Assembly (NCBI RefSeq): GCF_004099695.1
Contig: NZ_SCHL01000026.1
Span: forward strand, 1-35,099
Origin: Methanosarcina sp. MSH10X1
GTDB taxonomy: Archaea > Halobacteriota > Methanosarcinia > Methanosarcinales > Methanosarcinaceae
Direction: 5' to 3'
DNA length: 35,099 nt
In this document: piece after piece, positions 1 through 35,099 of the stretch
Layout of the letters: the number at the start of each line of letters is the position of its first letter
Position numbering within the stretch: position 1 is the first letter of the stretch
Position numbers and translations under genes: made by a program
Notes under the pieces: generated by a model
Databases searched by the model: none
The model's input: only the letters and a program-made list of their open reading frames with translations
What the model was told of the DNA's origin: nothing

Positions 1-2
1 CC

Positions 3-434
3 CAGATTGAAGAAAACCTGAAGATTGCATCCGAAGCCTACCCTGATACCCTGACCGAAGCCGAAATACAGCTTGTGAAGCGAGTGGAGCAAAAATACCG
101 GGAACTTATGAAAACAGGCTGTACAGGCTGTAGATACTGTTTACCCTGCCCTTCAGGTGTGGATATTCCCGGGTGCTTTGAAATTTATGATAATTTCTAC
201 CTGTCAGGCAATGAAAAAGAAGCGAAATTGATGTATGCGGCAAAGCCTGGCGCGATAATAAGAGGCGGCGTTCTCGGCTACGCTTCCCAGTGCGTGCAGT
301 GTGGACAATGCGCTGAAAGATGCCCGCAGCACCTTGATATCCCTTCCCTTCTTGAAGCCGTTGTGGAAAAATTTGAGGGAAAAGACCACAGGGGATGGAG
401 AATAATTGCGAAAAAGGCTTTTGGGAAAGAGTAA
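3..434 (+). CDS. Aldo/keto reductase with C-terminal ferredoxin-like domain (5' truncated by window)
   Basis: The frame is open to the left edge, so only the C-terminal ~143 residues are seen; the GTG at 75 is probably internal. The visible part has two cysteine clusters, CTGCRYCLPC followed by a Pro and GVDIP, and CVQCGQCAERCPQHLDIP. These are the two [4Fe-4S]-type motifs found at the C terminus of the aldo/keto reductase family predicted to be ferredoxin-like oxidoreductases. The catalytic TIM barrel would lie upstream of the window. Expected role: a cytoplasmic redox enzyme of unknown substrate using iron-sulfur electron transfer. It ends with TAA and faces the flavin-reductase-domain gene at 563-1129. 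Confidence 0.82.
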   Translation, partial: QIEENLKIASEAYPDTLTEAEIQLVKRVEQKYRELMKTGCTGCRYCLPCPSGVDIPGCFEIYDNFYLSGNEKEAKLMYAAKPGAIIRGGVLGYASQCVQCGQCAERCPQHLDIPSLLEAVVEKFEGKDHRGWRIIAKKAFGKE

Positions 435-562
435 AAAGGCAACTGGAAATGCGCAAGGGCGGTTGGAAGAATAAAGGACAGATGACATAGCACGGATATT
501 TATAGCCTGTTAATTAATTAGCCCCTGGATATAACCGCCCCATCTTTCTTATTCCATTTAGT

Positions 563-1129
563 TCAGCATTCCTTCCCTATCGAAAAAGCCTTTCCGATAT
601 TACACCCGATGCTATAGTAGCTCCGGTTTCCGGTACCGTATATAATCGGACGGATTTTCTCAATATCCGGGTTCTTATTTTCGTCAAGCACGGATTCTTC
701 GGCTTTGATATCCACGATTTCTCCTACAAAGAGGGTGTGAAGCCCTATCTCAAGAGTATGCAGAAGTTTGCATTCGAGGACAACCGGGAACTCTCCTACG
801 TAAGGGGCGGGCACGATTTCGCTCCTTACAGGGGTGAGACAGGCTCCTTCAAACTTGTTTTCATCCCTGCCGCTTGCCATACCAAGGTAATCGGTTTCTT
901 TTACATAGTCTTCGGACGGGATGCTTACGGTAAATGCCTTATTTTCTATGATCCCGGCATAGCTGTAAGTTGCCTTTCTTAAGGATACGCTGATACATGG
1001 AGGGTTCGAGCAGCAGATCCCTCCCCAGGCTACGGTCATGGCATTTGGTATTCCGTTCATATCATAGGTGCCTACGACCCAGGTCGGCGTCGGAAACGCC
1101 TGTGGCTTTGCTCCTATTGATTGTTTCAT
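563..1129 (-). CDS. Flavin reductase-like domain protein (flavoredoxin family)
   Basis: A 188-residue protein, counted from the ATG at 1129 ([10 protein letters not shown]). A longer reading from a TTG at 1156 adds nine residues unlike the family and is not preferred. Features of the FMN-binding flavin-reductase-like/flavoredoxin fold: the N-terminal P-x-P-x-W-V-V-G-T-Y strand, the NAMTVAWGG and [11 protein letters not shown] segments that form the FMN pocket, the KAFTVSIPS strand, and a C-terminal [15 protein letters not shown] tail. The known relative in Methanosarcina is a flavoredoxin that carries electrons through FMN. Role here: cytoplasmic flavin-dependent electron transfer, partner unknown. 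It converges on an iron-sulfur oxidoreductase gene, but no operon is implied. Confidence 0.8.
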
Positions 1130-1283
1130 GCTTTTAGTTTCATTTCGATAATACAAAAAGGTTTTTCGACCCGGATCACACCTATCCTATCTACTACTCT
1201 CCCTTTCCATTCTTCCGATATTTTATATTATTGACAGCAGGCAAAAGCAAAGTATCGTTTATTTAAAATGTATATTTTGCGGC

Positions 1284-1297
1284 TATTATATATATTA
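1284..1297 (+). promoter_or_regulatory. Candidate TATA box for the small surface-protein cluster
   Basis: An uninterrupted TATTATATATATTA lies in the spacer after the flavoredoxin gene and is the best archaeal TATA-like element before the first cluster gene. A start site about 25 bases downstream would leave a leader of about 270 nt before the start near 1585-1600. That leader would begin close to a perfect GCATGT/ACATGC hairpin at 1319-1335. Confidence 0.35.
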
Positions 1298-1362
1298 CGG
1301 ATAATATAAACAGAGGTAGCATGTGAGAAACATGCGGTTTAATTCAAAAGCGCCGGTAAGCT

Positions 1363-1428
1363 ATTTTCCCGGTCAGGGTTGATGAATATTCATTATTCCG
1401 GCGGGCATCGAGTCTCCGTCCAGGGGAA
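1363..1428 (+). repeat. Duplicated leader element, copy 1
   Basis: This segment aligns without gaps to 1855-1920 at roughly 70% identity, mostly through transitions, and both copies precede a paralogous small membrane-protein gene. Shared blocks include TCAGG, AATATT, ATTATTCC and CCAGG. No clear codon periodicity is seen in the differences, so a regulatory or structured-RNA leader is more likely than a coding exon. The stretch from 1429 to 1584 holds no gene I can support; the short frame 1379-1573 is unconvincing. Confidence 0.5.
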
Positions 1429-1584
1429 AACCGGGGAAGAAAGGAATAGGTTACGGAAACTCAAGATTATTGTAATTGTATTTGAAGTACAGGTTACTGT
1501 TGCAGTACTGTTTACAGTTACAAAGAACTCTAAGAAAAAAGTAAGATTAAGGTTGAACAGGTTACCACTGTAAGTAGTTAACAA

Positions 1585-1794
1585 ATGGGGGGTATAAACA
1601 TAAAACTAAAGAAAATGCATGTAGTTGGCGGTTTATTAACAGGGACAGCTGCCGGGATTTTAGCTGGCTTGACTGCCGGACTTGTGGTTATGTATATTTA
1701 CGATCGGTATATCCATGAGAAAGAAGTACACAAAAAAGTCATATCCGCTTCTAAGAGGACTCTTAAACCACATAAATGCCTCATAATAAAATAA
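1585..1794 (+). CDS. Small Gly/Ala-rich single-span membrane protein
   Basis: A 69-residue protein with one hydrophobic Gly/Ala-rich helix (about residues 14-37, GGLLTGTAAGILAGLTAG) and a basic tail (YDRYIHEKEVHKK). It is a paralogue of the N-terminal 45 residues of the next gene but stops before any Ig-like domain, so it is either a stand-alone anchor or a truncated copy. The ATG at 1585 has no Shine-Dalgarno upstream. Instead the six G's that follow it form the cluster-wide box (1588-1599), which points to an ATA at 1600; initiation there would give a 64-residue product. Function unknown; probably inserted in the cytoplasmic membrane. Confidence 0.5.
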   Translation: MGGINIKLKKMHVVGGLLTGTAAGILAGLTAGLVVMYIYDRYIHEKEVHKKVISASKRTLKPHKCLIIK

Positions 1795-1854
1795 AGGGCA
1801 TTCAGATGGATGTACTGAGTCGAACGTGCTGTCAAATTAAACTAACTTTTAATT

Positions 1855-1920
1855 CTTTTCCTGCTCAGGACTGGTAAATATTTATTATTCCAGTAAGTAT
1901 CCATCCTTCAGCCAGGAAAT
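1855..1920 (+). repeat. Duplicated leader element, copy 2
   Basis: Second copy of the segment at 1363-1428, about 60 bases before the initiation box of the Ig-like protein gene at 1993. In this copy ACTGG (1870-1874) and CCAGT (1890-1894) could pair around an AT-rich loop. The equivalent bases in copy 1 do not preserve that pairing, so a conserved structure is not shown. Confidence 0.5.
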
Positions 1921-1980
1921 GCAGTCACAACTAATGCTTTTAAAGCCTGTAAAATTAAGGCTGAGTCCGTAATATGTTGT

Positions 1981-1992
1981 GGGGGTATAAAA
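1981..1992 (+). promoter_or_regulatory. G-rich initiation box before a CTG start
   Basis: GGGGGT followed by ATAAAA and then CTG at 1993. The G-run can pair with the archaeal anti-Shine-Dalgarno (ACCUCC) through one G-U wobble. Identical geometry occurs at 1588-1599 (next codon ATA), 3001-3012 (next codon TTG) and 3363-3374 (next codon CTG), which makes this the likely ribosome-binding site of each gene. Confidence 0.5.
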
Positions 1993-2544
1993 CTGACAAA
2001 GAAGCACACACCTGGTGGTCTGATAACGGGAGCAGTTGCTGGAACCGTTGCCGGAGTTGTGGCGGGTTTGGTTGCCGGAATTACAATGAGATATACTTAC
2101 GATAAGGTAGTTCGTGAGAAACAAATTCATAGAAAACCCAAAACCACTCCCGGGAGAGCGTTTAAACGCCGTCCGATTCCTGCTACAGTCAAGGCTGTTT
2201 ACCCGGACAGGCAAACTTTATCTCATAACCTCAAATCCCCGATCTGGGTCGAATTCGATGCGCCTATGGACAGTTCTACTATCACGAAGGATACGGTTAT
2301 AGTTAAAAATTCAGTCTCCGATAAACCTGTAGACGGTTTCCTTGATGCAGGTGACAGGATTCTGATGTTCCGGCCATATGCAAACTATCCTATGGAAAAT
2401 GGCGGAGCCAGAGTCTCCATTACTTTAATAGGAACCGATTCCGGATCGGGAGCTATCACCGATACAAAAGGCGTTCCCCTTGATGGAGACAACGATGGAA
2501 AAGCGGGGGGAGATTTCGAATATAAATTCAATATCGTGAGATGA
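1993..2544 (+). CDS. Membrane-anchored SbsA/Big_5 Ig-like domain protein, probable CTG start
   Basis: From CTG 1993 the protein has 183 residues: a short basic N terminus (TKKHTPGG), a Gly/Ala/Val-rich membrane span (about residues 9-32), a basic linker, then one Ig-like domain (about 70-182). The domain carries the SbsA/Big_5 hallmarks: VYPDRQT, PIWVEFDAPMD, STITKDTVIV, ILMFRPY and an Asp-rich LDGDNDGKAGGDFEYKF end that may bind calcium. The frame is open from 1897 but has no ATG, GTG or TTG before 2059, and starting at 2059 would remove most of the membrane span. Similarity to the gene at 1585 extends upstream to about 1987, supporting 1993. Likely a cell-surface structural or adhesion protein; exact role unknown. 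Confidence 0.72.
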   Translation: MTKKHTPGGLITGAVAGTVAGVVAGLVAGITMRYTYDKVVREKQIHRKPKTTPGRAFKRRPIPATVKAVYPDRQTLSHNLKSPIWVEFDAPMDSSTITKDTVIVKNSVSDKPVDGFLDAGDRILMFRPYANYPMENGGARVSITLIGTDSGSGAITDTKGVPLDGDNDGKAGGDFEYKFNIVR

Positions 2545-2572
2545 AGAAACTCCACAAAAAATCTTTTAATTT

Positions 2573-2631
2573 TTTATTTTAATTCTTTATTTTAATTCTT
2601 TATTTTAATTCTCTATTTTAATTTTTTATTC
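2573..2631. repeat. 13-bp T-rich tandem repeat
   Basis: Unit TTTATTTTAATTC, three exact copies (2573-2611), one diverged copy (2612-2624) and a partial copy. It begins about 30 bases after the stop of the Ig-like gene. T-rich runs on the coding strand are typical archaeal termination signals, so this may act as a terminator. The remaining spacer to 3012 holds a candidate TATA box (2834-2847) and a possible degenerate third leader copy around 2952-2984. Confidence 0.75.
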
Positions 2632-2833
2632 ATATAATAATTCCTCCTTTTACTTCTCTTTTATTACGAATTTTTTCCACAGGCGCAGGACAGGGCTGTA
2701 ACTTTCAAACCGGAGAACCGTTCTTTGCTACTTGCCTCAGAATTTTTCCTTCCGTACTTCGGTTTAATTTTTAAGTGCATTTTTATTTACTTCCTCCTGT
2801 GTGCCGGATCTCGCGCCTGTTTAAAACTATAAC

Positions 2834-2847
2834 AAATATATAAATAG
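2834..2847 (+). promoter_or_regulatory. Candidate TATA box for the 3013-3890 gene pair
   Basis: AAATATATAAATAG matches the archaeal TATA consensus. A start about 25 bases downstream would give a leader of about 145 nt before the TTG at 3013. Confidence 0.45.
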
Positions 2848-3012
2848 TCTCGAAGTCAGTATAAAATAATTTAATCCCTTGTATAGTTGCCGTTATATAA
2901 TATGCAAGCTATAGGATAAATACAGGAGTATTAAATCCACTACTCTCCTTTCCGGGTAAAAATTATAGAATTCGGGGGATGTCCGGTAAGGGAAAAGCGA
3001 GGGGGTGTAAGA

Positions 3013-3354
3013 TTGCTGAATATAAGCAAATACGGTAAGTTAGCGCTGAGTGCATATGTGATGAAGAAAATGAAATCAAGGAGCAGGGGTACGTTGCGTA
3101 AATATGCCAAACTGGCCCTCGGGGCGTATCTCATTAATCAACTCAAGTCAGAAAAACCTGAAAAAGAAATCGAATACGAATTTGAACCTGAAGAAGAGAT
3201 AATATTGAGTGAACCAGCCGAAGTTGAAGCAGCTCATGGGCCTTCAATGAAAATAGGTAAAATAGTTCTTGGTGTGCTTGCTGGCGCTACAATTATATAC
3301 GCACTTAAGAGACAGGCTGCTAAAAAGAGTGGACACGGAATCGAAGTAGAGTGA
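3013..3354 (+). CDS. Small modular membrane-associated protein with repeated KYxKLALxAY segments
   Basis: A 113-residue protein read from TTG 3013, which sits exactly six bases after GGGGGT. Residues 5-23 (KYGKLALSAYVMKKMKS) and 30-48 (KYAKLALGAYLINQLKS) are an internal duplication of a basic amphipathic or hydrophobic segment. A Glu-rich linker follows (about 49-75, many EPE/EEE), then a related third hydrophobic segment (IGKIVLGVLAGATIIYALKRQ), probably membrane spanning. The next gene starts with the same kind of segment. The stop TGA overlaps the GTG at 3351, so the pair may be translationally coupled. Not recognised as a named family; probably surface or membrane organisation. Confidence 0.65.
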   Translation: MLNISKYGKLALSAYVMKKMKSRSRGTLRKYAKLALGAYLINQLKSEKPEKEIEYEFEPEEEIILSEPAEVEAAHGPSMKIGKIVLGVLAGATIIYALKRQAAKKSGHGIEVE

Positions 3355-3890
3355 GCCTGAAGGAGGGTATAAGCCTGTACAAAATAAATAAATGGTGTAA
3401 ACTCCTGCTGGGGGCGTTTGCAGGAATTGCCATTATATATGCCTCTAAAAAACACATATGTTATGACAGGTTCCTTCCAGAAGCTTTAAAATCCTTTTCC
3501 ATGCCATTCAAGCGCGGACAGGCTCCTCCAAGGGTTAAATCCATCTATCCTGACAGGCAGACCTTTGCTTTCAGGCATGATTCCCCTATCTGGATCGAAT
3601 TTGATATGCCTATGAATAACGCAACCATCACGAAAGAAACCGTAATAGTCAGAAGTTCTGCATCGAATGAACCTGTTGACGGCTTGCTTGACACAGGCTC
3701 CAGAATGCTGATGTTCCGTCCTTATGACGAATATCCTGCGGGGGAATCAGGCGCTGAAATTACAGTCACCTTAATTGGAAGCGAAACCGGATCAGGATTC
3801 ATAATGGACGAGCGCGGTATTGCTCTTGATGGGGATGGAAACGGAAAGCCCGGAGGAGACTTTGAATATACTTACAGAATTATAAAGTGA
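3351..3890 (+). CDS. Membrane-anchored SbsA/Big_5 Ig-like domain protein (second copy)
   Basis: A 179-residue protein from GTG 3351, which overlaps the preceding stop as GTGA. A stronger Shine-Dalgarno, GGAGGGT at 3362-3368, instead points to CTG 3375 (171 residues). The N-terminal KINKWCKLLLGAFAGIAIIYASKKH is a single span related to the third segment of the previous protein. After a linker, an Ig-like domain matches that of the 1993 gene closely: VKSIYPDRQTF, SPIWIEFDMPMNNATITKET, MLMFRPYDEYP, LDGDGNGKPGGDFEYTY. The two Ig domains are clear paralogues on unrelated anchors. Likely exposed outside the cytoplasmic membrane. Pyrimidine-rich DNA follows and may terminate transcription. Confidence 0.78.
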   Translation: MSLKEGISLYKINKWCKLLLGAFAGIAIIYASKKHICYDRFLPEALKSFSMPFKRGQAPPRVKSIYPDRQTFAFRHDSPIWIEFDMPMNNATITKETVIVRSSASNEPVDGLLDTGSRMLMFRPYDEYPAGESGAEITVTLIGSETGSGFIMDERGIALDGDGNGKPGGDFEYTYRIIK

Positions 3891-4045
3891 AGTCAGGTGT
3901 GAAGTAAAAAGGTTTGCCTTCCGAAAAAAGCCTTTTTAACTTCTTATATTTTGACCTACTTTCCATTTTAATTTCTTATATTTTTTTATTTTATCTTATT
4001 ATTTTTTATTCTACTCTATTATATTTTTATTTTATTATTTTTATT

Positions 4046-4095
4046 CTATTCTATTCTATTCTATTATATTCTATTCTATTCTATTCTATTCTATT
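4046..4095. repeat. CTATT pentanucleotide microsatellite
   Basis: Four CTATT units, one ATATT, then five CTATT units, inside a longer T/A-rich tract (about 3950-4120) between two convergent genes. It ends only about 25 bases before the stop codon of the hydantoinase gene. A frame through it (3914-4252) encodes only a Tyr/Leu/Phe/Ile low-complexity string and is not a gene. The T-rich plus strand could end transcription from 3351-3890. Confidence 0.9.
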
Positions 4096-4121
4096 TTGTT
4101 TTATTTTATTTTGTTTTATTT

Positions 4122-7100
4122 TTAGTTTTCCTGGGTTCCCTTCTCGCCATATCCTCCACCGCCCGGGGTTTCGATCACAAAAAGTTCACCGGACTTCAGC
4201 ACAATTTCAGCCTGCCCTCCTATTTCGAGAACACTGCCGTCCCTGCGGATAAGCATATTTTTTCCGCACTTTCCGGGCATTCCGCCTTTGAGCCCGAAAG
4301 GAGGGAGTTTCCTGTGGCTTGAAAGAATGGCGGCATTCATATCCTTCAGGAACCTGAGTTTACGGACAACCCCATTCCCACCCCTGAATTTGCCATCTCC
4401 GCCGCTTCCTTCCCGGATGGAAAACTCTTCAAGCAAAACCGGAAACCTTGTTTCGAGGATTTCAGGGTCGGTAATCCTTGAATTGGTCATGTGCGTGTGA
4501 ACGGCATCCGTTCCTGAAAATCCGGGGCCTGCCCCTGCACCTCCGCAAATGGTTTCATAGTACTGGAGGTCGGCATTTCCGAAGGTGAAATTGTTCATCG
4601 TACCCTGGGAAGCCGCAAGCGCGCCAAGGGCTCCGAAAAGGGCATCAACAATATACTGCGAGGTTTCAACATTTCCTGCAACAACCGCAGCAGGGGGTAC
4701 GGGTTTTAGCAGGGAACCCTCAGGGATGATAATCTCAAGCGGCATCAGGCAGCCTGCATTGAGAGGAATGTCACTTCTTACAAGCGTCCTGAACGCATAG
4801 AGCACGGCAGCGATGCAAACCGAAGCGGGAGCATTGAAGTTATTCGGAAGCTGAGGAGAAGTACCTGTAAAGTCGATTCTGGCACCCCTGTTTTTGCGGT
4901 CGATTGTAACTTTCACCCTGATTGCACTTCCGTCATCAAGTGAATAGATGAATTCCCCGTTTGCGAGCCTGTCAATAACTCTTCTGACCGCTTCCCCGGC
5001 GTTATCCTGTACATAGCCCATATAAGCTTTAACGGTTTGAAGGGAAAATTCCTCAACCATCCTGCCCAATTCGGAAAGCCCCTTCTCATTTGCTGCGGTC
5101 TGCGCGCGGATATCAGCAATATTCTGGTCAGGATTTCTTGCGGGATATTCTCCCGAGTCCAGCCAGGCTTTCAGCTTTTCCTCACAGAACCGACCCTGTT
5201 TTACAATTCTCATACCCTCGCTCAGCACTCCTTCTTCCGAGATGTTTCTGCTGCCCGGCGGCATGGAACCCGGGCTGATTCCTCCTACATCGGCATGATG
5301 ACCTCTGGATGCGAGGTAGAACAGGATTTCCCCTGAACTTCCAAACATCGGGGTAACAACCGTGATATCAGGCAGATGGGTTCCTCCGTGGTACGGGGAA
5401 TTGATCAGATATACATCCCTTGCACGCATTTCCTTTAATTGTGTCCGGATAAGGGATTTTACGCATTCTCCCATTGAGCCCAGGTGCACAGGGATATGGG
5501 GCGCATTTGCTATAAGGTTCCCCTGCCCGTCAAAAACGGCGCAGGAGAAGTCCAGCCTCTCCTTTATATTTACCGAGTGTGCGGTATTCTGCAGGGTGAA
5601 TCCCATCTGCTCGGCAACTGACATGAACCTGTTATTGAAAATCTCTAGCATTACAGGGTCGACACCGGTCCCTATAGCTGTACTGGCAGGAAGCGGAAGA
5701 TTCCTTTTAAGGAAAAGATGGTTACGTTCAGTAATTACTCCTTCCCAGCCGGGTTCGAGAATAATGGTCGTGTTTTTCTCGATAAGTATAGCAGGCCCGA
5801 GTATGCAGGCTCCGGGTTTGAGCTCTTCTCTCTGGAAAACCGGGGTCGTGTGAAACTCCCCGTTGCTGTACATCCGGACTCCGGCGACAGGAGAGATAAC
5901 AGGATGTTCTTCCCTTTCCAGTACAGGATCAAGAACTTTCTCATTAATTCCGATGGTTTCTACGGAAACGGCTTCAATAATCAAGGCTTTGCCCTCCATC
6001 ACAAATCCGAAACGCTTCCTGTGGGCTTCCTCAAACTCCTCCCTGAGAATATCCCTATCCGCAAAATCGACAACCAGCTGTGTATCCGAGCCCTCATAAC
6101 GCATATGCACTTTGTAGAGCGCAGCAATTTTATCTTCCTGCAGTCCCTGTTCGCGCATGAGCAGGCGGCTTTCTTTCTCAAGCCCGGAAAATACTGTTTT
6201 TAAATGCTCTACCAGCGTATCTGAGAGTTCGCTGCCTGCATAGTGTTCTTTTATCAGCCTCCGGTCTGCAAACCCCATGCCGTATGCCGAGAGCACGCCT
6301 GCGTACGGATGAATGAAAATGCTTTCGATCCCGAGGCTGTCTGCAACCCTGCAGGCATGCTGGGCAGCAGCTCCTCCGAAGCAGCAGAGAGTATATTCTT
6401 TTACGTTATACCCTCTCTGGACCGAGATTTTCTTGATAGCATTTACCATATTCTCAACCGCAACCGAAAGGAAACCCTCGGCTACCTGTTCAGGCGTCCA
6501 GGTACTATTTCCGCTTTCACTTTCACCTGAAACCTTTTCCGCAAGCTCTGCGAATTTCCTGCGCACAATTTCAAAATCAAGCGGCTGGTTGGCATCAGAC
6601 CCGAAAATCGGCGGGAAAAATTCGGGCTGCAATTTCCCAAGCATGACATTACAATCCGTAACCGTAAGCGGTCCACCTTTTCGGTAGCAAGACGGCCCCG
6701 GCTCCGAACCTGCCGAATCGGGACCAACCCTGAACCTGCCTCCCTCGTAGTGAAGTATGGAGCCTCCGCCTGCTGCAACCGTATGGATACGCATCATTGG
6801 AGAACGCAGGCGCACCCCTGCAATCTCGGTTTCAAGACTGCGCTCGTATTCCCCGCTGTACTGGGCTACGTCCGTAGAGGTGCCTCCCATATCGAAAGTT
6901 ATGATCTTCCCTGCTCCCGCCATTTCCGAAGTTGCAACCGCCCCGACAATTCCCCCTGCCGGACCGGAAAGGATACAGTCCTTGCCCTGAAATGTTGCGG
7001 GGTCCGTAAGCCCCCCGCTGGACTGCATGAACATGAGCCTGGGGCTTTTTATTAATCCCGGATCTCTACCTCCCCAGCTAGCTTTATCAGTCCCATTTCC

Positions 7101-7823
7101 GCTTTCTTTTCCTCCCCCTACATCTCCCAGGGATTTTTGCACCACATTGACGTACCTGCGGAGCACAGGAGAAAGATAGGCATCCACGACTGTCGTTTCC
7201 CCCCTGCTTACGAGTTTTATTAACGGGCTTGCCTGATGGGAAAGCGACACCTGCGTAAACCCGATTTCCCTGGCAAGCCTGCCGAGTTTGAGCTCATGCT
7301 CGGGAAACCTGTACGCATGCATAAGCACGATTGCAGCCGAGTGGATTCCGGCTTCAAAAGCCGCTTCAAGCTCTTTTTTTGCATTTTTAAGGTCAAGGGC
7401 TGCAAGCTCCTCCCCGCCGGCTCCGACCCTGCCGGACACCTCGATAACTCTCTCATAAAGCTGTTCCGGAAGCTCAATCTTCTGAGCAAATATATCCGGG
7501 CGGTTCTGGTACCCGATTCTCAAAACATCCCCGAACCCCCGGTTTATAACAAGTACAGTCCTTTCCCCTTTCCGCTCAAGCAGAGCATTCGTGCCGACCG
7601 TTGTTCCCATTTTCACGGACTCTATAATTTCAGCAGGCAGCGGCGCATCTCCTGGCAGCCCGAGAATCTGCCGAATCCCATGCATGGCTGCATCCTTATA
7701 GTGACACGGATCTTCGGAAAGAAGCTTGTGCGTGATCAGTTTTCCATCAGGGCTGCGGGCAACGATATCAGTAAACGTGCCTCCGCGGTCTATCCAGAAC
7801 TGCCATCCGGCTTTGGGGGACAT
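4122..7823 (-). CDS. 5-oxoprolinase/N-methylhydantoinase, fused HyuA-HyuB type
   Basis: A 1233-residue protein from ATG 7823 ([10 protein letters not shown]). The frame extends 50 codons further upstream, but that part is AT-rich and unlike the family. The N-terminal half is Hyu[12 protein letters not shown] near residues 10-20 and [11 protein letters not shown] near 310 form an ASKHA-type nucleotide-binding site. From about residue 720 ([12 protein letters not shown]) the HyuB half follows, ending [21 protein letters not shown]. The family hydrolyses ATP to open a lactam ring, classically 5-oxoproline to glutamate, or N-methylhydantoin. The fused layout and the DRGGTFTD motif resemble eukaryotic-type 5-oxoprolinases (about 1290 residues). 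Substrate cannot be told from sequence. It appears to stand alone as a transcription unit. Confidence 0.88.
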
Positions 7824-8015
7824 GAAGGAGATAATTGTAGAGGTGGTATTAATTATTAATCGGGAGTTTTCAGGTTTTGAAGTTTTTATACAAGTTCCCT
7901 GCTTTCCTGATATATAATAACTACAAATGTATTTTATTGCTTTAGCCTTGAAGGTTTTTTGAGCTTCCAGCAAATGATATCAAAGAATTAAAAAGAGAAG
8001 GTGTTTTGAAAGAAT

Positions 8016-9146
8016 TTAGTTTATACCCTCTACATCTAGTTTTTTATTATCGTAACTGCCAACTACAGTTTTCAGTTTGTCTGCATAGTCATATATGCAG
8101 TTTAAATCATCTATGGGAACTTTTTCTTCATCTTTATCTCCATTAAATAAGCCTAGATATTTTTGCTTAGTATTGAAATACATGCGGCAAATAGGTTTTC
8201 TGTTATTGTCATCTAATAACACACCGCAATAAGATTTCTTGTCTCTTATGGCAATCCTTTTTAGATCTAAGCTTTCACGAAGAATTGCCTTGATTATATA
8301 ATATCCTTCTAACTCTTCTTCAGTTGTTGCGATTCTTTCTGAGTTATCATCTGAAATATCAGATGAAGGTGGCTCTTTGCCTTCTTTAAAACTTGAGGTT
8401 TGCACAGGTTCTATTGAATTAGGAGAAAGTGAATCCTCAGTCATTGCGAATTTTAACCTTTCATTTATCCTGTCATTGATAAACTGATTGAGAGCATTCT
8501 TAGTAAGAACAGTGAATCTTTCACGGACACTTTGAGTAAAAGGAGAGTTAGTCACCTTTTTAGTAAAATATTTAACAAACTCTTCAGAGGGAGAATTAAT
8601 TTCATTAGCAAGTATCTGCTTGATTTCTTTTGTATATCTCAATTCACAGGCTACATTTGCCAAATCATCAATATTAAAAGACTCTTTCTTGAACCGCTTT
8701 AACTCATTTATCAAAGGTTCTTTGATATCTAATAAGTTTATCTCCAAAAATGCTTTATCATCCATTTTATTTGGAGCGTCAATATCTGTATAAAAACGAT
8801 ATATGATTCCATTTGTCAGGATTCCAATTTTTGCCTCACTTACGCTAAAATATCTGAATAGTTGAGAGGCGTATTCTTTATCAAGATCAGCGCCAATATT
8901 TTTACACTCTATCAGTATTATTGGCTTATCATCCTGAATAATAGCGTAATCAACCTTTTCTCCTTTTTTTGTTCCGTAATCTGTTGTAAATTCAGGAACA
9001 ACTTCAGTAGGATCAAAAACATTGTATCCTAGTATGTCTAAAAGAGGCATTATAAGAGCATTTTTTGTGGCTTCTTCAGTTTTTATACTTTCAGATAACT
9101 TGGGAATTTTTGCAGACAATACTTTTATTTGATCTATGAAATCCAT
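8016..9146 (-). CDS. Orphan restriction endonuclease-like protein (HsdR N-terminal-type PD-(D/E)xK domain)
   Basis: A 376-residue protein with a clear Shine-Dalgarno (AAAGGAG) before ATG 9146. The N-terminal half matches the type I restriction R-subunit N-terminal fold: helical start, then VDYAI (Asp66) and IECKN (Glu80-x-Lys82) as the PD-(D/E)xK catalytic triad, followed by ASQLFRYFSV and IGILTNGIIYRFYTD. The helicase/translocase motor of a true HsdR is absent, and no methylase or specificity gene adjoins it. The C-terminal 130 residues (after about 245) are a Ser-rich linker plus a domain I do not recognise. The gene is visibly more AT-rich than its neighbours, suggesting transfer. Possible orphan nuclease, defence or phage-derived. 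Confidence 0.72.
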   Translation of the reverse strand: MDFIDQIKVLSAKIPKLSESIKTEEATKNALIMPLLDILGYNVFDPTEVVPEFTTDYGTKKGEKVDYAIIQDDKPIILIECKNIGADLDKEYASQLFRYFSVSEAKIGILTNGIIYRFYTDIDAPNKMDDKAFLEINLLDIKEPLINELKRFKKESFNIDDLANVACELRYTKEIKQILANEINSPSEEFVKYFTKKVTNSPFTQSVRERFTVLTKNALNQFINDRINERLKFAMTEDSLSPNSIEPVQTSSFKEGKEPPSSDISDDNSERIATTEEELEGYYIIKAILRESLDLKRIAIRDKKSYCGVLLDDNNRKPICRMYFNTKQKYLGLFNGDKDEEKVPIDDLNCIYDYADKLKTVVGSYDNKKLDVEGIN

Positions 9147-9360
9147 TATTTTCTACTCCTTTATAGAAAATTCATCAAGACCTAAAAGTATCATAGCATC
9201 TTTATAGATATATTTACTGATATATGCATATTTTATCATAATCTTTCGCTAATTCTTATAGTTACCTGGTGCTTCAATTGTTTCCTTCAAGTTTTTGAAG
9301 TAACTGAGATTAATTCTCAGCTATTAACTTATCAGATTGTTAAATTGAAAGACAGTAGTA

Positions 9361-9377
9361 GAAAACAAAAAAACTTT
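9361..9377 (-). terminator. Candidate T-run terminator after connectase gene
   Basis: On the minus strand this reads as a run of seven T's in a T-rich context, about 30 bases past the stop codon of the gene at 9404-9985. Such T-runs are the usual archaeal termination signal. It would separate that gene from the restriction-like gene downstream. Confidence 0.4.
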
Positions 9378-9403
9378 AGAAACGATTGTCTTTTTTTATT
9401 TTT

Positions 9404-9985
9404 TCACCCTTTCCGATCCTCTTCCACAGCCTTCAAAACATCAACACTCGACATTGTCTGAATCAAATAGAACTGCTGGCTCACAGATGCGGTTTTCCTG
9501 GCTGCGGTTTCCATGCAGAGCATGAGAATTTTTACGGCATCCTGAAAAGTGCTTTTTTTTGTCCAGTTGTCCTTGAAGCATTTATTGGCTACCTGCTTTG
9601 TGAATTCGTTTCCGAGGACTATTAAGGTGCTTCCCTTTGCGTGCGAGGTTAAGGTTAATTCGAAGTCTATGAGTTCGGCAATCGCGTAATTTCCGGCTGA
9701 GGCGTAAAGTCTTCGTTTTTTAACGACTCCGCCTTCGATTGAGGACACTTCGCCTGCCAGAACGCCGTTCCTTTCCGAGATTTTGCTCTTGCAGTCCGTG
9801 ACCGTTATGCCGACCCCGAATTCCCTGGCTTTTTCTGCGAGTTCGCCGTCCGTGGCTATTGCCCCGCTGTAGAGCTCTTTTTCGAGCTTTTCCCGATCCG
9901 GCTTATCTCCTTCGAAGGTTATTTCCCGCAGGTCTCCGGTCATTACTGCACCGTTTTTCCCGATAAAAGCGATAACTAGGGTCAT
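9404..9985 (-). CDS. Connectase (DUF2121), proteasome-related protein ligase
   Basis: A 193-residue protein beginning MTLVIAFIGKNGAVMTGDLRE. Removing the initiator Met would expose Thr1, the expected nucleophile of this Ntn-hydrolase relative of proteasome beta subunits. Central and C-terminal segments RRLYASAGNYAIAELI, GNEFTKQVANKCFKDNWTKK and LMLCMETAARKTASVS fit my memory of the DUF2121 proteins of Methanosarcina. Connectases from methanogens were described as ligating or exchanging peptides at a KDPGA-type motif of the methyltransferase subunit MtrA. No mtr gene lies in the window. It appears monocistronic, with an upstream spacer of 264 bases to the divergent pirin gene. Confidence 0.85.
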   Translation of the reverse strand: MTLVIAFIGKNGAVMTGDLREITFEGDKPDREKLEKELYSGAIATDGELAEKAREFGVGITVTDCKSKISERNGVLAGEVSSIEGGVVKKRRLYASAGNYAIAELIDFELTLTSHAKGSTLIVLGNEFTKQVANKCFKDNWTKKSTFQDAVKILMLCMETAARKTASVSQQFYLIQTMSSVDVLKAVEEDRKG

Positions 9986-10249
9986 CTTTCAGGTTCCTTT
10001 GTTTCTTTGTTTTTATCTTTCTTGATTATTCCCTGTTTTTTATTTTTATATTTATTTCAGCTACCTTAAAGAAATCTGGCTATAGATCAGGATTGAGTTT
10101 TCATGCCATAAAAACCTATCAATTATATTCAACGTGAATCCATCGCGCCAACTTTATGTGGTTTTATAGCGCGTTTTCCAAAAAACCAAAATACCACGAT
10201 CTTAATAGTAGGATAAGGGATCGAGAAATAGTTTTCATGTGGGGTAATT

Positions 10250-11158
10250 ATGCTGTCCAATCCGAGAAGAATCCGAAAATTAATAAAAAGTATGCCGACT
10301 GTTGAAGGGGCAGGTGTACATATCAGGCGGGCTTTTGGGTTTCATCAGGTGCCTGAGCTTGATCCGTTTCTGCTTTTTGATGAGTTTCATTCCGCGAACC
10401 GGAAAGACTACGAGAGCGGATTTCCGTGGCATCCCCACAGGGGGATGGAAACTATAACCTATGTTATTGAGGGAGCGGTCAGGCATGAGGACAGCCTGGG
10501 AAATAAAGGGCTGATCGAAGCCGGAGATGTGCAGTGGATGACGGCGGGAAGCGGGATTGTCCATCAGGAAATGCCTGAAGGGGATGAAAAAGGGCACTTG
10601 TGGGGCTTTCAACTCTGGACAAACCTGCCGGCTTCGCACAAGATGATGAAGCCGCGCTACCAGGAAATCAAAAGCAATAGAGTTCCAGAACTTCTTATGG
10701 AAAAAGGGCTGAAAGTGAGGATTATTTGCGGGGACGTGAATGGGGTCGAGGGACCTGTAAAAGGAATCGTTACCGAGCCCGAATATCTGGACATAACCGT
10801 GCCACCGGGAGAGAAGTTCACCCACATCACGCTTCCGGGCTATACGGTCTTTGTATACGTAATAGAGGGAAAAGGTCATTTCGATAAGGGAAGAGAGCCG
10901 TGTGCTTTTGAAATTGAAGGCGGAAGATACCTCGACCCTGCCGAACACTGTGCAATAGGGCCGGAGTACCTGGTTCTCTATGGGGACGGAAATTCCCTGG
11001 AAGTGACTGCCGGGGATAAAGGCGTAAGATTCCTGCTTATTTCCGGAAAACCGATAGGTGAGCCAGTAGCCTGGTACGGACCGATCGTTATGAACACACA
11101 GGAAGAATTAAAGACGGCTTTTGAAGAGTATCGAAAAAACACGTTTATTAAACATTAA
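10250..11158 (+). CDS. Pirin family protein
   Basis: A 302-residue bicupin of normal pirin length. The N-terminal cupin has HPHRGMETITYVIEG (His61, His63) and GSGIVHQEMPEG (His105, Glu107), the four metal ligands of pirins. The C-terminal cupin has a VYVIEGKG strand and no metal set. The start ATG 10250 follows a GTGGGGT sequence about five bases before. Pirins are cytoplasmic metal-binding proteins; some show quercetin dioxygenase activity and others act as redox-sensitive regulators. The role in archaea is not established. It stands alone, divergent from connectase across an AT-rich spacer. Confidence 0.93.
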   Translation: MLSNPRRIRKLIKSMPTVEGAGVHIRRAFGFHQVPELDPFLLFDEFHSANRKDYESGFPWHPHRGMETITYVIEGAVRHEDSLGNKGLIEAGDVQWMTAGSGIVHQEMPEGDEKGHLWGFQLWTNLPASHKMMKPRYQEIKSNRVPELLMEKGLKVRIICGDVNGVEGPVKGIVTEPEYLDITVPPGEKFTHITLPGYTVFVYVIEGKGHFDKGREPCAFEIEGGRYLDPAEHCAIGPEYLVLYGDGNSLEVTAGDKGVRFLLISGKPIGEPVAWYGPIVMNTQEELKTAFEEYRKNTFIKH

Positions 11159-11511
11159 TTTCCTGAATTCAGGCTGAAGTTCTTACATTTTTAAATTTAT
11201 GCTTCCGGAACGCAACAGCTTACAAAGAATTTTAGCTTCTGCCAGGGCAGTTAGAATTCTATTAATTCTATTCCGAAATTTATTGCTCTTCAGTACTTTT
11301 GCTTCAGAGCACACAATGATGTTAATTTCTGATTGAAGATCCGTTTTTAACTGAAAATTCCTTTCATTACAAAGCTTTTAAATATTGGGGTATGTTATCT
11401 ATATCTAACTAAATGTTAAAAATATCGAATAATTTGTTGTAAATAATAAACAAAACCTTGCAAAAGATTGTTTCACAAAAGATTGTTTCAGATTTACTGC
11501 GAGATGAGAGT
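11159..11511. other. Intergenic spacer with 15-bp tandem duplication
   Basis: No gene is supported here. The only clear structure is a perfect tandem duplication of CAAAAGATTGTTTCA at 11461-11475 and 11476-11490, 21 bases before the ATG at 11512. A frame continuing upstream through it to TTG 11458 (reading QKIVSQKIVS) is probably not translated. The duplication could be an operator for the adjacent XRE-type regulator. Confidence 0.6.
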
Positions 11512-11910
11512 ATGGAAAAAAAATATCTGTATAAACTTGTTTTCGGAATAGCCTTAATGGCTGCCGGAACCTTATCTGTAGTCTTATCAGAAGTTCTTTT
11601 TGATATTGATATACTGATCCCGATTTTTCTGATCAATATGGGGCTGATTATTTTCATTGCCACAGTTTTCAGGCTTTTCAGGCGTGGGGACCTTCCTGAC
11701 AGGGACGAGAGGACAAAAAAGCTGGCAGCTTACGGCATTACTTATTCCTGGTTGCTGACTCTTGTTGTTATCACGGTGCTATCTTGGATTCAGTATTTCG
11801 GGCTGGCCGAACTGACAGCAAACGGCGTGCTGGGTATAATTCTTTTCTTTATGATAATTTCCGCAAACGTTTTCAGGTGGTATTTCATGCGGAAAGGTGA
11901 CATCGAGTGA
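11512..11910 (+). CDS. Four-span membrane protein, DUF2178-like, partner of XRE regulator
   Basis: A 132-residue protein from ATG 11512 (MEKKYLYKLVFG). Four hydrophobic spans are visible: about 8-26, 30-53, 79-98 and 104-124, with a charged loop FRRGDLPDRDERTKKLAAYG between spans 2 and 3 and a short basic C terminus. The loop motif D-E-R-x-x-K and the layout fit the DUF2178-type membrane proteins that sit directly before a small XRE-type HTH gene. Here the stop is 20 bases before that gene, so the two form an operon. The function of such pairs is unknown; a membrane sensor of or immunity partner to the regulator is conceivable. Confidence 0.72.
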   Translation: MEKKYLYKLVFGIALMAAGTLSVVLSEVLFDIDILIPIFLINMGLIIFIATVFRLFRRGDLPDRDERTKKLAAYGITYSWLLTLVVITVLSWIQYFGLAELTANGVLGIILFFMIISANVFRWYFMRKGDIE

Positions 11911-11929
11911 GATTTCCGGAGGGTAAACC

Positions 11930-12136
11930 GTGAAAACAAGGATAAAGGAACTCCGGGCGAGGCATGACCTTACTCAGGAAGCCCTTGCTAAAATGGTTGG
12001 AGTCAGGAGAGAAACCATAGTCTTTCTTGAAAAAGGAAAATACAACCCTTCGCTCAAACTTGCGCACCGGATCTCAAAGTGTCTTAACACAACAATTGAT
12101 GAACTATTTATCTTTGAAGATTCGGACCTCGAATAA
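11930..12136 (+). CDS. XRE-family HTH transcriptional regulator (small)
   Basis: A 68-residue protein that is almost entirely a lambda-repressor-like [23 protein letters not shown] (helices 1-2), [19 protein letters not shown] (recognition helix) and [19 protein letters not shown]. The start is GTG 11930 with a strong Shine-Dalgarno CCGGAGGG seven bases before it. It is co-transcribed with the membrane protein just upstream. Proteins of this YgzD-like size usually repress their own operon; the 15-bp direct repeat at 11461-11490 is a plausible binding site. Confidence 0.93.
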
Positions 12137-12250
12137 TTCCTGAAACATTTTTCCTTCGAAGTATCTTTACCGGTTCTTCCCCTTTTCTTAAAGAGAGCCT
12201 CGGATGTTCCCTGAATAAATTTTCTTAACTTCCTCTCCATAAGTCGTATA

Positions 12251-12315
12251 TTTTCTGTAATATTTCTGTAATATTTCTGTAATATTTCTGTAATATTTCT
12301 GTAATATTTCTGTAA
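12251..12315. repeat. 11-bp tandem repeat
   Basis: One imperfect and five perfect copies of TATTTCTGTAA. It sits 115 bases after the HTH gene stop and 116 bases before the ABC transporter operon. The 11-bp period is close to one helical turn, so bound proteins would lie on one face of DNA; alternatively it is a simple slippage product. The rest of 12137-12430 holds only AT-rich promoter-like sequence and the GGAG ribosome site of the next gene. Confidence 0.9.
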
Positions 12316-12430
12316 TTATTTTGCAATTTTTCTTTACAAGTGAAATTCTTCTTTTAACATGAAGCATAAAGAAAATAAACTTTTAAACAATTAATTATAT
12401 TTACATAAGTAAGTCATTCTGGAGAAAAAT

Positions 12431-13171
12431 ATGGAAAATACACTGATTGCCTTTCGGAACGTCTGGAAAACTTATCAGATGGGAGAAGTCCAGGTCAATG
12501 CCCTGAAGGCTGTAAGCGTAAAATTCAGGAAAGGAGAGTTCGCTGCAATAGTGGGGCCTTCAGGAAGTGGAAAATCCACAATGATGAATCTTGTGGGCTG
12601 CCTCGATATCCCTACAAAAGGTGAGATTTTCCTGAAAGGCCGGAACATAGCCTGGCTTGAAGAGTCGGATCTTGCAGCCCTGAGAGGCAGAACAATAGGA
12701 TTTGTTTTCCAGCAGTACAACCTGATTCCCGGTATGACAGCCCTTGAAAACGTGCTTTTGCCCCTTGAAATCCAGGAAATTGACGATGGAGTTGCAGAAA
12801 AAAGGGCAAAGAAACTGCTTGCACTCGTAGGGCTTTCGGATAAAATCCAGCACAAGCCCTCTCAGCTTTCAGGCGGCCAGCAGCAAAGGGTCTCTATAGC
12901 CAGAGCTCTTGCCTGCAATCCCGAAATCATTCTCGCAGATGAGCCAACAGGTGCCCTGGATAGTGTGACAGGAAAAGAATTACTGGCAATGCTTCACCGG
13001 CTCTGGAAAGAGGAAGGTAAAACAATAGTCATGGTTACGCACGACCTGCACCTTGCGAGATATGCAAGGAGGCACATCGAGCTAAAGGATGGAAAAATTG
13101 TCAGAGACGGGATTAATGAAGAAAAGCTCGACCCCGAAATCCATTACGAGGTGCCGGAAACTGAAGCCTGA
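12431..13171 (+). CDS. ABC transporter ATP-binding protein, MacB/LolD type
   Basis: A 246-residue ATPase with Walker A GPSGSGKST (42-50), Q-loop in FVFQQYNL (about 91-98), signature LSGGQQQR (146-153), Walker B IILADEPTGALD (166-177) and switch His in MVTHD (204). The ADEPTGALD sequence and the paired permease identify the MacB/LolD (FtsE-like) class, which powers mechanotransmission or extrusion rather than uptake. It is the first gene of a three-gene set with the proteins at 13263 and 14683. Cytoplasmic side of the membrane; substrate unknown. Shine-Dalgarno GGAG lies eight bases before ATG. Confidence 0.95.
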   Translation: MENTLIAFRNVWKTYQMGEVQVNALKAVSVKFRKGEFAAIVGPSGSGKSTMMNLVGCLDIPTKGEIFLKGRNIAWLEESDLAALRGRTIGFVFQQYNLIPGMTALENVLLPLEIQEIDDGVAEKRAKKLLALVGLSDKIQHKPSQLSGGQQQRVSIARALACNPEIILADEPTGALDSVTGKELLAMLHRLWKEEGKTIVMVTHDLHLARYARRHIELKDGKIVRDGINEEKLDPEIHYEVPETEA

Positions 13172-13262
13172 GAGGGAAAATATGAACTTTTCGGAAGTAT
13201 GTGCCCTATAAAATCCTTCCGTATTTTTTTAGATTTATAAGACTAAAAGCTGAGGAATATAA

Positions 13263-14648
13263 ATGAATCTTAAACTTACAGGTGTTATTTGCTTGCTCTT
13301 GCTGCTCTTTTCACTCATTCAACCTGTACTGGCTGAAGATACTCTCGACGATAAGAACAGCCCTCAAGATAATAGCGACTCTGAGGATGAGAGTGCAGGT
13401 CTGGGTCTTGACAAAGGCTTAACTGTCGACCTGCTCAACCAGGACCCGGATCCTGTAAAACCCGGGGACGTCCTTGAAGTCAGGCTTTCGATCCAGAATA
13501 CGGGATATAAGGATCTGGAAAATTGTATCGTGGAAATAAAGCCCAATTATCCTTTCAGGGCTCTTGCCGGAGAGAAACTTGTACAGAACATAGGTACACT
13601 GGGAAAACGTTCTGAGGATAATCGCAGAAGGGTCGTGAAATTCAAGCTCGGGCTTGAGAACAGTGTCAATGCAGGCAAGTATCCTCTGAAGGTGTATATT
13701 TATACAAAAGGGAACGAAGATAGGCTTGCTCTTACTAAAGAACTCAACATAGAAGTTAACAGCGAATCAAACGCTGAAATCGAATATATCAGTGTTGAAA
13801 AAATGGTCCCTGGAAAGAAAACCAATCTTATTTTCGGTATAAAGAACGTGGGAAACTCTCCATTGAAAAATGCAATGTTTTCCTGGGAATGTACCGGGGA
13901 TGTGATCCTGCCTGTAGGTTCCAGTAATGTCAAGCACATTAACCTTGTCGACATCGATGATACTGCCAATGTCAGCTTCGAGGTCCTGACGAACGTCAAT
14001 ACGAAGCCAGGCATGTATAAGCTGGATATGGTGCTTACATATGATGATATTGAAGAACTCAAGACTATCACGGAAGCGGGTACTGTAGATAACCAGAAGC
14101 GAAAAGAGATCAAAAGCAAGGCTGGGATCTATATCGGGGGCACCACGGAATTCGATATAGCATTTATGGAAAGAGGACCTGCCGGATCTTACACTTTTTC
14201 GGTTTCGAACATAGGAAATAATGGGGCAAATTCAGTTAAGGTTTCTGTACCCTTGCAGGCAAACTGGAGCGTTACGGACGGAAGCAACTCCGTAATGCTC
14301 GGGAACCTGCCAAAAGGAGATTATACAGTTGCCGAATTCAACTTGAAGCCAAAAGAGATGGGAAAAGACCTGCCAATAAAATTTGAAATAAGCTATACCT
14401 CAAATGACGGGATCAGGCAGGTCGAGGAAAAGCAATTGTCCCTCTATTCCGCGCCATTTACTCCCTCAGCCGAGCCTGATATGCCTCAGGAAGGCGACTC
14501 GGGATCATTTAAGTATAAAGCCGGATTCGCCATGCTTGCCTGTGTAGCGTGCGTTGTGGTTTATAAAAAGCATCAGAAAAAGAGAGAAGCAAATAGCGCG
14601 CAGGAAAGAGAATTTAACGAAATGGAATCCGAAGGTCCGGGCAGGTAA
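13263..14648 (+). CDS. Secreted S-layer-domain-like (COG1361-type) protein of the ABC transporter set
   Basis: A 461-residue protein with a signal peptide (about 1-24, LLLLLFSLIQPVLA), an acidic Asp/Ser linker, repeated extracellular beta-sandwich domains of the NEW3/CARDB sort (LSIQNTGYKDLENCIVEI, GIKNVGNSPLKNA, SVSNIGNNGANSVKVSV) and a C-terminal membrane span (about 420-434) followed by a basic cytoplasmic tail. These domains are typical of COG1361 S-layer-like archaeal proteins. Placement between the ATPase and permease genes suggests it takes the place of the MacA-type adaptor and presents the outer face of the transporter. Start ATG follows CTGAGG. Spacing to the permease gene is 34 bases. 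Confidence 0.82.
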   Translation: MNLKLTGVICLLLLLFSLIQPVLAEDTLDDKNSPQDNSDSEDESAGLGLDKGLTVDLLNQDPDPVKPGDVLEVRLSIQNTGYKDLENCIVEIKPNYPFRALAGEKLVQNIGTLGKRSEDNRRRVVKFKLGLENSVNAGKYPLKVYIYTKGNEDRLALTKELNIEVNSESNAEIEYISVEKMVPGKKTNLIFGIKNVGNSPLKNAMFSWECTGDVILPVGSSNVKHINLVDIDDTANVSFEVLTNVNTKPGMYKLDMVLTYDDIEELKTITEAGTVDNQKRKEIKSKAGIYIGGTTEFDIAFMERGPAGSYTFSVSNIGNNGANSVKVSVPLQANWSVTDGSNSVMLGNLPKGDYTVAEFNLKPKEMGKDLPIKFEISYTSNDGIRQVEEKQLSLYSAPFTPSAEPDMPQEGDSGSFKYKAGFAMLACVACVVVYKKHQKKREANSAQEREFNEMESEGPGR

Positions 14649-14682
14649 ATCGAAAGAACGCTGAAACTGGAGCCTGTGTTCC

Positions 14683-16086
14683 ATGAAAACCGGGAAAATT
14701 TTAAGAATCGCCCTGAGTATGGTCAAATCCAATAAGCTGAGAAGCTGGCTGACCATTATAGGGGTGATAATAGGCATTGCTTCGGTAATGGCAATCGTCA
14801 CTACAGGGGAGTACTTCGAGAAAGAGGTGACTGAAACTCTGGAAGGCTTCGGGGGTGATACCATCACAATCGTAGCCTCAACTCCCTTCCAGATAACCGA
14901 CGAAGAATTCATGGTTGAGGATTCCGTAGTTGAGGGTTCGGGAGATCTGGAAGAAGGTCTGGAGGAAAATTCTGAGAATTCGGAAGTAGGATCGGGGATG
15001 ATTACAGAAGCCGGAGAGTACGAGGTAGAAGCTAAGACCAGTACAGCTGACTATCTGGAACCTGAATCCGCAGAAGAAGCTGAACTTACAAAAATGGATG
15101 TATTTACCCTGCGCCGCATTCCGGCTATTGAATATATCAATGTTAATGTTGAACACGGTACAGAGCTGCAATTCGGCGGCGAGAATGTCTGGGTCTGGAT
15201 CAAAGGTGTGGACCCGGCTGTGTGGCCCAGGATTATCAAAAAAGATCTGGAGCAGGGAAGGATGCTAAAAGCCGGGGATAGGAATGTTGTGGTCCTTTCG
15301 AATGAACTTGCAAAGGAGGGTTTCCAGAAAGAAATCAGGCTAAACCAGATGATTATGTTGAACGGCAGGTCGTACCGGGTGGTCGGGATCCTTGCAGAGG
15401 GCGGCGGACTTCTGGGAGGCCTTACCGGGCTTTTCGGAAGCAGCCTTTATATGCCTTACCAGGAAATATATTCCCTTTCCAGTGATGAAGATTCTCCTGA
15501 GAGGGAAAGGGATACTTACAGTTCTATAGAGGTAAAACTTTACAAAGGAGCTGATTACAATTCCTCGATTCAGGAAATTGAGAATAAATTGAGGCTCTCA
15601 AGAAGAGTTAATGAAAACACCCAGGATTTCTATGTTAATTCTAATAAAGAAGCAATAGAAAATGTCAGAAAGCTGATTAACGGCCTGACGGCTTTTCTGG
15701 CTTTCATTGCAGGGATTTCTCTTCTTGTGGGTTCTACAGGAATTGCAAATACCATGTTTACATCGGTGCTCGAAAAAACCAAAGAGATCGGAATCATGAA
15801 AGCGATAGGGGCAAGAAACCGGGATATAATGCTGATCTTTCTTTGTAATTCCGCAATGATCAGCCTTGTAGGCGGAATCATAGGCATCCTGCTTGGCACG
15901 GCAGCAGTGCAGGCGGTCCTTTTCTTCCTCTCAATAAAAATGAACGCTCCCTTCGAGTTCGCCCTCAGCCTTAAAGCTACCTTTATTGCAACCTTTGTTT
16001 CCATAATCGTGGGCTTGATTGCAGGTCTGGTGCCTGCAAAGAACGCCTCGGAACTCAAGCCTGTGGACGCATTGAGATATGAGTAA
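14683..16086 (+). CDS. ABC transporter permease, MacB/FtsX type
   Basis: A 467-residue protein: N-terminal span (about 21-42, WLTIIGVIIGIASVMAIVTT), a large extracytoplasmic MacB-PCD-like region with an acidic Glu/Ser-rich insert (about 80-130), then three C-terminal spans of an FtsX domain (AFLAFIAGISLLVGSTGIAN, NSAMISLVGGIIGILLG, FVSIIVGLIAGLVPA). The coupling segment EKTKEIGIMKAIGARNRDIM is present, as expected for contact with the ATPase. It is last in the transporter set and probably works as a dimer with the 12431 ATPase. The acidic insert is longer than I expect for this family. Shine-Dalgarno GGAG lies about ten bases before ATG. Confidence 0.93.
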   Translation: MKTGKILRIALSMVKSNKLRSWLTIIGVIIGIASVMAIVTTGEYFEKEVTETLEGFGGDTITIVASTPFQITDEEFMVEDSVVEGSGDLEEGLEENSENSEVGSGMITEAGEYEVEAKTSTADYLEPESAEEAELTKMDVFTLRRIPAIEYINVNVEHGTELQFGGENVWVWIKGVDPAVWPRIIKKDLEQGRMLKAGDRNVVVLSNELAKEGFQKEIRLNQMIMLNGRSYRVVGILAEGGGLLGGLTGLFGSSLYMPYQEIYSLSSDEDSPERERDTYSSIEVKLYKGADYNSSIQEIENKLRLSRRVNENTQDFYVNSNKEAIENVRKLINGLTAFLAFIAGISLLVGSTGIANTMFTSVLEKTKEIGIMKAIGARNRDIMLIFLCNSAMISLVGGIIGILLGTAAVQAVLFFLSIKMNAPFEFALSLKATFIATFVSIIVGLIAGLVPAKNASELKPVDALRYE

Positions 16087-16186
16087 GGCGTACTATCCTG
16101 GAATCGTATCCTGGAATTGTATTATACTGCCCTGTTAAAACGGAATGGAACGGCTTTAAATAATTTATTTGCCCTACAGTAATGAA

Positions 16187-16990
16187 ATGAAAAACCGTGT
16201 TCAAAATCCCGATGCCGGAAGAATAGCCATCGGGATAAGCAAAATAACCGGTGCAGGGATAAGCAAAAAAACCGGAGCAAAAAGCACCGTACCTGCAATC
16301 GGAAAAATCTACGACTGCCTTTTTGCTTCTTACGGTCCGCAGGGCTGGTGGCCTCTGACCGATCTTCAAAAAACGGGCGTGGCAATCCCCTCAAAAACCG
16401 GTTCTGTCCGGGGATACCATCCTGCCGACTATACCTACCCGCAAACCCGGAACCAGCAGTTTGAGATTATCTGCGGAGCCCTGCTCACCCAGAATACGAG
16501 CTGGACACAGGTTGAAAAAGCTCTCCTTAACCTTAAACAGATAGATTCCCTTTCCCCTGAAGCGATTCTTTCCCTTTCCCCTGAAGCCTTGAAAGAAGCT
16601 ATCAAACCGGCAGGTTATTATAACCAGAAAGCAGCACGCCTGAAAACCCTTGCAGGCTGGTTTTCGGAACTTGAAGACCGGATTCCTGCTCGGGAAGAGC
16701 TCCTTTCTTTAAAGGGCGTGGGTCCCGAAACCGCGGATTCTATCCTGCTGTATGCCTTCAAACAGCTTTCCTTTGTTGTTGATGCCTACACAAAAAGAAT
16801 AGTAACAAACCTTAACCTTGTTGATGAAAAAGCAGGTTATAATGAAATCAAAGCTTTATTTGAAGAAAATCTTCCTCAGGACCTGGCGGTGTACCAGGAA
16901 TATCATGCCCTGCTCGTGGAGCATGCCAAAAGATATTATCAGAAAAAAGGCACTCGGGGCAATGATATTTTACTAAAGTACATATTTTAA
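16187..16990 (+). CDS. HhH-GPD DNA glycosylase, endonuclease III-related (MagIII-like)
   Basis: A 267-residue protein from ATG 16187; a TTG at 16169 is also in frame. The core has QFEIICGALLTQNTSW, the helix-hairpin-helix LLSLKGVGPETADSILLYAF and catalytic Asp199 in FVVDAYTKR. The Lys of bifunctional endonuclease III (GVGRKTA) is replaced by Glu in GVGPETA, and the C-terminal Fe-S cysteines are missing. That fits a monofunctional base-excision glycosylase such as 3-methyladenine glycosylase III. Residues 16-31 are an eight-residue duplication (GISKITGA/GISKKTGA) not expected in the family. Cytoplasmic DNA repair; appears to be its own unit. Confidence 0.85.
   Translation: MKNRVQNPDAGRIAIGISKITGAGISKKTGAKSTVPAIGKIYDCLFASYGPQGWWPLTDLQKTGVAIPSKTGSVRGYHPADYTYPQTRNQQFEIICGALLTQNTSWTQVEKALLNLKQIDSLSPEAILSLSPEALKEAIKPAGYYNQKAARLKTLAGWFSELEDRIPAREELLSLKGVGPETADSILLYAFKQLSFVVDAYTKRIVTNLNLVDEKAGYNEIKALFEENLPQDLAVYQEYHALLVEHAKRYYQKKGTRGNDILLKYIF
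16232..16279 (+). repeat. 24-bp in-frame direct duplication in the glycosylase gene
   Basis: Two adjacent 24-base units (16232-16255 and 16256-16279) differing at two positions. They keep the reading frame and duplicate eight residues at the N terminus, ahead of the first conserved family segment (IGKIYDCLFASYGP). Confidence 0.9.
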
Positions 16991-17061
16991 GAAATATAAT
17001 ACTATAACTCTTCGTAATATTAAACTTCAAATAACCCATTACCATCTTTTTAAGGAGTCTA

Positions 17062-17268
17062 GTGTATCTGAGCAGAATCAAGAAGTGGTATGCAGAGAGC
17101 CCCTTATTAATGATTACTTCTGTTTTACAGCATGGAAAGCATACATTGCGGCATAGTAAATTAACTCAGGAACAATCCCCTGAACAATATGATTTAATAG
17201 GGGCTTCCGTTTACCATTATTACCATAACCTCGACCTTAGGATTTTGTTTCAGCCGTTTGCAAATTGA
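17062..17268 (+). CDS. Possible small protein of unknown function
   Basis: A 68-codon frame from GTG 17062 with a good Shine-Dalgarno, TAAGGAG, seven bases upstream. The product has mixed composition (KKWYAESPLLMITSVLQHGK, SPEQYDLIGASVYHYYHN) and could be a real small protein or the remnant of a larger one. No family is recognised. TAAGGAGTC recurs near 17303 without a usable start after it. The region to 17462 otherwise holds only unconvincing overlapping frames. Composition is AT-rich, like the gene at 17463. Confidence 0.3.
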   Translation: MYLSRIKKWYAESPLLMITSVLQHGKHTLRHSKLTQEQSPEQYDLIGASVYHYYHNLDLRILFQPFAN

Positions 17269-17462
17269 TACCTGCTTTCCCCATTTTCAATTTTCTACAC
17301 CTAAGGAGTCGAATAATAGCATAATCGGGGTCACTACGCCTGACAGAGCTTGTCAGTCGATACGCAGGATTCATTATAAGAACCATCTGAAGCGAATACT
17401 TTCACACAGCTCGGGTGCTCCTTTTAACCTATTACTCATAATTTATTTTGAGGATGGTTAAA

Positions 17463-17924
17463 ATGGATACATCAGAAAAATATGTCAAAATGTGTTCCCT
17501 TGCGAAGGAAATTCAAAGGAAATGGGTATTTCAATCCGGAGATTTTGTTTACAATCCTGCTTTTGAAAAAGTTGAGGTGTTACTCTATCCGGGAAATAAT
17601 TCTACTAATTATATCTGGCTGCCGAGACAGGACCAACTTCAAGAAATCTGTATCGAATTCTTTATGAATAATTTAGGGATATCGAAATTTGAAGCATTCT
17701 TACGATTTTTAGAGTGGTACTCTTGGCGTCTTAAATATGCTTTTGAACACGGACTCAAGAATGGAAACGGTTTCATAGACTCGGGAGAAGAACTCTTGTT
17801 AAATCGCGCTATGATAATGATGCATGGGAAAAAATGGGATGGAGAGGACTGGGTAATAGCCCTTAAAGGGTATGAACCGAAGCCCGGTTCAAAACTATCC
17901 TTTAATCAAAGTATTAAGATATGA
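17463..17924 (+). CDS. Hypothetical protein, phage/mobile-element-like
   Basis: A 153-residue cytoplasmic protein from ATG 17463, preceded by GAGGATGG six bases away. It has a central YIWLPRQDQLQEICIEFF segment, Trp/Tyr-rich FLRFLEWYSWRLKYAFEHG, and a C-terminal GKKWDGEDWVIALKGYE. The PRQDQLQE pattern recalls small proteins I have seen in bacterial phage and prophage genomes, but I cannot name the family. AT-rich codon use and the surrounding gene-poor DNA suggest recent acquisition. No signal peptide or membrane span. It could be the surviving piece of a degraded element. Confidence 0.6.
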   Translation: MDTSEKYVKMCSLAKEIQRKWVFQSGDFVYNPAFEKVEVLLYPGNNSTNYIWLPRQDQLQEICIEFFMNNLGISKFEAFLRFLEWYSWRLKYAFEHGLKNGNGFIDSGEELLLNRAMIMMHGKKWDGEDWVIALKGYEPKPGSKLSFNQSIKI

Positions 17925-18456
17925 TTGTTTTAAAAAATGGGATGGAAAAACAGGTTACAAAAGCTATGGAAAAAATGCCTTTCAGGAAAAGATGACAATA
18001 ATTTAAGACAGCGAGTTTTTCCCTCAGCCCTCTTCTTCGAATTGAAAAACCCTGGCTTAATAATCAATTCAAATTATTAATATCGTTAACTCAAATGTAT
18101 CTATTATTATTATTAGCTGGAATTAGTATTATTAGCTGGAATTCATTATCAGAAAAAAGCGCTATGCAAAATGCCCTTCTGGAAATTATTTAGAATTAAA
18201 AAGGTTTTGGGAAAAAGAATTAAGCTCTGCGAAACTTCGAGCGAATTTATCGCCTTCCGGAGTTTTCGCCGTGTTTTGCGTATATTTCTTTATCCGATTT
18301 GAACACCTGGGTCGGCGTGCAAATACTTAACTAAGCGGCTAAATATCCAGTCAGTTTTTAGATATTCAGTCCATTAATTATTTCTCAGTTAGTCCTTTAT
18401 GTCTTCATGCAGTGGTTTGTGATTTCTATTCTTCTGCTCGAAAGGCAGCAAGCTTC
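17925..18456. other. Gene-free AT-rich spacer with short direct repeats
   Basis: No coding frame is convincing. A 17-bp sequence, TATTATTAGCTGGAATT, occurs twice at 18108-18124 and 18127-18143 (19-bp period). Two loosely similar segments around 17967-18000 and 18160-18195 (both with an AGCxxTATG..AAAATGCC core) hint at an old duplication. No tRNA or structured RNA was recognised. Confidence 0.5.
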
Positions 18457-18669
18457 TTATGAAAGCTTTATATCGTACCAGTCCGAAAGTTCTGCATCGA
18501 GAACCCCTTCATGGACCATCTTCTCGATCTCGTTTTCAACCTGTCCGTAAGTGAACTTATAGTCGTGCGAGATTGCGGAGATGACATCCGGACTATGGCA
18601 GAATTTGTTCGGGAACGCCTCATTGAATATTGCTACGTTCTCGATAATCAAATTCCTTAGTTTCTCCAT
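18457..18669 (-). CDS. Small conserved-looking hypothetical protein
   Basis: A 70-residue acidic, mostly helical protein (MEKLRNLIIENVAIFNEAFP, CHSPDVISAISHDYKF, GQVENEIEKMVHEGVLDAEL). The start ATG 18669 has an excellent Shine-Dalgarno AGGTGAT at the right spacing, which supports translation. The helix-turn-helix-like spacing with a terminal EGVLDAELSDWYDIKL strand resembles a winged-helix fragment, but no family is identified. Isolated in gene-poor DNA; divergent from the sensor kinase gene. Confidence 0.65.
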   Translation of the reverse strand: MEKLRNLIIENVAIFNEAFPNKFCHSPDVISAISHDYKFTYGQVENEIEKMVHEGVLDAELSDWYDIKLS

Positions 18670-19235
18670 TTTTTTATCACCTCTTTTTAGTCATATTTAT
18701 TTTTCTGTTATCTCAGGTTCGATTGCTCTTCTCTTCGACATACTATATTTGTATTGCAAGCATATATAGATTTTCCTAATATCCTATATAGTTTAGAGAT
18801 TTCTGGACACGACGTTATTAATATATTTTAAAGGTTGACTGGCTGTAATTCTAGAACCGGACTATTATAAACACACTCAAGCGTGTGAGTTTAGAGGATA
18901 TGGTACGAAGATAAAATAAAACTAAGATCAAACAAAAACAAAGATAAAATGAAATCAGTTAAAAGAAAAAAAAGATATAATAAAAATCAAGATAATATGC
19001 TATAAAAAGCAAATATAAGCCAGACATATATCTATTACAGACATATATCTATTAAGTAGTGAAAGGGGACCGAGAGGATTATGGGGTTAATTAACCTCAC
19101 TGCTGCCCAGGATAATATCCTGCTCCGCAACTCAAGGTATTAGAAATCCGGGCAGCTTTGACTTTTAAGTCTTATCTCCGGAATGTGCTGGTTTTAAAAA
19201 GGAACAGCCTGAAGAGAAAGCAAAGGAGAATAAGA
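18670..19235. other. Intergenic region upstream of the sensor kinase, with 17-bp tandem repeat
   Basis: Holds a perfect tandem duplication of CAGACATATATCTATTA (19021-19037, 19038-19054), AT-rich purine runs (18900-19000), and a possible hairpin CACAC/GTGTG near 18872-18887. The duplicated unit lies about 180 bases before the kinase start and could be a promoter-proximal operator. No additional gene is supported. Confidence 0.55.
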
Positions 19236-21221
19236 GTGGAAAAATTCGTTATTCACAGCCCTGATCCTTTACTGAGGATAGGAAAGGATGGAAGGGTCAT
19301 CTATTCGAATGAGACAGCTGAGCTTTTCCTTCAGGAATGGGGCATAACAACCGGAGAGAAAGTGCCCTACTCCATTGGAAATATTGTAAAGAGAGTGATT
19401 GCCCGAAACAACCCCGAAAAAACGGAAATCAAGCTCAGAAAACGGGTTTATCTCATTTCATTTTATCCTCTTGAGGGAGAGGGACAGGTAAATGTTTACG
19501 GGTTTGATGTAACCAACCATAAAAAATTGAAAGAAAAACTTCTGGTCAAAGAGCGACAGAGTGATGCACTCCATAACATGGGGAGGATGGCTCTCAGGTG
19601 TGAAAGCCTGCAGGCTTTTATGGACGAAAGTGTAAAGCTGGTTGCGAGGACTCTTGGTGTAGAATACAGTAAAATTATGGAACTTCTTCCGGACGGGAAT
19701 TTTCTGCTCAGGGCAGGAGCAGGCTGGAAGCCGGGATTTGTAGGAAAGGCTATTGTCAGCGGGAGTAAAGAATACCAGGCAGGGTACACTACATATTCGA
19801 AAGTGCCGGTAATTGTAAGGGATTTCAAAAAGGAAGAACGTTTTAGCGCTCCCTCCCTCCTGAGAGAGCATGATGTAGCCAGCGGGATAAGTGTCGTTAT
19901 TGGCCAGATGGAAAAACCCTTTGGGATTTTGAGTGCACACTCAAAAAAACCGAGAAAATTTGTTGCGGATGATACATATTTCCTTAACTCGGTGGCTTTT
20001 CTGATCTCAGAGGTAATCGAACGCAGGCATGCTGAAGAAGAGTTGCGCCAGTATAAGGAACAGCTTGAGGAACTGGTTAAAAAGAGGACTTCCGAACTTA
20101 TAAGAACAAATGAGAGGCTTATCGAGGAGATCGCAGGGCGCAAGCAGGTGGAGAAAGCCCTTCAGAATAATGTGTATTTTCTGGAGACTTTCCTCGATGC
20201 CATACCCTCCCCGGTCTTTTACAGAAATCTGGTGGGAATCTACCAGGGCTGCAACGAGATATTTGCCAGAGAGGTTCTCGGTCTTCCAAAGGAGAAAGTA
20301 ATAGGACACTCAATGTTTGAGTTCAGAGAGCAATTTTCAGATGAAACTCTCAAAGACTCTACTTTTTATGACAGGATGCTTCTTGAGGAAGGCAGAAGCA
20401 TACCCCATGAACTGAAGGTCAGGTGTGCCATAGATGGAAAAGAAAGAGATTTTCTTGCCCACAAGGCTACTTACAGCAGTGTCTCGGGGGATATTATCGG
20501 GATCGTAGGTGTCATGCTTGATATTACCGAGCGTAAAAAAGCCGAGCTGGCCCTTCTGAAAACCGAAGAGATCCGAAAAAAAGAAATTCACCATAGAATT
20601 AAGAATAACCTGCAGGTGATCTCGTCCCTCCTGAGCCTCCAGGCTGAACATTTCAGCGACAGGGAAGTAAGAGAGTCCTTTCAGGACAGCCAGAACAGGG
20701 TCATCTCGATGTCTCTGATTCACGAAGAGCTCTATAAAACCGGGGAAACCGGAAACTTTGAGACCTTCGATTTTAAAGCGTACATCCAGAAACTTGCGAA
20801 TGAGCTCTTCACGTCATATGTGGTAGGCAATCAGGACATCCACTTAAAACTGGATCTGGAAAGCGTTTTTCTTGGGATGGACACGGGAATACCCCTGGGC
20901 ATCATTATTAACGAACTCGTATCCAACTCCTTAAAACATGCTTTTCCCGGAGGAAGGGGAGAAATCCAGATCAGGCTGCACAGAATAGGCAGCGGCAAAG
21001 TAGAGTGTGAAGACAAAAACACTGGCAGATGTGAAACCTATAAATTTCTGCTGGCCGTATCGGATAACGGAATAGGGCTTTCAGGTAAAATAGATTTCAG
21101 GCATACCTCTTCACTCGGGCTTCAACTGGTAAATATCCTCGTGGAACAGATCGATGGCAGCATTGAGCTTGTAAGAGGGGCAGGGACCGAATTCAAAATA
21201 AAATTCAGGGAAAACGCCTGA
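19236..21221 (+). CDS. Soluble sensor histidine kinase (PAS-GAF-PAS-HisKA_2-HATPase)
   Basis: A 661-residue protein from GTG 19236, chosen because AAGGAG lies seven bases upstream. An in-frame TTG at 19158 would add 26 basic residues. Order: PAS-like (about 1-85), GAF (about 100-260), coiled coil (about 262-312), second PAS (about 313-435), HisKA_2 with phospho-acceptor His453 in EIHHRIKNNLQVISSLLSLQ, then HATPase_c with N-box NELVSNSLKHAF, G1 DNGIGL and G2 SLGLQLVNILVEQ. No membrane span, so it senses a cytoplasmic ligand, redox state or gas; no Cys or His haem site can be assigned. No response-regulator gene is adjacent, so the output partner is elsewhere. Confidence 0.93.
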   Translation: MEKFVIHSPDPLLRIGKDGRVIYSNETAELFLQEWGITTGEKVPYSIGNIVKRVIARNNPEKTEIKLRKRVYLISFYPLEGEGQVNVYGFDVTNHKKLKEKLLVKERQSDALHNMGRMALRCESLQAFMDESVKLVARTLGVEYSKIMELLPDGNFLLRAGAGWKPGFVGKAIVSGSKEYQAGYTTYSKVPVIVRDFKKEERFSAPSLLREHDVASGISVVIGQMEKPFGILSAHSKKPRKFVADDTYFLNSVAFLISEVIERRHAEEELRQYKEQLEELVKKRTSELIRTNERLIEEIAGRKQVEKALQNNVYFLETFLDAIPSPVFYRNLVGIYQGCNEIFAREVLGLPKEKVIGHSMFEFREQFSDETLKDSTFYDRMLLEEGRSIPHELKVRCAIDGKERDFLAHKATYSSVSGDIIGIVGVMLDITERKKAELALLKTEEIRKKEIHHRIKNNLQVISSLLSLQAEHFSDREVRESFQDSQNRVISMSLIHEELYKTGETGNFETFDFKAYIQKLANELFTSYVVGNQDIHLKLDLESVFLGMDTGIPLGIIINELVSNSLKHAFPGGRGEIQIRLHRIGSGKVECEDKNTGRCETYKFLLAVSDNGIGLSGKIDFRHTSSLGLQLVNILVEQIDGSIELVRGAGTEFKIKFRENA

Positions 21222-21629
21222 ATAGCATCAAAAAGATGAAAAAGAATAGTATTCATGAATAATTAAAGTGCTGAACAGTGATCCTCATAATAAGTCATAA
21301 ACAGTGGTTTTTATGATCAAAGTCCAGAGCATACACGCTAGCTTATGGAAATTTTATAAACTCAGGGATTAGAGTGACAGAAGCTTTAACAAACCAGAAT
21401 GCAAAAACAAGAACTATAATATATGTGATTGCTTCGGCTAACTTACTCATAAAATTAAAATGGAACCCATTATACATAATATTTTTTATTAAACAGCTCA
21501 CCCGATTTTCCAGGTCGTCTTATGATCCTCCAGCAGCTCACCAGATATGTAACTTGACCTTTTTCAATTATTTTAGCCTGAGCTGCTTTTTAATTATTCT
21601 GGGCTGACTTGCATTAACTTACAGCTGCA
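21222..21629. other. Intergenic region between converging genes
   Basis: No gene is supported. A 77-codon frame from GTG 21374 lacks a Shine-Dalgarno and reads as a hydrophobic, Phe/Tyr-rich string. CAGCTCACC occurs twice about 40 bases apart (near 21494 and 21534). No terminator hairpin is evident. Confidence 0.45.
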
Positions 21630-22262
21630 TTACCCTGTTATTCTTATTGCTTCAGCCAGGTCTTCGGCAATCATTTCCCTCTTTGACTTCTCAATCAGGT
21701 AGTTCTGCCCTGTCTGCACATATGATGGAAAAACCCGCCTGTCCTGATAATAAAACTGATTCCTGCGGATTTTGTAAGTCGAGCCAGCAGGAATCGTGTT
21801 TTTGCCTGTCTGCCGTTTGCTTATGTAGTTGAAAGCCTTTATAGCAACGTCTCCCATTAGCATATAAACTTCAAGCTCAGGAAAGAGGTCAAGCTCCTTT
21901 TCGAGAATTACGGAACAGTTTTTGATTGTTGCAGCCGAGACCCCATACTGCAGTTTCGGGCATTTAATTGCAGTTGTTAGATAGAACCCGAGGTCAAGGA
22001 TCTCTTGCATGCTATTTACTACCATACCTGCATCCCGGAAAGCCTGTATTGTTGTTTTCAGGTAAAACGGCTCTCCCGGCGCATAGAAGTAGTCCGCCGG
22101 ATCTTCAGGGGGGGCTTCCGAAACCATAACCGCTTTAATCCTCTCGGGATCGATTTCCAGAGCAGGTACAAGATATCCATTCTCATTAATGTCGGAACAG
22201 GGGAACTCCTTGCATCCGATATAACTGGAAGTCTTAGTTTTCTGAGGTTCAAAAGGCTCCAT
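21630..22262 (-). CDS. Uracil-DNA glycosylase superfamily-like protein
   Basis: A 210-residue protein from ATG 22262, preceded by GGAGTGA. Residues 44-60 (AVMVSEAPPEDPADYFY) resemble motif A of the uracil-DNA glycosylase fold (G-E-A-P-G-x-x-D/E). LTTAIKCPK and LELFPELEVYMLMGDVAIKAF-like central strands fit the alpha/beta core, and PSYVQTGQNYLIEKSKRE near the C terminus stands where motif B (H-P-S-x-x-x) is expected, but without its His. The family removes uracil or related lesions; the variant motif leaves activity uncertain. Cysteines at 17, 22, 105 and 117 do not form the usual Fe-S pattern. Stands alone. Confidence 0.6.
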   Translation of the reverse strand: MEPFEPQKTKTSSYIGCKEFPCSDINENGYLVPALEIDPERIKAVMVSEAPPEDPADYFYAPGEPFYLKTTIQAFRDAGMVVNSMQEILDLGFYLTTAIKCPKLQYGVSAATIKNCSVILEKELDLFPELEVYMLMGDVAIKAFNYISKRQTGKNTIPAGSTYKIRRNQFYYQDRRVFPSYVQTGQNYLIEKSKREMIAEDLAEAIRITG

Positions 22263-23467
22263 TTTCCATTCACTCCGGATTAAGGCGATTTACAAGTATC
22301 TCTAAATCATAGAAAGTAAGCTTTTATCACACAGCCCGGTATATACAGTATAATTTATTGCATCAACTTTAAGCTTCGGTTTCAAGAACTTCGGGAGTAG
22401 CTTTAAGTTGGAAGTAACTATTTTCAGCAGCTTGCAGTATCTTGATAATGAAAATATATTTAAAGCCTGCAACTTGTGCCTGCTTATAATCCCATTTAAA
22501 GGGTTAAGAAAGGTTATTTGAATCTCTCCGGCATTTTACCTTCTTATTAAGCTGAATTTAATAGATTAAAGCTTTATTTAATTTACTGGGATAAGGAAGG
22601 AACAATTCACGTAATAGTGGGCGAAGGGAGCATTAAGCGTTAAGATATTGCAGCTTTTCCGCTGCGTTTCTTGCCACAATCCATGAAACCATCTTATTGG
22701 GCTTTAACCTGGGAGAAGCTTCACTCTATAAGCGCAAGGAAACTCAGGTTGTAAGTGGGAAACAGGCTCTTTTCAAGCTTTCTGGCAGCAAAAGCCTGCA
22801 GGAGTTTTAATGAGCAGGATTTTAATAAAGTGAAAAACTGCGCAGCTAAAGCTATGGAAAATCTGTTAAGACCTCTTAAATCCTGATCAGGCATTTGAGA
22901 ATCTGCACCTGACTATCAGATTACTGGTCAGACGCTGCACTTTACAGAAAAAATAAGAAACGGTAATAGAAGATAGAACAAGAAAAACAGATCAGAGAAT
23001 TACTTAAAAGAGATATTAAAGAAAGATTTGCTAAGAGCCTGTTAGATTTTTAAAGTGATCCATAAGGCCTGGTCCAATTTTAATGTAGTTTAGTTCTGTA
23101 CTCAGTTAATTTATTACTTATTTAAGTCATTACTCAGTTAAGTTACTTTAGTCAATTAAGCTACCTTAGTCAATTAAGTTACCTTAGTCAATTAAGTTAT
23201 CTTAGTCAATTAAGTTACCTTAGTCAAGTTACTACTTATTTAAGTTACATCTTCTTTGTACGTCTTCTTTATACACCGGGACTGACCCTATGGACCAATT
23301 ATAACTATGTAACTAATGGTATAATAAAACAACGAAAGAAATTTGTTTTTTCGCAGTACTGTGAAAAAAGTGCAACCTACTCAGGCTTAAACCGCCTACG
23401 TGCAGACCTCACTGAGAAAAACTAAAAGAGTGCCTGAATCAAGCTGCTAGCAGGGCTTATTCAGGCG
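22263..23467. other. Long non-coding stretch (about 1.2 kb)
   Basis: No convincing frame on either strand. It contains a run of degraded-looking sequence around 22640-22960 with several frame breaks, possibly a decayed gene, but no transposase motif is recognisable. A short GCAGC/GCTGC hairpin lies at 22650-22665. The 18-bp tandem array at 23141-23230 is its clearest structure. Confidence 0.55.
23141..23230. repeat. 18-bp tandem repeat array
   Basis: Five consecutive units close to AGTTACCTTAGTCAATTA (unit starts 23141, 23159, 23177, 23195, 23213), differing by zero to four bases. Looser relatives (CATTACTCAGTTA) extend upstream to about 23110. It lies in the long non-coding spacer, about 240 bases from the end of the DUF2173 gene. 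Confidence 0.9.
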
Positions 23468-23818
23468 TTAGCACATTCCCAGGGCTGTAAAGAGTTTCTT
23501 TAAATCCGCTTTTGAGCTCTCAACAAAGATCCCTCTCGTTCCCGAGATCATAACAGTCCAGTCCCCGCCGCTGTACATCCAGTTGTGCTGAGGCACCCAG
23601 CTCATCTTATAAAGCTGCGTGTAAGCACTGGCCAGAGCATCGAACATCATGTTCACGGTTCCGCAGAATTTGGCAGTCATCTCAGCCATCTCTTCAGGCA
23701 TTTCATCCCTGGACTTGTACTCAACAAGTTTCCCCTCCGGGTTGAAGATCCCGGCTGCCATTACCCCATCAAACTTCAGAAGTTCATCCAGTGATAGATT
23801 ACACTCTTTTCCGTTCAT
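23468..23818 (-). CDS. DUF2173 family protein
   Basis: A 116-residue protein from ATG 23818 with GGGGGAA upstream. It follows the DUF2173 pattern throughout: LDELLKFDGVMAAGIFNPEG, LVEYKSRDEMPEEMAEMTAK, YTQLYKMSWVPQHNWMYSGG, DWTVMISGTRGIFVESSKAD, LKKLF. The fold is expected to be small alpha/beta, roadblock/profilin-like. The biochemical role is unknown; relatives occur in methanogens and in sulfur-metabolising bacteria. The two Cys (residues 6 and 116, plus Cys52) form no obvious metal site. Divergent from the M23-like gene across a spacer with two stem-loops. Confidence 0.85.
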   Translation of the reverse strand: MNGKECNLSLDELLKFDGVMAAGIFNPEGKLVEYKSRDEMPEEMAEMTAKFCGTVNMMFDALASAYTQLYKMSWVPQHNWMYSGGDWTVMISGTRGIFVESSKADLKKLFTALGMC

Positions 23819-24169
23819 ACATTTTCCCCCAAATTTCAGTATGCCGGTGAATTTTTAGAACGATCTAAAAGTTACGGCTTCCTGCTTTATTTATGAAGTG
23901 CCTTTTGCAGCTCACAGGCTTATCCCCGGAGCCTGTGCGTGAAATCAGTTCAGTGAAATAATGTTCCTTCGAGCCTGATTTCACATAAAGGAATGAAAAG
24001 GATTGGTAGGATATTATATAAAAATATCAAATTAAAAAAAAGAATTGAGAACTTAAAGACCAATCCTATTTTTTTCTTTTTTACAATGCCAGTTTTTAAA
24101 TTCTTTACTTACAGGCTCTGATATGGGAGTAAAAAAGCCTTTTATACTTCTCATATACAGTGTTATCCT
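23819..24169. other. Divergent intergenic region with two consecutive inverted repeats
   Basis: First, CACAGGCT (23913-23920) pairs with AGCCTGTG (23930-23937) around a nine-base loop. Second, GTGAAATCAG (23939-23948) pairs with CTGATTTCAC (23975-23984) around 26 bases. The region then becomes AT-rich, with a TATA-like CTTTTATACT at 24139-24148 only about 22 bases before the next ATG, which suggests a leaderless or very short-leader transcript for the gene at 24170. No gene is supported here. Confidence 0.6.
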
Positions 24170-24760
24170 ATGAAAATCCGACCTCTAAATATAATATTTT
24201 CAGAGAATACAGCGTCGGAAATAATGAGCCCGAAAAAAACAGACTACAAAAAGGTCAAAATTCCACAAAAAGGCGAAGCCGGCTCCTTCTGGGAAAATAG
24301 GGGCGATCGATATCACTGCGGAGTTGACCTTTATGCCCCTGAAAACACGGAGGTCGTTTCGATTGAGAAAGGAGTTGTCGCAGAGACCGGAGTGATGACC
24401 TCGCCCGAAATCCTGCCTTACTGGAATCCGACTTACTATGTAATTATTGAACACGATAGGGGGCTGTTCTGCAAGTACGGTGAGCTTGCAGGTTTTACCG
24501 TGAGAGAAGGAGACGAAATCGAGCCAGGCCGGTTGATAGGGTACGTCGGCATGGTGCTGAACTCCAGCAAAATCGATGAATTCTGCCCGCTTTATATCCA
24601 AAAGCTAAAAGATAAGAATCCGAGCATGCTTCATTTTGAGCTCTGGAAAAAATTGCCCGTTGCCACGCACAGGAATTATCTGGGAGGCAACTGGTTTGGT
24701 GAAGAGAAGCCTGAAAACCTGATTGATCCCACAGGATACCTTGAACAACTACTATCGTGA
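24170..24760 (+). CDS. M23 peptidase-like protein with an incomplete active site
   Basis: A 196-residue protein with the LytM/M23 beta-fold: YHCGVDLYAPENTEVVSIEKG (zinc ligands His49, Asp53), YVIIEHDRG (His95), LIGYVG and MLHFELW (His155 as third zinc ligand). The usual H-x-H is M-x-H here (Met153), so one catalytic His is lost, and the common YGHL is YGEL. No signal peptide or membrane span, so it is probably cytoplasmic; archaea of this type lack murein. It may bind zinc without cleaving peptides, or act on another substrate. A second ATG lies at residue 19; the first is kept because of the TATA spacing. Confidence 0.72.
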   Translation: MKIRPLNIIFSENTASEIMSPKKTDYKKVKIPQKGEAGSFWENRGDRYHCGVDLYAPENTEVVSIEKGVVAETGVMTSPEILPYWNPTYYVIIEHDRGLFCKYGELAGFTVREGDEIEPGRLIGYVGMVLNSSKIDEFCPLYIQKLKDKNPSMLHFELWKKLPVATHRNYLGGNWFGEEKPENLIDPTGYLEQLLS

Positions 24761-24886
24761 TGTCCGCAAGTTTATACCCGACAATTTCTCCTGTGCACTT
24801 ATATAAAAGGAAACTAAATTTTTATTCACAGGGCTGAAGGAAAAGCCTCGTAACTTGCTGACTCTTAACTATCTGGCTGGTGTTCT

Positions 24887-25900
24887 ATGGAAAAGAGGGA
24901 ATATAAAGAATCTGCAATAAATGAGAAAATAAATCGCCTTGAGAAAACCCAGGTAATCAAAAATTATTACCTTGTGCTGGGAGGGGGAAAAATCGGCACG
25001 GATTTCCTTCAGTATGCCCGGAAGAATAAATTCCCCTTCGTGCTCATCATCGACAGGGACGAAAATGCGCCTGCAACAAGCGATGCCGAAATTATCAAAA
25101 CCGAAGATGATCTGGTAAACCTGCTGAAAATTAAGGCTTCAGCACCATTTCATGCTGAAGCACCCAAATCTCCCGGAGCAGCAGGAGAAAACGAAAGAGA
25201 ATACGAAGGAGAAAGCAAAAGAGAAAGCATCGAATCGAAAGCTTACTTCTATAAAATGGATCTGGATAACATACCTTTTCTTCTAAGTCTCGGCATCCCT
25301 GAATACATTATTCCTGCCGTTCCCTGCCATGCGGTTGCATACATGCTTTCTGGTCTTCTAAAACTCCCTCCTGAGCCTGGGAAAAATGAAAAACCGGAGG
25401 AAGCTCAGGGTAAAATCCAGAAAGGAAACAACCCGGTAACCGAGCTTCTTATCAAACCTGAAGATGAAAGGCTGATTTCTTTTTTTGAAAAGCTTGCAGC
25501 TTCCTTTCCTGAAGCTGTAATCACAGGACGTTACCCTGAATATGGCATGCTGTTTTTCTCTTATGCCAGAGAGGGAGAAATTTGTCCAGACGGCTGCCCG
25601 GGTCCAGAAGACCGCTGCCCCACCTTCGGGCGTAAGAAGCCTGAAACCATTACGGAATATACACGAGAACTTCGCCGTAACCTGCCAGGCTGGATCTTTG
25701 AGAGCCACCAGATGAAGCCAGGCACAGGAGGGCTTAAAGGAAGGGAACTCAGGCAGAATCTGCTGGAAATTCTTGAGTTTTTAAATGAATTTAATGCAAC
25801 CGCAGGCAGGGGAAGATTTGAAAACATTGAGGACAGGACTTTTTTCATTGCCACTACCTGTACATGCCATGGGGTATTGAACCTGTTTTATATTACCTGA
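24887..25900 (+). CDS. Unknown protein with Rossmann-like N terminus and Cys motifs
   Basis: A 337-residue protein from ATG 24887. Residues 28-37 (YLVLGGGKIG) followed by VLIIDRDE look like a nucleotide-binding Rossmann beta-alpha-beta unit, as in TrkA-N or dehydrogenase folds. A charged Glu/Lys/Gly insert (about 93-115) breaks it. The C-terminal half has Cys233-x3-Cys237-x6-Cys244 followed by PTFGRKKP, and a Cys325-x-Cys327-His motif at the extreme C terminus, together suggestive of a metal or Fe-S site. It lies 126 bases after the M23-like gene and 82 before the DUF72 gene. I cannot name a family; probably a methanogen-restricted redox or metal protein. Confidence 0.7.
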   Translation: MEKREYKESAINEKINRLEKTQVIKNYYLVLGGGKIGTDFLQYARKNKFPFVLIIDRDENAPATSDAEIIKTEDDLVNLLKIKASAPFHAEAPKSPGAAGENEREYEGESKRESIESKAYFYKMDLDNIPFLLSLGIPEYIIPAVPCHAVAYMLSGLLKLPPEPGKNEKPEEAQGKIQKGNNPVTELLIKPEDERLISFFEKLAASFPEAVITGRYPEYGMLFFSYAREGEICPDGCPGPEDRCPTFGRKKPETITEYTRELRRNLPGWIFESHQMKPGTGGLKGRELRQNLLEILEFLNEFNATAGRGRFENIEDRTFFIATTCTCHGVLNLFYIT

Positions 25901-25982
25901 AAAACCTTTTTCATATTTGTGAGAATTAAAAAATGAGCCAAAAATAGATCTGCCATTACGCCGATATACAAAAGGGGACTTT

Positions 25983-26666
25983 ATGGATGCATTTGTAGGC
26001 ACAAGCGGCTGGTACTATGAATGGAACAAAAAGAAAAGCCTTGACTGGTTTATCCAGAATTCCGGCCTGAACAGCGTCGAACTTAATGCCAGTTTTTATA
26101 GATTTCCTTCACTCGGGCAGATTGAAGGCTGGAGCACGAAGGGAACAGGACTGAGATGGAGCATAAAAGTGCACAGGTCTATAACTCACTGGCGCCAGCT
26201 CAGTGAAAGTTCCCTTGAAATCTGGGAAAATTTCCGGGAGCTCTTCGAACCCATGGATCACCTTGTTGATTTCTACCTTTTTCAAATGCCTCCGAAATTT
26301 GATGACGCTGCACGAGCACTCAGCTTTACAGAAGCCGCAGAGCTCGGGGAAAGGTTTGCCCTGGAGATCAGGAATAAAGAGCTGCTTGGAGATGATGAAG
26401 CATGTGCGGAACTTATGGAAAAAGTAACTCTCGTCTCCGTAGACTCGCCGGATTACAGAGACCGCATCTTTCCCGGAAAGATCGCGTATATGAGAATGCA
26501 TGGAAGGGAAAGCTGGTACAATTATGATTATTCTAGGACAGAAATTAGCGAAACCATCAATAAAATACGCGAATTCGGTCCTGGGAAAGTCTATGTTTAT
26601 TTCAATAATGACCACAATATGCTGGAAAACGCAAGAACGGCCTTAGAAATCTTTTCCGGTTTGTAA
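25983..26666 (+). CDS. DUF72 (YecE-like) family protein
   Basis: A 227-residue protein that begins with the family signature FVGTSGWYYEWN, followed by LNSVELNASFYRFPS, WSIKVHRSITHWRQL, FYLFQMPPKFDD, FALEIRNKEL, AYMRMHGRESWYNYDYSRTE and VYVYFNNDHNMLENA. This is a TIM-barrel family related in fold to xylose-isomerase-like enzymes, with conserved Glu, His and Asp residues in a pocket; its reaction is not established. It is slightly shorter than typical members (about 240-290). The start ATG follows AGGGGAC closely. Cytoplasmic. Confidence 0.93.
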   Translation: MDAFVGTSGWYYEWNKKKSLDWFIQNSGLNSVELNASFYRFPSLGQIEGWSTKGTGLRWSIKVHRSITHWRQLSESSLEIWENFRELFEPMDHLVDFYLFQMPPKFDDAARALSFTEAAELGERFALEIRNKELLGDDEACAELMEKVTLVSVDSPDYRDRIFPGKIAYMRMHGRESWYNYDYSRTEISETINKIREFGPGKVYVYFNNDHNMLENARTALEIFSGL

Positions 26667-26960
26667 ACCTCGGGATTCTTCTACAATTGCCGAACATCTC
26701 CCTTTTTATCAAAGGAAGCGAATAACTCACTGCCACCAGTTCTCGCTTCTCCTCACAACGGAATAAACTTTTTTTTCAATTGTTAACCTTTATTATGAAT
26801 AAATTATTATATTAAGAGGTGTATTCAAAGATTAATACGGCGATTCTGAGGAGTTAATATTCAGGTGCCTCAAAATCAAAAACGAATTTTTGAGAACCCA
26901 ACCCACAAAGAAACCATTTTACCCGGAATTCCCTATATATATAAAAAAGAAGTGAAATAT

Positions 26961-28052
26961 ATGTTCTGGAGTAAAGACGACATAGTTGAAAGGCTGAGCA
27001 AAATCCCTAGAACCCTGGAAGACATCTCAATAGAAGTTTTTGAAGGTGTACCCCCAACTAACGATTTTTTGCAAAAAGCTGGTCTTTCGAGAGAGAACTG
27101 CACAGATGCATCCTGCATCAGCATAGACTCGCACACAAGTGTAGGCATAGAACAGGTCATAGAAAAAGAACTCATGTACCCTTATGTAGATGATTCCGTT
27201 TCGAATGAATTTGCGGTTCGGTCAACCCAGTACCAGTTTATGCTGCCTTATGAAGTCCTCGACAACAAAATAAGGAAAGAATACAGAATATTCCAGCCCG
27301 AGGAACTGAAAGTAAAGTTTCCCGTAGCTTATAAACTGCTAATGGAGATTAAACAGCAGTCCAGGGTTGAGAAACAGGAATTCGATTCGGCTGATTACCG
27401 CCTTGAAGATGAAAGCTTCCTGAGGTATATTAATACACCTAAAATTATAATAACCAGCAACTCCTGTCTGCAGGCTTCATACGACCCGTCCGGAAAGCAC
27501 GTTTTTGCAAATGGGGTAGGAGCCGTCCTTGGAGACCCGACACTCTACCACTATGTTACAGCCGTGCTCAATTCTTCGATCGCAAGGGCTTTTCCTGAGG
27601 TCTGGAGCCGCCAGGGAGTGCAGAATACCGGCAACCTTAACTCAAAGATGCTGAAAAGGTTCCCAATCGCGTTCCCTAAAAAAGAGGCTACAGAAAACGT
27701 AATAAGCACAATTTCCCGTTACCTGATTTACCTCAACAGGCAAAAACAAATGGCAAAAACCTACGCCATACCCGGCTACCAGGAGCTCATAGACTTCTAC
27801 AAGAGAATTTCAGATATTCTGACTCTGGACACTTACATTACAAACGATCTTGATCCGAAGCTTCTTGAGATTCTTGCAGAAAACATCACGGCATCTGACG
27901 GAGGATTTGAGTATAGCGACGACATAAATCTCCTGATCGGACTGCAGGAAATAAAGAAAAACATTCTGAGTTCTCCGGACTTTGCAAAGTGCAGGTTCAG
28001 CAACGAGTTCACAAATATTCTGGCAACTCTGAAAAACAGCCTTGTCTGGTAA
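26961..28052 (+). CDS. Stand-alone TaqI-like C-terminal specificity domain protein
   Basis: A 363-residue protein from ATG 26961, with GAAGTGA upstream. An alternative GTG at 26865 has GAGGAG nine bases before it and would add 32 residues. The sequence resembles the target-recognition half of type IIG/Eco57I-like restriction-modification enzymes: EVFEGVPPTNDFL near the start, IFQPEEL, YINTPKIIITSNSCLQASYD, HYVTAVLNSSIARAFPEVW and GNLNSKMLKRFPIAFP, ending in a helical tail. No methyltransferase motifs (NPPY, FxGxG) or nuclease motif are present and no such gene adjoins it. It may be a DNA-recognition remnant, a regulator, or a subunit acting with a distant enzyme. Confidence 0.65.
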   Translation: MFWSKDDIVERLSKIPRTLEDISIEVFEGVPPTNDFLQKAGLSRENCTDASCISIDSHTSVGIEQVIEKELMYPYVDDSVSNEFAVRSTQYQFMLPYEVLDNKIRKEYRIFQPEELKVKFPVAYKLLMEIKQQSRVEKQEFDSADYRLEDESFLRYINTPKIIITSNSCLQASYDPSGKHVFANGVGAVLGDPTLYHYVTAVLNSSIARAFPEVWSRQGVQNTGNLNSKMLKRFPIAFPKKEATENVISTISRYLIYLNRQKQMAKTYAIPGYQELIDFYKRISDILTLDTYITNDLDPKLLEILAENITASDGGFEYSDDINLLIGLQEIKKNILSSPDFAKCRFSNEFTNILATLKNSLVW

Positions 28053-28118
28053 GAGGAAACACCCAGCCAGCACCTGTTTTAATTTATTCCCCGGATGTCG
28101 ATTTTTTATTTTCCGGTA

Positions 28119-28222
28119 TCCTGAATTTTTATTTTCCTTCGTCTGATTTTTTTACTTTCTTCTTTCTGATTCCTGAATTTTTATTTTCCTGCATCCGATT
28201 TTTTTACTTTCTTCTTTCTGGT
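28119..28222. repeat. 52-bp tandem duplication, T/C-rich
   Basis: Two adjacent 52-base units (28119-28170 and 28171-28222) that differ at about four positions, starting TCCTGAATTTTTATTTTCCT. A third, weaker relative (GATTTTTTATTTTCCGG) precedes them near 28100. Located just after the TaqI-like gene on its coding strand; the T-runs could terminate its transcript. Confidence 0.85.
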
Positions 28223-28360
28223 TCTTTATATCAATTATGCTGACTTCTCTTTTTCGGATACGTGACCTCAGTTCCAATCCAATAAATTGAACTGCTGCCG
28301 TGCATACACACATTGTATCGCTTACTGAACTCATATTTGTAGTAATTACTCTAAATCGGA

Positions 28361-28408
28361 ATCACAATTAGTATCACAATTAGTATCACAATTAGTATCA
28401 CAATTAGT
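28361..28408. repeat. 12-bp tandem repeat, four perfect copies
   Basis: ATCACAATTAGT repeated four times without change, about 85 bases upstream of the TATA box of the propeller gene. Between the two repeats (28223-28360) no gene is seen. Confidence 0.95.
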
Positions 28409-28492
28409 TTTTGTTAAACGGTCTGATATCTTATTACGTATTTGTTTCACTCTCCTGCAGCTGATTTATCAGGTTTTCTAGAAATAAGCTGA

Positions 28493-28507
28493 CTTTTATA
28501 TTTATAA
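28493..28507 (+). promoter_or_regulatory. TATA box of the secreted propeller gene
   Basis: CTTTTATATTTATAA matches the archaeal TATA consensus and lies about 90 bases before the ATG. A start 25 bases downstream would give a leader of roughly 55 nt. The 12-bp array lies just upstream, where an activator or repressor might bind. Confidence 0.55.
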
Positions 28508-28581
28508 GGGCTAAAAGAGAAAAATTAAGTATTATGCTGAGTCCTGATAATTGAGTCAAACCTCATAATCAGAAATCAGAG

Positions 28582-29850
28582 ATGAACATAATGAATAAAA
28601 GAAGGACTTTTTGTAAGATAAGTTTCTTTTCAATAGCTGTTGCATTATTTTTGATTTCGTCTACAGCATTGATAACCGCTGCGGAGAGCGTTTCGCCTGC
28701 AATCACTGAAACCCGAATAACTACCAGTGCATTGGCCTGTAATGCAGATATATATGGTGATAAGATAGCTTTTTTAGACGATCGCAATGGAAATCCTGAT
28801 ATCTACATGTACGATCTCTCCACATCCCGGGAAACGCAGATAACCACCAGTGGATCAGCACACCAGCCTGTTATTTATGGTAACAGGATAGTGTGGATGG
28901 ACCAGCGCAATGGAAATGCCGATATCTATATGTACGACCTTTCCTCTTCCAGGGAGACTCAAATCACAACCAATGCATCAGATCAGATGAATCCTGCAAT
29001 TTACGGGGACAGGATTGTATGGGAAGATTTCCGCAACGGAAACTACTACGATATTTACATGTATGACCTTTCCACTTCCGAGGAAAAAAAGATAGACGCC
29101 ATCGGTCTCGATCCTGCTATCTACGGTGACAGGATAGTATGGTATGATGGTCGTAATGGAAATGCGGATATCTATATGTACGACCTTTCCACTTCCGAAG
29201 AAACCCAAATCACTACCGATACATCCTATCAACAATTTCCTTCAATCTACGGTAACAGAATAGTATGGGAAGATTGGCGCAATGAAAACCCCGATGTCTA
29301 CATGTACGACCTTTCCACTTCCAGGGAAGAAAGGATAACTACCAATGCATCAGTATACGATCCTGCTATTTATGGTGATAAAATAGTTTGGACTGACGAC
29401 CGGGACGAAGAGTATGACAATGATATCTACATGTATGACCTCTCTACAAATACGGAAACTAAGATAACCACCAGTAAATTAGCATTCTACCCGGCTATCT
29501 ATGATAATAAGATAGTGTGGCATGATTGGCGCAACGGAGGCCGTGATATCTATATGGCTACTGTCTCGGAAGAAGGATTGGAGCCGGTACTTCCTGTTGC
29601 AGACTTTTCGGCATCTCCCAGTACAGGAGAAGCACCATTGGCAGTCACATTTATAGACAAGAGTACGGGATCACCTTCTTCATGGTCCTGGAACTTTGGA
29701 GATAGAAGCATTTCAACAGCTCAAAATCCTGTACATACATATAACAAAGTTGGAAAGTATACTGTCAGCTTAACTGTAGGAAATGCTGCCGGTAACGACA
29801 ATAAAAAGGTATCTAAATGTATCATAGTGAAAAAGAATTTTAAAAAATAA
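28582..29850 (+). CDS. Secreted seven-bladed TolB-like beta-propeller with C-terminal PKD domain
   Basis: A 422-residue protein with a signal peptide (about 1-34, basic then hydrophobic FSIAVALFLISSTALITAA). Residues about 45-330 hold seven repeats of roughly 40 residues with the consensus IYGDRIVW-x-D-x-RNGN-x-DIYMYDLST-x-E-x-xITT; seven copies of DIYM/DVYM can be counted, enough for a closed propeller. A PKD domain follows (about 338-415: PVADFSASPSTGEAPLAVTF, SWSWNFGD, NPVHTYNKVGKYTVSLTV). There is no C-terminal span or sorting signal, so it is released or held by other surface proteins. Such proteins are common in Methanosarcina envelopes. A second ATG at 28591 is equally possible as start. 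Confidence 0.93.
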   Translation: MNIMNKRRTFCKISFFSIAVALFLISSTALITAAESVSPAITETRITTSALACNADIYGDKIAFLDDRNGNPDIYMYDLSTSRETQITTSGSAHQPVIYGNRIVWMDQRNGNADIYMYDLSSSRETQITTNASDQMNPAIYGDRIVWEDFRNGNYYDIYMYDLSTSEEKKIDAIGLDPAIYGDRIVWYDGRNGNADIYMYDLSTSEETQITTDTSYQQFPSIYGNRIVWEDWRNENPDVYMYDLSTSREERITTNASVYDPAIYGDKIVWTDDRDEEYDNDIYMYDLSTNTETKITTSKLAFYPAIYDNKIVWHDWRNGGRDIYMATVSEEGLEPVLPVADFSASPSTGEAPLAVTFIDKSTGSPSSWSWNFGDRSISTAQNPVHTYNKVGKYTVSLTVGNAAGNDNKKVSKCIIVKKNFKK

Positions 29851-30536
29851 ATAAACATTTTTAGTTGAAAAACAGATTTAACTAATGAGGAATGGGGAGT
29901 TTTCTATAAGTTATCAAGACTTATACTAATTTTACCTTCTTTTTGCCTTTGTGTTTCTATCTGCTTTACTGGCTCCTTATTTTATAGTAATATTATGACG
30001 TATAGAGTTCATAATAAAGAATTAAGTTTACTTTGATTGAAATTAAATAAAAATCTCAGTGAATCCTTTTTTGAGAGCTATGCAGCCAAAAAAGAGGCAC
30101 AGAGCGAATAATCAATATAAAGGCATGAAATAAGGAATAATTTGAACAATTTTCAAATTATTTTTGAGATTACTGAATCTCATACATTATCCTTAGCCTG
30201 TCAGAGTGTTTGTTTATTTTCCACCAGCAGTTATGATATTGAATATAATTCATTATATTGAATATAATCCATTATATTGAATCTAATTTATAATATTAAA
30301 TATAATTCATAATATTGAATCTAATTTATAATATTGAATATAATTCATAATATTGAATATAATTCATAATATTGAATTTAATTTATAATATTAAATATAA
30401 TTCAGATGAATTTGACAACATATACTATTGGACAAGCTTATTTAATATAGGAGCATCGCGGAATGTTTAGAGTTAGATATATTTAAATCTTAAAATCGGG
30501 ACCTTTATTATCCCGTTTTTGATTCAGGAGGGGTAG
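29851..30536. other. Long AT-rich spacer containing the 19-bp array
   Basis: No gene is supported. The 19-bp array at 30238-30408 is the main structure. About 100 bases downstream of it comes a strong Shine-Dalgarno (GGAGGGG, 30527-30533) that belongs to the TPR gene. No hairpin or tRNA was recognised. Confidence 0.6.
30238..30408. repeat. 19-bp tandem array, nine units
   Basis: Nine consecutive units of constant 19-base length close to ATTGAATATAATTCATAAT, starting at 30238, 30257, 30276, 30295, 30314, 30333, 30352, 30371 and 30390. Units 6 and 7 are identical, and two variants (with CTAATTTA or AAATATAA) recur. Each unit contains a near-palindromic GAATATAATTC core. It ends about 130 bases before the TPR gene reading frame. 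Confidence 0.95.
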
Positions 30537-30542
30537 ATTACG
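30527..30542 (+). promoter_or_regulatory. Strong Shine-Dalgarno aimed at an ATT or ACG codon
   Basis: GGAGGGG (30527-30533) is followed by an in-frame TAG (30534), then ATT (30537), ACG (30540) and an uninterrupted frame into the TPR gene. There is no ATG, GTG or TTG in this frame before ATG 30639, which has no Shine-Dalgarno. A GTG at 30544 is in another frame that stops at 30732. Initiation at ATT, five bases after GGAGG, would give a protein starting (M)TSDLRKDSVEE. Confidence 0.5.
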
Positions 30543-30638
30543 AGTGATCTCAGGAAAGACTCAGTCGAAGAAATTTCAGGAAAAGAGGGATCTTCAGGAA
30601 AAGAAGAGGCGTCTGCCGAAAACACTTCTATTAAAGCC

Positions 30639-32042
30639 ATGGATGAAAATCCAGAGAGAATGGTGGGAGAAGGAGTGCAAAGGAAAGCGAAAGGCCACCG
30701 AAACCTGCTTGAAAGGTACGAAAACAGGCTGAAAGATCTGGATCCCGAGCTTATCACCCCTGAAGACGAAATCGCCTTAAAGGAAGCATTTATACACGCA
30801 AAGGAGGTCTTTGAGCCTGAGGAACTTGTAAGCTGGTTTACAGTCAAAGCCGAGCCTTTCTATAGATCCGGGTCCTGGAAAGTGCTGTTTCCCCTGTATG
30901 AAGAACTGCTGGGTATTGCGGAAAAGAGGCTCGGGCCTGAGAATCCTGAGACCGCATCCGCACTGAACGGGCTTGCAGGAATCTACCGTTATATGGGGAA
31001 TTACGAAGAAGCCCTCAGGCTTTTTTCAAGGGCTCTGAGTATTCGAGAAAACCTTCCCGACCAGCCCGGGCCTGAGACAGGGAATACGCTGAGCGAGCTT
31101 GGCATTCTCTATACCCTTATGGAGCGACCCGAAGAAGCCCTCTCATACTATACCCGCGCGCTGGAAATCCAGGAAAAGTTTCTGAGTCCGGAAAACCTCG
31201 GCGCCGTCAGAACCCTTAACAGGATGGCTTTCTTTTATAAGGGAATTGAAAAACCCGAGAAAGCTGAAATATACTTCAGGAAGGCTCTCGAACTTCTTGG
31301 AAAGCTTCTTGAGCAGGAGCGTGACAGCCGCGTGGTTATGGGATATAAAGCAGGAACCCTGAATAACCTGGGTGTTTTGCTCGCGGAGATGGGCAAACTT
31401 GATGAAGCCGAGGACAGGTACATGCAGGCTTTGGAGCTCCAGGAAAAGGTATACGGCACCGAGCATCCGCAGGTGGCACAGACCCTTAATAACCTGGCAC
31501 TGCTCTATTTCCAGACCACAAGATATGAAAAGGCTATGATCCTCTACACCCGATCCCTGGAAATCATGGAAAAGTTCGGAAAAACCGAGCACACGGGCTT
31601 TGCCACGACCCTGAACAACCTCGCAGGCGTCTATGTCCAGAAAGGCCGCCACGAAAAAGCCCTGGAACTCTATACGCAAGCCCTGGAAATCCGGGAGCGC
31701 ATCCTGGGCCCTGACAGCCCTGAGGTTGCCAAGACCTTAAACAACATGGGCGAACTCTACCGAATTCTCGGCCAGCATAAAAAAGCCCTTCCTCTTTATA
31801 CCCGCGCCCTCCGGATATACGAAACAACTCTTGACCCGACACATCCTGATGTCGGGACAACCCTGAACAATCTCGCAGGCCTCCATGAAAGTATGGGCGA
31901 GTACGAAACTGCAATCAATCTCTACGAAAAAGCCCTCGGCATAATCGAAAAAGAGTATGGACCCGAACATCCTTATTTCAAAATAACACGAAATAATTTA
32001 CTTGGTCTGTATGAAAAAATGGAACGAAGCTGGAGAAAATAA
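30639..32042 (+). CDS. Tetratricopeptide-repeat protein (eight kinesin-light-chain-type TPRs)
   Basis: A 467-residue protein from ATG 30639; the frame continues 34 codons further up to a strong ribosome-binding site, so the real product may be about 501 residues. After a charged N-terminal helical region (about 1-105), eight TPRs follow at a 42-residue spacing typical of TPR_10/TPR_12, each with a TLNNLA-x-x-Y ... Y-x-x-AL-x-I core. A final LNN-LYEKME helix caps the superhelix. No enzyme domain, signal peptide or span is present, so it is a cytoplasmic protein-protein scaffold. Partner unknown; genes on both sides are unrelated. Confidence 0.93.
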   Translation: MDENPERMVGEGVQRKAKGHRNLLERYENRLKDLDPELITPEDEIALKEAFIHAKEVFEPEELVSWFTVKAEPFYRSGSWKVLFPLYEELLGIAEKRLGPENPETASALNGLAGIYRYMGNYEEALRLFSRALSIRENLPDQPGPETGNTLSELGILYTLMERPEEALSYYTRALEIQEKFLSPENLGAVRTLNRMAFFYKGIEKPEKAEIYFRKALELLGKLLEQERDSRVVMGYKAGTLNNLGVLLAEMGKLDEAEDRYMQALELQEKVYGTEHPQVAQTLNNLALLYFQTTRYEKAMILYTRSLEIMEKFGKTEHTGFATTLNNLAGVYVQKGRHEKALELYTQALEIRERILGPDSPEVAKTLNNMGELYRILGQHKKALPLYTRALRIYETTLDPTHPDVGTTLNNLAGLHESMGEYETAINLYEKALGIIEKEYGPEHPYFKITRNNLLGLYEKMERSWRK

Positions 32043-32097
32043 ATTTAAGAAGATGGGAAATTGAAAGTTAGACAATCGAAGTTTAACCACCGGATTT

Positions 32098-32535
32098 TCA
32101 ATATTTCCCCGTCATCTTCGCAATCGCCCTGTGCACACCATGTATACTTATCCCGCTTCCGAGGTACATCATGGGGCAATGTCCGGTCATACACTCAAGA
32201 TTCAGTTTCCGGCAGGTTTCCAGGGCTTTTTCGGTTTCGGTTGTCCAGTGAAGCCAGATTCGGTTTGCACCTTTTTCCCTTAGAAGAGGGATCAGATCGG
32301 CGGGCTCGGTTTTTGTTATTCCGATAACTGCATGGTTTATGCCTGAAGGAAGAGAAGAGATATCTTTCAGGGAGTCGGGATCGGGTTTTTCTGAAAGGTC
32401 CACGAGGTAGACTTTCTTGCCGCGGTTTTTAAGTTCCAGGGCAGTCCATTTCATAGCTGGCTTTGTGCGGTCAGTAATTATTGCAAAAGTTTCTGCGTCC
32501 CAGAATTTTTCCCGCTCTGAGATTGTCGAGTCCAT
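32098..32535 (-). CDS. CoA-binding domain protein (CoA_binding_2)
   Basis: A 145-residue single-domain Rossmann-like protein: FAIITDRTKPAMKWTALELK, GKKVYLVDLSEK, INHAVIGITKTEPADLIPLL, ANRIWLHWTTETEKAL and a C-terminal CMTGHCPMMYLGSG. This is the pattern of the small YccU-like CoA_binding_2 family, which binds CoA or nucleotides; physiological function unknown. The usual glycine-rich loop after the first strand is here DRTKPA. Start ATG 32535 has GAGGG about nine bases before it, and a TATA-like TTATTTATACTA lies near 32577-32588 on the same strand. Confidence 0.8.
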   Translation of the reverse strand: MDSTISEREKFWDAETFAIITDRTKPAMKWTALELKNRGKKVYLVDLSEKPDPDSLKDISSLPSGINHAVIGITKTEPADLIPLLREKGANRIWLHWTTETEKALETCRKLNLECMTGHCPMMYLGSGISIHGVHRAIAKMTGKY

Positions 32536-32803
32536 ATCAATTCGCCCTCATATATATTTGAATTAAAATATACCACTTTAGTATAAATAAGTGTAATCTT
32601 CCGGTCTGTAGATGGGATCCTGAGCAGGTTTTCGAAAGCTGAGAGTAAATAGTGAAGAATTTAAACGCCTGAAAACCCGAATAAGCCTGAAAATCAAAAG
32701 AAAAAATGGAGAATAAAAATAAAATGAAAATAAGAAGTAGAGTACAGCAGACCTGGATGGTATTCTGTTTACTTCTGCCCCTTATTTTTTCTGTTTATTC
32801 TGC

Positions 32804-33004
32804 TCACTGTCCCTGGAGTTTCTGTCCGGCAGCCTGAAGCGCTCCGCCGAGTGCCTTTGCAAGTTCACAGTTCTGCGAACATTTTGAGGCACAGGTGCAG
32901 TATTCAGGCACGTTTTCCATCATCCACTGTCCGAGGAAGCCGAAGGCTTTGAGCTGATCCTCATTTGCGGTCTGCACGAAGTTGTTTATATCCTGTAATT
33001 CCAT
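32804..33004 (-). CDS. Small Cys-motif protein
   Basis: A 66-residue protein from ATG 33004 with an excellent GGGTGAT Shine-Dalgarno. A helical N terminus (QDINNFVQTANEDQLKAFGF) precedes YCTCASKCSQNCELAKAL, a Cys-x-Cys-x3-Cys-x3-Cys cluster fit for zinc or an Fe-S cluster, and a Gln/Gly/Ala-rich tail. I do not recognise a named family. Being short, metal-binding and separately transcribed, it could be a regulator or small redox protein. It is divergent from the winged-helix regulator at 33237, which also carries a Cys-x2-Cys pair. Confidence 0.75.
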   Translation of the reverse strand: MELQDINNFVQTANEDQLKAFGFLGQWMMENVPEYCTCASKCSQNCELAKALGGALQAAGQKLQGQ

Positions 33005-33032
33005 GATTTATCACCCGGATTTGAAAGGCTGT

Positions 33033-33046
33033 GTATATTTATATAC
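33033..33046 (-). promoter_or_regulatory. TATA box of the small Cys protein gene
   Basis: GTATATAAATATAC on the minus strand, centred about 36 bases before the ATG at 33004. The expected start site near 33014 leaves a leader of only about 10 nt, overlapping the GGTGAT ribosome site. Confidence 0.5.
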
Positions 33047-33236
33047 TTGAGCGTCAGAATTATGTACAGGAATTAGATTGTACAGAAAAATAACCTTTAA
33101 GACAAGCTTTATATTGCCTTAAGCTAACAGCTTTATTAACAGTGTTAATTAGTGGCCCTGAATATAACAAGCTTTAACTAAAATAATTTTAATTGCATAT
33201 AATCCAGTTTTCAAAAGTTTCCGAGGCAGGTAAAAA

Positions 33237-34010
33237 ATGGAGATAGCCAATGAAAATTCCGAGATTAATTACAGAACCGAACTGCGCTCTATTAAGGAAG
33301 AAGTAAGCTCCCTGCGGAATGAGTTCTCACGCTTCTTGCAGCGGGCAAACCAGCAGCACATTGAAGGAATGCTTGGGGAAATGAGAAGAAATTTTACGAA
33401 ACCTATGGTAGACTATCTCTGTGAGGATGCAAGCGAGAGGATGCATACCCGCATGACTGCGGACTGCGGGATGCGGGATTTTTGTGAAACGGCGTTCAGG
33501 GAACTTTTGCAGGAAACCGCAGGGCTTGTCGGAAGGGGCAGAATCGAAGCTGAGACCATAAAACTGTACCGGGACAGACTGGAGGAACTAAAAAAGGAAG
33601 CAAAAACCTCCAGTTGCAGCAGGTGCTTTTCGGAAGCTACAAATCTTTTTGAAAAGCAGGTCAAACTCATGCATTCGCTTCAGATTTATGAAGACCGGGA
33701 AGAAGAGAACAAAAAAACCGATATTAGCAAAATCGAGCCTGAAAAGCTGGTCTCTGAAGTCTGCGAGCCTGTGGCTAACCGCCAGCGTCTCCTGATGCTC
33801 CAGGCACTCTCCGGAGAAAGCAAAACGTTTTCCGAACTTTCCAAACTTACAGGTTTGCGCGGCGGAAACTTGCTCTTTCACCTTCAGAAACTGCTTGAAA
33901 CAGGCATGGTTTTACAGCGAAATGAGCGGGGAGACTATATTATTACCAGAAAAGGGTATTTCACTCTGCAGGGGCTTTCCAGGATCTATTCCGAAATTGA
34001 AAAGGAATAA
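33237..34010 (+). CDS. Winged-helix (ArsR-like) transcriptional regulator
   Basis: A 257-residue cytoplasmic protein. The first ~60 residues are coiled-coil-like (RTELRSIKEEVSSLRNEFSR), the middle is helical with CSRCFSEATNLFEKQVKL (Cys-x2-Cys) and other Cys at about 62, 76 and 82, and the C terminus (about 180-250) is a winged helix: ANRQRLLMLQALSGESKTFS, LTGLRGGNLLFHLQKLLETG, MVLQRNERGDYIITRKGYF. The HTH fits the ArsR-type HTH_20 group. The cysteine-bearing middle domain may sense metal or redox state. A Shine-Dalgarno-like GAGGCAGG precedes the ATG by seven bases. Divergent from the small Cys protein, which might be a target. Confidence 0.9.
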   Translation: MEIANENSEINYRTELRSIKEEVSSLRNEFSRFLQRANQQHIEGMLGEMRRNFTKPMVDYLCEDASERMHTRMTADCGMRDFCETAFRELLQETAGLVGRGRIEAETIKLYRDRLEELKKEAKTSSCSRCFSEATNLFEKQVKLMHSLQIYEDREEENKKTDISKIEPEKLVSEVCEPVANRQRLLMLQALSGESKTFSELSKLTGLRGGNLLFHLQKLLETGMVLQRNERGDYIITRKGYFTLQGLSRIYSEIEKE

Positions 34011-34023
34011 AAAAGTCAAATTA

Positions 34024-34854
34024 TCACTTCTCGACAAAACGGCCCTGATCAGGTTTTGCTATCTGATTGAAATAATTTACCAGTTTTTCTAAATTTTCTG
34101 TCAGTTCTTCTCCTCTCACAGATTGTCCATGCCCCGGAATTAACAATAATGGCCTTAAATCCCTGAGTTGTTTTACTGAACTCTTCGCCGCGTTCCAATC
34201 TATAGTAAAGTACTTAGGAGGGCCTCTAATTCTTTCCTTCTGGGTGGCTACGGACACGAGCGATTCCTGTTCTACTGTACTGAGAGCATCTCCGGCTATA
34301 AGCACACGGTCTTTTTCTCTGAACAATGAGATATGTCCTTCGGTATGTCCGGGAGTATGTATCCACCTCCAGCCCGGCATACCGGGTACACTGCCATCGT
34401 CAGGAAGCGCTACAGCACGAGAACCTATGTCTATACGTTTGTGCGGAAAAGCTGGTGACATTTTAGCTACCAGACCCTTATCTACGGTAGGGTCTGGGAC
34501 AGGATAATCCTTTTTTCCAGTTATATAGGGCAATTCTAACCTGTGGGCATATACCGGAACATTCCATAATTTAGAGAGTTCAAGGACCGACCCTATATGG
34601 TCGAAATGCCCGTGTGTAAGAATAATCGCCTGTGGTCTGCTACTTTTACCAAACCTTTCTTCAACAGCTTCCAATATGAAATCCGCCGAATTTTCAAGCC
34701 CTGTATCTACAAGCGCCCATCCGGCTGTCCTGTTATTGGGGCCTCCAACCAGGCAGGCGGTTACAATGGTAAAATTCATAACTAAAATGTCCGAAGTAAC
34801 TTCTTGCGATGACCTGGTGATTGTAGAGAATCCTTCAAGAATTTTGCTTCCCAT
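34024..34854 (-). CDS. Metallo-beta-lactamase fold hydrolase
   Basis: A 276-residue protein from ATG 34854 with AAGGAG eight bases upstream. All metal ligands of the two-zinc MBL site are visible: HGHFDH (His81, His83, Asp85, His86), HTPGHTEGH (His170), AGDAL (Asp189) and PGHGQ (His242). The VTACLVGG start and WALVDTGLEN strand fit a glyoxalase II-like or general MBL hydrolase. Substrate unknown; no partner gene adjoins it. It converges on the regulator gene with only 13 bases between the stop codons. Confidence 0.93.
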   Translation of the reverse strand: MGSKILEGFSTITRSSQEVTSDILVMNFTIVTACLVGGPNNRTAGWALVDTGLENSADFILEAVEERFGKSSRPQAIILTHGHFDHIGSVLELSKLWNVPVYAHRLELPYITGKKDYPVPDPTVDKGLVAKMSPAFPHKRIDIGSRAVALPDDGSVPGMPGWRWIHTPGHTEGHISLFREKDRVLIAGDALSTVEQESLVSVATQKERIRGPPKYFTIDWNAAKSSVKQLRDLRPLLLIPGHGQSVRGEELTENLEKLVNYFNQIAKPDQGRFVEK

Positions 34855-34908
34855 TTAGTTTTCTCCTTTTACTGGATAATTTTTTATTGTAAATCGACAT
34901 AAAATTTA

Positions 34909-34928
34909 CAGGTCTTGTCAGGTCTTGT
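34909..34928. repeat. 10-bp direct duplication
   Basis: CAGGTCTTGT occurs twice in tandem about 55 bases upstream of the metallo-beta-lactamase gene start. It may be an operator or a slippage product. Confidence 0.6.
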
Positions 34929-35032
34929 AAGAATTATTTATCAATATCCCTCTGGCAGCAGCTCCATTCGGTAAAGAATCGGATATTTTTATATCGTATT
35001 CACTAGCCGTATTGATCTTACTAAATCAAATT

Positions 35033-35082
35033 GCGGGCGGCCACCCCACCCTAAAGGATGGGGTATGCTTCGGGCCGCCCGC
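35033..35082. other. GC-rich compound hairpin; possible IS200/IS605-type end or omega-RNA fold
   Basis: An outer perfect 10-bp stem (GCGGGCGGCC, 35033-35042, with GGCCGCCCGC, 35073-35082) encloses an inner perfect 6-bp stem (ACCCCA, 35043-35048, with TGGGGT, 35059-35064), extended by two more C-G pairs past one mismatch and closed by TAAA. An eight-base bulge (35065-35072) lies on one side only. The GC content contrasts sharply with the AT-rich flank. Such imperfect, asymmetric hairpins are found at the ends of IS200/IS605 elements and in TnpB guide RNAs. The window ends 17 bases later, so no transposase can be confirmed. Confidence 0.45.
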
Positions 35083-35099
35083 CCGGTTGTTCTGGTAGT

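What the first reader, a model, noticed from the sequence alone, without database searches (positions are those of the whole stretch)
1585..3377. Four tandem genes share an identically spaced G-rich box placed directly before a non-AUG codon
At 1588, 1981, 3001 and 3363 there is GGGGGT or GAGGGT, then a six-base (A/G)TAA(A/G)N spacer, then ATA, CTG, TTG and CTG respectively, each in frame with its gene. For the gene at 1993 there is no ATG, GTG or TTG in the open frame upstream of 2059, and a start at 2059 would cut the membrane span. The G-box can pair with the anti-Shine-Dalgarno, using one G-U wobble in the GGGGGT form. This suggests deliberate weak or conditional initiation of a whole surface-protein cluster at non-AUG codons, possibly including CTG. 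It would also mean current gene callers misplace these starts.
Basis: partly seen in the sequence, partly recalled or inferred. Interest (0 to 1): 0.72.

Follow-up and report, generated by a model that had tools for sequence, protein, structure and literature searches.

The report
Conserved non-AUG gene starts in Methanosarcina
Four neighbouring genes of a methane-producing archaeon begin, behind strong ribosome-binding sites, at codons that are mostly not the usual ones (CTG, ATA, TTG); comparison with about 30 related genomes indicates these are real, evolutionarily kept start codons and that the same habit occurs elsewhere in the genome, so standard gene finders would misplace or miss such starts.

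Summary
All four G-boxes, six-base spacers and codons ATA1600, CTG1993, TTG3013 and CTG3375 are present and in frame. Each box pairs strongly with the 16S tail (-9.8 to -13.1 kcal/mol); the alternative starts do not. Across Methanosarcina the codon at this place changes only among near-cognates of AUG: CTG/ATA/ATG/TTG in genes 1-2, CTG/TTG/ATG/GTG in gene 4, TTG (one TTA) in gene 3. In-frame stops often lie just upstream, so CTG and ATA are very probably start codons. The trait is not special to this cluster: unrelated genes elsewhere show it too (DUF790 and DUF5817 proteins, a beta-CASP hydrolase, two HMA-domain proteins with ATC/ATA/ATT). In all five families where AUG and non-AUG orthologues coexist, the AUG ones have weaker Shine-Dalgarno pairing; within genomes this holds in 21 of 23. 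Best reading: strong Shine-Dalgarno pairing compensates for a weak start codon, as routine near-cognate initiation. Conditional regulation is untested and the 'surface protein' label unproven. Known parallels: S. aureus AUA/AUU starts with extended Shine-Dalgarno motifs, and CTG sORFs in M. mazei Ribo-seq.

The parts
1588..1593 (+). Gene 1 Shine-Dalgarno box GGGGGT
   Evidence: Duplex -10.4 kcal/mol; same box and spacing before ATA in G006 and G029
1600..1794 (+). Gene 1, small glycine-rich protein with one hydrophobic span, most likely starting at ATA1600
   Evidence: ATA in G000, G006, G029; CTG in duplicates of other species; ATG in the G007 gene-1-like copy, same spacing. G006/G029 have no in-frame ATG/GTG/TTG between the upstream stop and codon 12 or later
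1585..1587 (+). Alternative in-frame ATG directly before the box (not conserved, no SD)
   Evidence: Pairing +0.3 kcal/mol; absent from G006 and G029
1981..1986 (+). Gene 2 Shine-Dalgarno box GGGGGT
   Evidence: -9.8 kcal/mol; box almost invariant in 10 aligned sites
1993..2544 (+). Gene 2, glycine-rich hydrophobic span plus Big_5 Ig-like domain, start CTG1993
   Evidence: Big_5 E=1.5e-5; CTG in 12 of 18 gene-1/2 family sites, otherwise ATA 3, ATG 2, TTG 1; in-frame stop immediately before the box in G001, G007, G012
3001..3006 (+). Gene 3 Shine-Dalgarno box GGGGGT
   Evidence: -13.1 kcal/mol
3013..3354 (+). Gene 3, small protein with KYGKL-type hydrophobic segments, start TTG3013
   Evidence: TTG in 19 of 20 distinct orthologues, TTA in one; in G006 and G029 a TGA stop directly precedes the TTG
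3361..3368 (+). Gene 4 Shine-Dalgarno box AGGAGGGT
   Evidence: -10.5 kcal/mol
3375..3890 (+). Gene 4, hydrophobic N-terminal span plus Big_5 domain, start CTG3375
   Evidence: Big_5 E=1.6e-8; aligned codon CTG 10, TTG 6, ATG 3, GTG 1 in 20 orthologues (one ATG placed two codons on, behind its box)
3351..3353 (+). Alternative GTG start of gene 4 overlapping the gene 3 stop; not conserved, weak SD
   Evidence: -3.5 kcal/mol; many orthologues have an in-frame stop or no start codon there

Best explanation
The boxes are Shine-Dalgarno sequences and the codon six bases behind them is the true start of each gene: AUA1600, CUG1993, UUG3013 and CUG3375. The small ribosomal subunit is held by strong pairing to the 16S tail (ACCUCC), and this places a near-cognate codon in the P site, where initiator Met-tRNA begins synthesis (most likely as Met). 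This is a general habit of Methanosarcina, not a device of this locus: a strong SD compensates for a poor start codon, and where a lineage has AUG the SD is usually weaker. Shown by comparison: the position, the near-cognate exchange and the SD/start-codon trade-off. Inferred: actual initiation in cells, Met as first residue, and a lower translation rate.
For: Codon exchange only among near-cognates at the fixed site. At the start the first codon base varies while bases 2-3 are nearly fixed, the reverse of a Leu codon; the next, invariant Leu codon of the DUF790 gene uses CTC/CTA/CTG/CTT freely. In-frame stops just before the box and few other-frame entry codons. Outgroup genus has TTG/ATG at the same place. 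Unrelated genes: X1 CTG 19/ATG 10/ATA 1, X2 CTG 20/ATG 7/GTG 1, X3 CTG/TTG, X4 ATC/ATA/ACG, X5 ATG 13/ATT 8/ATA 8/ATC 1. CTG over-represented behind SDs near ORF 5' ends, 11 seen against 3.0 expected. AUG orthologues have weaker SD in 5 of 5 families and in 21 of 23 genomes. ACCUCCU tail confirmed in four relatives.
Against: No protein or ribosome data. Non-AUG X3 orthologues have only modest SD (-7 kcal/mol) and one X1 orthologue has ATA with -4.4, so compensation is not universal. Gene 1 (ATG1585, ATG1615) and gene 4 (GTG3351) keep conventional alternatives in this genome. Codons ATA/ATT/ATC were not clearly enriched behind SDs in the blind scan; their support is comparative only. The 16S tail was not found in the draft G000 assembly. 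Species are related, so counts are not independent events.
Confidence: 0.9

Rival explanations
1. Conventional ATG/GTG/TTG starts upstream or downstream (ATG1585, GTG2059, GTG3351, or the ATG at codon 12 of many gene 2 orthologues) are used; the box is coincidental or internal.
For: ATG1585 and GTG3351 are in frame in this genome; the codon-12 ATG of several gene 2 orthologues has a moderate SD, about -6 kcal/mol.
Against: None is conserved; in-frame stops immediately precede the box in several orthologues; codons 2-11 vary in a coding pattern; downstream starts would cut the hydrophobic span.
Confidence: 0.06
2. Translation begins upstream in another frame and shifts frame at the G-run.
For: In this window an ATG-TTG in another frame runs into the gene 2 box.
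Against: In most gene 1/2 orthologues the other frames have stops close by and no start codon leading into the box; in most of them one frame stops inside the spacer, 5 nt before the start.
Confidence: 0.01
3. Cluster-specific regulated initiation: non-AUG codons make these genes switchable (for example by aIF1, as IF3 does for infC).
For: Non-AUG starts are kept over the genus; aIF1 discriminates against non-canonical starts in Sulfolobus (review PMC8211752); S. aureus ccpN AUA is medium-sensitive (PMC13009471).
Against: The same starts occur at unrelated genes; start codons exchange with AUG among species; aIF1 itself starts at ATG in all copies read; no Rfam leader element found and leaders are poorly conserved.
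Confidence: 0.12

Closest known systems
S. aureus/Bacillus non-canonical starts with extended Shine-Dalgarno (infC AUA, cvfC1 AUU, ccpN AUA; PMC13009471)
   Same: Near-cognate start kept by evolution behind an unusually strong SD
   Different: Bacterial, a handful of AUA/AUU genes; here an archaeon, CUG predominates, several unrelated genes, and an interspecies SD/start-codon trade-off is visible
CTG-start sORFs in Methanosarcina mazei Ribo-seq (PMC11456600)
   Same: Same genus; about 5% of unannotated sORFs assigned CTG starts
   Different: That is from one species for proteins of 70 aa or less; here orthologue-level conservation in ordinary longer genes, plus AUA/AUC/AUU, which the passages read do not mention
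Bacterial infC (IF3) AUU/AUA start autoregulation
   Same: Near-cognate start behind an SD
   Different: No sign of factor autoregulation; aIF1 gene uses ATG

Membership tests
SD-led non-AUG (near-cognate) translation initiation | SD with proper spacing to the codon | tested here: met
SD-led non-AUG (near-cognate) translation initiation | Start position conserved and exchanging with AUG/GUG/UUG among orthologues | tested here: met
SD-led non-AUG (near-cognate) translation initiation | No usable conventional start in frame | tested here: met
   Met for gene 2 and many orthologues; not met for gene 1 and gene 4 in this genome taken alone
SD-led non-AUG (near-cognate) translation initiation | Direct proof by N-terminal peptide or initiation footprint | not testable with these tools
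   No such data held
infC-type regulated non-AUG start | Initiation-factor gene itself uses the weak start | tested here: not met
   aIF1 (PF01253) starts at ATG in all copies read
Big_5 Ig-like domain proteins (genes 2 and 4) | Pfam PF13205 above cut-off | tested here: met
   26.1 and 35.6 bits, cut-off 23.6

The most novel reading that the evidence does not exclude
Methanosarcina routinely initiates ordinary genes at CUG, AUA, AUU and AUC, with SD strength evolving to offset start-codon weakness, so that each genome holds perhaps tens of conserved genes whose starts standard gene finders place wrongly; its initiation machinery would be unusually permissive for an archaeon.
Probability: 0.7. 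Interest if true: 0.75.

Novelty: new variant of a known kind. Interest (0 to 1): 0.68.

Why it matters
Common gene callers mostly allow only ATG, GTG and TTG, so conserved genes starting at CTG, ATA, ATC or ATT are cut short or missed. The data also give a natural experiment: the same gene with AUG and weaker SD in some species, near-cognate codon and stronger SD in others, in largely opposite lineages for different genes. That makes the long-assumed trade-off between SD strength and start-codon quality directly testable in archaea, where start-codon selection uses eukaryote-like factors (aIF1, aIF2) together with SD pairing.

Tried and rejected
Rfam search of 1150-4100 found nothing. Leader alignments suggest duplication of genes 1 and 2 but no strong conserved RNA element. 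The 16S tail pattern was absent from draft G000 and was checked in relatives instead. The aIF1 autoregulation idea was tested and not supported. A strict hexamer scan for SD was too blunt and was replaced by duplex energies. L043/L044 are chance hits. A CTG at L088:3312 was judged internal; the likely start there is CTG at L088:3384. Literature searches for archaeal or Methanosarcina unusual start codons gave little.

Full report
What is there. The window belongs to a genome (G000) grouped with 30 others of one genus; the named relatives found by sequence are Methanosarcina, apart from two chance hits. Four small genes lie between 1585 and 3890 on the + strand. Genes 1 and 2 begin with a similar glycine-rich hydrophobic span and look like duplicates; genes 2 and 4 carry a Big_5 Ig-like domain; gene 3 is a small protein without a Pfam match. 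The four boxes, spacers and codons are exactly as described.

Are the boxes ribosome-binding sites? Pairing with the 16S tail is -10.4, -9.8, -13.1 and -10.5 kcal/mol at the proposed starts, and weak or absent at ATG1585, ATG1615, GTG2059 and GTG3351. Only 0.74% of random 12-mers of this genome reach -9. The tail GGATCACCTCCT is present in four related genomes; the draft assembly of G000 lacks it.

Are the codons starts? Orthologues were read in about 25 genomes. Genes 1/2, at box+6: CTG 12, ATA 3, ATG 2, TTG 1. Gene 4: CTG 10, TTG 6, ATG 3, GTG 1. Gene 3: TTG in all but one, which has TTA. An outgroup genus has TTG or ATG at the same place. In G001, G007 and G012 a stop codon stands in frame directly before the gene 2 box; in G006 and G029 a TGA directly precedes the gene 3 TTG. 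For genes 1-3 the upstream sequence is unconserved, the box nearly invariant, and the following codons vary most at third positions. At the start codon of gene 4, X1 and X2 the pattern is reversed: base 1 varies, bases 2 and 3 hardly do. These facts exclude an upstream in-frame start in those species and leave little room for frameshifting.

Weak points. In this genome gene 1 also has an in-frame ATG at 1585 and gene 4 a GTG at 3351 overlapping the gene 3 stop. Neither has a good SD nor is conserved, but either could add initiation. For gene 1 the AUA start rests on three genomes, two of which offer no better candidate.

Is it special to this cluster? No. In 20 stretches (400 kb) of the same genome a scan for SD-led near-cognate codons led to unrelated genes, then checked in the genus: X1 (DUF5817, L090:15442+) CTG 19, ATG 10, ATA 1; X2 (DUF790, L100:7281+) CTG 20, ATG 7, GTG 1; X3 (beta-CASP metallo-hydrolase, L088:3384-) CTG 24-25, TTG 3; X4 (HMA domain, L091:14873-) ATC 23, ATA 4, ACG 1 behind a -14 kcal/mol SD; X5 (CopZ-like HMA neighbour) ATG 13, ATT 8, ATA 8, ATC 1. 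In the DUF790 gene codon 1 is CTG/ATG/GTG only, while the invariant Leu at codon 2 is written CTC 15, CTA 7, CTG 4, CTT 2. A blind count in two 400-kb samples gives 11 SD-led CTG codons near ORF 5' ends against 3.0 expected from ordinary codons (Poisson about 3e-4, own arithmetic). A GalU-like gene (L290:6508), a PhoU-domain gene with ATT (L104:12770-) and others are further candidates not checked in relatives.

Mechanism. In every family with both kinds of orthologue, AUG goes with weaker SD pairing: g1/g2 -8.4 vs -10.2, g4 -6.6 vs -10.3, X1 -7.6 vs -10.8, X2 -8.6 vs -11.7, X5 -6.8 vs -10.8 kcal/mol. In X5 this is mostly GGAGAT with ATG and GGAGGT with ATT/ATA/ATC. The AUG lineages are largely opposite for X1/X2 and X5, and within single genomes the AUG gene has the weaker SD in 21 of 23 cases, so the pattern follows the codon, not the species. 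The simplest explanation is compensation: strong 16S pairing offsets a poor P-site codon. Exceptions exist (X3 about -7 with CTG; one X1 ATA with -4.4).

Known work. M. mazei Ribo-seq assigned CTG to 5% of unannotated sORFs (PMC11456600). S. aureus has conserved AUU/AUA starts with extended SD, giving about 10% of AUG output in poor medium (PMC13009471). Archaeal aIF1 is reported to promote discrimination against non-canonical starts (review PMC8211752); the Methanosarcina aIF1 gene itself begins with ATG. I found no paper in the held library describing genus-wide conserved CUG/AUA/AUC/AUU starts in archaea; the library is incomplete, so absence is not proof.

Verdict. Observation confirmed; start-codon reading strongly supported; cluster-specific or conditional control not shown. 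A new archaeal variant of a known phenomenon, of wider reach than the finding claimed.

Noticed in passing
L091:14873 (-) and orthologues L250-L277: 75-aa HMA-domain protein with GGGGGTGAA SD (-14 kcal/mol) before ATC/ATA/ACG in 28 genomes: AUC initiation candidate.
   Followed up: yes
L250-L279, HMA (CopZ-like) gene next to the former: Start codon takes all four AUN forms; GGAGAT mostly with ATG, GGAGGT with ATT/ATA/ATC.
   Followed up: yes
L290:6508 (+), L104:12770 (-), L286:10562 (+), L281:7859 (+), L294:15595 (+): Further likely CTG, ATT or ATC starts behind strong SD (GalU-like, PhoU-domain, putative lipoprotein, signal-peptide-like protein, DUF5305).
   Followed up: partly
L026, L027, L023, L025: Gene 4 orthologues in G004, G028, G015 and G029 carry in-frame stops or frame breaks: probably decaying copies.
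   Followed up: no
L081 (G025), gene 3 orthologue: TTA in place of the otherwise constant TTG start behind an intact SD.
   Followed up: no
window 2564-2630: 13-bp T-rich tandem repeat just after gene 2.
   Followed up: no
window 3985-4120: Long TTCTA/TTTTA-type repeat tract between gene 4 and the convergent large minus-strand ORF.
   Followed up: no
window 563-1156 (-): Flavin reductase-like domain protein upstream of the cluster (Pfam E=2.2e-32).
   Followed up: no
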